In this document: positions 1 through 64,000 of the stretch, piece after piece
Layout of the letters: every line of letters starts with the position of its first letter
Numbering within the stretch: the stretch's first letter is position 1
DNA from: Daucus carota subsp. sativus
Lineage: Eukaryota; Streptophyta; Magnoliopsida; Apiales; Apiaceae
NCBI RefSeq assembly: GCF_001625215.2
Contig: NC_030383.2
Span: forward strand, 40,668,380 to 40,732,379
Reading direction: 5' to 3'
Length of the DNA: 64,000 nucleotides
The notes under the pieces: generated by a model
Seen by the model: only the letters and a program-made list of their open reading frames with translations
What the model was told of the DNA's origin: nothing
Databases searched by the model: none
Made by a program: the position numbers and the translations under genes

Positions 1-815
1 TGCTTTAATTACGTTTAATTAGGGTTTTATAACTGCTTTTTACTGACGGATCTCGTGCTCTCTTGATCCGATTTGTGCTTTTCGAGGTGGTAATTACAGC
101 TTTCTAATGTGTTTTTCGATGAATATAATCAAAAAGCTGTTTATAATTGATCGATTGTTTTTCAGTGATTTGAATCGTGTAATTGGATCGGTGATTTGTT
201 TAGTGTGTTTGTTGGATTTAGCTGTTTGACTGACGATGAGAGCATATGGAAAGTTGTATCATTTCGTGTCTTTTTGGAGCTGGTTGTGTGATTGTGTTTG
301 TTTATATTTAGCAGATATCGAAACTTTCTTTTTGATTGGATGTTGGAGAATTGTCTTTTTGTGAATACTTTTTGCCTGTTCTGGCTTTATGTGTAATATA
401 GCGGGCTAAGATATGTGGAAGGCTGAAGTAACTACTGTTTAGGTAATGGATTCCGTGACTATGTTTACCATAGTGTGACTATTGAATTGCATGACTTGAG
501 ATGGTAGGTAGTCTGTGCTAAGTTCATTGGTTTCGGTTATATATATATGATTGTTTTTGTCATAATTTTGTGGTATTTGATACTTTGCTTTTTTATTCGA
601 TGTCGGAGAAACTCTCTTTTTGTGAAAACTTTTTGCCCTTATATTATACATATATTTGGAAGACTCTTCTATATATTGGTAATATATCTCGTGACGTAGT
701 TAAATGACGTTATTGATAGTCGAAGTAGATAGTTATGACCTTACAATCTCTGTAGACAATAGTGTGACGTGAAATATAATAAAACTTATTGACAATAGTG
801 TGATGCAGATAATTA

Positions 816-1050
816 CTCCCTCTGTTTTGAAATATAGGTCGCTTGATTTTTTTGCACGCAATTCTAAGTCCTTTGACCGCATGTTAAAAATCATTATTTT
901 TGAATTTTTTTTTTTCTGAATAAAAATATATATCACATATTTTTATTCACAAAAAGAAAATTTTAAAAATAATAATTTTTAGCATGCGGTCAAAACACTT
1001 AGAATTGTGTGCAATAAAGTCAAACGACCTATATTTCAAAACGGAGGGAG
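816..1050. mobile_element. Stowaway-type (Tc1/mariner-like) MITE
   Basis: A 235-bp element begins CTCCCTCTGTTTTG and ends CAAAACGGAGGGAG, the classic Stowaway terminus, flanked by TA on both sides (814-815 and 1051-1052). The two arms are complementary over roughly 70 bases, through the shared core containing GACCGCATG, so the element would fold into one long hairpin. It lies in the importin leader intron and has no coding capacity. Confidence 0.92.
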
Positions 1051-1527
1051 TATAACCTTAGTTGACAATTGTGAGGCATAGTATTTAATTAATTTTATTT
1101 TGTTATTGTTCTATTTACTTCCAAGTTTGAACAGACTGTGTTAGCATTTTCATGTGTTGTACCATGACCAAAATTGATAAAAAATTAGTTCACTGTTATT
1201 TTTATTACAAGGTTTTTGATATTTTTTGCATAATAACTGTGGGACTTAGGGTTGTCATTTGGGGTAAATTGGAAATGTTGGTGTGCAGGATTTAATACTG
1301 TTGGGATATTGATTATAAGTCCATTGTTATTTCCAACATCCATTTTTGGCATAGGAAATTAATGGTTTGCTGGTGTTTGATAAAGTTAAAATTAATATAC
1401 TTTTCTATTGTTTACATTGACTTTACAGTTATCATAGTTTATATTAATGTTTTGCCGACTTATTTTTATTTTTCAAATGTTTGACTATGTAATTTCCTTC
1501 TGCTATCAGTTTTCATATATTTTTATA

Positions 1528-1824
1528 GGGGGTGTTTGGTTCATGGTTAATGGGCCCGGGAGTCTGAACCTCTATTCCATGTGTTAGTGTTTGGATTAAT
1601 AATTTTGTGAATCAGAACCTTCTCTATCCCATGTGTTAGTGTTTGGATTAGGAATTTTGTTGCTTGGAATGGGCACCTCATTTCCGTTGGGCGAGTAAAG
1701 CATGCCTTAACTACACCTTGGGATTTCGTATCATTTTCCATTCCTATTAATCCTTCATTCGCATGTTATTCATTCTCATTCTTGATTCCTGTTCCCATTA
1801 CCATGAACGATCCAAACGCCCCCC
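1528..1824. mobile_element. Tourist-like (PIF/Harbinger) MITE
   Basis: About 297 bp with terminal inverted repeats: GGGGGTGTTTGGTTCATGG at the left and the complement of ATGAACGATCCAAACGCCCC at the right. The flanks are ATA and TTA, an imperfect 3-bp duplication of the Harbinger kind. The inside contains an internal duplication of a segment with CCATGTGTTAGTGTTTGG. It is non-coding and sits in the same leader intron as the Stowaway element. Confidence 0.75.
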
Positions 1825-1893
1825 TTAATGTTTGCTTGATTGTTTTATAAAATGATTGAACGTGTGAACTTTATGTTTGTCTACAGATAAAGT

Positions 1894-4611
1894 ATGGCTA
1901 CAGAGATCACTCTGGTTCTATTGAATGCACAATCAGGAGATGGAACAGTAAGGAAGCAGGCAGAAGAGAACTTGAAGCAGTTTCAAGATCAAAACCTTGC
2001 TGGTTTCTTGTTGTCGCTCGCTGGAGAGCTTTCAAGTGATGAAAAGCCTGTGGACAGCCGTAAATTGGCAGGTTTGATTCTTAAAAATGCATTGGACGCT
2101 AAGGAACAACATAGAAAGTTTGAGCTTGTTCAGAGATGGTTATCTCTTGATGTAGCTGTGAAGGGGCAGATTAAGACATGTTTGCTTCAGACCCTTTCTT
2201 CTCCTGTACCTGATGCTCGTTCAACTGCATCACAAGTTATAGCCAAGGTTGCAAGCATTGAGCTCCCACAGAAACAGTGGCCTGAGTTGATAGTATCTTT
2301 GTTGGGAAACATTCACATGGTTCCTGTTCATGTCAAGCAAGCCACCTTGGAAACACTAGGTTATTTGTGTGAAGAAGTCTCCCCAGATGTTGTTGAGCAG
2401 GATCAAGTAAATAAGATACTTACAGCCGTTGTTCAGGGCATGAATGCATCTGAAGGAAATAATGAAGTGAGGCTTGCTGCTACTAGAGCATTATATAATG
2501 CTCTTGGCTTTGCTCAGGCAAATTTTACCAATGATATGGAGCGTGATTATATTATGAGAGTTGTTTGTGAGGCAACTTTGTCTCCAGAAGTTAAGATCCG
2601 TCAAGCAGCCTACGAGTGTTTGGTTTCCATCTCATCGACGTATTATGAGAAACTAGCTCCTTACATTCAGGATATTTTCAACATCACGGCCAAGGCTGTT
2701 AGAGAAGATGAAGAGGCTGTTGCTCTTCAGGCCATGGAATTTTGGAGCTCAATATGTGACGAGGAGATAGATATCTTAGAAGATTATGGAGGTGATTTTA
2801 ATGTTGCAGACTCAGATATTCCTTGCTTTTATTTTATCAAGCAGGCGCTTCCTGCTCTTGTGCCCATGTTGTTGGAAACTCTTTTAAAGCAAGAAGAAGA
2901 TCAAGACCAGGATGAAGGTGCCTGGAACCTTGCTATGGCTGGGGGAACCTGCCTTGGTTTGGTTGCACGGACAGTTGGGGATGATATTGTCCCACTTGTC
3001 ATGCCGTTTATTCAAGAGAGTATAGCGAAAGATGACTGGAGGCAGAGAGAGGCAGCCACTTACGCATTTGGTTCTATATTGGAGGGTCCTTCTCCTGACA
3101 AATTAACTCCTATTGTCAATGTTGCTCTAAATTTTATGCTTACGGCTTTAACAAAGGACCCAAATAACCATGTGAAAGACACAACTGCTTGGACACTTGG
3201 AAGAATATTTGAATTTCTTCATGGTTCAACTGTGGAGACGCCTATTATAAATCAGACCAACTGCCAGCAGATTATCACAGTGCTTTTGCAAAGCTTGAAT
3301 GACGTTCCAAATGTTGCAGAAAAGGCCTGTGGTGCTCTATATTTTCTTGCCCAAGGTTTTGAGGACGTGGGTTCCTCTTCTCCTTTAACTCCTTATTTTC
3401 AGGAGATTGTTCAGGCCCTCCTCACAGTCTCACGTAGAGAAGACGCTGGGGAGTCTCGCTTAAGGACTGCTGCTTATGAGACATTAAATGAAGTGGTGCG
3501 TTGTTCGACAGAGGAAACAGCTCCCATGGTGATGCAACTAGTTCCTGTCATTATGATGGAGCTTCACAATACTCTCGAGGCACAAGTACAGAAGCTTGTG
3601 TCTGATGAGAGAGAGAGGCAGAATGAGCTGCAAGGTCTTCTTTGTGGGTGCTTACAAGTGATTATTCAGAAGCTTGGAACATCTGAGCCAACAAAGTATG
3701 CCTTCATGCAGTATGCAGATCAAATAATGAATCTCTTCCTGAGGGTTTTTGCTTGCAGAAGTGCAACTGTGCATGAGGAAGCCATGCTTGCAATTGGTGC
3801 CCTCGCATATGCAGCAGGTCCCGATTTTGCCAAGTACATGTCGGAATTCTATAAGTACGTGGAAATGGGTCTTCAGAATTACGAGGAGTATCAAGTATGT
3901 GCAGTCACAGTTGGTGTGGTGGGTGATATATGCAGAGCATTAGAGGACAAGGTCATGCCCTTCTGCGATGGCATTATGACCCAGCTCCTCAAAGATTTGT
4001 CTAGCAGCCAGCTGCACCGATCTGTAAAGCCTCCAATATTTTCATGCTTTGGTGACATAGCACTGGCAATTGGGGAGAATTTTGAGAAATATTTGACTTA
4101 TGCGATGCCTATGCTCCAGAGTGCAGCTGAGTTGTCTGCCCACACCTCAGGTGCGGATGATGAAATGATAGAGTACACAAATCTTTTGAGAAATGGTATC
4201 TTGGAAGCCTATTCTGGGATATTCCAAGGCTTTAAGAACTCTCCAAAAACCCAGCTGTTAATTCCATATGCTCCGCATATCCTCCAGTTCTTGGATAGCA
4301 TTTATATGGAAAAAGACATGTGAGTTAATATTGTACTTGTGTTTACTTAAGTTCTGTTTGTGATATGTGTCGTATATCTCTAGCATCTAACTTAATATTT
4401 GTTGGCTATCAGGGATGACGTAGTAATGAAAACTGCCATTGGTGTCCTTGGGGATTTAGCTGATACACTGGGGAGCAATGCAGGTGCCTTAATTCAGCAA
4501 TCTATGTCGAGCAAAGACTTTTTGAATGAATGCTTGACCTCTGAGGATCACTTGATTAAAGAATCTGCTGAGTGGGCTCGATTGGCCATTCATCGTGCAA
4601 TTTCTGTCTGA
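1894..4611 (+). CDS. KPNB1: Importin subunit beta-1 (karyopherin beta-1)
   Basis: Carries cargo through nuclear pores by binding importin alpha and Ran-GTP. There are two coding exons: 1894-4319 and 4413-4611. The 93-bp intron has donor GTGAGT at 4320 and acceptor ending 4412, joining K-D-M to D-D-V. The product is 874 aa, close to the roughly 870 aa usual for plant KPNB1. The importin-beta N-terminal domain spans about residues 20-100 and HEAT repeats fill the rest. An acidic stretch (QEEDQDQDEGAWN, about residue 332) matches the acidic loop of HEAT 8 that contacts Ran and the IBB domain. The first ATG after the leader-intron acceptor is used, and the frame opens with the family's MATEITLVLLNAQS. 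The ORF reading past 4319 ends at once in TGA, which confirms the splice. Nothing looks broken; identity is secure. Confidence 0.97.
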
Positions 4612-4872
4612 GTTGTGTCTGCTTGGTATATTTTACCTTTTAGTTTAAAGTCCCTGCATGCATACGGGTGTGTCGAGTCGGGTCCAGGACTGCATTCAAC
4701 GGGTCGGGTCATCAGCATTTCTAACAGAAGGTATCTTCAAGTGTCTCTAACTCATGCATCAGCACCATAGGTGGGTCTTTTTGTCAGCGGAGGGGAATGC
4801 CTTGTAAATGTCATCGAAAACTGAATGGTAACATGGTGCTGAAAACTTGGGGTTTTTTTCATTGAAATCGCC

Positions 4873-4911
<39 letters not shown>

Positions 4912-7442
4912 GGGGGGTTATGGGTATGGAGGTGCAACTCTGCTGAATGGACGAGCTGCTTGACATTTCTTCTACATGCCTGGAGGTACAAGTGATACCC
5001 ATGAAGCTGGTCCTGCCAGGTTTCCAGGTGGTACAAAATTGAATGTACAAGTGCAAACAATGAAGGACCATCCATGACATAGAGACGCCACCTTTTCAAC
5101 TTTTCCTTGATCAGCCTTTTTTTTTTTTTTTTTTTTTTTCATTTTGGTCGGTTTCATGCATTATTAGTCCGAGTCGTCAATATTCAGGTCTGTCACATTC
5201 GGATTGCATTCCTTTTTTCAAATTCTTGCATGGTGGGGGTGGTTGGTATAATCCAAATTTAGTTAGGTCACATCATTTTGCATAGGTCCTGGTTGATTTT
5301 GGTCAGCCTACAGTAGGTGTTTTGTATGCAAGTGTTGAATACAGTGCATCCATGAAGTCATGTGTGCTTCAGTTTTTCTTTTTATCGAAGTACAGTTTCT
5401 CGTCATGTTTTGAGACGCTCGCTCTTATTTTGGTTCGCTGCCTAAATAGAAGTGGTATACTATATTGTAATATTTCAGATTGTAATGACAATGAAAGATT
5501 GTTCAAGTTTCACTTGTGCGAGGCAACGGATTGATAGTCTTGCTTTGTATTATTTACTTTGGTTTCAAGTTTTACATTATGCATGCCATCCGTATTTAAG
5601 AAACGAGTCTGTTTCTTGGGTATCACAGGACACTGAAGGAGTATAAGCTCCTACAGTTGGAAGATGTGATGCCTTTTCTTTCAGATATCTTGTTTAAAGG
5701 GTGTTGTCATGACACATTAGTTGGTATTTTGGCATATTTTGTGCAAATTTGTAATATGTTGTCATGGTTTCAGGTTAAGTGAACAAAATGGTTTTCAAAT
5801 GGTGTTGGGTTGGTGTGGTGCTAAAAGTTGTTTTTCATGGTTAGAGAACCTGCAGTTGCTTTGTCTTTCTGGCTTTAACTTTCAAGCAATTGTAGTTTAG
5901 TAAGTGTAATGTCACTGTTTGAGCTCAGTGAGCAGGCAAGCGTTTATCTCTCGTCAGTCCCAGGACTAACATTTCGATGATCTTATAAAAAAAAAATATT
6001 CACTCTATCGCATATAGACTTAAGGGTATCGCGGCATAACCAAATTTTAACAGGAAAAAAGATCTTAGGTATTCTGTTATGCGTCTTGTACATGTTAATG
6101 CACATAGAATGGGGATAAAGAGGGAGCAAATCCAATTTTATGAAATCAATTTACCTGCCCGCTGGATTAATGAAACCATCATAACAGATGTTCTGTCTCC
6201 CAACAAAACGAGATTAAACAAATGTTTTGTGTTAATGAATGTTGAAAACACAATTAGTGTAAAGAGTTCAGTACAGTAATTGTGCTTTGTTGTCTATCTT
6301 TTTGTAGTAGTGCTACCACTAATGGCTTACCAAAATTCAACTCTCTAAAGTCCTGCACACTGATTTTATTTATAGGTCACTGTCTGTTTCTGTCTCCCTC
6401 TCAGTACCATTTCATTTCGAAATTTAACGAAAGCCGAAACATAAGGATCAAAGGTGTTCCTAGGCCCTTGCCATATTTTTCGTATCGTAATATAATATAC
6501 CATGTTCCCATGGTGGATCTAGATTACCAACACGGATACCGTGAATGACTGTGAAAGCCTCGTGGGTACGGCCTGTGCACAAGACTACCGCATGAGCGAG
6601 CGTCGAGCGACATCGGTACAATAGTACATACATAGTGGCTCTAAAAGGAGTCACAACAAGGAAAAGCAGCATATGAGAGATAGTGAGGAACGAGAAATGA
6701 ATGAGAATTAGCATGAGCTATATGAGATGCCACTTGAGTGCACAAACATTGTGGAGGGCAGAAAAGTAGATTGACTTATAAAAGGAGAAGGCAAGAGAAG
6801 TATGATTACATAGATGTCAAGCTGAAAACGCAAAATCATCTGCGCCATGCAAAGGCTTGGTGAATGTAAGGTGTCCACATGCAAGCTATTGCTCCTCTTC
6901 TGATGTAACACCAGAGATATAGTGTAGTTGACTTTCAGATTGTGGTCTAAACCTAATGCATTTCATCATCATTATACTGCTCCGAATGCATCACAACCTG
7001 TTCTCCTAAGCCACTTTCCTCTCATTTTTTATATATATTTTTTTCTCATATGTTACAAATATTTTCAAGTACATACGGGAGGTGAAAATTGAAATTGTAT
7101 TTTGTATCTGATCATGATGAGGTCTTCCTCTGACTCCTTAAGATTTTAGAAGAACTTCACTTCTCAGCTGATCCCGCGGTAATTCCACGGTAACCCACGA
7201 GAAGTGAGGATCACAACCTATGATCTTAATCGATGGAAGCACTATAATTTTGAAGAGATTCCTTAAAAGTGGTAGCTTACCTTATTTTGTTTTTTTTCAC
7301 TCGTTTTCGTGAGCCAACTTTTGTTGGTTAAAGTCACTTTCTGTGCCCCTCTGAGCAAGGATAAAAGCACCCTCTTCCTCCCATTTCTCCCTCTCATCTT
7401 CAAATCATAGCTTCAATTCTAATACTGTTAATAAAACCAGCC
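4612..7442. other. Intergenic region with long homopolymer tracts
   Basis: This holds the importin 3' region and the PSY upstream region. A run of 36 G lies at 4875-4910 and a run of 23 T at 5117-5139; both are hypervariable and error-prone in sequencing. The short ORFs between 5.3 and 6.9 kb match no family I recognise. Near 7150-7210 there is a small imperfect inverted repeat around ACTTCTC/GAGAAGT. No RNA gene or transposon end is clear. Confidence 0.4.
7360..7367 (+). promoter_or_regulatory. Probable TATA box of the PSY gene
   Basis: GATAAAAG, followed by a pyrimidine-rich CCCTCTTCCTCCC stretch and then a short leader ending at the ATG at 7443. The spacing (about 75 bases from TATA to ATG) suits a short plant 5'UTR. 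It is inferred from sequence only. Confidence 0.5.
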
Positions 7443-7978
7443 ATGGTCACTAGAATTAAGACCTCTCACTTAATCTTCCTTCTCTTTCTGTGCCTATCTT
7501 CAGGTAATAAAAGTCTAGGAACAGTCTCAGTGTTCATTTCAAAGTATGTCACTAGCTTATCAAAGCGTACCATTTAACAAGTGTTTACATTTTTCTCTAG
7601 GCATGATCGAAGGAGTGAGCAATGGCATGAACCCCGCTAGTATGCTCCACGAGGTAAACCTTAAACCACATGCAGAAACTAGGAACTGACTCGACTATAT
7701 GATTTGAATGTATACGAGTGCACTACACGGCATGATACAGTATATTACGTTCAAGTAGATAGATAGGAACAAAAGATTAAGCTTTTATACTTCTTACGTT
7801 CGCCACTGGTTATTATGCAGAAAAATACTAACTTAGCTCATGTTTTGTGAAGGGCCGTGACAAAATGAGTTCAAGGAAGCTTCTAAGTCATGATGTCGTG
7901 CTAGACTACGAAGATCCAGGAGCAAATCCTAAACATGATCCAAGGGGGAAGAAAGGAGGAGGCGGCAGGAACAAATGA
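7443..7978 (+). CDS. PSY-family tyrosine-sulfated peptide hormone precursor
   Basis: Precursor of a secreted growth-promoting peptide. Three exons: 7443-7503, 7601-7653 and 7853-7978, with GT-AG introns of 97 and 199 bp. The product is 79 aa. Residues 1-20 are a basic start followed by a leucine/phenylalanine-rich hydrophobic core, a good signal peptide. The last exon holds LDYEDPGANPKHDP at residues 55-68, which matches the conserved PSY1 core (D-Y-x-D-P-x-A-N-x-K-H-D-P). Tyr57, preceded by Asp, is the expected sulfation site of tyrosylprotein sulfotransferase. The C-terminal tail is basic and glycine-rich (GKKGGGGRNK). Known PSY precursors are similarly short and are perceived by PSYR receptor kinases at the cell surface. 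Exons of 61, 53 and 126 bp keep phase throughout. The family call is firm; which PSY paralogue it is remains open. Confidence 0.9.
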
Positions 7979-9550
7979 TTGCAAATAACTCCTAGTTTCG
8001 AGCATCAGGCTGTCAAAGCAAATACTCCAGAGGAATTTGTACTGCAACATCACAGGATAGTAAGCGGCATATTCTAATTTCCCTACAGTATCACAGCATC
8101 CTTTCGTTTGAGGGTCTGAGGTGTTAAATTATACTATGATTGTAAAATCCTTCTATAAGGGTACAATAAGACCATAAAGGTTCTTTCACGTCTTAGGTAC
8201 TTTCAACACTCTCATCCGATTTTCCTCACACATCAAGGCTAATAGTTTTGTTGTCTCTCTATTTAAGATCTTTTATATAATAAAATTTATTCACTAATGA
8301 ATTTATCTAGACGACAAATCTAAATGATAAACAGGTTACCCCACCCCCCCCCCCCCCCCCCCCCCCACCCCCACCCACCAAAAAAAAAAAAAAAAAGAGA
8401 GAGAAGAAGAAGAAGACCCCCCTAGCTATAAACAAGCGTGCCAATTGTTTCATATGAGAAAGTTATCATTCTTGACTATTCATTTTTTTTCACTAATTAT
8501 TCTCTCAACTACTTTTGCACACATATATTGTGTATTTCCTCTTTGCAATCATACCAACATATTTGGATGGCTGCCGAAGAAAGAGTTGTCTCACATTAAT
8601 TAGATTCAGAGAATCATGAATGAAGTCTGCAGATGTCAAATTCTGAAGCAGTGAATTGCTAAGCCTATGCATGGATTTTACTAAGTTTTCATCGAACAAA
8701 GTGGTCAAATCAGATGTATAAGCTTTTTGTCGGCAGATTTAGGTTCTTAGATCTCTTCAAAGCTACAGGTCAAGCATTCATATTTTCTGGTATATTTCTT
8801 GTCTTTACAGATCTTATCCATAAACTATCCCCTCCATCCCCCTAATAATCATAGTTCTGACTAACTATAGTCATTATGTATATAATTTCAATCTTTTTCA
8901 TAGATCTATGTTAAGTGATTATATATTATAGTTACAATATTTATCTAGTGGGGAACCAACTTTGCAGAGCATCCAATGAATATGTGGTCTCTAAGTACTA
9001 ACTAAATCACTTGTATATCACAAATAAGATACAAGAACCTTAATTTCTAACTACTGTTTCTTTCCACTGACAATAACATAAAGCTTCTTAGCTACAAACC
9101 TAACTGTTCCCAGTATCTAAGCGATTGTAACATTAATTTATCTAGGTAATTCAAACAAACAAAAAAATGAAAAATGAGTATAATCATCCCCTTGCAAGGA
9201 TATGATGTTTAATATCTAATATTAAAACTTCTTTATTCATCATCCCTTGTAATATATGAACGAACTATTGAGTGCAACAGCAACCATGACAGACACAAGA
9301 AGTTAAATGAATCAACAATTGGTTAACATACACATATTAAGTAGAAACACATCAAATATCTATAACATTTAGCATTACAAGATACTTTTACAGAACTAGC
9401 TAGGAATTATATGTATTCTAATAAGATGCTAAAGAATGCCATTACGTATAATAGCAATAACATAAGGAAATGTACATGTACAGAGTATGCAGGAGATAAA
9501 AAGTAAATTTGTGTTAATTATTTATATACAGTATAACAGGGCCTCAGAAC
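7979..9550. other. Intergenic region between PSY and PP2C genes
   Basis: The two genes converge here, so this includes both 3' regions. A poly-C tract (8344-8366) is followed by CCACC units, a run of A and GA-rich sequence to about 8417. The remainder is AT-rich with no gene, transposon terminus or RNA gene that I can support. Confidence 0.4.
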
Positions 9551-12500
9551 TCATGAACCTAGCATGGATGTCATCCATATTCCAAATGACACAATACCTA
9601 AAGTTGCAAAAGCTTGGCCCAGTTCAAAAAAGATATTTTGCTGCTGAATAGGCACACTTTCCCAGTTGGTTCTCCTGAGTTCGAAACAAATGCACAGCAA
9701 AAAAAAAAGTTAAACAGAGTAGATGGTAAATTTTCACTTATAAGTGTATGATAGGTGTATTGAAAGCGGAAAATATCTCATTGCAGGCGGGATAGCAAAT
9801 GTAGTAAAAGGGAAAAACAATGGCAAAAAAAGCCATCAGCCACAATAAGTTGCCTCTTTTAAAGTCCATATAGTTCTAAAATTAAAGCTTAAAGATAATA
9901 CTTATGCTGAAGTGAAGTGGGAACATGGGGCAGTTAATTAGTGAGGGCATACCCAAAATCAGCAAGAACAATGGTTATATTGTCTTGTGACCGCCGATCC
10001 TGCAGCAAAAATAAAGTTGCAGGTTAGTAGGAGAGGGAAAACATGACAAATGTGAGAGATGGGGGACTAAATTGTTGTTATTACCAGGGCAACTTGTCCG
10101 AGTGCTTCACAAGCCATCTACAGTAAGACACAAGGCACTTAGAATCTATTTGCAAAATAAGAAACTAAAGATCCGGGGTAAGTGCTTACCTGTACATCTC
10201 CATGTTTTCGTAGTTGATTCCTAACAAAAGTGACTGCTTCTGAGCTGGAATAACCAATCAAAGGAGATAAATTATGCTTAAAGATTTCGGGGAAATATAA
10301 TAAATACTAATATGCTAGATCATGCCAGTCTCATCTCAAAAGAAGACCTGTTTATGTAATCCCACAAGCCATCAGATGCCAATAGTATAAATTCTGTATC
10401 TACTCCAAGATCTACTTGGAAAACATCAGGACAGACAGTAACAAGATCCCCAGAAAATTTAATCCTGGCACAAATGTAGCAATATTGTTAACCCTTAAAG
10501 TAACAACAACAATATCAACTATCTTGGTGAATTCATTTCAGTTAGCAAGTGCGGAGCCAAAACTGCAAATGTAGGTCTATATTAATTTTGCAACTACAAC
10601 TGTAGCCTAGTTCAAGCATGTGAGAGATCCTACCGGGAAACAAACTTTGGAGACCATCTCCCTTCCTGAACTCCCTTTTCTAGCATCCTTTCCATCAGTA
10701 AAATCCATCCATTGTTAGTACGAGGAAGTTGGTTCCTAATGTGGTCATTATAATACAAAACTGGGCACATGTTCAAGAAGTAGTGAGAAAGTTCAAGAAC
10801 ATACTCATATTTCTTTGTCTTAAACCGCATGTCACCAAAAGCACGAGACACTGAGATATCTCCACAAATTCTTCCATTAACAATCTGCGGAGTCAGTACA
10901 GGAAACACGATTTTACATAATTTGAACCATACTGTCACAATTTACATATAACATACAAGGGTATAGCATTTCACTACAGCAACATTAATTCAATCCTTTT
11001 CACATATCAGTTAAATGGTGCCTAGCTCTTTTGAGTTTAAGTTATACATTCTAGCACATGGTGTCAAGAAATGAATTTTAATGAGGACTAGAGATGGAGA
11101 AAATATTTGGGTCAACGGCTCATGATCATGTTGAGGTATCTTCGCATGATAGGGTAAATCTTGTATGTGAACCTATATGAATGAGTTTATGAAGACTACT
11201 TTTCAGAGTTATACAAATGTTATGTCCCATCAGAAGAGCTTTCAGATGCAACATGTATATGTAAAGGACTTTCTTTGAAGATGTAAAGGGTTATTGATTG
11301 ATGCCTAACTATACTGTTGGATAGTCAAGTACTTCTTGACATGCAACAGATACAAAGTACAATAAGAAACTTAATGCATAATATACATTGAAATTAAATT
11401 TGGAAAACACACCCATCCACCTGCTTCTCTGATTCTTCTGATTTCATTAAGAGAAGCTTTGTTGCTTCCATATGGTCGATGGGAACCAGTTAATACTTCA
11501 GGTTTTCCAGCTCGTGAAAGAACCTGCTTGAAAAGTCCGAGCGTGCATAAGCAATATGATTTTGATCATGAATAGACTGCTAATTAGTTTTACGCATGAC
11601 CTTAGGGGCAGAAATAGGAACATACAGCGCATGAGTCACCAACGTGTGATATAAACAGCAAATCATTGTTAATGAACAGAGCAGTGGCCGTTGAACCAGA
11701 TTCAGTTTCCTCGCCGCTCGTCTCAAGCCTTTACAAAATGAAACAGCATCTAAACCTTCAACGCAATGATACAAGATACAAAATCATACTGAGACAATAT
11801 TACATTGCCATATTTCACTGAGACAGTGTTAATTTGTAAGTGAAGGCATTAAGATTTTACCAATTTATGAGCTTCTCATCAGCTGTTTGAAATGCGTCTT
11901 GTAATGCCTTTTTAATGACATTAAAATTCTTCCCCGTGAGCAACATTCCACCTTGTAAAGCCGTAACACACTCTCTATATAACTCATCCCTGTATCAAGG
12001 ACACTAAAGCATTCAGTGCGTATATATAAAGACAGCACGCTCAGTATGCCCTAGTCACATAAAGGAACTACAGCAAACAAGATTATCATATAAAAGAAAA
12101 ACTTGTGTGTGTGTGTAGGGTCATTTTCCAATCCAAACTATTTTAGTGGTACTGCAAATCAACATTTTGCTGTTTGCAGGCAAAATTGGTCTGTATATGA
12201 ACCAACACCCTCATATATAGGTGCCCGTTCAATTGTCAAATAAAAACCAAAAATACAATGAAGCAAAAAACTCGCCACAGCCATCCATTATATATTAATG
12301 GTCAAGGCTATATTTGTTTGAAATGATCATAATCGAAAGATTATATTCCGATCACTACAAACCATTGGACTATAGTCCTTTACAAAATCAAGATCTCATA
12401 ATTATTTTTCTCGCAATAAGGACAAATACTTTAGCGGAGGATGTAGTATTCGATTCTCTCAAGTCATTAATTAATCCTCTTGAACTATAACAAACAATTT

Positions 12501-13364
12501 AACAAATTTTAAAATGGTTAAATATCAATCTCAAAGCTAACTCCTCAAAAAAAACACAGCATGGAAGGACAATAATCCAAAATTATAATCCTTACATCAC
12601 AGTTCTTATCAATATAGTCCTTGGACCATTAGTCCCATAAATAGTCAAATCCCTCGTGTTTATCAAACAGAATTACTTGATGGATAAATTTTTGCAATAA
12701 CTATATATATCCATTCTTGGATTAAACAAGTAGTATAAGTCATGTATTTAAATCCTCTACTATAATAATTTAATCCTTATTAAAATCCTAAATTCAAATT
12801 CATTTGGCAAGTAGGCTAAAACAAACATGATAGTATTATAACTGAATCCCTTATTTAATCCTCTCAACAAATATATCTAAGTGCATTGCAACTAACATGA
12901 CTCCCCGTGTGAGCGGTGATTTGTAGCAATGTAATCCGTAATCTCTTACCCATAAACTTTTATTCACAAAAAATATCAAGCAAAGTATCTTTCTGATGAA
13001 CTTGAAATTACGTGCAAAAAGTCAAAGAGACCGGAAAAAACCTTAGGAATTTAACTGAAGAGTAACCGGCATGACCATCGAAAACAGCAGCAAAGGAAAA
13101 GGCATCAAGACCATCAGCACTAGACTTGACAATCACAACATCATCTTCCATCTCTTCTCTAGCCCCTTGCAACTTGGTGGACCCCCATCGAATCCCACTC
13201 ACTCCCGTTAAAGAAGAGGGCGTGTTTATCGCAATAGCTGAGCTGCAACAACGGCCACCGAGGTTCTTGGTCTTTGTCTTGTAATAACTTAGGTGGTTGT
13301 GGTTTTTACAGTGAGCTGTGTTGAATATCATCAACTTGTGCAAGTTAAGGCTTGGTAAAGACAT
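9551..13364 (-). CDS. PPH1: Thylakoid-associated protein phosphatase 2C, PPH1/TAP38 type
   Basis: Mg/Mn-dependent Ser/Thr phosphatase that in Arabidopsis dephosphorylates light-harvesting complex II and so returns the plant from state 2 to state 1. Eleven exons: 13364-13042, 11989-11861, 11728-11626, 11523-11413, 10884-10805, 10687-10634, 10464-10348, 10244-10190, 10117-10085, 9999-9953, 9674-9551. They keep phase and give 391 aa, against about 388 in Arabidopsis. Residues 1-55 resemble a chloroplast transit peptide. PP2C motifs follow in order: EMEDD (71-75), VFDGHAG (94-100), [33 protein letters not shown] and [14 protein letters not shown] hydrophobic C-terminus (GIVSFGIWM) fits the known membrane anchor. 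The metal-binding acidic residues are present. The closest remembered match is PPH1/TAP38, not the ABI1-type PP2Cs. Confidence 0.93.
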
Positions 13365-13953
13365 TGATGATCGGAGGGGGAAGAAGAGGAAGGGGTGAGT
13401 TTGAGTAAAATGTGTTTGGTTTTATTTGGTTTGTGTGAAGGAGATTCCAGAGTGAAGATGCACCTCTTAATTGCAACGGATTAGATTTCAGATTCCCGGC
13501 CTTTTTTTACCCATCCTCCGTGGCCGAGCAAAAAGCCCATCTCAAACCGAAACCGGGAAAAACAAAAAAAAAAACCGATCTGGATGTAACCAATCCGAAA
13601 CTGAAATTTAAAAATTAGAAATTAATCCGATTTAAATGATTTGGTTCCGGTTATACCTCCCACCCGAACCGACAAAAACCGAACCGAAATTGTTATTAAA
13701 ATAATAATAAAATAATATGTAATATATAACAAGGGTCGCGCTCAACAGAGCACAATATTTAAAATAGAATCAGAGAACCACTAAGTAACTACTGCAGAAT
13801 CCTAAAGTTTAAATAAATTTTTAGGATCTAAATCTAAATACATGTTTTTTCCATGTTTTTCATCGTTGTTTGTGTTTCAAAAATAATTTTAAAATATAAT
13901 ACATAGATATTGACATTTTTGCATGTGAAGTTATGCTGCAGAACCCTAACTAA

Positions 13954-14616
13954 TCTATACTATACTATAAAAAGCCAACATAGATATAATTTGTAGTCGT
14001 ACAAAATTTTGGTTTGGTACTCTCCTCTAAAACTAAAAGTCTACAATATGTAGATAGCTATTAAACAGTTTCATATACTAAAAACACTCCTTACGTATAT
14101 TAATATCTTTTTAAATATAATTTATAATTAGTTGAAAAAGATGAAACTACTGTTAATAACACATATTAATATTAAAAAAATTTATAGATAAATGTATAAC
14201 TAATTATAAATATACAATTTTGAATATATTTTGTCTAAAATACATATAAATAATTAGAGACGCTACTTTTTAATTATAACGTATTCTACTCGAAATTTAA
14301 CTCTAACGTGTTCTATTTCATTACAAACATGAACCATTACGTAACATATGAAGATATATGAAATATGAAAATTTTGATTTAAAATTAATTGAATAATAAA
14401 CTATCACATATTAATATCAGAAAAATAATTATAGATAGATAATAAATTGTGAAAGCTAAATTTCCGTTAGAAGATATAATCAGTTGGTTAATATAATTTA
14501 ACTAAAATCCAAATTATTAATACTAAAATACTAATAAAATGATGTTAAGATTTAAATTATAATTAATAAATTACGAGTTATATAAGCGCCCGTGCTTTGC
14601 ACGGGTTAAAGGCTAG
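13954..14616 (+). mobile_element. Non-autonomous Helitron, copy 1
   Basis: A 663-bp element with Helitron hallmarks: 5' TCTATACTATACTATAAAAA, 3' hairpin CCCGTGCTTTGCACGGG, nine bases later CTAG, and insertion between host A (13953) and T (14617). It has no TIR, no target duplication and no coding capacity. It is nearly identical along its length to the element at 31327-31991 and shares both ends with 25258-25673. Confidence 0.92.
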
Positions 14617-15101
14617 TACTATAAATAAGATAAGGGTTTTACGGGTTCTCTCCCCCATGTTTAAAAATTAATAAATCTATTCTAATATTTTAAAGGAAAA
14701 ATAAGTCTGTGTTAATATTTCATGCTCACTGTCAATTTTGTGTTTTTGTTTTTCATCTGGTACCACATTTTCTCAATCTTCCAAGATCATGTGTCAAAAA
14801 AGCCACCTCAATATGGAGATGTCTAGGTCATCAAATTATAATCTTTACAATATATCATATTCTGTATGAGAATTCTGGTCAAGGACATGTTTTATATTGC
14901 GGGCAGGACTGTCTTCGATGAAATACTGTTATTTTTGTTAAATTCCTATATTGTATTAATTACTATGTCCAGATTTTGTCTCAGTTCATGTACTAAACAT
15001 GTTTTGATATGTGTTTGTTTTGTTAGGAAGGGGAAAGTCCATATCCGAAGTGACAGTATCTAGATTCATTATAAGATGAATGGCTCCGACCTCGTCTAGT
15101 A

Positions 15102-15200
15102 AACTAATATCGTAAGCACTCAAAAGAGACTAGCAACTATCCTTCGGATTCAACTAATATCGTAAGCACTCAAAAGAGACTAGCAGCTATCTTTCGGATT
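15102..15200. repeat. Direct tandem duplication, 2 x 50 bp
   Basis: AACTAATATCGTAAGCACTC begins at 15102 and again at 15152. The two units run to TTCGGATT and differ at only a few positions (for example GCAACTATCC versus GCAGCTATCT). It lies in the intergenic region and looks like a recent local duplication. Confidence 0.85.
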
Positions 15201-16721
15201 TGTAATAATATTTTATCAGTTATGTATTATAAGTGTGCATGCCAGATCTTGAGATAGATATGTGGATTGGTGTTCACAGGAACTGTTTAATTTTATTTAC
15301 GGTGTGTAATAAACATGTTTGTGCATGATGGTACCGTGACAATTTCAATCCACAAAAAGCAGGATTGAGAGTGTCATAAATTATAACAAAAAGTCCTAAT
15401 TTGAAAATGAATATAGTGAAATTTAAAATATGTACAAATTATATGGAAAATAATTACAGTAATAAATGTCAATATCAGCAGAAATTAAATAAAATTTGAC
15501 TACATTTCCTTATTAGCATAAGAGTTAGAGTAGGTTATTCAAAAATTTAAAAATCATAACATGATATCATTTCCTTATTATGATAGATCTACATTAAATG
15601 GAGGAAAACACTTATTATCGCAATAGAATGCAAAATCATAGAATTCAAATAATATATGATATCATTTTCTAATCTGCATGGGTTAGCTCGTGAAATGCAT
15701 TTGCAAACTAACAACAATTAATTAACAAAAAACAATATGTCTAATGAAGTATAATTGTTATAATTTCTTACTAAACATACTTAAATTTGAAAAACTTGAT
15801 TGATTTTTGATTTGGTAAGGTAATTTGCTCAATTATTTTCCCGCGAAATTATATTGAGATCTTCGTCATTAATATAGATACTAATCTATTAAAATTCAAG
15901 TATATGCGTAAAAATTTAAACATATACATGAAGTAAGATTATTAATCCGATCGATCAATGTTTTCGAGCATTCGCTGGGATGGTGTGCGTAAGCATGAGT
16001 CATCCTTTTCAGGGAGGTCGCTTCCTATTATATAATTGAAATGTTACAATTAACGACTATCAAATTGATTGTTTCAATAAAAGTTTTAGACAATAAATTT
16101 CATAATAAAATTATAGACACCATAAATATTGTAATAAAATTAGCGAGAAACTTGATTAAATACAAACCCTCTATTTTCTATCCAACTCTCTGACTTCCTT
16201 CTTATATATAACTATAAATGATAATATTTCATTCATAATAAAATTATGGGGTACAATTCTTTCATGTATAATTTAGTCATTACACCGACAATCAGTGATT
16301 ATATTCTCCTACTCGCTAAATACGTGAACCAAAATGAACCAAAATACATGACCACAAATTTTTAAAAAACAGAGGGGGAATAAAAAATAGGGTAAATTGT
16401 TATGACAAATCTCGTGAAATAAAATTCAAAACTTCACAAGCGGTAAAAGAAAAAAAAAAAGTGTATCCAAAGGCAGGGTGATATAGTTACCGTGACAGTA
16501 AAAAGTAAAAACAAAGTCAGAGAAGGGGGACTAGTATATAGGAGGCAGCAGTGAAAACAAGGGCTAGTGGTGTAGTACGGGTAAATATTTTTATTATAGA
16601 TAAGACTTAAGAGTGGTGTTGCTGAGGCTGAGCGATTTAGAGAGCTAGGGTTTCTCATTTCAATCTCTCCCGATCTCGACGGAACGACACTCGTCGGAAC
16701 CCTAATTTGACCGGAATTACA

Positions 16722-19700
16722 ATGGACAGATCTAGATCTAAACGTTACTACTACGACAATCAGGACTTCGATCCCGAACCTATGCATCGAACCACCAAAC
16801 AACAGCGCTATAACAACTCTCATTACGCCGCTCCTCACCGCCGCGGTCCCGGCGGCGGCGGCGGACGGAAAGACCCTAACTTGATGGTGACAACTACGTA
16901 CCGGATTTTGTGTCATGATGTAAAGGCTGGAGGAGTGATTGGGAAGTCCGGGAGTATAATCAAGAGTATTAGGCAACATACCGGTGCGTGGATTAATATG
17001 CACGAGTTGATTCCTGGTGATGAGGAGAGGATTATCGAGATTTCGGATACCAGGAGGCGTGATCCCGATGGACGGATGCCTTCGTTTTCGCCGGCTCAGG
17101 AGGCTTTGTTTTTGATTCATGAGAGGATACTTGAGAGTGATGTTGGACCTGGTTATAGTAATGTAGGGTTTGGCGATGAGGACGAGGAGTATGGGATGCG
17201 TGGGGGTGCTAATCGAGTGGTGACTAGGCTTGTGGTGTCCAGGATGCACGTTGGGAGTTTGTTGGGGAAAGGTGGAAAGATTATTGAGCAGATGAGAATG
17301 GAGACTAGGACTCACATTAGAGTGCTTCCGCGTGATCATAATATTCCTAGATGTGTTTCTATGTCGGAGGAGATTGTTCAGGTTTTTGTTTCCACTTAGT
17401 TGATTGCTTTTTTATGACCTGACTCTGTTTTGCGGCTTTGTTTCTATGTGGTTATAGTCTTGTAGAGGGAGTTTAAATGTCGGCGCGCTAATTACTTTCC
17501 CGATGATGATTGAACTGATTGAGGCACTTCATTAATATTAACAATACTTTGAGTGTAACATCTTCTTAGTCTTGCGTTTATGAGACTGTTGCTGACGTTT
17601 ATTTTTCTTGTACAGATACTTGGTGATATGAACAATGTGAAAAATGCTATTGCAATAATATCCTCGCGATTGAGGGAGAGCCAGCATAGGGACCGTGGTA
17701 ATTTTCACGGTCGCTTACCATCACCGGAAAGATTCTTTCCACCTGATGATGATTATGTCCCTCATATGAATCATGGGTCGCATAGGAGTTCTATGGATAG
17801 TCCTGGTTTTGAATCTCGGTTGTCTACAAGTATGAGTGGTCCTAGGGGCAGTCATTATTCCTCCCATCAATCTTCCTTTGCACCAGATTCTGGACCTATG
17901 TCGATGGATGATAATGAACAGTCATTTCCAAGGGAGGATATTGTGTTCCAGATATTGTGCCCAATTGAAAAAATTGATAATGTTATCGGTGACTCGGATG
18001 GTATTGTGGACTTGCTGCAAAATGAAATTGGTGTTGATGTCAGGATAAATGATCCTGTATTTGGCTCAGATGAACAGATTATTATCATTTCATCCGAGGA
18101 GGTACCTGCTATCCCGGTATCTTCTGTACTTTGGTTATTTACGGAGATTTCAACTTGTATTGATTGATTTTTACTGCAAGTTTGAGGATATAATCTAAAG
18201 TTTGAATAGTAAAGTCAGTGCATTACTGGCACAGTTGCAATCTGTTTATCTTTCATAAAAATGTCATTTTCGTAAAAGATTCTGATGAATATTCTAACTG
18301 AAAACTTCATTTTAGGGACCGGATGACGAGTTGTTTCCTGCTCAGGAAGCATTATTGCACATTCAGACTCGCATTGTTGATATTATTCCAGAAAAACAAA
18401 ATGTTATTACTACTCGACTACTTGTTCCATCTGGTGAGATTGGATGTTTGGAGGGAAGACATGGATTGCCTGAAATAAGGAAAATAACTGGGGCAGACAT
18501 TCAGATCCTGCCTAGAGAAGAACTTCCTGTATGTGTATCTGAGAATGATGAGCTTTTGCAGGTATGGTGCTACTAATATGTTGTTGATCTAATAATGCAC
18601 TTGTTTCCATTAGCCACTGAATTTCGTAAGATATATGTTTACTATATTGTGCAGCACTTACTATGTCACACTTCTAGTGGTAGTTTTTTCAGACCATACA
18701 TGTAGCGGCTGAATTTTGAGACTACACACAGTGACTGAATCATTGAAATGTACACAACTTCTGACTTTAAGTGTAGCATTTCTTATCAAAAGATGATCAC
18801 TTGACTCCAGTTATACCATGAAATATTTAAGTTAAATCTGTACCTGAAAGATCATCAATTGAAAGTGCTCGGGTTGCTTAACATCTGCACGTTTTTGTAT
18901 TTGTAGCTTTGTCGCTTAAATTGTTCTGATCAGAACCATGTGTTTGGATAATGTATAAGGTTTTTACAGTACCATTTCCAGTATAGCATTGTAATGAAGT
19001 CCTTTTAAATCTACAGATTGTAGGGGAGATCAAAGCAGCACGCGAGGCTCTTGTGGAAGTGACATCAAGACTTCGTAGTTACCTGTACCAGGACTTCTAC
19101 CCAAAGGATATATCCCCATCCCCCAGGATTGCAAACAGTTCTGCGGGGACTGCATTTGGACAGGAGGCGGCTTCAAACAATAACTTAAATTCATACAGAG
19201 AAACAGGTGCTGCAAATCTTCCCAATGCATCTTCGCAGAATGTTCAAAGTGTAGCACCAGCACAACCTACGAAGGTATACTTTAAATTCCAACGTAACAT
19301 CTGGATTCAACCTTTGATCTAGTCGGGATTTTTTTAAATGCTACATGTATACTTTTGCAAAAAAAATAAATAATAGCAGCGTCAGTGATACTTGGTCTCA
19401 AAAGATTGCTTATCTTTATAGTATTCACTATTGTACTGACATTAATAAGCTGCACTGAAGAAATTCAAAATTATATGTAAAATGCAGTCTCTTCTACGTG
19501 AACGACCAAATATGACCACTTTCATAATATTATATTTTCTGATGCTTCATGTAAAGGTATATAAATGGCAATACTCTATTTTATGTTCTGCCTCTGGAAA
19601 ACAGGAGTTTGCACCACCGGCAATGTGTTCACAACTACGTCCAAGTTACTATAGTTATCCTGGCTTGACAATTTTCTAGCAACTGATACTGTGCTACTGA

Positions 19701-20494
19701 ATAATAGTTGAAAAGATTCAGAATAGCACTTTTCGCTACCAGCCTAGGATTGAAATTTATCTGTCAACTGGGGAGGGTATATTTGTTTGTAGCTGTAAAA
19801 AAAATGAATTTTGTTTATTAAGTACTCATTAGGGTGATTTTTATTTGCAGGATCCTGTTGCTTCCAACAAAGAAGCGGTAAAGCAGACCGAAAATGAGCG
19901 TCGTGAAAGTGTGCCAAGTATAGGAAATAGGTATGGCTTTTAACATTTAATCAACTACATTCCTCAAGCAATTGCATCATAATTTTAACTTTACGCATTT
20001 TTTTTGTTTTTAAAATATTCTTCTACCCAACTAGATTCCATGGTCCACTGGTCACGAGGAGTACATTGGAGGTTGTCATACCACCACATGCAGTGCCCAA
20101 GCTGATAACAAAATCAAAAAACAAGCTTGCACAGATTAGCGAGGTAAACCTTCCTCTTTTAGACTCTTTACTGTACTTTGCTATGTCAGATGGCGGATCA
20201 CCTTCTATGGATCTGACTTCTGCCTTTATATAAACAGTTATCAGGAGCAAAAATAAAGTTGATTGAAGAAGGTGAAGGAGCAACAGATAATGTTATTCAA
20301 ATATCAGGAACTCCGGAGCAAGCTGAGAGAGCCCAGAGCTTGTTACAAGGATTTATCCTGAGCAGTAATTCTCTTCTTCTATCTCCCTATAAGTGCTCTT
20401 TTTTTTTTTACCACCATTTAACTTTTTATAGCCTGACAAGTACAAATTTTAACCTATTGTTTATAACTGCAATGCAGCCCTGGAAGAGGATTGA
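16722..20494 (+). CDS. RCF3: Five-KH-domain RNA-binding protein, RCF3/HOS5/SHI1 type
   Basis: Nuclear RNA-binding protein; the Arabidopsis relative works with the CTD phosphatase CPL1 in stress-gene transcription, capping/splicing and miRNA control. Eight exons: 16722-17381, 17616-18101, 18316-18561, 19017-19274, 19851-19930, 20035-20143, 20238-20364, 20478-20494. The product is 660 aa, against about 650 in Arabidopsis. The start MDRSRSKR is the family's signature N-terminus. KH1 has GGVIGKSGSIIKSI, KH2 has GSLLGKGGKIIEQM, KH3 is degenerate (DNVIGDSDGIVDLL), KH4 is also degenerate (GCLEGRHGLPEI), and KH5 is C-terminal (LITKSKNKLAQISELSG...). A glycine/arginine-rich patch precedes KH1. The last 17-bp exon, giving a short acidic C-terminus, is the least certain; reading through instead would add an unlikely intronic tail. 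Confidence 0.9.
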
Positions 20495-21281
20495 GGAATG
20501 TGGATGGCTTAATTTCATCTCTGCTTCTATTTGGTGGAAATGCTTTAGAGTCAATGAGACAACTATCTGCAATCATCATTAACATTTACCCGTTTGTCTA
20601 GGTGGAATGTATATAGGCAAACTCTGTGGAGCTGTTGTGTTTTGTTGTGTACTTGTGTTGCTTTGTTGTAACCGTTGCTGCCCATCGTAAAATGCTTTCT
20701 GCGGGAGCCTTTATCAAATTTTTATATGTTTCATTCCCAGATGTTAATCTTGTGGGAATGTTAATTAGAATCATCTTTTGCCTGTTAGGTTTAAATTTGA
20801 TTGCTTTTTGTCAAAATGGATTAACAGATGAGATGAAAATGAAGCCACTCACAGAAGTTTAGCTGCTTCAAGCAAAACATCTTTTTCAGATTGTGTACAG
20901 AAATCTGTAGCTTCGCTGAAACTCACAGGTAATTCAGGGTTCTATACTCTATAGTCTGGTACTCGAACAGTGGGAGCGTTTTAGGGTTATGTAAGAGAAG
21001 TCCGGTGCAAAACGTCATAATCAATCATCAATTTCCTTATATAAAGGAGAAGCGAGCGGCGTGTAGGTGGCGTCTCTCGAATAGCTCCCTTCTATTTTTC
21101 CAATTTTCTCGAATTTTTGGATGAGAAATATTAAAGATAAAAACTACTTTTTTTAGTTTCGAATATATTGGAAGCAAGTTTCGGAAATACCTTTTTCAAA
21201 ATATCAAAAATAAAATCTACCTTACTTTTTTTAGTATCAGAATTATTGTATAGCTAAATGCGTAGCTATGCCTATAATTGA

Positions 21282-21365
21282 TTGTATAGCATAATAATCC
21301 ATGACTAATACCACCTTATTAGTTTGTATAGCATAATAATACATGACTAATACCACCTTATTAGT
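21282..21365. repeat. Direct tandem duplication, 2 x 42 bp
   Basis: TTGTATAGCATAATAATCCA begins at 21282 and recurs at 21324 with one substitution (ACA for CCA); each unit ends in ACCACCTTATTAGT. Confidence 0.85.
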
Positions 21366-21656
21366 TACGGGTGCTGGCATATGCAGGGACATTGTGAGCA
21401 TCATACAATCTTTTGTTTGAGGGATGAGATGTCCGACGGCTAAGATTAGAATAAAATTTCGCATGTTCGGTGATCGAAAAAAACGCTTCATGTTCACTGA
21501 TTTTTTCTGTTGGACTGATAGATTTTTTTTTAGTTGTGCAGCGCTCAAAAAGTGCTGGAAGGACAAAGCCTACTTTTGATCGCAAATAAAAATTCTACAT
21601 CATATGCTCATTTCATTTCCACCATGATATTATTAAAAGAATGATCTTCGGAATCA

Positions 21657-21828
21657 CTTTGTGAACTAGGAAGTCTGGATCAAAGAAGAAGACTAATTTG
21701 TGATAATATTCAACTCTAGGCTAGTTGATTTGTAGTAAGTTGCTTTGTGAAGTGGGAGGTTTGGATCAAAGAAGAAAACTAATTAGTGATAATATTCAAC
21801 TCTATACTAGTTGATCTGTAGTGATATT
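21657..21828. repeat. Direct tandem duplication, 2 x 86 bp
   Basis: CTTTGTGAA...GGATCAAAGAAGAA...GATAATATTCAACTCTA...CTAGTTGAT occurs at 21657 and at 21743 with about ten differences. It lies immediately upstream of the decayed FAR1-like gene and may have arisen with it. Confidence 0.75.
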
Positions 21829-21849
21829 ACAGCGGATTTTTTATTCGAA

Positions 21850-22930
21850 ACTTTGTTCCAGGAAAAAAGTAAAAATTATTTGTAATAATGATGTAGTAAA
21901 TGTTGATAAAATGATACAGATAAGGTATTTATTAATATTAAAGATGATGATGAAAAATTGGTTAGTGTTGATGATGATAAAAAATCTATTAGTTATGATT
22001 ATGAGATTGATGATAATATAGATATTGATCATGATAAAGTAGATGGGGGTATATTTGGTGTAATAAATGAAAATATTGAAGTCCCGTATTTAAATCAAAG
22101 ATTTGAGAATTTAGATGCAACAGATAGATTTATCAAAACATATGTCCTTAAGATTAGATTTACTATTAAAATTCAGCAAATAAAAAATCGGGAAAAAGTT
22201 GATGAAATATATACTCAGATGTTTGTTTGTAGACTCGTGGGTCGAAATAAAGATGAAAGTGCTGTTATGGATGATAAATTGTGCGTAGGGAGTTGTAAGG
22301 GTACATGATGTCAGAATAAGATTCCTAGGAGTGATTGCAAGATTAGGATGTATGTCATCAAAAAACAATTATTGGGAATTGACTACACTTGAATTTGAAC
22401 ACAATCATGAAGTCGTGACTCCTAGTAAAATTAATTTGATTCAATGTGAAAAACATGTTAGAGTGGCGACTAGAAATCTTATAAAAATCTTGAATATTTT
22501 GGATACTGATCCTAGCCAAATATTGAGTCTTTTCAGTAAAATGAAAGGTGGAGTCAATAATGTTGGTTTTGACACCCAACATATTATTAGGAATGTCGTG
22601 CGTGATAAATGGAAGAAAAGATTACAAGTTAGTGATGCTTAAAAGGTGTTGATTTTGTTAGGTTGTCTACAGAAAGAGACCGGTGGGAGTTATTCGTAAA
22701 AACTCAAGTGGATGAAGAAAACCGTTTGAAAAATCTCATATGGCTCGTTCCTATATACTTGATAGCCTACAAAAATTTGGGGACATTGTTGCCTTTGATA
22801 TGACGAACCGGACAAATAAGTATGCCATTTCATATTGCCATTTGTGCTTTTTACAAGAGTGAACCATCATTAATAGTCTGTTTTGTTGGATTTGCAATTA
22901 TGTGAGATGAAGTTAAAACAAATTTAAATG
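21850..22930 (+). pseudogene. Decayed FAR1/MULE-transposase-type gene
   Basis: Conceptual translation in shifting frames gives the FAR1-family layout. First comes an acidic N-terminus rich in D and DD, then a FAR1 DNA-binding domain split by a frame change near 22305: YVLKIRFTIKI...FVCRLVGRN, then WELTTLEFEHNHEVV at about 22370-22410. Near 22709 follows VDEENRLKNLIW, the start of the MULE transposase domain, then FGDIVAFDMTNRTNKYAI-like sequence in another frame. At least three frame changes or stops separate these blocks, and the zinc-knuckle SWIM end is missing. It is either a dead FRS gene or an old MULE-type transposase remnant. Confidence 0.8.
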
Positions 22931-25257
22931 GGTACTAAGTAGTTGACTTGAAGCAGTTGGAGACAAACACCCGGTACTTATTATTATTTTCTATCATTTA
23001 GTAAGTTGATTTTACTTGTGTCAGTTAAGTTAACCTTTTAAATATTTGTTTATCAAACTCTAACAAACAAATAGAGGGAGATCGTAAAGAATAATTAACG
23101 TAATATGTGATAGCGATAATTCAAAATTATAATCGAGACAGAAAACAATAAATAAGTATGATACAAGAATCAACAGAAAGAACAAGTGGACACGGAATCA
23201 GACGATTGGTAAACTATAGCAATCTTAAGTCATTGGAAGAATTTCTTTAATATGTTCAAGTCTCAGTGAAAAATAAAGTTTAAGATGTGTGGGGGTCGGG
23301 GAACAACTTTTATCTACAGATTCAGTATGAAGTACTAGTGGATTCCAATATCGACCTTCCGATTGTTTATAATTAGAAAATGAAGCATTTCTAACCAAGA
23401 ATGGACTGATCATGATTATTCATCAAAAATAGTACGGGGTTCAGTTTCATTGTTAGTTGTTTGTGAACTAGACCAGTGCACTAAACGTCAAAACGTACGA
23501 AGCGGTGCGTTGTATTTATTTACCGGAAAAATGATCAAGCCAATATTACTGCAACTACAAGCTCAAGGAGTCAAAATGCAAATACAAGCAATTACAAAGA
23601 TTAAATATATATTTATTTTAAACGATTGATTAAACTCTAAATTAAAGGGATTATTATTTCTTTATTATAAATATACATTTATATGTTGAGAATTAATCAT
23701 GTGCAAGTTTGCCAAGTCCAAGTAAAGTTTGTGCCAAATATAATCACTCTCTGTACATTGTATAGGTGTAGACTCTAGTTGGTGATATTGTTTCTAAGTG
23801 CTAGGGAGTTCGTGTCTACGTACCCTGTACAACGACTATGGCACAAACTTCATCTTTAGTGAAAATTAACAAAGTATAGCTTGAGTTCGCGCCGGCCTAC
23901 CCACTACACACAGTGGAGGCGCAAACTCAAACAGGTGGCCTTTTTCACTAAGTACCTAAAGCAGTTCGCGGCTTGAGAGGGAATTACTTTGACAGTAGAG
24001 TCAACTCAAGTTTGTTGGGATTTTGACTAAGTAAGGTTATCACTGATAATATCTATTAGTAATGGAACTCATGTCAAGAAACAAATTCAGGAGCAAACTG
24101 TGGAATTAACTACGAAACGAACTCAGGAACGAACTGTGAAAAAAACTCGGGAACGAACTCAGGAACTATGGAACAAACTTAAGAACGAACTCTTGAACAA
24201 ACTGAAACAACTAGCCATGGTTGGAAATGAAGTATATAAATAAAGGCCGATAATCTCTTTTGAAATCAACACATATTCTAATTTTACACACTACCACCTA
24301 AATATTCTGCAACAAATAGTCGAGAGAGATTGAGAGATTTGTTGAGCGTACTAGCTAGTATTGATTGTTGTCTTGTAGCCGACGTAATAGTTAGATTTGT
24401 AGCACCCAACGAATACTAAATCAATATAACTATTTCCCGAACTTGATGTGTCATTTAATTACGATTAAGGTTGAACATAAAATGAACAATTCCGCAAATC
24501 GATAATTTGTAGTGACGATATCTATTAAATTCTTTGCTTTTCGTCAAAAAATATAGTGCGGAAACGTGCCTACAAAGTCAAGTTTTAATCATATATGTGA
24601 ATAAAATTATCCAAGTTCAAAATTGTATCATACTCAAATATAAGTTCAAACTCAATTATCATTATCATTTGATATATTTTTATTCCAAATATTTTTTAAA
24701 ATTGATTAATCTTATTTTAAATTATGATAATAACATTAACAATGAGACTACACCGAATATATATGATAAGACGTTATAAATAATAGTTACATGGTATAAT
24801 TTAGTTATCTTGGGTGAATAATAAATGATCTGCTCAATAATTAAATTGATAATTTGGTTTTTATACTTCTAGCTATTAGAATTTATTATCGTGAAGTTAT
24901 GTATAATTTGCTCTCTCATTCTGTTTAAATCTGGCTGTGGCGCGGAGAGTGGTGTACCCTATTTATTAGTTGATATATTTAGAGAAGTGGATGTAAAATT
25001 GGTCGGATGTAACTTTTTTTTACTTTAAAGATATATCATTTTGAAAAGGTTTTAAAACATAAAAATAAAGAATATCTAAAATTGAAAAGTGTATAGAAAT
25101 AAGTGGAATATGAAATTTTATTTTGTCTTCATTTATCATGATATTTTATGTATTTCGAAATTTAATTTTATAATTCATCATGAATTTTAGTCATATTCTG
25201 ATTTAACTAATTTATATATAATAAAATATGACGATATTGACGAAACACAAAGGTTAA
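22931..25257. other. AT-rich spacer with GAACGAACT-type repeats and a possible old LTR
   Basis: A hairpin (GAGTTCGCGCC / GGCGCAAACTC) sits near 23885-23930. Degenerate repeats around AACGAACTCAGG fill 24065-24205, followed by TATATAAATAAAGG at about 24231 and a transcript-leader-like stretch. That resembles a promoter and could be a solo LTR, but I found no TG...CA ends, target duplication or primer-binding site. No gene is visible. Confidence 0.35.
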
Positions 25258-25673
25258 TCTATACTATAATATAATAAGCCAACATAGGTTTAATTTGTAG
25301 TCGTATAAAATTTTGGTTTGGTCATCTCCTTTATAACTAAAAGTCGGTCACATGTAGACTTCTCTTACTCTTACAATATTAAAGAGTTTTATATCATTCA
25401 AATTACAAACACTTGTGATGTAATACAAGATAAAAAACTCCACCATTATTCTTTTAAATATAATTTAAATATTATTTATATACAATATTATAATAAACCG
25501 ATATTGGTATAATTCGTAGTCGTCCAAAAAATGTAATCAGTTGGTAAATATAATCTGGTTAAAATCTAATTCATTAATACTAAAATACTATTAAGATGAT
25601 ATTTAAATTAAAATTATATTTAATAAATTACGAATTCTATACCCGTCCCTGCTTCGCACGGGTTAAAGGCTAG
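25258..25673 (+). mobile_element. Non-autonomous Helitron, copy 3 (internally deleted)
   Basis: A 416-bp member of the family at 13954-14616. It starts TCTATACTATAATATAATAA between host A and TC, and ends with a slightly altered hairpin (CCCGTCCCTGCTTCGCACGGG-like), GGTTAAAGG, then CTAG followed by host T at 25674. The middle of the longer copies is missing. Confidence 0.85.
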
Positions 25674-25730
25674 TAATATTATAATATTAAAATTTCATGT
25701 TTCGAGTTTGTGTCAATATCGTTTTCTGAT

Positions 25731-26860
25731 GGGAAAATAGATTTTTTTGCCACTCAACTTATTATAGTGTTTTTAGAAACTTGCCACCCAATTAATTTTT
25801 TTTTTCTTTTTAATCACTAATGATAGGTTTGGATTTTTTTTAGCCACCAACTTAGGTTCGGAGTTGATTCCTGGCATTATGATAATTTCTGTAGCATCAT
25901 TTATACATAGTGATAGTATGTAATATTTTGATGATGTGTCGTATGTTTATATCTTTATATATATAAAATGAGCCGATAAAAAATTAAAACCAGGAAAAAT
26001 CGTAATTAGAATTCTAAAAATTTAATAAATCATGAATATGAAATCAATGACTTCAAACAATTCACCCCCTCTGATAAGATAAAGTGTAATTGAGTGATAT
26101 GATGCATCATCTTTCGCTATTAAAGTGTCAATCGACTAGCTCAGTCTAAGATCTCTCTCAAAGTTATCTTCATAAATTTTAATAACTTTATTTTATTACA
26201 AATTTCAAGATAAATAAATAGAGAGGTTAACTTAATTTTCGATGATTGTACTCTGTAATGAATCATTTTATTATTATTACTCCCTCCGTCCCTCTCATTA
26301 TTTTACAGTTTTTTCTACTGCTTAGCCCGTATTTTAAGACTCTTATAAAACATAGTTTCATAACTCATTTTTGTGATTTTTTTGTGTGCAAAGATTCAAA
26401 AGCTGAATTTTTATTCGGAAGAAAAACGTAATAATTTTTTTATAAAACTACATCTTTTAAAAGCCATAAAAATGGAGACATAAAAAATACTATATATAAA
26501 GATACAAACATATATCAAATCATCAAAATATTACAGACTACCACTATAGTTTAATAATGCTACACAGAATTAATGTAGTGCTAATTAATCAAATTCGTAC
26601 CCAACTTCAGTGACAAAAAAAAATGAACCTAACATAGTGAGTAAAATAAAAAAATATAGTTGAGTGGTTAATTTCTAAAGAAACAATAAGTTTAGTGACA
26701 AATAAAATTATCATAATGCTAGTAATCAAATCCGAACCTAAGTTGGTGGTTAAAAAAAAATCCAAACCTAACATTAGTGAGTAAAAGGAAAAAAATTAAG
26801 TTGAGTCGCAAATTTCTAAAAACACAATAAATTGAGTTGCAAAAAAAAATCTATTTTCCC
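25731..26860. mobile_element. Mutator-like element (non-autonomous MULE) with 9-bp TSD
   Basis: A 1130-bp element with long terminal inverted repeats of about 130 bp, beginning GGGAAAATAGATTTTTTTGCC and ending with the complement ending TCTATTTTCCC. It is flanked by a perfect 9-bp duplication, TTTTCTGAT, at 25722-25730 and 26861-26869. Nine bases is diagnostic of Mutator. No transposase is inside. A fragment with a Stowaway-like end (CTCCCTCCGTCCCTCTC, 26281) sits in the core. A related right arm occurs at about 57480-57650. Confidence 0.92.
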
Positions 26861-26910
26861 TTTTCTGATTCAAATTTTATTCACTTTTTTATCAAGATCA
26901 GGTGATTCAC

Positions 26911-27841
26911 AGGGGTGTATTCGATTGAGATTTTAATGGATTGTTTTTAGTCTATGGATTTTAATAGATTGTGTGTGATTCTGATTTTGTACGGATTCTT
27001 GATAAAATGTCGCAGAGTTTATAGGATTTAAGTACAATGCTTCAAAATCCCGTTGATTTTGGTGGGATTTCAAAAAACTTAGAGGGGTGTATTGGATTGA
27101 GATTTTAAAGCATTTTTTTGCATTCATGAAATCCGAGGGTATTCGATTGAGATTGTTTGAAATCCATTAAAATCTTGAGGTATTCAATTAGGATTTCAAA
27201 TTATACTACAAAATCTGGTGGTATTCAATTGGGATTTTAAATTATGCTTTAAAATCTGATGGTATTCAATTGGGATTGTTTAAAATCCATTAAAATCTGA
27301 TGGTATTCAAATGCTGATGGATTTTTTTGCATTTCATAAAATGATGGATTTTGTGGCATTCATCAGTGTATTTTAAGTTTTTTGAAATCTCATCAAAATC
27401 AATGGGATTTAGAAGCATTTTGCTTAAATCCTATCAACTCTGCGACATTTTATCAAGAATCCGCACAAAATCAAAATCAGACACAATCCATTAAAATCCA
27501 TAGACCAAAAACAATCCATTAAAATCCCAATCGAATACACCCCTCTTAAAATACACGGAAGAATGTCACAAAATCCATCATTTTATGAAATGCAAAAAAA
27601 TCCATCAGCAAATTGAATACCATCAGATTTTAATGGATTTTAAATAATCTCAATTGAATACCATTGGATTTTAAAGCATAATTTAAAATCCCAATTGAAT
27701 ACCACCGGATTTTGTAGCATAATTTAAAATCTCAATTGAATACCTCAAGATTTTAATGAATTTCAAATAATCACAATCGAATACACTCGAATTTCATAAA
27801 TACAAAAAAATACTTTAAAATCCCTATTTAATACACCCCTC
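26911..27841. mobile_element. Tourist-like MITE interrupted by an inverted relative
   Basis: The outer element starts AGGGGTGTATTCGATTGAG at 26911 and ends AATACACCCCTC near 27841. Its two arms are separated by the inner element at 27082-27545, which is the same family in opposite orientation. The outer left flank does not show a clean TTA; the right flank reads TTA. Together they make an imperfect palindrome of more than 900 bp. Confidence 0.8.
27082..27545 (+). mobile_element. Inner Tourist-like MITE with TTA duplication
   Basis: 464 bp from GAGGGGTGTATTGGATTGAG to AATACACCCCTC, flanked by TTA at 27079-27081 and 27546-27548, which is diagnostic of PIF/Harbinger-type MITEs. The inside contains several copies of GGTATTCAATTGGGATT. 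It is closely related to the copy at 50737-51206. Confidence 0.88.
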
Positions 27842-27984
27842 TTAGTTTTAACATCCCTGTAATCATATCTTTAAATTTAAATAAATTACCTATATGTACT
27901 AACCGAAAATTTCTACAGTATATACTAGATAATTCCCTCCCTTGAAAATCATCAATCTTTAGTGTTGTTCCAGGTGCTATTACA

Positions 27985-30900
27985 ATGGGTTCTGCAACAC
28001 CTTCACTCTCTTCACTTGTCAATTCTCCATCTATTTCCCCAATTAACTATTATAGGTAACTTTCTTTCTATCTTTTCCACTTTCTTGATTATGAATTGTC
28101 TTTACATGTAAGTTTATGAAAACATATGCTACTTGTTGATGATTTCTAAACTGGGTAATTTTCATTTTGGCTAATTAGATATATATGTATTCAATCAAGC
28201 CCCCCCAAGTCCCCATCTTGTATCATTTCATGTTTAAATGCGTAAAGTTACTACCTTTTCGATTCTTGACAAGGGTTTAAACAAATTTTAGTGTTTTACT
28301 GGATAAGTGATTGCCTTGTGTATATTGACATCACTAATTCAGCAGGGGCTAAAAAAAATATACACTAGTTTTTTCGAGGTTAGGGGAGCCTCTAGCATCC
28401 TCTAGCCCCCCTCTGGTTCCGCCACTGTCTGGACCAATCTTTTTATTTGTGTGTGTGTGTGTGTGAAAGGAGCAGCAGGAGGGTTTATTGTTTTCTTATT
28501 ATGTTCCTTTTGCACTTTAAGCAGTTATCCCACTCGGGTCTAATTCTGTTAGGTGTTACGTAGATGAGTTTACTGATTGTATCCATTTTTGAACTTTATT
28601 CCGTTGATTAATGGGTGTTATTGACCCTTCAGGATGAATCAAATGTTTCTAGGCGTTCACTCAGCCCAGTTGCCAACACATATCGTGTCTTTATCTGTTT
28701 GTCTCAGTAACCACAATCCTAACATTTCCAACTACCTGATATATAGTGGAGCCCCTTCCTCCCGCGTTTCTGTTAGATGTTTTGCTGCAACTGGCTCACT
28801 AAACTTGGACAGTGCAGTACAGAGAAATCTATGGGATTCAAGTGATTCTCAAAGGTGAGAACTCAATTAATGTACTTGATCACTTAAATTCTGGTTATCT
28901 GCCTATGTTGACAAATCCTAGAGAAGTGCAGTCATACAAAAAAATACACTCCTGCTTTCTCTAGTTTCTACAATGTGGCATCTTGCTGAAGAATCAAAAT
29001 CACATATTTAAGCAAAGAAGTATCTTGCAACATCCTTTGCAATAGATATTAATTGTTTATTCATTGTAAAAAGATTTTGATTTAGCACCAGAATTCTATA
29101 TTGTAGCTTTTGCGACTATTGGCCACCAACTTAATATAATAATCTTCAACAGTTAAAGCTATAGTGAGATGTTTGATATCTCTAGCCATCTCTGAGCATT
29201 GTAAATCAGACCTTTCTTTTGTAAATTGCAATCCTTGAGAATTTTGTCAAGCTTGTCCATGTTTTGGCAAAATTTGTTATTGTCTTGGTTTTGGTTAAAC
29301 ATATAAAGCCTGTTTCCTTGATGTTACCCTTATTCCATGTGTTATTAAACAGCTGGCAACATTTATTTGTATGCATATGTCCAGGATTTGATGTGTAGTT
29401 GTATTGTTCAAATGGTTTTGACTACACATTAATGAATAGTTCTAATCACACATATGTGGATGTATTTGGTAGTTTTAAAAAGTTTTTTAATATATTTTTT
29501 TAGTATAAGGGGGAAGGGATTAAGTATTTTAACCCCTGGAGCATGGGGGTTGGGGAATGAGTCTTTCTTATTAGGCTCTCCTGGAATCCTTAATGATGTA
29601 TAGAACATCTATATATTTTTTCACTTCAATTTTTTGGCAGATATAAAACATAATTCTAAATTTCACTTCCCCGTCCACTACATACAGGGTGGAGCTACCT
29701 TTACCCATAGCAGGCGGCAGTGTACCCTGTAGTTTAGTAGTTTTAGCCTTTTAGGTTACATATAAATAAGTTGTTGGCCAATATTTGTTGAATTTCCAGA
29801 TGAGGCCTCTCTGCTCTTTTCTCCAAATTTGAAAGTATAGATTTATACGTAACCTGTAAATTGGAATATGTGTTTCTGTAAGCGAGCAGCAAAATCAACT
29901 TTATTAATTATAATAATTTTGTCTTTCTTGAGCTAATCTGCTTATGCTTGTTTGTGTATATACTAAATTACAAAAATCTGCAATTATATATTATGGAGTT
30001 GGAGGAATAAATTTCATGGCAAGTTTAGCAGTATTATTTTTTGGAAGTATAAATATATACGATTAACATTTATTTTTGTTCAGAGGCATAAACTTGCTTG
30101 CGAAGTGTTCTTTAGATTGGCTAAATAGATTCTGTAAAGTGGAGTGCAGTGCTTGAAAAGTTTGCTTGCAAATTGGAGTTAAGGCTGATGACATAGCTAG
30201 TTTAAGAAGAATTTAACCATTATAGTTATTTTTGAAATTGCATTAAATTGAGAACAAAAATCTAACACTATATATGCTATCCATGGAATGTTAAGTTTAA
30301 CAATTTTTGTAAATACTTGTTCTAGGAAACAACTATTGATGATGTGATAAATAACGATCAAAGTTTTCTTTCTGCTCTTTATTAGCACGACTTTAGCTTC
30401 TCCTGAACTACACTACCGGCTCCATCAGGGTGCCAACTTATCAAGAAAACATATGAATATATGTTTTTCTCTTTGTAAGAATGTTCAATAGTTGGTGATA
30501 TCTTTTGGCCTTGATATGGACAGATCTGACAGGAAACCTAACACATCAAAGAAGTCCTTTGACAAAGATTTTGAACTAATGTTGCAAGAATTGTTTGATG
30601 AAATCAAGTCTATGATAATGATGGGTAACAATAATGATGCGCTGGATCTACTCGAAGCTAATTATGAATCTGTGAAACAGCAGATTGATGCAGGAGATGA
30701 AGGCATAGAACAAGCTGCTATTCTTGATGTCATAGCCTTGGGTTATGTAGCCATGGGAGACCTTAAAATGGTTGAGTTCTTGTTAAACTTGGTAATTTCC
30801 TAATTTCAGTATTATATGTTGTATAGTTATATTTTCTTTGGGGGTCTTGAAGTCATAATAAGCCCGAGAAACCATGTGAGTCTTTAATTGATAGTATTAG

Positions 30901-33900
30901 TTTTACTTATTAATTGTATTTTTATGATGGATTCGTCTGAGTCTCATCCTCACTGTTTACTTGGTCAGTTTGAGTAAGTTAGGAAGCTTTGTACAAGGAC
31001 AATCATAGTATTCTTTGTTACGTTATTGGTGCTGAAGTCTTAATTTGTATTGAACACTTTTCCTAATTTGGTCTCTTTAAAAAAAATTATATTTATATAT
31101 TTGATGACATTGAATTTATTTTTTTGTTTATGCTTTTAGTTGAACAAGGCTGTTAACGAATTGTTGGATGATGAGCCTCTTCTTGATTCAGTGTTAACTC
31201 ATATGGGAAGTATGTATACAACTTTGGGAAAGTTTGATAACTCTATGCATATGTACAGGAGGGCTCTTGGAATCATAGAGGCAAAATATGGTAAGAGCAT
31301 CTTATATTATATAATTCCAGTGCATATCTATACTATACTATAAAAAGCCAACATGGGTATAATTTGTAGTCGTACAAAATTTTGGTTTGGTTTAGTACTC
31401 TCCTCTAAAACTAAAAGTCCATGTAGATTTTTATTAAACAGTTTCATATACTAAAAACACTCCTTATGTATATTAATATCTTTTTAAATATAATTTATAA
31501 TTAGTTGAAAAAGGTGAAACTACTGTTAATAACATATATTAATATTAAAAAAAATACTAATAGATAAATATATAACTAATTATAAATATACAATTTTGAA
31601 TATCTTTTGTCTAAAATACATATAAATAATTAGAGACCCTACTTTTAATTATAACGTATTCTACTCGAAATTTAACTCTAACGTGCTCTATTTCATTACA
31701 AACACGAACCATTATGTAATATATGAAGATATATGAAATATGAAAAATTTGATTTAAAATTAATTGAATAATAAACTGTCACATATTAATATCAGAAAAA
31801 TATTTATAGATAGATAATAAATTGTGAAAGCTAAATTTCCGTTAGAAGATATAATCAGTTGGTTGATATAATTTAACCAAAATCCAATTCATTAATACTA
31901 AAATACTAATAAAATGGTGTTAAGATTTAAATTATAATTAATAAATTATGAATTATATAACCGCCCGTGCTTTGCACGAGTTAAAGGCTAGTATATGATT
32001 ATATAGCACGTTACTTGTGGCATTGAACACTTATTAATATCGCAAGGGTTTGACCTTGAAACTTGAATAATTTTAATAACAGGATCTGTTATTTCATATA
32101 TATATATATTCTTGTTCAAATACATCCTTACTAATAACCAGGTCAATTACAACCAGACTTGACAAATTATGTATTAGGCAAGTTTCCCAAATGTGTAAGC
32201 TTCTAAATGAACAGTAATGGCAACTGCTGAGAGTCATTTACTATTGAAGTTCTCAAGTACTCTTAATTAATATGATGTATAACGGGAAACACATAGTTTG
32301 GTTGGATTCCGGTCATGTTATCTCACTAAACTATAGTCAGGCCGAATAAATAATACAGTAATAACTGATAGATGTGCTATTGTCTCCACAACTAGGAAGC
32401 ATGAGTGCGGGTGCGGGAGTGCGGGTGCGCAGTACGTGGATACGGGAATTCGTCAAATTCCAAAATATGGGGATACGGGTACGGGGGGATACGGCAAATA
32501 TTAAAATATTAAAAATATTATATATATATATATCTGTGTTTGTGTAAAATAAATAATTCATAAGATGCATTTAAGTAGAACAAAATAGCGGAATAACTAA
32601 ATCAATCCTACTAGAGATAGAAATATACACACACACACACGAGCAATTATATATACTCACAATCTATAGACACACATGAGCAGATATTACAGAAAACACA
32701 CTTACCAATCGACATACTTGAGCTGGAGATGCTATGCTCTCTCTCGTACAGGTACTCAATTAGTCTAATTAGGTTTTGATCCCTCTTTTCTTTCTTTTGA
32801 CCAACTAATTTTAAGTTTTAAAAAAAAAAAAAAAAAGTTGTTAAAAATTACGATTTGTGCCACTGCCGCACCCCCATCCCCGCACCCCCGCGTATCCCCA
32901 TCGCTGCCTCCACCGATACGCCACGTGGCGTATCCCGTGCGTATCCCGCCGCACCCCGCCGCACCCCCGCACCCCCAAGTATCCCCTACGCAGTTCTTCA
33001 CCCAGATGAAGTATCCCTGCTTTCTAGCTCCACAATGAAGGTCATTAACCAAATTATTCAATATAATTTAGACAGGTGACGAGGTATTAAAAATTATATA
33101 GTACAAATTTTTTAACTAACTAGCGTACAATGCCGTGCGAGGCACGGGGCCATTATTTATAAATTGTTTATTTAAATTAATAGTTTAATTTGAATTTTTT
33201 AAAAATATATAAATTTTATTAAATTTTTAAATATAATTTTCTTTTAAAATACACAAATAATATCCATGATAATGATTCAGCATAAAAAAACAAATTTTCA
33301 TATAACTCGAATTGGCATAGGAGAATTCGCACATGAAAGAGATTTATACAACTATTTTTCAGTGTGTTATTCAATCAAAAAACAATAGAACGTGTCTATA
33401 GATGGTAAAAATCATAGGCATGATTCGCGTGAATCATATAGCCAACCCTTAAAACGGTAGGATAGTTAAAATTGATTTAATATGTTCATGTGTTTTACGA
33501 TCATGATAGACCACCAAGGGAGATGCTGATATAAAAGCATACTTATACAGTTATACGAGTCAGGCATATAGTAAATATACAAATGTATCTCTCCATCTCT
33601 CTCTTCCTCTCTCCTCTCTCTTTCCCACTCAACCTCTTGCTCTAGTAAATCTCTACATATTTATGTATCTTATTTATTAGTTTGTTTCACTAATTATCCA
33701 TCAATTATCATTTAATGATACATTGATTATCAATTTGTATATCGATCATCAACTACTTTATTATTACCTTATCATGGGAGTTTATCGATATTTAACAAAC
33801 CGATTTATTTTTTTAACAATATATATCTGATTATATGTTTTATTGTCAACTGTTAGAGTATGTTGTCTAAAATTTGACCGACCTGACTGATAACTCGGTC

Positions 33901-36900
33901 GAGTACCCGTGCTACGAGTTGGATATATTAGTTGGATGATAACTCGATTTTGAGTCTAACTCGAATAAAACTCGAGTGAAAATCGGGGCTACTTGGATTA
34001 TACATTAAAAAAGATCCAACATAATAACCTAATTATCTAACACTTGTAAAGTTTTATATAATATTGTAACATAAACTACAATTTCTCATATAATAGACAT
34101 ATATTAATAATTTTATCTCTAAAATCAATCTGCAAATACATTCAAACATTTTAGCTAAGTACTTCTCGATTAATCTGAGTGTCATTACTCGATAGGCTTA
34201 CCGAGTCAAATCGAAATTGTTTGCTTTCCTATAATATTATGTACGTCTTCGTTTTAATATTTTTGTTCCTTGTTTTGTAATATTATTCTTATACTCCATT
34301 GTATGTGTTTAAAGCATTCTAGCCTTGGCATATTTTCAAACTAATAAAATTGTTTGCTTTCTTATAATATTGTGTACGTCTTCCTTTCAATATTTTTGTT
34401 TTGTGTTCTGTAATATTATTCTTGTTCTTGTAATTTAACCCTTCGGTGTGATTGTACCTCTCTCCGTGAGTCGTAAATTAAGACCTTATTGAGCTGCTCA
34501 TAACTAATGTCATATATCAGGTTTTTTAATTTTGCATATATAATTATATAACATATTATACATACGTTTATAATTTATTTAATTATGACGTATGTGGGCA
34601 CCCAAATCCTAATATTTTGATGTTTACAGAATCTGCTTATCTCCGTACACCAGCACCCCTGCACCTATTTCCTTGCTTCCTAGTTGGCAGCTAAACCAGT
34701 CGTAAAATGATTGTGATGGTATAAACATTGCTTAGTCATTTTCCCCTGTAAAAAGTCTATTCACCACTTGGGAGTAGGAAAAGCAAATCTGTTGAAAGAC
34801 CATATAATAAAGACTAAATTGTAAAATGGTGGCTGAACTTTAGTGGCTGGAATTTCAAATTTGCAATAGGGTGGCCCAACAATGTTTTGTTTCTACCAAA
34901 AGGTGGCTAAGGACCAGAGGACCACTTTTTTGATGAAAAATATTACTGTTTTTTTAAGAAAAGTGGTCCTTGACCATTTTTTGATTTTTTTTTTTAATAA
35001 TATTTTGGTCACCTTATCGCAAATTTGAATCTCCAACCACAAAAGTGCTAAACCGGGTTAAATTCGGTCATAAATCTGTAATTCACTCTATAATGAAATA
35101 TATACTGATAAACAAGAAATCATAAATAAAAAGTCAGATGTTTAGATTAATGAAGACTAGTTTAAAGAACCTAGGTGCCAAGACAAAACAATTGTGTTTG
35201 ATTATGCAAGAGATGAGCTATATCTCTCAGTCTTAAAGTAATATATGAAGGATCAAATCACTGGAAACTAACTAAAATGGGCTTATATTTGTTCCTGAGT
35301 ATTCCTTTATCATTTATTTCAATAGCCAATAAATCCTTCTGGAAATTATTAAGAAACCTCGATGAAAAAAAATATTACTTAGGGAAAAGACTCTTAAAAA
35401 TAGACCAAGTCGCATTGATATCCCTGGATAGAGAAATGGCAGAGCACTAGTGATGGCCAAAATCTAGATTAGTCATGCCTACAGTGAGGACCATGAGGCT
35501 TGAGCTAGGAGGTAGCAGAAACTTGTAAGTAGGACTGAATTCTCAAAACCAAGGGTTGCTGCAATTTTCATTATAGTACTTCAGCAGTTCAACTCCTTGA
35601 CCTGATCAAAAAAGTTCACATTTGTCTGATGAACATATATTTATCATGTATGTCTAGGCAACTTTCATTACAGTACTTGACACTCCTTTATCATATATGT
35701 TTTAAATAGGAGAGAAGTCGATAATTCCATTACCCAGTTGATTTTTTGTTCTCTTTAAATCTTAGTCTTTAGATTGACGCGTGAATTCCCTTGTGAATCT
35801 TTATAGTCTTCGTATAATTATAATGGGTCAGTTTGCAGATCATTGGCTAACGGTTGTCCTGACTCCTGATTTAGTGCGAGTGTGCAACTCTTTCTTGACT
35901 TGTATTACTACTGCAATTTTGTAGAATTTTTGTTTATTGTCTTATGGCCTGCTAAAAGCAGGTTTTGATCATATTAAATATTTTCCTCTTGTAGGGCGAA
36001 ATAGCAATCTTCTTGTTACACCATTACTGGGGATAGGGAAAGTGCTCGGCTTAATTGGGAGAGTGACAAAAGCAACAGACATATATAATCAAGCAATTAA
36101 TGTTCTGGAAACTAATATGGGTGCAGAAAGCGAGCAATTGGTGTTGCCTTTATTTGCTCTTGGAAATCTTTTAATAAAAGAGGGAAAAACTACAGATGCT
36201 GAAAATGCTTTCCTTAGGTTTATTCTCTTACATTTAGCTGGCATTGTTTATATATGTCCCAATAATTTGCTTCACTTATGCTATTATCCATGTGTAGAAT
36301 TTTAAACATATACAAGATTTTATATGGAGAGGGTGATGAAAGAGTTGGAATGACCATGTGCTCGCTAGCTAATGTGAAGTGTGCAGAAGGTAATCATAGC
36401 TTTTCTTGTATTGAACTAATTTCCTTTGTCCCTTGTTTATCTAAATTTCACTTGTGTTTCATAATTTATTTTTTCACTTTCCCATTGACCTTTCTGCTAT
36501 GTACAGGTCTGAATAACATAAAACATTGACAGCTATAAAGGTCAAAAACAAAATAATTTTGTAGATAAAATGCAAAAGTGAGGATTGCTGAATATATCAT
36601 TAGAAACATTTAAAAATGCTGTCCATTAAATAATGAAATGATAGAATGAATCTTACTTATTGTTACACTGTAATGAGCCATTTGTAAATTCTCATAATAC
36701 CACATACTGTGATATCATGCCTGGTAAGTGCGCTGCTTAGCTCTAGAGCGCAAGATGGATTGCAGAGAATTTTAAGTTCCAAGTACTTTATCACGCCTAA
36801 ATGTGCTTTGGTGGATAAATACTTGAAGAAGATGGGTGAGATGTAGACGTTATAAATATTTATTTTTTGGGAGGGAAAAAATTGCGTTTATTTAAGGTCC

Positions 36901-38049
36901 AGCATTGTCCTTTATCTCATCCATCTGTTATGCATCTATAAACCGCATGTTGGATTTTATTGAATATTTGTTATGTTTCCTGTAGGTAATGTTGATGATG
37001 CCATTCTTTTATACCAAAATGCCCTTCTGCTTTTAAAAGATTCCAAAAATGTTTCTTCAAACAATGGCAGAATAGAGAAAGTAATGATAGACTTGGCAGA
37101 GTTACTGCACTCAGTAGGAAGGTATCTGTTTTTTTCCGGGACTTCATAGTATTTAATTCCACATATATCCACAAAGATTATATAAAATTGCAAAATTTTA
37201 ATTGCCTGAGTTGATATTATCTTCTTACTAACATTTGTTCTGTTTTTTGTAGAGGAAAGGAAGGTCGAGAACTGCTGGAAGAATGTTTGTTGATTACTGA
37301 GCAGCACAGAGGCAAAGAGCATCCCGACACTGTAACCCACCTTATGAATCTTGCAACCTCTTATTCGCGTTCTAAGAATTTTGTTGAGGCCGAACGACTG
37401 CTGAGGACGAGTTTGAAGATCATGTCAAAGACTGTGAGCCCAGATGATCAGTCCATTTCCTTTCCCATGTTAAATCTAGCAGTTACGCTATACAATTTAG
37501 ATCAGAATGAAGAAGCTGAGCAACTTGCCTTGGAGGTTTTACTAATCCGTGAGAAGTCGTTCGGAAAAGATTCTCTTCCAGTTGGTGAGCTTTGCCTTCC
37601 CTACACACTACTCATGTTTTCTGTTTCCATTTCCAATGAAAGTTGATATTACCTCGGGAATCCATGGTTTAAGTTTAAAATCATATCCTAAAAGTTGCAA
37701 ACTCTTGAGTCCTGCACGTTGCTCTTGATTACAATCCTACTTATTGTCTTCACTTTATTTGCTTTCCACACCTTCACATATGTAAATTTGAATTTTAGGC
37801 GAGGCGCTAGACTGCTTGGTATCGATTCAGAGCAGATTGGGGAAGGATGACAAGGAGCTACTGGGGCATCTCCAGAGAGTCCTGAAAATACAAGAGAAAG
37901 CATTTGGAAATGACAGTGAGGAGGTTATAGGAACTCTCAAAAAGATTTTGTTCTACCTTGACAAAATGGGGAAGAAGAATGAAAAATTTCCTGTCCAAAA
38001 AAGATTGTCTATGCTTAGAACCAAATACAAAGAAATGATTAGACATTAA
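27985..38049 (+). CDS. TPR / kinesin-light-chain-like protein, probably organelle-targeted
   Basis: Scaffold-type protein of stacked tetratricopeptide repeats; its partner is not known to me. Nine exons: 27985-28055, 28633-28854, 30524-30791, 31140-31290, 35995-36217, 36298-36389, 36986-37121, 37253-37584, 37799-38049. They keep phase and give 581 aa. Residues 1-80 are serine-rich and low in acids, ending SSRVSVRCFAATG, which looks like a chloroplast transit peptide with cleavage after VRC. Two-helix repeats spaced about 42 residues follow (for example LTHMGSMYTTLGKFDNSMHMYRRAL and MNLATSYSRSKNFVEAERLL), the spacing typical of kinesin-light-chain/nephrocystin-3 type TPRs. The C-terminus is basic. 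Intron 4 is 4.7 kb and contains a Helitron and a hAT-like element. It resembles the At5g37590-type TPR proteins from memory. Exon 1 is the least certain. Confidence 0.82.
31327..31991 (+). mobile_element. Non-autonomous Helitron, copy 2 (in TPR gene intron)
   Basis: A 665-bp near-twin of 13954-14616. It starts TCTATACTATACTATAAAAA after host A and ends CTAG before host T (31992), with hairpin CCCGTGCTTTGCACGAG, one base of which is no longer paired. It lies 36 bases inside intron 4 of the TPR gene, in sense orientation. Confidence 0.92.
32392..33027. mobile_element. Non-autonomous hAT-like element with 8-bp TSD
   Basis: 636 bp, beginning CTAGGAAGCATGAG and ending CCCTGCTTTCTAG, flanked by the perfect 8-bp duplication CTCCACAA (32384-32391 and 33028-33035). 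The arms are GC-rich, built of GTGCGGG at the left and CCGCACCCC at the right, and would pair. A CACACA run and a poly-A tract (32821-32835) lie inside. The apparent proline- and glycine-rich ORFs over the right arm are by-products of these repeats. Confidence 0.9.
33120..33160 (-). mobile_element. Possible Helitron 3' end, different family, minus strand
   Basis: Read on the minus strand, CCGTGCCTCGCACGG forms a hairpin, followed after TATTGTACG-like spacing by CTAG and then T: the same logic as the Helitron ends elsewhere in the window, but with unrelated sequence. The 5' TC end to the right was not located. Confidence 0.5.
34815..35075. repeat. Inverted-repeat element in TPR gene intron
   Basis: The left arm GGTGGC...GTGGCTGGAATTTCAAATTTGC is matched by the complement of GCAAATTTGAATCTCCAACCAC near 35020-35045. 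The short core contains runs of T. It resembles a small foldback or Mutator-type MITE, but the exact ends and target duplication are not clear. Confidence 0.5.
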
Positions 38050-38815
38050 TGAAACATATCCTTCTATGATAAATGATATTATTGTAGACTTGTGTATGTG
38101 CAGATCTTCCCTTGAACTATGTTCTCTATTTTCTACAAAGGATTCAATTTTATTATAGGAGTAATAATTTTAAATTTGCAAAACAATTGAGATTTTATTT
38201 ATATATCTAAGAAAGGACATCCAGATGTAATACTACCAAGTTACCTTTATGTTCTGCTACAAACTTAAAGACCCCTGCAATTAATGCACTTGATTTCAAA
38301 AAGTTTTTTATTTTTTCGATAATTGTTTTATTGCATAGTCCTTTGATAATAACTAGTTTCTGATAATATGAAACTAATGAATAGTTTAGAATACTGATTA
38401 ATAATAGTATGACTATAGAAAAGCTTTAAATACAGGTTTTAAAATTTTACATGTTTAGTTTGGATTAATAAGGCACTTGCCCGATTAGGGGGTTTGTCTA
38501 GGTTTTTGAGCTGTGTCTGAGAGTTCCACTTGGCAATATTTTAAAGATTTAACATGTTTTTAGTCTAAAGTAAGTGCCGGAGTATCCCATTTTTCCAAGT
38601 GTTGAGTATTCAACAAGGGTACTCGAGGCAAAATGAAGAGTTCGGGTAATATAGGTTTTGAGGACCTGTTGTGATTACGGAAAATGGGTGCCAAGGCATT
38701 CAAGTGGTGAGTATTGTATATGCTCATTCTACCATTCACTTGAACCGCTGGTTAAATGCATAATTACATATTTTATACTCTTTGCATATGCTAATATATG
38801 TATGATGTGATGCAG
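38050..38815. other. Intergenic spacer, nothing recognised
   Basis: 3' flank of the TPR gene followed by AT-rich sequence. No ORF, transposon terminus or RNA gene could be supported. Confidence 0.4.
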
Positions 38816-39296
38816 TACAGTGTCTTGGAGGTGGATCATGAGATTGAAGAATATGCTTCAATAATACACTCAGCATTGGCTGTCGACAAGGAGGTATGCA
38901 TGTTTCATTGCTTCTATTCCTTTTAATTCCTGCTATATTTGATTGTATATTCTGCAGTTGCAGCCGGAAAAAGTCACTAAGCAAATGTTGTTGGTCGATG
39001 GAAGCTTCTAGTTGAGTTACCGAGTTCCACCAACTCTTGTAACATTATACAGTATTTCCAGAAAGGATTTTTCATGTATGTCAGATTCTTGTTTTGTTAT
39101 CCTTTTATTGTGCAATTAGCTTATGATTGATATAATCTTCACAAGGGAAACATCGTGGTGATGTTTTTCAAGTTTTGCCTCATTTTTTCTCTTTTGTACA
39201 GACACTTTGAGGCGATCAAAGCAAGATTCTTCAAGCATCATATGACATACTTGCTTTGTTCACAGAAGCTGTCGAGGAGCAAACTTGTGGCATCAG
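38816..39296 (+). pseudogene. Pcc1-type KEOPS/EKC subunit gene, apparently broken
   Basis: Three exon-like blocks read as a Pcc1 family protein, the small dimerising subunit of the KEOPS complex that makes tRNA t6A. 38816-38893 gives EEYASIIHSALAVDKE; 38958-39008 gives LQPEKVTKQMLLVDGS and then hits TAG; 39202-39296 gives HFEAIKARFF, then needs a one-base frame change to continue as QASYDILALFTEAVEE. Acceptors and a donor flank the blocks. No start codon with the usual acidic N-terminus is seen. The stop and frame change argue for a pseudogene, although a misplaced splice site or assembly error could explain one of them. The family identification rests on remembered Pcc1 sequences. Confidence 0.6.
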
Positions 39297-39929
39297 GTCA
39301 GATCCTATCATTGTACTAGCTTTACCATTATACGCAAGTCATTTTATCTGCAACTTTGTATCTCAAGCATATAGAATTCTATCTGATTCTGCATCAATTT
39401 AATCAAAAGTCAAGCTCCCAGACTTTTTACACTAGTACATTCCATAAACCACACATCATATCGATCTGTTACATTCGTGTTTGTGTTCTGTTTTAGTAGC
39501 TGGTAAGGTGCCTTAAATATTATCCTCACAGATTAGAACAGAAATTGAGGGCCTGCTTCTCAAAGCTTAGAGCCTTAGTCCATATATTGCACCAGTAACA
39601 TGATCAAAAGGTCGACGAGCAAGTGACTTCCTAGAAATATATTCAAATATATGTAAGTCGTAACCATACATTCATTTACATACTCTCTAGCTACGAATCC
39701 TGAGCTTCTGTGGAAACATAACTACCATCCGCACAATATGTGGTGACAACCTACTTCGTAAAGATGAGAAATATATAGACAACTGCGTTGACTGAGAACA
39801 CCTTAAGGTAGGGGTGCAGAGATTGAAAAACATTGCAGGCATGTAGCTAATGAAGAAGATACGAGAGAAACTTGAGGTAATTTTATGTTCCTCCTTTCTT
39901 TTCCTCTGATTTCCTTCTAGCTAATCAAA
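39297..39929. other. Spacer between Pcc1 remnant and ABIL gene
   Basis: Nothing recognisable. It presumably contains the 3'UTR of the minus-strand ABIL gene next to 39930. Confidence 0.4.
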
Positions 39930-42033
39930 TCAGTATTCATCCAGATATGTGTATAGTGTATCATCTTTCTTTAGTCTGCGTTTAGTAAGCAACGCCTTAA
40001 GCAGACGTTTACTTTTGCTGGGAATATGATCGCTCACTTTGAAATTCTCTCCATCCACATTGTGACGCATTGAAACTGATTTTCGAGACTCCAAAAGATA
40101 CTGATGGAAATAAAAGAGAACAAGATCAATGACCATCACATGACCGATTAAATTTAACAACGTTTATGCTTAGGAAAGAATCTTTAAAAAAAGAAGATAA
40201 GATAAGGTTATTCACCGGACCAGATGTCCTTTACTTTCAATGAGGTATACTAGAGAGATGGAAAAATTAGTACATACCCCTTGTCTTAAGTTTGGGGTGG
40301 TAGGCCGACTGAGATTTGGTGTGGTTGATCTTGAGTTTGGAGTGCCAGATCTTGAATTTGGTGATGCTGGCCTGCTAGAGAAGGATCCAAAACGTAGAAG
40401 AGGGAATCGATGTGGTGAAACTGTTCGCTTCTCTGTTTCAGAAGGATTGACAATTAGTCATGTATTGAACATCAGAAGAACTCTAGTAATACAAATATAA
40501 CACAAGGAAGTTAAGTTATGAAGATTTCGATTATGCAAGATTTGGTGCTGAGTAAACCTAAATGTCTTTTTGACACGTTCCCGCTGATTATTAAACTCTG
40601 ATGTTGCTGTGATGGTGTTGAAGGTGATGGGGAACGCTCCCTTCTGAGAGTCACACGAACAAAGAGTGTAAATATTGGTACTTCACAATCATTTGGATGG
40701 TACTAAATGCATACATAATAATCTTGGAGCCAAGAAAGAAAGAGCTTCATATCTTGTGCCTGTAGTTACCTGAATGATGATGTTGGTGTTTCTGTGACTG
40801 TAGCTCGAATAGCTATAAGGAAACATTCAGCTCACAAGTAAATATTGGTTGGAAAAAAAACCTAGAATCTGAGGAATAGAATCATTAGCAGATAAGCTAT
40901 ACCATTCTTTAATTCACGCCAGTCATCTTGATCATCAAGATTACATCCTTCGTACTTTGCTTTACTTTTGTTTCCACCATGCATGGTCGTTCCAACTGAA
41001 GGAAGCATGAAACAAGAACATTATCCATAATGTCCCAACATGAAGATAGATAGAAACAAGTACAAGAGTTAATAGAAAATCAATCTTCAGATAAAAATTG
41101 AGTTACTGAGAAAGAGATGTCATTGCCTGGCAAGATATAATGCTTATGGTGCTTGGGAGTACTAATCACTAGTGACTGCTGGGAGAGGCCTTCTCGATCA
41201 ATATATGTCTGGCATGTCCGTAGTCGCTGACATGTATCAGATCAAGAGAATCGAGGATCAACAACTCAGAACAATGTCAATTGCATTAACATCAAAGAAC
41301 TCAGAGATTTATAAAGGAATTTCAGATATGACACCTGTTCAATTTGTGAAACTCGGATATCTGTTACAGAAACTTCATCAATTTTCTCACTCAGGAGATC
41401 ATTAACCTTGTAGGATACAGACCCCAGATGGTCTACAGTACTCACAAGCGCTTTAATAGTGTAAGCTTTCAACGCGTCGACTGCTCTGCAAGAAGTTGGA
41501 GTAAAGGCTTTCAATCTAAGTTTGAGTACAGGACAACATTAAGTCCGAGCTTAATATGCAGGCGTTTTAAGTACTCACATCTGTTTAGATCCGTCATTGG
41601 TGAATGATTTCTCAAAATACTTCGCAGCCAAGTACAGCTGATTTCTCAGGTTCTTCAAATCCTGTAGAAATTTTGATAACAACTTCATGTCAATTGTCAA
41701 TTATAGAAGTTGTCAAGTATCCAGGTCACTAAAATGAGCAAAAACATAATGTCCTATGGTCTAAATATCCTTCCAAACCATGATTACATATTCCTACATG
41801 CTTAGGCAGACCTTAATCAAATGGTAAAATGCGTTGTAATTAAGACGATGAATTCACTCTGCAGAGTTTTTAGGATAATGCTATGAGATGTAGAATGCAG
41901 AACAGAATAACTGACAATGGACAACCTCAAGACTGTTGGAAAAGAGCAAACTCTGGTGCATAGAAACTTCATCGTAGTTGGCTGGTTCCGGGGGTAGGCG
42001 AATCGATGCAGATGCCGATGCCATTGTTTCCAT
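39930..42033 (-). CDS. ABI-like (ABIL) subunit of the SCAR/WAVE complex
   Basis: Abl-interactor homologue that joins SCAR, BRK1, NAP1 and PIR1/SRA1 to activate ARP2/3 actin nucleation, which shapes trichomes and pavement cells. Nine exons: 42033-41926, 41661-41579, 41485-41335, 41226-41127, 40995-40903, 40812-40770, 40643-40558, 40432-40278, 40100-39930. They are in phase and give 329 aa; Arabidopsis ABIL1-4 are about 280-330 aa. The N-terminal conserved region reads [20 protein letters not shown], then [17 protein letters not shown] and [17 protein letters not shown]. The middle is proline/serine-rich with a repeated TPNSRS/TPNLS pattern, and the C-terminus is basic ([11 protein letters not shown]) ending TLYTYLDEY, the family's usual end. 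The intron after exon 4 uses a GC donor (41126-41125). An extra exon near 40240 was considered and does not fit the phase. Confidence 0.92.
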
Positions 42034-45000
42034 TCTTTAGTTGTAAAATCTCCTTCCTGCAGCAACCATTCCCAGAAATTGAATTACACCCCAAAAACTA
42101 ATTCATAACTATATTGAAAGCTGACCAAGACTAGATATAAATATGCACTATAATCTTACATAAATTATCCCTAACATTATGAAACTGCATTTACAGAGTA
42201 AAATCGACGAAACAAGTTGTTCTTCAAAGCATAAGCACAGCTAAAAATGAATATGGCTTGGATTAAACTTACTAGCTTGAAAAGGCTCTATCCACTCAAC
42301 CATGGTATACATAAAAATGGTCCCTCTAACATGAGCGGACAAGGTCTACGTACATCGGACCCTCCCGAACATTTCAAAATATTACAGTACTAAATCACTA
42401 TGCAATGCAACTCCCAGAGAATTCAGTCATCAACTAAAAAAACCCAAGTGATGAAAAAGAAGAGAGAATGAAAAACTTACTATAATGCTGAGCAGGTGAG
42501 AAAGCAAGAAGAATGCCAAATGAGTCTTGCAGGTCAAATGAGAAACAGAAGAAACAGCAATAACACAACTAAAGAAAGAGGCTCCACATTCATTAGTATT
42601 AAAACAATTCAAGAATTGACTTTAACATAACCAAAAGAAACTCAAAAAGTGTAAGGGCTGAAACATACTACATTACATTCCATTGAGGCAAGCACGTAGG
42701 TGTAGAAGAGTATAAAATATAGGAATCCTAAGAGGGTGATGACAATGACCATGAAAATGAAGATTTGTGTTGCATGCACTCTCTCCCCACTAGGGCTATT
42801 CTTTAAACTTAACTGCACTCTGGCCCTCCACAGCCCATCCTTTTTGTTTTTGTTAATACTTGTCAATTGTCTACTCCTTGCCAACTTTGTCTCTTTTCTC
42901 ATCATTGCCTTGTCCTCCATTGCATTATTATTTTCCAAATAACAAATATATATCAAGTATCTCACTCATTTTCGGGTTCTCATTTGAACACATCCATTAT
43001 CGAGTCTAAAAGATCATACTCGGCTCAAATTCGTTAGAGGTAATTAAAGATAATATTTTCCGAGAAAAGAAAAAGATAACTTGATAAGTCTTGATTTCGT
43101 AATTACGTGTAACAATTTTTATGTACATTAATTAAGATGGTTTTATCCAATATCTTGCAAAATTATTCATAAAAAAACACAGGCTTTTGAAAAATTGAGG
43201 AATGTTGTAAAAATAATTAGTTATGATTAAGCCTGCAGAAAGGTGTGGCGTGCATAGCAAAAAGATGTCACCCCCTTTGTTGTAAGCACACGTCAAATGA
43301 AGTCGGACAATTTTAACATGTAGTAAAATTCACGGTAAACGAGCTAAACTGGCTTTATGTTATGCGATTGTAAAAGAAAATAAGAGAGCACAAAAACTCA
43401 TTGATCTCAACTGCATAAGATGCTGTTGGAACGTTTTTCACCTGCAGACATAGGGGTAAATTATTGGGGGTCACACATTCTTAGCGGCAAGAGGCTAGCT
43501 ACCAGCTAGGGAAGGTGAGATTGGACCACCAAACAACTTTCCGGACCCGTGAGCACTACTATCTACTCTGCGCTAAGAGGAGCGGAAACTGTTTTTGGCT
43601 TGTATTTTTCGTCACTTGTTTAGGTAAATAATCGGAAACATTTTTACGAAGTTAGAATGTTTTTCTTTCAGAGCTCTTATTTATTTTCCAAACATTTTAT
43701 CAATTTATTTATTTCTAATTTTTAATTTATTTTTTTATATTAAACAAGAAGTAACTTTTTAAAAAAAATTGCCCAAACAGTGAAGCCCAGAATAAATTGC
43801 ATTAGGAGAGCGATGAATTTTGTGAATATTTTGAGTTTGATTTGTTTTGAATTATTGCCAAGACATATATTGTTTTTATTTGTAAATTATTTTGGTTCAA
43901 TGATTTTTGAATTTTGGTCGGAGCTGAATAGCGGATATAATAATATTAGCGAACTTTTATAGTTTAACAATTATTTGGAAAGTGGAATGTGGAGCTAATT
44001 TGAAAATACTCGATGGAAGATAAATAGTTGTGAGTAATTAGTGGCGTGAATGGCTGGCAGGACCTACAAACAAGGAATAAAATGAGTAGACGGCTACCAG
44101 AAAGTGTGATTTGGGCCTCTGAAAAACAAATTCTGTAGATGATAGACGTAGACGGTAGACCCCACACTAATATTTTCATCGAGTAGGTAAGTATTTGTTG
44201 GGCTTTGGCTCTGTCTCCCCACTACACAATTTGTCCAATTGGACTTCGATGATATTTTTCTCCGCCAAGTAGAGACCCTTGATATAATATAGCGTAAATA
44301 TTGTAATTAGAAAAATAATTTTAATCTTAGGATCGTTTGGTTCGTGCGTTAATATTTGAATTTTGTTTATTTCAAACTTATTATGATGTGAATTTTTTTT
44401 TCATTATGAGTTTTGTTCATTATAAATTCAGATATGATATTTTGATGTCAATTTCTTTTTTTTTAAAACTCACATTTTAAACCCGAATGATACAATATGA
44501 CATATTCATAATCAAAGGAATATGGGTATGAGACATTGATTTGAGAAAATATATTTCTTTTATTTTAGTTTAATTTCATTATAATTATTATATGGAAATC
44601 GTTAACGGAAATAAAAGTAATGACCAGAAAAATATAAAAAAAATTTAAAATTTAAAATCAACTATGTTTATCCCATCATCCAACCAAATACGTGATATTA
44701 AAATTGATATCCGATTCACATATCGCTTTAGCTGATTTCTACGTTCAATCCCACGTCACTTCTCGAACTAAAACAATTCTTTATAGTAGTTGTTTTACTT
44801 TCGAACATCCCAGGATGATGTATGAACCAGAAGCAACGACTCATTTTTCATTTTATTTTGCTTGAAATGATAAATAAATTTGTAAGGGTTAATCAATAAG
44901 TAATCTCAAATGATATTCGGGTTCATCAGGTTTACCTGATTTTCAAATTTGTTCTTAAAATCACATCAATAATCGAGTCAGTCAGAGTTGAGTCAGTTAT

Positions 45001-45240
45001 ATTTAGGGTGGGCAGCTAGGCTCAAATTAACATTGGAATTAAGCTGAAAAAAATAGAGAAGTTAGCTTGCTTGCTGTGAAGGGATAAGATGCATAACTAT
45101 AATCATACACTACATAATTACATTTCCCCATCAACCATGTGCAATGGGTCCATACACAGATCATAAACTTTGAGAAAGAAAGAAAAAAAGCTAGTTTAAA
45201 CTAGTTTGTTTTCAAGTTTGCAGGTCCATACATGATAGAA
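42034..45240. other. Intergenic region upstream of ABIL, downstream of the coiled-coil gene
   Basis: It contains the ABIL promoter and leader (a leader intron is likely but not defined) and the 3' flank of the coiled-coil gene. Short ORFs in the 42.4-42.9 kb part have no family match. Around 44330-44720 a GGATCGTTTGGTTCG / CCAACCAAATACGTG pair hints at another MITE, but I could not define its ends. Confidence 0.4.
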
Positions 45241-47908
45241 CTACTTTCTTGGATGATTCATACCTTCACATGCCAAGGTCCCCTCAAGATCTCCTATTAT
45301 TTTTGAGATTCTTACTTCAACTCCTCTCTGAACATCCTTAAACAGGGTAATTAGGCTCTCTGCAAACCGGTGCATGTCGATGTCTGCATGCCCCTCAGGA
45401 TGCTCTGTAGCCCCTAATAGTCCAGTTTTGATCTTGGTTTGTATTTCCATCGATTTCTGTCCGGTGGCAACAATGTATCTCTGCAGCTGAAATGTGTCCT
45501 CTAGGAAGTGTTCTAGCTTCTTGGTTTCTTCCCTTTTTCTTGCAATGACACTACTTCCACTGCTCGCGTAAATCTCATTCTCATGCTGTAAATCATGCAC
45601 GCACATTATTTATGAGCAAACAAATTTATGTGAATAAGTTGGTGATGTGTCAGTCTGAGGTGATTATATATTAAAATGTAGATTTTAGTAGGCATACCAT
45701 TTGCTTGCAGAGATCATCAATCTTTCCTTGGAGAGACAGATATCGGCTGACTTGTTTATCTAGAAATGAAATCAACATAAGGACTCCCTTTGTCTTCGAG
45801 TGATCAATATCCTTGGCTCCCCTGTCTTCAGGATTTTCAACCTTTCCTGTCAGTCTCTCGAACAGGAGCAATTGCTGTTTTATTCTCTTGATTTTGAATG
45901 AAACCCCAAGAGCGTTAAGATCCATCTTCCATGAATTGTTATCATTTTTTGTACTCAAAAGTTGGCTATCTGACGCTAACTTATCATCATTTATGACCAT
46001 TGCATTGTTATGGGCTCCTTGAATGGAACTTGGATCCAAAATCACAACTTTCTCTTCTTGAAAGTCCTCTGCTGGAGAGGGGGCCATCAGAATGATGTCC
46101 TTAGAGTAGTCTTTTACCGGGACAGCAGATTCTATCTTAGTGCCAACCACCCGAGACAATGTTGTTTCATACTCTTTATCTCCAGGCCTGCTCTTAACAA
46201 TTTTCACGTTGGACCAAATTGTATCACCAGTTATAGAAAGATCCTGTGAAGATGAGCTTGAGTTTGATCTCCTTAAACTCGGATGTTTTAATTGCAATAT
46301 TGATGCCTCTTTCAATGACTGTAATTCTGCTTCTCGGTTCAAAAACAAGGCTTCCAATTGGAGGTTTTCTTGTCTGATATGTGAGAGCTCAAGATTGAGA
46401 CCTTCAATATGAGTTTGGAGCCGCTTCAACTCAAGTTCCATGCTCAGTGAACGCCAATGACAACTTTCTAGTTTTTCATCCTTCAGTCTCATTTGTTCAG
46501 CAAAGGCATCTATTTCTTTATGATGCCTTTGCTCAAATGCAGTTGCATATTTTTCTGCTTCGAATCGAACCCAGCCCTCCATTTGTTTGAAATCTGCTAC
46601 AAGACTTAACATGATGAACATATATACAAAACGAAAATATAACAATTTAAGATAGAGTGAAAGAGAGAAAAGTACATTCAAAATGCAAAATGCCATATTA
46701 CCTAATTCCTCAGTTCCAGAGGGTTTGTATACATCAGATGAGGAGCAGGAATATTTTTGCTCATCTTGAAGTTCAGGTTGTTCATACTCAATTAGTGCAG
46801 TTTCTACCGATCTAGTTCTTCCTAATTGAGTTGTAGTTGTACTAAAAGGCATCCCCATTCCATTCAAAGAAGCCTCAAGTTTGGACTTAGCATGTTTAGA
46901 CAACATACTTCTTAATGAATGCCTTTCATGCTTCGCTTCAGAAGCTGTCCTCCACCTTTCTGTTTCCAGCTCAGCTTGCTTTCTCTTGGTCTTTGATAGT
47001 TTCACTTCCTTCAACAGCATTTGCTTCTCTTCCGTATCCAATTTAGATTTCCTTAACATAGCAGACAAAATTGTATCCTTTTGTTCCAAGTCCTTGCGCA
47101 TTCTAATAAGTTCCATGGATAGTTTTTGAGTCATCGACACAGATTGTTCCTTCTGCTCCAAAACTGAGTCAAGGTCTTGTTTTGCTGCTTCAACTTGTCT
47201 GACAGCCCGACCCATCTCAGCTTCAAGCTGGCGCTGGGTAGACACTAACTCAATTAAAGCAGTTTTGTGCTTCCATATCTCGGTTGAATGCTCTTCAACT
47301 ACATTTTTTGCAGCCTCTCTCAGTTCCTCAGCAACCGAATTAGCCTCCTTTAGTTTTTCTTCAAGATCCAAATTCTTCTGCAGCTGCTCCTTTATTGAAT
47401 TTTCTTTAGACTGAAGAAGAAGCTCCTTCTCCTGTAACTGTACATTGAGTTCTCTGATAACTTCATCTTTATTCTTTTCAAGACTTCTTAATTCATGAAG
47501 AAGAGCTCCAACTTGATGCTGAAGCTTCTTTCTTACACCGAACCAGCTCTGCTCTTGTGTAGCAAAAATACTAACTACTTTCTCATTGGCCTTTGCATCT
47601 TCACTTCTCCTACTCTTTAACTCCTCTATTTCTCTCTCCGCACTCTCCAGTTTATCGACAAGTTCTAACCTCACCCTATTATACACTTCCTTCCTAATAC
47701 TCCAAACAAGCAATCCCAAAAGCTGAGCACCCCCATCAAGTATTCTTTTTCTTGGTTCAGACCATCTCTTGCCATCTAAATTAGGCTCCAACAAGAGCCT
47801 AAGAGCAAACAATGCACAAGAAGCACCCAACAGAACAGGGCTCGAATTATCAGTTCTATGTTGAGATACAATCAAACATAAACCTCCTGAAACAGCCTCA
47901 TCACCCAT
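45241..47908 (-). CDS. Long coiled-coil protein with hydrophobic N-terminus
   Basis: Three exons: 47908-46702, 46596-45698 and 45585-45241, giving 816 aa. The intron at 46701-46597 is proved by the sudden non-coiled, phenylalanine-rich read-through it would otherwise insert. Residues about 20-45 hold a hydrophobic segment (SSPVLLGASCALFALRLLL), a possible membrane anchor. From about 80 to 350 the sequence is almost continuous heptad coiled coil rich in E, K, L and Q, with a second coil at about 410-500, a serine-rich linker and a third coil near the C-terminus. This is the plant family loosely labelled intracellular transport/USO1-like or ribonuclease P p38-related (At5g53020 from memory); neither label is backed by function. 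Coiled-coil length suggests a tether or scaffold, which is inference. Confidence 0.8.
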
Positions 47909-48330
47909 TTACTCAATTGCAGAATATCCCACCTCAAGATATAATAAAAATGCGAAATTTTCCTACTGCAAAGTTAACCAAAATTGTAAATTTCAATTCC
48001 TGAGAAAAATAGACCTCTGATCAGGACTAGCAGTTAACAAAATTAAGCTAGAGTTTTAACAGAAATAAAAGTAAATCAAGAATCTTTAGAGGCACAAAGG
48101 AGTAATGCCTACTGTGTAAGACAACAAAGACTCATTCATACAACATATCAAGAATAACAAAAGTCTTTATGACAGGACTCACCAGATTCAAGTGCTTAAG
48201 AACTCAGCAACCTGAACCACAAGAACTGAATAGCAGCTCCCAAGAATCAGGGAACACTCAACTGCAAATTCTTATAAGTTTTCTGGGAAAAATGGGAAAG
48301 TTTCAATACAACTCTGTGAGTGTATGCTTG

Positions 48331-48518
48331 TAGGGCTGTTAACGAAACGAATATTTAATGAAATATTCGGTATTCGAATTCGTTTAACATTATTCGTATT
48401 CGTTTGTTAACAAATACAAATACGAATTCAAATCTTAAAAAATATTCGGTTTGTTAACGAATACAAATTCGAATAGATAAATATTCGTATTCGCTATTCG
48501 TTTAATTATTCGGAAATT

Positions 48519-48557
<39 letters not shown>

Positions 48558-49015
48558 TTATATTATATAGAAAAATATTATATTTTTATTTAATAAGATT
48601 ATGTACCGGTAAGGGGAGCTCTTCTAGTTATAGTCACAGACCGACAAATCAGAAACAAAATGTCACACCTTCTGGTTTATCCAGATTTGTTCAATCAGTA
48701 ATATGAATTTTATATTATTTGAGTTGGATGACTGTAGTCTGTATTATTAGTACTTTTTATAGTTTGCTTGAATTGGTAAAGTATGGGAGTTTATAACTTT
48801 TGTCACGTGTCAGCATTTTAGTTATTTTTTTTATTTTCTTTTAAATGAGTGCCTTAAACGAATATGAATAGTTCGTGAACTTAACCGAATACGAATACGA
48901 ATACAAATAACTATTCGGATAATAAACGAATACAAATCCGAATATGTATATTTAAACCGAATACAAATACAAAAACTATAGTATTCGTTTCGAATTCGTT
49001 TCGTTAACACCCCTA
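48331..49015. mobile_element. hAT-type MITE with 8-bp TSD
   Basis: 685 bp, from TAGGGCTGTTAACGAAACG to CGTTTCGTTAACACCCCTA, flanked by the perfect 8-bp duplication TATGCTTG (48323-48330 and 49016-49023). The subterminal regions are dense in ATTCG / CGAAT units on both arms, likely transposase-binding repeats. A TA microsatellite (about 48524-48552) lies inside. It sits about 0.4 kb upstream of the coiled-coil gene's start codon, so it may affect that promoter or leader. Confidence 0.93.
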
Positions 49016-50736
49016 TATGCTTGTATGATGGGTGATGTATGAGACTGCAAAATCAGTTTAAAAGTGAACATCTATAACTGAAAGCTGCAGAAAAAATCAA
49101 GAAACTGGCTCCTTTATTTCAGTGAAGACCAACAGTTGTGATAAATATAATATGAGGAGCAAATAACAGAATTCCTGGGGGCTTTGTCACCATTACCAAG
49201 CCTTCAAAAGTCAAGAAATATAAAATGCAAATTGGAATATTATATAACTGTATCATTCCAGGGTGTCTGAAGTTTGCCTAGTTGTATTTCCTTCTAATTA
49301 TTGTTTCTTAATTTCATCAATATTATGATTTATGAAAGAGAGACAGATTCCTAAGACAGGAAGACTGATTAAATGTCTCAACCACCAGCTCTTGTAATAA
49401 AACACCGTAATTTTATTTAGACGGAACTGATCCAGAACATTCGAATATTAGTCTTACACAAAAATGTCAAATGACAAAAATCTTAGAATGGTTCAGTTTT
49501 CCACTGTATACAGCAGAAATTTGAAATTAAGCCAAACCAAAAAAAATTCTTTAAGCATGCATGCACAAGTATTTAAATTTCTGTAATTGAACATTAAAAT
49601 CGAACTAAAAAACCACTACTTGTCAATCAAATAACCACAAATCAAAAATAGTAACAGCATGATCTAGAGATTCCACTTGGTTTATTAATTTAATTATATA
49701 AGTAAAAAAGCCAAAAGTACACATACAAGAGACATCTGGGGTCTGGTGAGAACAACTAAAAGAAAGCAAACAAAAGAAGGGATATCACTGTCAGAACATG
49801 AGCTTCAATAGTGTGATGATGAGGCCATATAAAAAACTGGGTTGGGTCAGCATGGGTCCAGATAAAGTAAAATGAATTTGGGTTGTTTTAATGTGAACCC
49901 ATGCATACATATTACATACAAATACAATGCATCTAAATATCTCATCAAGGTGCCAAGCTTATTTATTTTTCAACTTTAAAAGTCCCCAGGGCTTGGGTTT
50001 TTTTTTTTTTGGTTATTTTATCAAATAAGCAAATAGTGATGATTAGCACTAATCTATTCAATAAGAAAGTAGTTAAATTCAATGTACATACATATATAAT
50101 AATAAAATATAAATAATGTTTAGCCATCATATATTTCCCAGATCTGGCATTCGAATCTGTGATTGCTAAGTAAAAAATAGAGTATTAGTAAGAAACAAGC
50201 TATCACTTCTAGCATTTCCAAAGACGTTGGTTAAATTAGATCTATAATACATTATGTAAAATTTGCCGAACCTGTAAGACATTGTGCTTCAATGGTATTA
50301 GTTATATTGGTCGGTTATAATTTAAAAATAGTATGTTATTAATATTTAGATTGTTATAAATTGAATATATTAGTTTAATATGGTAATAAATAATATGTAA
50401 TCAGTGGGAAGGAGGAAAATAAATTATGGGAGATGACATGAAATTCGCTACAGATTCTGTAGCGGATCGACAAATATAGTCATCTATAGGGGATGGCTAT
50501 AATTATACACAAAGGGTTGCTGTGATTGCAGTTCTATTTTTTGTGAACATTGGTTATAAAATTTAATTTTGGAAAGCCACGTGGACTTTTAGCTAAGGGC
50601 TTATGAGAGTTGGAGATGCTCTTAGAAGCAATCGAAAGCTGTTTTTTCCTTACATTTCAGCTTCTATAAAAAAAAATTCATCAAAAATATTAAAATTTTA
50701 CAGAATAGCTCAAGCTATATATAATATATACATTAA

Positions 50737-51206
50737 GAGGGGTGTATTGAATTGTGATTTCAAAACATTTTTTTTTTTTTGCATTCATGAAATCCGAAGG
50801 TATTCGATTGGGATTGTTTGAAATCCATTAAAATCTTGAGGTATTCAATTGGGATTTTAAATTATGGTACAAAATCTCGTGATATTCAATTGGGATTTTA
50901 AATTATGCTATAAAATCTGATGGTATTCAATTGGGATTGTTTAAAATCCATTAAAATCAGATGATATTTAAATGCTGATGAATTTTTTTGGATTTCATAA
51001 AATGATGGATTTTGTGGCATTTTTCAGTGTATTTTAAATTTTTTGAAATCCCATCAAAATCAATGGGATTTTGAAGCATTGTGCTTAAATCCTATCAACT
51101 CCACGACATTTTATCAAGAATCCGCATAAAATCAAAATCGCATACAATCCATTAAAATCTATAAATTAAAAACAATTTATTAAAATCCCAATCGAATACA
51201 CCCTGA
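50737..51206 (+). mobile_element. Tourist-like MITE, same family as 27082-27545
   Basis: About 470 bp, beginning GAGGGGTGTATTGAATTG after TAA and ending ATCGAATACACCCTGA before TTA. The inside matches the inner element at 27082-27545 segment for segment, including the repeated GGTATTCAATTGGGATT units and CCACGACATTTTATCAAG. Confidence 0.85.
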
Positions 51207-52013
51207 TTATTATCTGATTTCTAAAACAACATTTCTGCAAAGGGTATAGTGACTCCCAACCGGATAAGTATTCTGATTATTTTAATTGTGATTCATATTT
51301 TAACTGAATGAATATGGAAAGCAATTCTTGTTTTTGGTAATTAAAGGTGATTGAAAATACAGGAATAATAATTAAATATAGAAGAATTGTATTAATAGTG
51401 TTATTCCTAAGAATCCAACTAACATGCAAACATGTGCACAGATTGCCATCCATTTCAACTTGTCTGGGTTCTACCCTCTCTGTTCTCCAGTTAAAGTAGG
51501 GTATTTTTGGAGAAAACAAATCTAAATCAAAACTCAAATCTAAATCCAATCTAACGCATATGAATTATTATAACTAACTTCCATCGTTAACTGAAAATCT
51601 TTTCAAATTCTAACAATGCCAGGGGAAACAGGACGGTCCTCAACTACATACGAATAAGACCCATAAACCGATTTTGACTAGGACCCGTGAACTTCAGGAC
51701 GTCCCCGTGATAGAACTAGTTGATTTGGTGACTAAAATTATTTTGATAACAATTTCAGGTTAATCTTAATTCGCACAATTTCAGTTTGATCTTATAATTC
51801 GCTTTGATTTTTATAGTATAGCACGTATTGAGCATAAACAAGAGTAATCTGAAGTTTAAACCAACATTCTCAATTCCCTTGTAGTATTTCTTTCACAAAC
51901 CAAGGCATTGAGCTCCAGAAAGGCCACAGAACCATAATACCAACCATATGCTGTCTAGAAGGGCGTCGAAATGCAATCAAGGCTTTGATTCACAGCTGAG
52001 AAGGGCGTCGAAA

Positions 52014-52772
52014 TCAAGCAAGGCATTCGAAGCCTCTGCAGATGCACAGCCAAATGATGAACAACATAACACACAAAATGAAATCCAGTGACAACACCAT
52101 CCAAACATGTTTTCTCCACACCCTCTTCGCCTTATCGTCATCAAATAGGCCATTCTTATTGTGACTACCGAAACTACCACCAAGAAAATCATGATGCTCA
52201 CACGACACATCCACCTTACTTTCCTTTGGCGCGCCACCACTCTTCTTTTTATTTTTGTTGGCACCTGTAAAATGCCCCAAAAATCTCTTCTTCGCGGATC
52301 CTCCTAACAGAGGAGTCGATCCATTTCTCACCGACCCATCATCAGCACCTGTTTTACCAGCACTCGGTGGAACCACATCCAAATCTGAATGCGGTTCCAA
52401 CAATTGATGAAAAACAGGACTAAAGTCCCCCTGGAAACAATGAGAGCTGATAGGTGTCAAACGTTTCACAGGATTTCGATCAAGAATGAGATTAAATGAA
52501 TCCGCTACACTATTCAGAAACAAAAAACACGATGGCCTGTCGAGATTTTCATCAAATATAGCAAAGTACGTATAAGGCCTTTCGAATATGAACATATAGG
52601 TCCTGTTGTGGACAGAATGATAGAAATCAGAGTGCAATTCAGGGGCTTTTTCAAGACACTTGAGGGCTACAGAGCCAAGATCAGCATCCTTTGAATTAAA
52701 TTCCGCGAGAATCGTGGTTTCTTTAGCAATGCAGGCATAATATATCATATCTGGATCCAGGTTGCTCCCCAT
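52014..52772 (-). CDS. Phytolongin (longin-domain membrane protein)
   Basis: Plant-specific, SNARE-derived protein of the secretory pathway: a longin domain linked to a transmembrane anchor, without a SNARE coiled coil. It is a single exon of 252 aa starting MGSNLDPDMIYYACIAKETTILAEF. The longin domain covers about residues 8-125 (FNSKDADLG, HSVHNRTYMFIFERPYTYFAIFD, SFNLIL). The linker at 125-220 is rich in G, S and K (KNKKKSGG) in place of the SNARE motif. KRVWRKHVWMVLSLDFILCVMLFIIW at the C-terminus is a basic stop followed by a single membrane segment. Length and layout fit the Phyl1 group (At4g27840/At5g52990-like, from memory). The first ATG gives the expected N-terminus, and there is no sign of damage. 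Confidence 0.93.
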   Translation of the reverse strand: MGSNLDPDMIYYACIAKETTILAEFNSKDADLGSVALKCLEKAPELHSDFYHSVHNRTYMFIFERPYTYFAIFDENLDRPSCFLFLNSVADSFNLILDRNPVKRLTPISSHCFQGDFSPVFHQLLEPHSDLDVVPPSAGKTGADDGSVRNGSTPLLGGSAKKRFLGHFTGANKNKKKSGGAPKESKVDVSCEHHDFLGGSFGSHNKNGLFDDDKAKRVWRKHVWMVLSLDFILCVMLFIIWLCICRGFECLA

Positions 52773-53647
52773 CCCGGAAAATCAAGAATCAATCAACCCT
52801 CCTAACAATGCAACACCGCCTTCCTATATCTCGAAAACTCGATATTTAAACGGTTGCATGCAGTCTTGACAAGGATAGGGAATTTCTCTGAAGAGTAGCT
52901 GAAAGTTATTATCGTTTCCTGGAGAAGAAAGTTGCAAACAAGGGGTCACGGCCGGCCCAGGTATAGATAACAAGCACAAAATAATAATATAAACTCATTG
53001 ATGCTGGCTCGGCTGTATTTTAATATATGTTCTTGCAGGCTCATATTATTAAATTTAGTATAATTGATTATTTTGAGCTTTTCTTTTCTTATCTGCATCT
53101 TTCAAGTGGTAAGCTCTTTATATTCTGGTTACTACAACCTTCAAGAATCTAAACAAAAACTCATCTTCAATGCGCTAACAATTGAGGACCATTCACTTCG
53201 TAAACTAAAACAGTACCATAAAAATGTTGCATCAGTTGTTCAAAGGATAAACCATGTGTCGTATAAAGAGCTAATCTGGACTAGAACTTTCATGTTACCC
53301 AGGGTTCTATGGCTACTTATTTGTCGGTGCAGAATTTTACTGCATCCAAGTAAAAGCAATAAAAAGATGGTATAAAATGCCGCTTATACATCCTACACTC
53401 TCAAAAGCTGAAAACTATATAGGAATTTACAATAACAATTTTCAAAAGCTGAAAATCAAAGGTTATAGTTTTGGAAGATGCATAGCATAAGCTTTGTTAC
53501 TACCTAGGTGACTAAGTATAGCGAGAACGACCCACCCAACATCCGTTAGCCAAAGTGGGAAGTCATTTTGCAGCAACATTGCAACGAGGATTCTCTATGG
53601 GACAACTGAAAGGAACTGTACATACTCTTTCTGCCTCGCTTGGGTAA
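52773..53647. other. Spacer between phytolongin and starch synthase
   Basis: The phytolongin promoter and leader lie at the left and the starch synthase 3' flank at the right. A 103-codon ORF on the + strand (53064-53375) has a hydrophobic start but no recognisable domain; I do not call it a gene. Confidence 0.4.
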
Positions 53648-56439
53648 TCACCCAACATAAGGAGGATCCAAGAATACCCACTCAAAAACTTGCTCATATT
53701 TTACAGCAGCATTGTCCCATGAGGAATTACGCTCCATTCCTCTTTTCACCAGACCGTCCCATGAATCTTTGTGATCTCTGTAAGTTGCAACGGCAGTTCT
53801 CAATGCCTGCAAATGATCATAAATTAACAATCAATACAAGTGTAAAAGAAATTTAATAAATCAAAGAGTAGCAATTTGGCAAAAATAATAATATTTAAGT
53901 TGGTAAGCTCAGTAATTAGTCAAGCCCAGTATTGCCTCCAAGTTCCTACCAGACCACAAAACAAAGTCAACAGACATGGAACCATGCTTGAGTGTAGGCA
54001 AACAGTTTGTTAAGTTAATACAATCATAGAAAATACACGGTGTTCTTTTTGCCAGTTTTATGAATTTAAACAATTTAATAATCAATAAAGTTCTGGCACC
54101 ACCACTTATAGTGAAGTGTGAAGCTGCTATAAAATTTAATTAGAGAAGGTTTAATTTACACATCGTGACTTCAATAAAGGTGTGCTGTAATTTTCAGCAT
54201 AGATCTTCTTGCTCCTTGTTGCTGCCAACATTACTAATTCCATTTAACAGTAATTTAATAATTTAGGACTTTCCAATAATTATATATAGGGTCGTGCTCT
54301 ATGGAGAACACGTTTTAGCCTGAGAATACGGAGAAAACTATTGTTTTCTTGCAGAACAATACAACATTGAAAATGTGAATATCTATGAAAAATTGTTCTG
54401 CCATTTTTTAGAAAAATGCAGAACAATTGTTCTCACTGTTCTCACATATTAATTGGTCTCACCTCAATCACTATCATTATATATATATGTCATAACTTAC
54501 AGAAAAGTACATCTGATTAAATACTAAACTGCCAATTTATATAATCCACTTAACTGGTCTTCCATACTTCCAGTACCAAAGTCACTAGTTGCTATATGAA
54601 TTTATTACCCAACTCTACAATCGATTCCCTATGCTAACCATATCGATAGTTATGCACGGTACCTATATGCTGGGGGTCAAACAGTTTTGCTTTTAATATA
54701 ATGTGAAAATTAGAGAATGAATGGAAGTGTACCGCTATCATACTTTCCCTTGTGAGCGGAGTAAATGCCCACCTATTGAAAGAAAAGTAAATAACATTAG
54801 ATACATACAAAATGATGTTGTCTCGCAAACAACTTTGTAAAAACAATGAAGGCAAAGCTAGAATACATTAACTGTTACTAATTGTTCAAGAATTAAATAC
54901 CAGTAGCTAACATATACACATACCCAGTGCCTTCACCTCTTCCATCTAGAGCATAAGGATTGAAAGTCTGCACTGTGTCCTATATGAAAGTAAACAATGA
55001 ATGGTACAGTGCCCAGGCAAATATCAATAATAGAATCTGTTCGAATGGTAGACTTACTCTAAGTCCTCCAGTGGCATGTACTACTGGGACAGTGCCATAT
55101 CTCATTGCGTACAACTGATTTAAACCACATGGCTCAAATCTTGATGGCATCAATAGTATATCACAGCTGCAAATATCAGAAAGTTATATGTGTGCAATTG
55201 GAGATGTCCTTATGTAATAAGTAATACTTTACAATTTATTTACCCTGCTGTTATACGATGAGAAATGGGAACATTGAATCCAACCCATCCCCTAAATTTT
55301 TCTTTGAACGATGACTCAGCAGCTCTCATCCATTCTTCATATTGTTTCTCGCCAGATCCGAGCATTACCTAAAAAAAATTACTATAATTACACAGAGTGT
55401 CTGGCAAGGTTTACAGAGAATATTAGAATAGACTAGAACTTTGAGTGGTTAGCAAGCAAGTGATGATGATAGAAAAAATAGATGGAATCTAGGAGTGGAA
55501 AATTAACTAGAGGAAATGGCCTAGCAGTTCACTTTTAGAAGTCTTTGGCTGATGATTAAATCCATCAATATTACTTGCAAGAACTTTAAAACCTTACTTG
55601 TTCTCACTGCAAGATATACAACTTTATATACTAATATATGTATATAAATATATATACGGAGTTGTTGGTCCATGGACGATGTCTGCCCCTGGACTAGAAT
55701 CAATAATTAAACCTCCTCCACCCAATATAGTAGATAATGGATGGTCACAATCATGGCTTTCATCACACCCGCTGCAAGTATCAACAGCGCAGTGCTTGAT
55801 TTCATATAACCTGTAGAATGGTTTCTGTTCGTAAAACTCAGCGGAAGGACTATCATTTATAAAACTAATGGCAACCCCATAACTTCCGCTGGTTTCATAA
55901 GTGGCAGGATACATGCTTCTGCGGTGCAGAAACAAACCTTCCACGAGAATACCTGCAGAAGTCTTAATGGAGAAGCCAAGATCATGATTGTATTTAGTCT
56001 AAATTGTATAATCCACTGGAGGGAGGCTTAGTTACCTAATTTGTGGTACAGGCAAACATCGTCCCTTTACAGAAAAAGTACTTGCTAAAGATAAATTTAT
56101 ATGGATCTCCCGAAAACAAAGGGCTCTATATATATTAACATGAACAATAAAACTATTTTTGTTTAGAAACTATTACTTATTTTTGGCCTTTGTTGCATGG
56201 GTGAATATACAGTACATTAGACTGACTCCCTTTACCACATCCGTCATATAAGTTTGAGCCCTTGGTCAAGATAATATAGTGGTATTATTGACAAGTGAAT
56301 TTGCGGCATGACTTGGGATATGGCCATAAGTATATATGGACCATGGACATGAAGATTAATATATGCAAATAAAATTATTGCTAGATCAATCTAAACTCAG
56401 GATTGATCCTATAGTAAGGTCAATAGAAAAGCCTTTTTG

Positions 56440-56504
<65 letters not shown>

Positions 56505-58594
56505 CAAGTGCTCAAATACAAACTCCTTAGTGTACAAACGTACAAACAATCACTAAATGACTTGAACACAATCACTAAATGATTGAACATAATCACTAAA
56601 TCTACCAGGAGGGTCTGATGGAGAGATAAGGGGAGGGGAGCACTTACGGGGCGGCATAGCCGAGTGGTGGTGCAGCACGGCCGGCGGCAGCCGCGACGCC
56701 GGCGCAAGGGCAGTGCTAGAAACACGATTGAGGGATAGAGACACGATTGAGGGAGATGAGAAAAGCAGTGGTGAATGTGTGTGTTTGTGTGTGTATAGCA
56801 CTAATCAGTGAGGGAACAACCAGAGAGAGAGAGCCGCTAGCAGTGGTGGTGGTGGTTGGTGGTGGTGGGTGGTGATAGGTGGTGGGTGGTGGTGAGAGAG
56901 AGAGAGGCGCTGGACAGTGGTGGTTGGTGGTGGATGGTGGAGAGAGAGAGAGAGAGTGGCGCTGGGCAGTCGTGGTGGTGGTGGGTGGGGTGGTCGTGGT
57001 GGTGGTGATTGGAGGTGATTGTGGTGGCGGTGGTGATGAATGTATGTATTTGTTAAATTAAAATATGCTAATCACTGAATATTATTGTTATAAGACTTAA
57101 TTATCAAAAAAACTATTAAACTTATGTGATTTTTTCATTTTAACCATAAAACTGTTTTTGTTGCAGAATAATGCAACTAAGTATACAAAATCAATTTAAC
57201 ATAACCCAATTTTGATGAATCTCTAACCATGGTTATTTCATAGCTGACATGAATGCCGCATACAGCACAACACATCAATTGTTTTTATTTAATTTTAAAA
57301 TTTTACACAATACATACATAAAAAGTCAGTTATATTTACATTTTCTTTTTGTGTATAAAAATTCAAGTGATAAATTTTTATTTAGAAAAAATAATAAAAT
57401 AATTTATGAAACTAATTTTTTTTTAGAAGTATTACAATGCATGTCAAACTCTCGTTATCAGATCACCAAAATATTGCAAACTACCACAATTTTTTAATAA
57501 TGCTAAAAAGAATAATATAGTGTTAATAATCAAATCTGAATCTAACATCAATGACAAATAAAATCCGAACCTAACATCAGTGACAAAAAAATCATAGTTT
57601 AGTGCTAAGTTTCTAAATACACAATAAGTTCGGTGGCGAAAAAATCTTTTTTTTTCTTAAATAAAATTATCAATTCGATATAAATTAATATAAATCGCAT
57701 GATAAATAATCGATATACAGTACCTGATAGACGGTGGTTTCAAAAAATCACACTAACATCGTCGGCTTCGAACATAAATTTTAGTACGCTCTGTGTTTGT
57801 GTAGATTATGAATTAGGATTTTGACCCTTAATGAGATAGTAAAAGTATTAATAAGACCCATGTACTAAATAATTTAATTAATAACTTGATAATATATATG
57901 GCACTCATCTTAATTTTAACTTAACCATGGTTATGAACTAGTGAGATTGGGTTTTTAGAATAAAGTTTTTCAAAGTTACTTGCATTATCCTGCAACAAAT
58001 ATACTATTGTGGTTTAATTGAAAAAAGCATGATAGTTATATAGTTTTTTTGGTAATTAAGTCTTGTTATAATCACTGGTTTGTACGTTTGTACAGTAAGG
58101 AGTTTGTACTGGAGTAAGACCCTATATATATATATATAGGGATAGGATCAAATAAAAACTTTTTTAAGTTACAAACTTACAAACTTTTTTTTATTCTCCC
58201 ATCGTGTTAATACTTAGTTATATAAAGTATCCATGTTGAAAATTCTTCAAAAAACATCACAATTTTTAAAAATAACGCATAAATAAATCGCGTTTTCAAC
58301 ACATTTATAACTGGGGTTCAACATCGGGTGTTGAACACTAATTATCATTGTGTTGAATATATCTAAAAAGATGTTTAAACTATACCTCTGGCGTTTGGGT
58401 AGGGTCTAGAAACATAAATATTAGTTATATAACATGTTTACCTTAGTTCTTACATTTAAAAATTGGTTTATGTACTTCTCCACTACTATTTATATCGATG
58501 TTCAACAAAATATGTTAAAAAAATGTTGAACTCAAGTTATATATGTGTTGAACAAAAAAAGTTTGCAAGTTTGTAAGTTTGTACCAGAACCCTC

Positions 58595-58657
<63 letters not shown>

Positions 58658-61600
58658 GTCTTACTCTACTACACACTCCCTTATTGTACAAACTAAAAAC
58701 CAAGCTATAATAGTGTGTTGGCCTTGGGAGTCACATTAAACACGTATATGGCCTTCAAAGTCACGATCGCCGGAAAAGGCCCTAAGTGTCACATCAAAAC
58801 GGAAACCAAACTTGCGCTAAACACAAAACGCAACTTTGGTTGACGTTTTAACCTTTTTTAATGGAGAACGCAACTTTGAGTTGTGTTTTACCTCCTAAAC
58901 GCAACTTAAAGTTTTGCGTTTTGAATTTTTTTAAGGATTAGTTTAAATTCAATTATAAATAAATCATTCTAAAACCCAAATATGAACCCTAAAATATTAA
59001 AAACTATATATTTTAAGATTAATTTTTTAATCTGGTTCCTCGGCAAGCCTCGAATTAATAAGGGTTTAGGGCCTTAAACCCTAACCCTCAATCCTAAACC
59101 CTAACCGTCAGTCAATTTAATTTCAAGTATAAATAAATCATTCTAAAACCCAAATGTGAACCCTAAAATGTTGACTGTTATTTTATGTTCCAATATTCAC
59201 TTTATTACACTGGTTCCTCGACTTGGCCTCACAGCCCTAAAGCCTCGAATTAATTAGGGTTTAGGATCGAGGGTTTAGGGTCTCTATCAATTTAATTTCA
59301 ATTTAATTTCAAGTATAAAAAAATCATTCTAAAACCCAAATATGAACCCTAAAAATGTTAAAATTGTTAATTTCAAGTATTGTTTTATAAATAAATACCT
59401 AAGACGTAACTCCATGTTACGTTTCTAGTCACCAAAACGTAACATAGTGTTACGTTTCTGCTTATTTGAAAAATGAAAACGATAAAACATGACTTCGTGT
59501 TGCGTTTTAGTGAAAAATGTAAAACTCAACTTGAACTTGTGTTTTGAAGTGACGACCATTTTTCTAGACGGCCATTTTCCTAAACAGTGACATTTGGGGC
59601 ATTATGTACTCAAATTATGACTCGGGGGCCTTCTCTCGCTATAATATCACTTAATTCTACAGCGAATATCACTAAATTCTACATCTCTCCCTCCACCCCC
59701 ACCCCCACCCCCACCCCCACCTCGATCTCAGCCACCGCCACCCCTACCGCCGCGCGCCATCTCAACCTCTATCTCCGCCATCTCAACCTCCACCTTTGTC
59801 ATACCTCCACCATCTCAACCCCACCTCTGCCATAACCCCACCTTTGTCATCTCAACCCCACCCCAGCCCAATCTCAGCCCCCAACTCTACCGCCCCGCCC
59901 CTGCCGTGCCCTGCCCCCTCCATGCTCCCACCCTTCCATGTCACCCCCCCCCCCCCCCACTATCTCCACCAGAATCGATCATCATCACCACCAGAATCAA
60001 TAACAAGCACAAATTTAGAGATCTCACTAATTTCTGTAGTTTTTCACCAATTTTTGCAACAAGGATCACTAATTTCTAAAGTGAATATCACTAATTGTAT
60101 TGGAAAGGAAGAGGGGGCAATGGCGGTGGTAGTGGGGAACAAAACATGGGCGGTGGATGAAAATGGCAGGCGGTAGTCGGGGTGGATGAAGAAAGCAACG
60201 TGATATGGAGGATTGGAGATAGATGGCAGTGACAATAACGCTAGACGAAGATGATGGGCAGAGGTGGGTGGAAAGTGGGGTTGGTGGATATAAAACAAGG
60301 AGTTTCTAGTTTCTATTTAGTGTTTGGTTTCTATCTGTTCACTTGCGTATATGTGTGTGTGTGTTGGTAGATAGTGGGAATGCCATACGCTGTTGTATGT
60401 GTTATTTACACTCCAATGCCACTGTCACTTTACCAAAGGAAAAGTACAAATTTTATGTGCAATTAAAATTTTGCATAGATGTTACATAAATTTACACTAG
60501 TAAGGACAAGATATAATCCACTGCCAAAAGAAACAGATCGCTTACGAATTGGATATCATCCTGTAATAGCTCAGGAGTTGCCGACAGTATTATATCAATA
60601 CCTTTCTGGTAGTCCAGTCTACCAATAAATCCAATCTGCGTGGAATAAAATTAAGTCAATATCAGACTGTCATAATCTACGCATTGAGTAATTGAAAGTT
60701 TCCCTCTCACCAATGGACAATCAGGCCTAACTGGAAGACCCAATTCCTTTTGCAACGCCACCTTGCATTGAACCTATATCATATAAATATATTCGTAAGA
60801 ATAGCACCCATAAAATATACAAATCCTAGAAGACAACCAGTACACTGCAATAAAATGTTTGAAAATGTAAGGAAATTCATGTTTTCATGTACTTTAAGTT
60901 ACTCTACAGCTATCAACTCAACAAACTTTAGATATGAGATTTAACTAGTAACTACCTTGCCAGAGAGATCTTCAATGGAATAATGTGAAGGAATATTCTC
61001 ATCATTAGATGGGTTCCATTCAGTTTCATCAATGCCATTTGTGATACCTAATATCAAAACAATCAGATGATCAGTGTGCTCAAGTAACAAACATACAACA
61101 TATACATCATAAGCATTACATAAACGAATTTTGTACTTCAAAAACACTACATAAATAGCAAACCAACAACACTAAATGAAGTAGATAATACTCAATTACA
61201 GTAACAACTAAACTAATACTGAAAGAGCATTCTCTAGAGAATAAATGAAAGACTGGACTTATATATAGATAATTCATACAAATGATAAGGTAAGAACTCT
61301 GTTACAATGTATAATATGTATTTATAACCTTTTTTGCTAATAATGTGCCTTCCCTTTAAAACATATACCAGTGATAGAGGATAAGATTAATTTAATTCAT
61401 GGGGAGAAGGCGACAAAAATATCGCAGAACAAAAGTAACAAAAAGTAAAATGTTGGGAAATAAAGCAAAGCAATAGTCTAGATACCTAGTGCAGTTCACC
61501 TACCATTGACAACTACCTTTCGACTATCCAAGAGCTCTTGTAGACCATATCCACCTTCAGGAGTTCTTATCTCCCACGAGTATCCCTGTGATAGAAACAT

Positions 61601-63501
61601 ATACATCCAACTTGTTAAAAACCACAAATACTAAGAGTCGTGGAAATTAATTAATTAGGTAAAAGCTTTTAACACTGTGTCCATTCACACGAGAAAACTC
61701 TAAATACCATAATATGAACTATACCTCACTAACTGTTAATATCCGATCCGAGGTTACGATAGCACCTTTCAAAACATTGACAGCTTCCCCTGTGTCAAGT
61801 GCATGAGTCCTTGCCCATGTGGGAAATACCCATCCCAGTGCTCCATACCACTCAGGAGGGAGTCCCAAATTACTGTAAGTTGCGGCAGGCTCCACCCCCT
61901 TCCATTCACAGAAATAACATAAGTATAAAAGTTGCAACAAGCTATCATACCCTTCAGCATGCATACTTAACTACTTATACAGAACAAAACTATGCCAGAT
62001 GTCTAACTATTGTATATCATGCTTTTAAAATGTTTCGAGCCTTACAATGTAGGGGGGTGGGGGGGAAGGGAAATGAAAAGGGAAGGACTAGCTTGATATA
62101 ACTCCTGATATTCTATTCTGGTATCATATACCAACTCCACTAGATAACTGTTTATCGCAAATTGCCTTTTCAACAATCACCTAAGAATATTTCAATGTGA
62201 TAAGGATCCAATTGACTTAGACACACAGATCAAGAGAGAAAATACATTACTATCAGATGAACAATGTAATACGACTACACTTCCCTTATTGACCCCTGCA
62301 CTATGTATTTTATAAAGATTGCAGTGACTTTTTATTTATATACTGCACATCCCCCAAATAACTTGTGGAGTTTACCATGAACTATGTGCTTACAGCTTCA
62401 AGAAATCACAATGATATGAATTACTAATATTGGGATGCAAATCTACCTGGTGTGCAAGATTATGTATTACAAGAATACTACGAGCATCTTTGTAGACTCC
62501 ATGTGGACGATACTTTGCTGCCAATAGCCTAAAACACATGATAAACATTGATCATGTAAAGTAATTTTAACTTTAAATAAGGAAGAATCCTAGAACATAT
62601 TTTGAAGAGTTTTCAGATATCCAAGAGGAACCTCAATTTCTCATTTGAGCTAATAATGTAACAGGTAAGAGGTGAGAAGATAATATATAATAAGCAACCA
62701 CAATGCAAAAAAGAAAACTCTAGAAAAGAGTGCTAAAAAATAACATACACGGGTACAAGTCCTGCATGCCAATCATTAGCAAGGAACAAACAATTTTCGC
62801 CATAGGTGAACCCGCCCAAGGGAAGCACCAAGGGAGCCTCACATGCTGCGTGACAAAGTAAAGTGAACCGGAACTGCTTGATGCAAAAAAAGCAAACAAA
62901 CTGAGTGAGAAAAAAATCACTTCCACAAAAACTCCCAACTTTAGTGCCTAACATATTATTCATACCTGGTTATCACCAAAAGCACCATAAACATCACCGT
63001 ATGGGGTTCCAGGTCGGTGGTAAGACGGGTGGTCGACAAAGACCTAAAAATTTAAAAAGAAAAAAAAAACCTTGTTGTCAACAACTCATCTAACAGATTA
63101 CGGGATGATGCTTGTTCTAATATATCTTTAAAATAAAAATTGCATAGGTCATAGTGGTGCATATTAAAAGTGTACCCAATCAACGCCTGATCTGTACTCA
63201 TGATAAAAAGCAACTTCCTGGACGCCTCCTGAACAAAAAACCTTTGCTCGGCATTCAGTATCAGTTGCTGAAGCATATCTTTTATCTGAAGGTCCGCCAT
63301 GCTGATATCTAGGAGTCACAACCATTACACGGTGTCCTCGTTCAGCTAATGCTATAGGCAAAGAACCACAAACATCCCCTAAGCCTCCTGTCTTTGAATA
63401 TGGTGCTGCTTCGGAACTAACAAATACAATATTATAAGTTACCCTGGTGGACAATTTTTCTCCTCCTTCAATGTCAGCTGACACTTGCTCCTTGTCCGCA
63501 G
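53648..63501 (-). CDS. SS1: Soluble starch synthase 1, chloroplastic (5' end not included)
   Basis: GT5 glycosyltransferase that adds glucose from ADP-glucose to short amylopectin chains in plastids. Fourteen exons: 63501-63176, 63043-62966, 62873-62749, 62528-62447, 61898-61725, 61585-61504, 61047-60956, 60773-60711, 60635-60546, 55368-55244, 55166-55058, 54979-54924, 54772-54733, 53806-53648. They stay in frame for 533 codons. The N-terminal catalytic motif [10 protein letters not shown] binds ADP-glucose. [38 protein letters not shown] and the C-terminal [11 protein letters not shown] (the second glycine-rich loop) follow. The end, [12 protein letters not shown], fits the SS1 class, and sequence details match SS1 rather than GBSS or SS2-4. 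The transit peptide and first exon(s) lie upstream of 63501 and were not found before the window edge. The ninth intron (55369-60545) is 5.2 kb and full of repeats. Confidence 0.94.
54285..54492. repeat. TA-flanked MITE-like fragment in a starch synthase intron
   Basis: TATATAGGGTCGTGCTCTA opens an AGAACA/TGTTCT-rich stretch that ends in TCATTATATATATAT. A similar start (AAGGGTCGCGCTCAACAGAG) occurs near 13733, so this is a repeat family. A matching right TIR was not found; it is probably truncated. Confidence 0.5.
55624..55944 (-). other. Unidentified coding-like fragment inside the starch synthase intron
   Basis: An open frame of 106 codons on the gene's own strand with balanced, protein-like composition: [19 protein letters not shown], then a cysteine/histidine cluster ([17 protein letters not shown]). 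An acceptor-like CTTCTGCAG precedes it at about 55951. It does not match any part of starch synthase 1, and the flanking exons join in frame without it. It could be a captured gene fragment or an unused or alternative exon. I do not recognise the parent family. Confidence 0.4.
56440..56502. repeat. (TA)n microsatellite
   Basis: About 31 uninterrupted TA units, directly abutting the left terminus of the inverted-repeat element that follows. Confidence 0.95.
56502..58123. mobile_element. TA-flanked element with about 47-bp inverted repeats
   Basis: The left end TAGGCAAGTGCTCAAATACA... carries ACAAACTCCTTAGTGTACAAACGTACAAAC. The right end, read in reverse, gives TAGGGTCTTACTCCAGTACA... with ACAAACTCCTTACTGTACAAACGTACAAAC. 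Both ends sit in TA repeats, consistent with TA target preference. The 1.6-kb body has a GC-rich part (56640-56720), a GGTGGT/GAGAGA low-complexity region (56822-57040) and a nested MULE arm (about 57480-57650). No transposase was seen. Confidence 0.75.
57480..57650. mobile_element. Partial Mutator-like arm, relative of 25731-26860
   Basis: TTTAATAATGCTA...AATCAAATCTGAA..., CTAACATCAGTGACAAA and TTTCTAAATACACAATAAGTT match the right arm of the MULE at 25731-26860. The matching left arm is not clear, so this looks like an old or truncated copy nested in the TA-flanked element. Confidence 0.65.
58137..58599. mobile_element. Second TA-flanked inverted-repeat element
   Basis: 463 bp, from TAGGGATAGGATCAAATAAA (with ACAAACTTACAAACTT) to the complement of TAGGGGAGGGTTCTGGTACAAACTTACAAACTT at the right. 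TA runs lie on both sides. It has the same architecture as the element at 56502-58123 but different sequence. It is non-coding. Confidence 0.75.
58598..58653. repeat. (TA)n microsatellite
   Basis: About 28 TA units separating two inverted-repeat elements. Confidence 0.95.
58654..60340. repeat. Third element-like block with tandem and low-complexity repeats
   Basis: The left edge (AGTCTTACTCTACTACACAC...TTGTACAAAC) resembles the right TIR of the element ending at 58123. Inside, a unit with AAATCATTCTAAAACCCAAA and GAACCCTAAAA recurs about every 172-182 bp (near 58960, 59131 and 59319), with telomere-like CCCTAAACCC segments at 59068-59105. A CCACC-rich tract follows at 59690-59960, then a GGTGG-rich tract to 60280. 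The right edge is not defined. The proline-rich ORF at 59796-60176 comes from the low-complexity tract. Confidence 0.6.
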
Positions 63502-64000
63502 CTACAAGATCATAAGAATTATAATGGCATGTGTTAACAGCAATACAAATAGTCCCTCCAAAAAAACAAATGTTCAATACTTTTACATAAACTGTATCAT
63601 ATAAATACCCACGACATTTTGCCAACTCCAATCACATCAAACTGATTACATGCCTCGATGTTCTTTCTCAGCAGACATCTGCTGAGACATCTGATGTAGT
63701 TAATATGCTATATCATATCCATGTATCAGTTTGGGAATTTAGCCGCACTTATGTTTGTAATCTCTTTCCGAAGAAACGACATAGAAATCGAGTTATGAAT
63801 AAGCAGCCACTCATTGTTCTTAGGGTAAGAGGAAACACCTAAAGCCCTTTGAGAGTGCTCAAGTAGTCTCATGGTACCTTTTTCTACAAAGACAAACAAG
63901 GTCGGAAGAGGTCCCCTACCCGAGTATTCAAACCCATGGCATTATCAAATGTGAAGCGTATAGCAGATAGACCTTGCCAATATACTAAACTCCAACCTCA
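63502..64000. other. Window end, upstream intron of starch synthase 1
   Basis: Expected to be intron of the SS1 gene on the minus strand. No exon encoding a transit peptide could be recognised in these 499 bases. Confidence 0.45.

Follow-up and report, generated by a model that had tools for sequence, protein, structure and literature searches.

PSY peptides are hormones placed between growth and stress. As described in PMC10519359 and PMC7913133, PSYR receptor kinases without a bound PSY peptide hold growth back and keep stress responses on. The sequence criteria published for the family in PMC7913133 are a peptide that starts with DY, a precursor of 60–200 residues, and a motif (DYXXXX[AP]NXXHXP) located in the second half of that precursor. 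The screen reported there also used a match to the PSY1 precursor at E ≤ 20, and the eight Arabidopsis PSY precursors that it covers all have a signal peptide. Two subtilases appear in the same source: SBT6.1, which cuts at an RXLX/RXXL site that AtPSY1-5 are reported to have, and SBT3.8, which has been suggested to act at the DY of PSY.

The described members vary in what follows the core. AtPSY1 (At5g58650), listed in PMC11534595 with a precursor of 75 residues, starts with DY and is printed with the tail GVPPS, which contains two prolines; PSY1 has two hydroxylated prolines, one of them bearing three arabinoses. AtPSY5 (At5g53486), for which four splice variants are reported, is printed in PMC11534595 as DYDDAGPNPKHDPRRRPGGKG, with a precursor of 104 residues, and the mature forms of PSY5, PSY6, and PSY8 were detected by LC-MS/MS according to PMC10519359. 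In soybean xylem sap, GmXAP5a/b are reported as DYDEAGPNPRHTKKPGKG with a sulfated Y2, and also as the shorter, tail-less DYDEAGPNPRHT (PMC9369194); since both forms were seen by mass spectrometry in sap, the basic end of such a peptide can apparently be either kept or trimmed. PMC10629525 reports that PSY mimics from nematodes and bacteria, when truncated to the core, promoted root growth in tpst-1, so the tail would not always be needed.

A probable three-exon PSY precursor gene

The window (that is, the whole 64-kb stretch of DNA analysed) very probably contains a small gene of ordinary build that encodes a hormone of this type. A three-exon gene for a PSY-family precursor at 7443..7978, on the forward strand, is well supported by the sequence: exons 7443-7503, 7601-7653, and 7853-7978 join into 240 bases, which encode a precursor of 79 residues and a stop codon. 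Exon 1 (61 bp) has the start codon in the context CCAGCCATGG and encodes the hydrophobic, putative signal-peptide segment MVTRIKTSHLIFLLFLCLSS(G), while the propeptide begins in exon 2 (53 bp). Exon 3 (126 bp) holds the propeptide stretch with RKLL, the PSY core DYEDPGANPKHDP (7904..7942) with its putative DY sulfation site, the basic and Gly-rich tail RGKKGGGGRNK (7943..7975), and the TGA. Both introns have GT-AG borders; intron 1 (7504..7600) is 97 bp long and in phase 1, and intron 2 (7654..7852) is 199 bp long and in phase 0. The frame is lost if the junction of exons 2 and 3 is displaced by one or two bases. A possible but weak TATA-like element, GATAAAA (7360..7366, forward strand), which is a consensus match only, lies 83 nt before the ATG.

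An earlier note on this DNA had proposed these exons, with their lengths, and a spliced product of 79 residues with a signal peptide and a PSY core; the sequence bears out the coordinates, the lengths, the open frame, the hydrophobic N-terminus, and the core. Its label of a "Cryptic three-exon PSY peptide hormone gene" holds as far as the three-exon PSY precursor is concerned, but "cryptic" is overdrawn. Short, split exons are normal for PSY genes, because eight of the nine tobacco genes reported in PMC12153210 have three introns and the remaining one has two. For wheat, PMC11641228 describes some PSY genes as having two exons and the others, in its own words, as having "three introns".

At the N-terminus of the product, K/R residues are followed by a strongly hydrophobic stretch, reaching a hydropathy of 3.08 in its best 10 residues (a hydropathy value, rather than a SignalP score), and the -3,-1 rule would allow signal-peptidase cuts after residue 19, 21, 27, or 29. 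Further along, RKLL occupies residues 46-49 and is separated from the core by six residues; it fits the RXLX rule for SBT6.1 and represents a putative cleavage site.

The core and its family

The core starts with DY, carries the complete family motif, and begins at residue 56, in the second half of the 79-residue product, which, on the criteria of PMC7913133 for the DY start, the length, and the place of the motif, is a PSY precursor. Eleven of the 13 core residues are those of AtPSY1, which makes "near-perfect" a fair description, and 10 of 13 are those of AtPSY5, which has DAGPN where this peptide has DPGAN. GmXAP5a/b, in which the final proline of the motif is missing, share only 6 of 13. 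The precursor is close in length to that of AtPSY1 and shorter than the 104 residues listed for AtPSY5.

A profile search with PSY cores points to this place alone in the window. When an HMM derived from nine AtPSY cores of 13 residues each was run over 3,499 sequences (the spliced product and 3,498 fragments of the window), the E-values were 1.5e-06 for the exon and 3.3e-06 for the spliced product, the next match being at 4.9; with an HMM from all 16 published PSY peptides, the corresponding values were 8.6e-07, 1.9e-06, and 1.6. A composition bias term of ~5.9 bits attaches to the two scores at the gene, those of the exon and the spliced product. Beyond short, weak matches, no second PSY copy or paralogue was found in the window. 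The Pfam scan of the 79-residue product returned no family, and the PDB sequence search with it returned no match, both at E up to 10. Of six exact strings taken from core and tail, five, the full 13-residue core and HDP followed by the full tail included, were absent from the text (as distinct from the figures) of the publications searched; the sixth, GANPKHDP, occurs in five papers, in one of them as part of the bacterial RaxX peptide.

Splice sites and alternative readings

Donor 7504 scores highest of all GTs in 5501-7903 and donor 7654 lies at the 99th percentile, while the acceptors of both introns are at the 95-96th percentile; these percentiles, like the model scores below, are based on splice-site weights that are rough and approximate. 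Acceptor 7852 (95.5th percentile) has AAG, not CAG. Splicing to any other of the four AGs in 7780-7860 would throw the core out of frame with exon 2. A perfect match to the branch-point-like sequence TACTAAC (7826..7832, forward strand) is separated from exon 3 by 20 nt. The AG at 7836, a frame-breaking site 16 nt before 7852, is likely too near TACTAAC to serve as an acceptor, whereas the AG at 7852 stands at a normal distance, judging by the spacing that is usual between branch point and acceptor. An acceptor further in (exon 3 from 7880) also keeps the frame, although the whole model then scores 9.06 versus 16.35.

A match by chance, or a DY-peptide of another family such as RGF or CIF, whose precursors also carry DY-led peptides, is barely credible as an account of this locus. 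The motif occurs once in the six frames of the window (7904-7942), and first-order Markov simulation produced one match in 300 windows and none in the 64 million bases that correspond to 1,000 more, which makes one per 1,300 window-equivalents, the analytic expectation being 0.00036 per window; the occurrence exceeds chance. As for the other families, the six RGF/CIF controls share at most 5 of 13 residues with the core (3 to 5 for RGF1-5, and 3 for a soybean CIF-like peptide) and score 8 to 29, whereas the 16 PSY peptides share 6 to 11 residues and score from 34 to 67, the weakest of them (34) standing only a little above the best control (29). The core exon might also be real and belong to a different transcript, for example one with another first exon or with a start internal to exon 3 that provides no signal peptide. 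Tobacco NtPSY6 is indeed reported without a signal peptide (PMC12153210), and the enumeration of models leaves room for other structures. When ATGs in 6401-7903 were followed into the core, with introns of 70-1500 bp, first and second exons of at most 400 bp, a second exon of at least 15 bp, and two-intron models with a donor score below 0 dropped before counting, the models open into the core numbered 379 with two introns, 155 with one, and a single one without splicing; 378 of those with two introns are other than the proposed one. That model, however, ranks first among the 379 (16.35, with the next at 13.12) and also among the 76 of these whose N-terminus is hydrophobic, where ranks 2-5 share its ATG and its first donor, and a different transcript is accordingly judged improbable.

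It is similarly improbable that the locus is a PSY pseudogene or relic, with intact coding exons that are no longer expressed, or that are mis-spliced into a product devoid of the core. This reading draws on the AG at 7819-7820, which outscores the acceptor at 7852 (4.64 versus 3.54; 99.4th versus 95.5th percentile). Splicing to this AG would close the frame immediately (...KNTNLAHVL, then a stop) and yield a shortened precursor that lacks the PSY core. Because this acceptor both scores higher and ends the frame, some mis-spliced transcript is possible. Against a relic, the frame, the splice borders, the signal segment, RKLL, and the conserved residues of the core motif are all intact, and TACTAAC lies downstream of 7820, suitably placed for the acceptor at 7852. 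The position of acceptor 7820 inside intron 2 also makes alternative splicing of the gene possible. The reading that is preferred over these alternatives is a plant nuclear gene that encodes a 79-residue PSY prepropeptide, which would be secreted, sulfated at DY, cut at RKLL and then before DY, and bound by PSYR-type receptor kinases, with a probability of roughly 0.9.

The basic, proline-free tail

The tail RGKKGGGGRNK contains five K/R among its 11 residues and no proline, and consequently offers nothing to hydroxylate or arabinosylate in the manner of a PSY1-type tail such as GVPPS. This tail had been described as basic and lacking the usual proline-rich end, with a conceivable effect on processing, and the description is half right. 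The basic make-up has precedents, since basic PSY tails are already known from Arabidopsis and soybean: AtPSY5 also continues from HDPR into a basic, Gly-containing tail (RRRPGGKG, with four K/R of eight residues), and GmXAP5a/b end in KKPGKG on a sulfated DY peptide. Nonetheless, each of these tails has one proline, and so do, at least once, all of the 11 comparison peptides (out of 16) that are printed with at least two tail residues. The particular feature of the present sequence is the complete absence of proline, which is less usual, together with the GGGGRNK end.

Among the peptides compared, core and tail are by sequence most like AtPSY5, with an ungapped BLOSUM62 score of 84 versus 60 for the next peptide, a comparison that favours AtPSY5, because the printed sequences of several others stop at or soon after the core and so offered nothing to score in that part. 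When the tail alone was set against that of AtPSY5, its score was reached by five of 20,000 random 11-mers and, when its own residues were shuffled, by 1,509 of 20,000 permutations. The likeness therefore concerns the basic, Gly-rich make-up more than the order of residues, and its use as proof of orthology to AtPSY5 was rejected for the same reason.

The tail also invites a more speculative proposal, which we regard as a long shot: a PSY5-like branch in which a proline-free, basic, Gly-rich tail leaves the end of the mature peptide without arabinosylation, the peptide being either held near the producing cell by the acidic pectin of the cell wall or trimmed by a basic-specific protease acting as a switch, so that it would serve as a short-range PSY signal.

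Genomic surroundings

The window has the look of plant nuclear DNA and gives the impression of a eudicot source. An importin beta-1 gene lies upstream of the PSY gene on the same strand (open reading frame 1891-4323; Pfam TPR_IMB1, E 1.9e-108), and further along there are Pfam matches to KH-domain, TPR-repeat, PP2C, and starch-synthase families. The Pfam scan covered 11 of the 36 listed open frames, namely the importin and ten others, five of which matched at E 0.001. Two overlapping open frames at 21910-22642 (forward strand) resemble what we take to be broken pieces of a FAR1/MULE-type transposase, the first of them giving no Pfam match at E 0.001. On the reverse strand, an open frame of 745 residues (45674-47908) looks coiled-coil-like by eye and has no Pfam match at E 0.001. 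The window gave no Rfam match at gathering scores.

Two homopolymer tracts flank the PSY gene. The only G run of at least 12 in the window (36 Gs, 4875-4910) lies ~2.5 kb from it, and the longer of two C runs of at least 12 (23 Cs, 8344-8366), near a run of 17 As, lies ~0.4 kb from it; both may be genuine low-complexity sequence or errors of assembly.

Proposed mechanism and meaning

By analogy with the known family, the product is most likely a secreted, tyrosine-sulfated PSYR ligand. The signal peptide would direct the precursor into the secretory pathway, where TPST is expected to sulfate the tyrosine of DY. Subtilases would then cut first at RKLL and next before DY, and the tail might be kept or trimmed. 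Once secreted, the peptide would bind PSYR-type receptor kinases, and the hold on growth would be released.

The picture of the PSY family is unchanged by this gene. What the locus provides is a clean model of a hormone gene with short exons that automatic annotation could miss, and a further candidate for the group of basic-tailed PSY peptides exemplified by AtPSY5 and GmXAP5.
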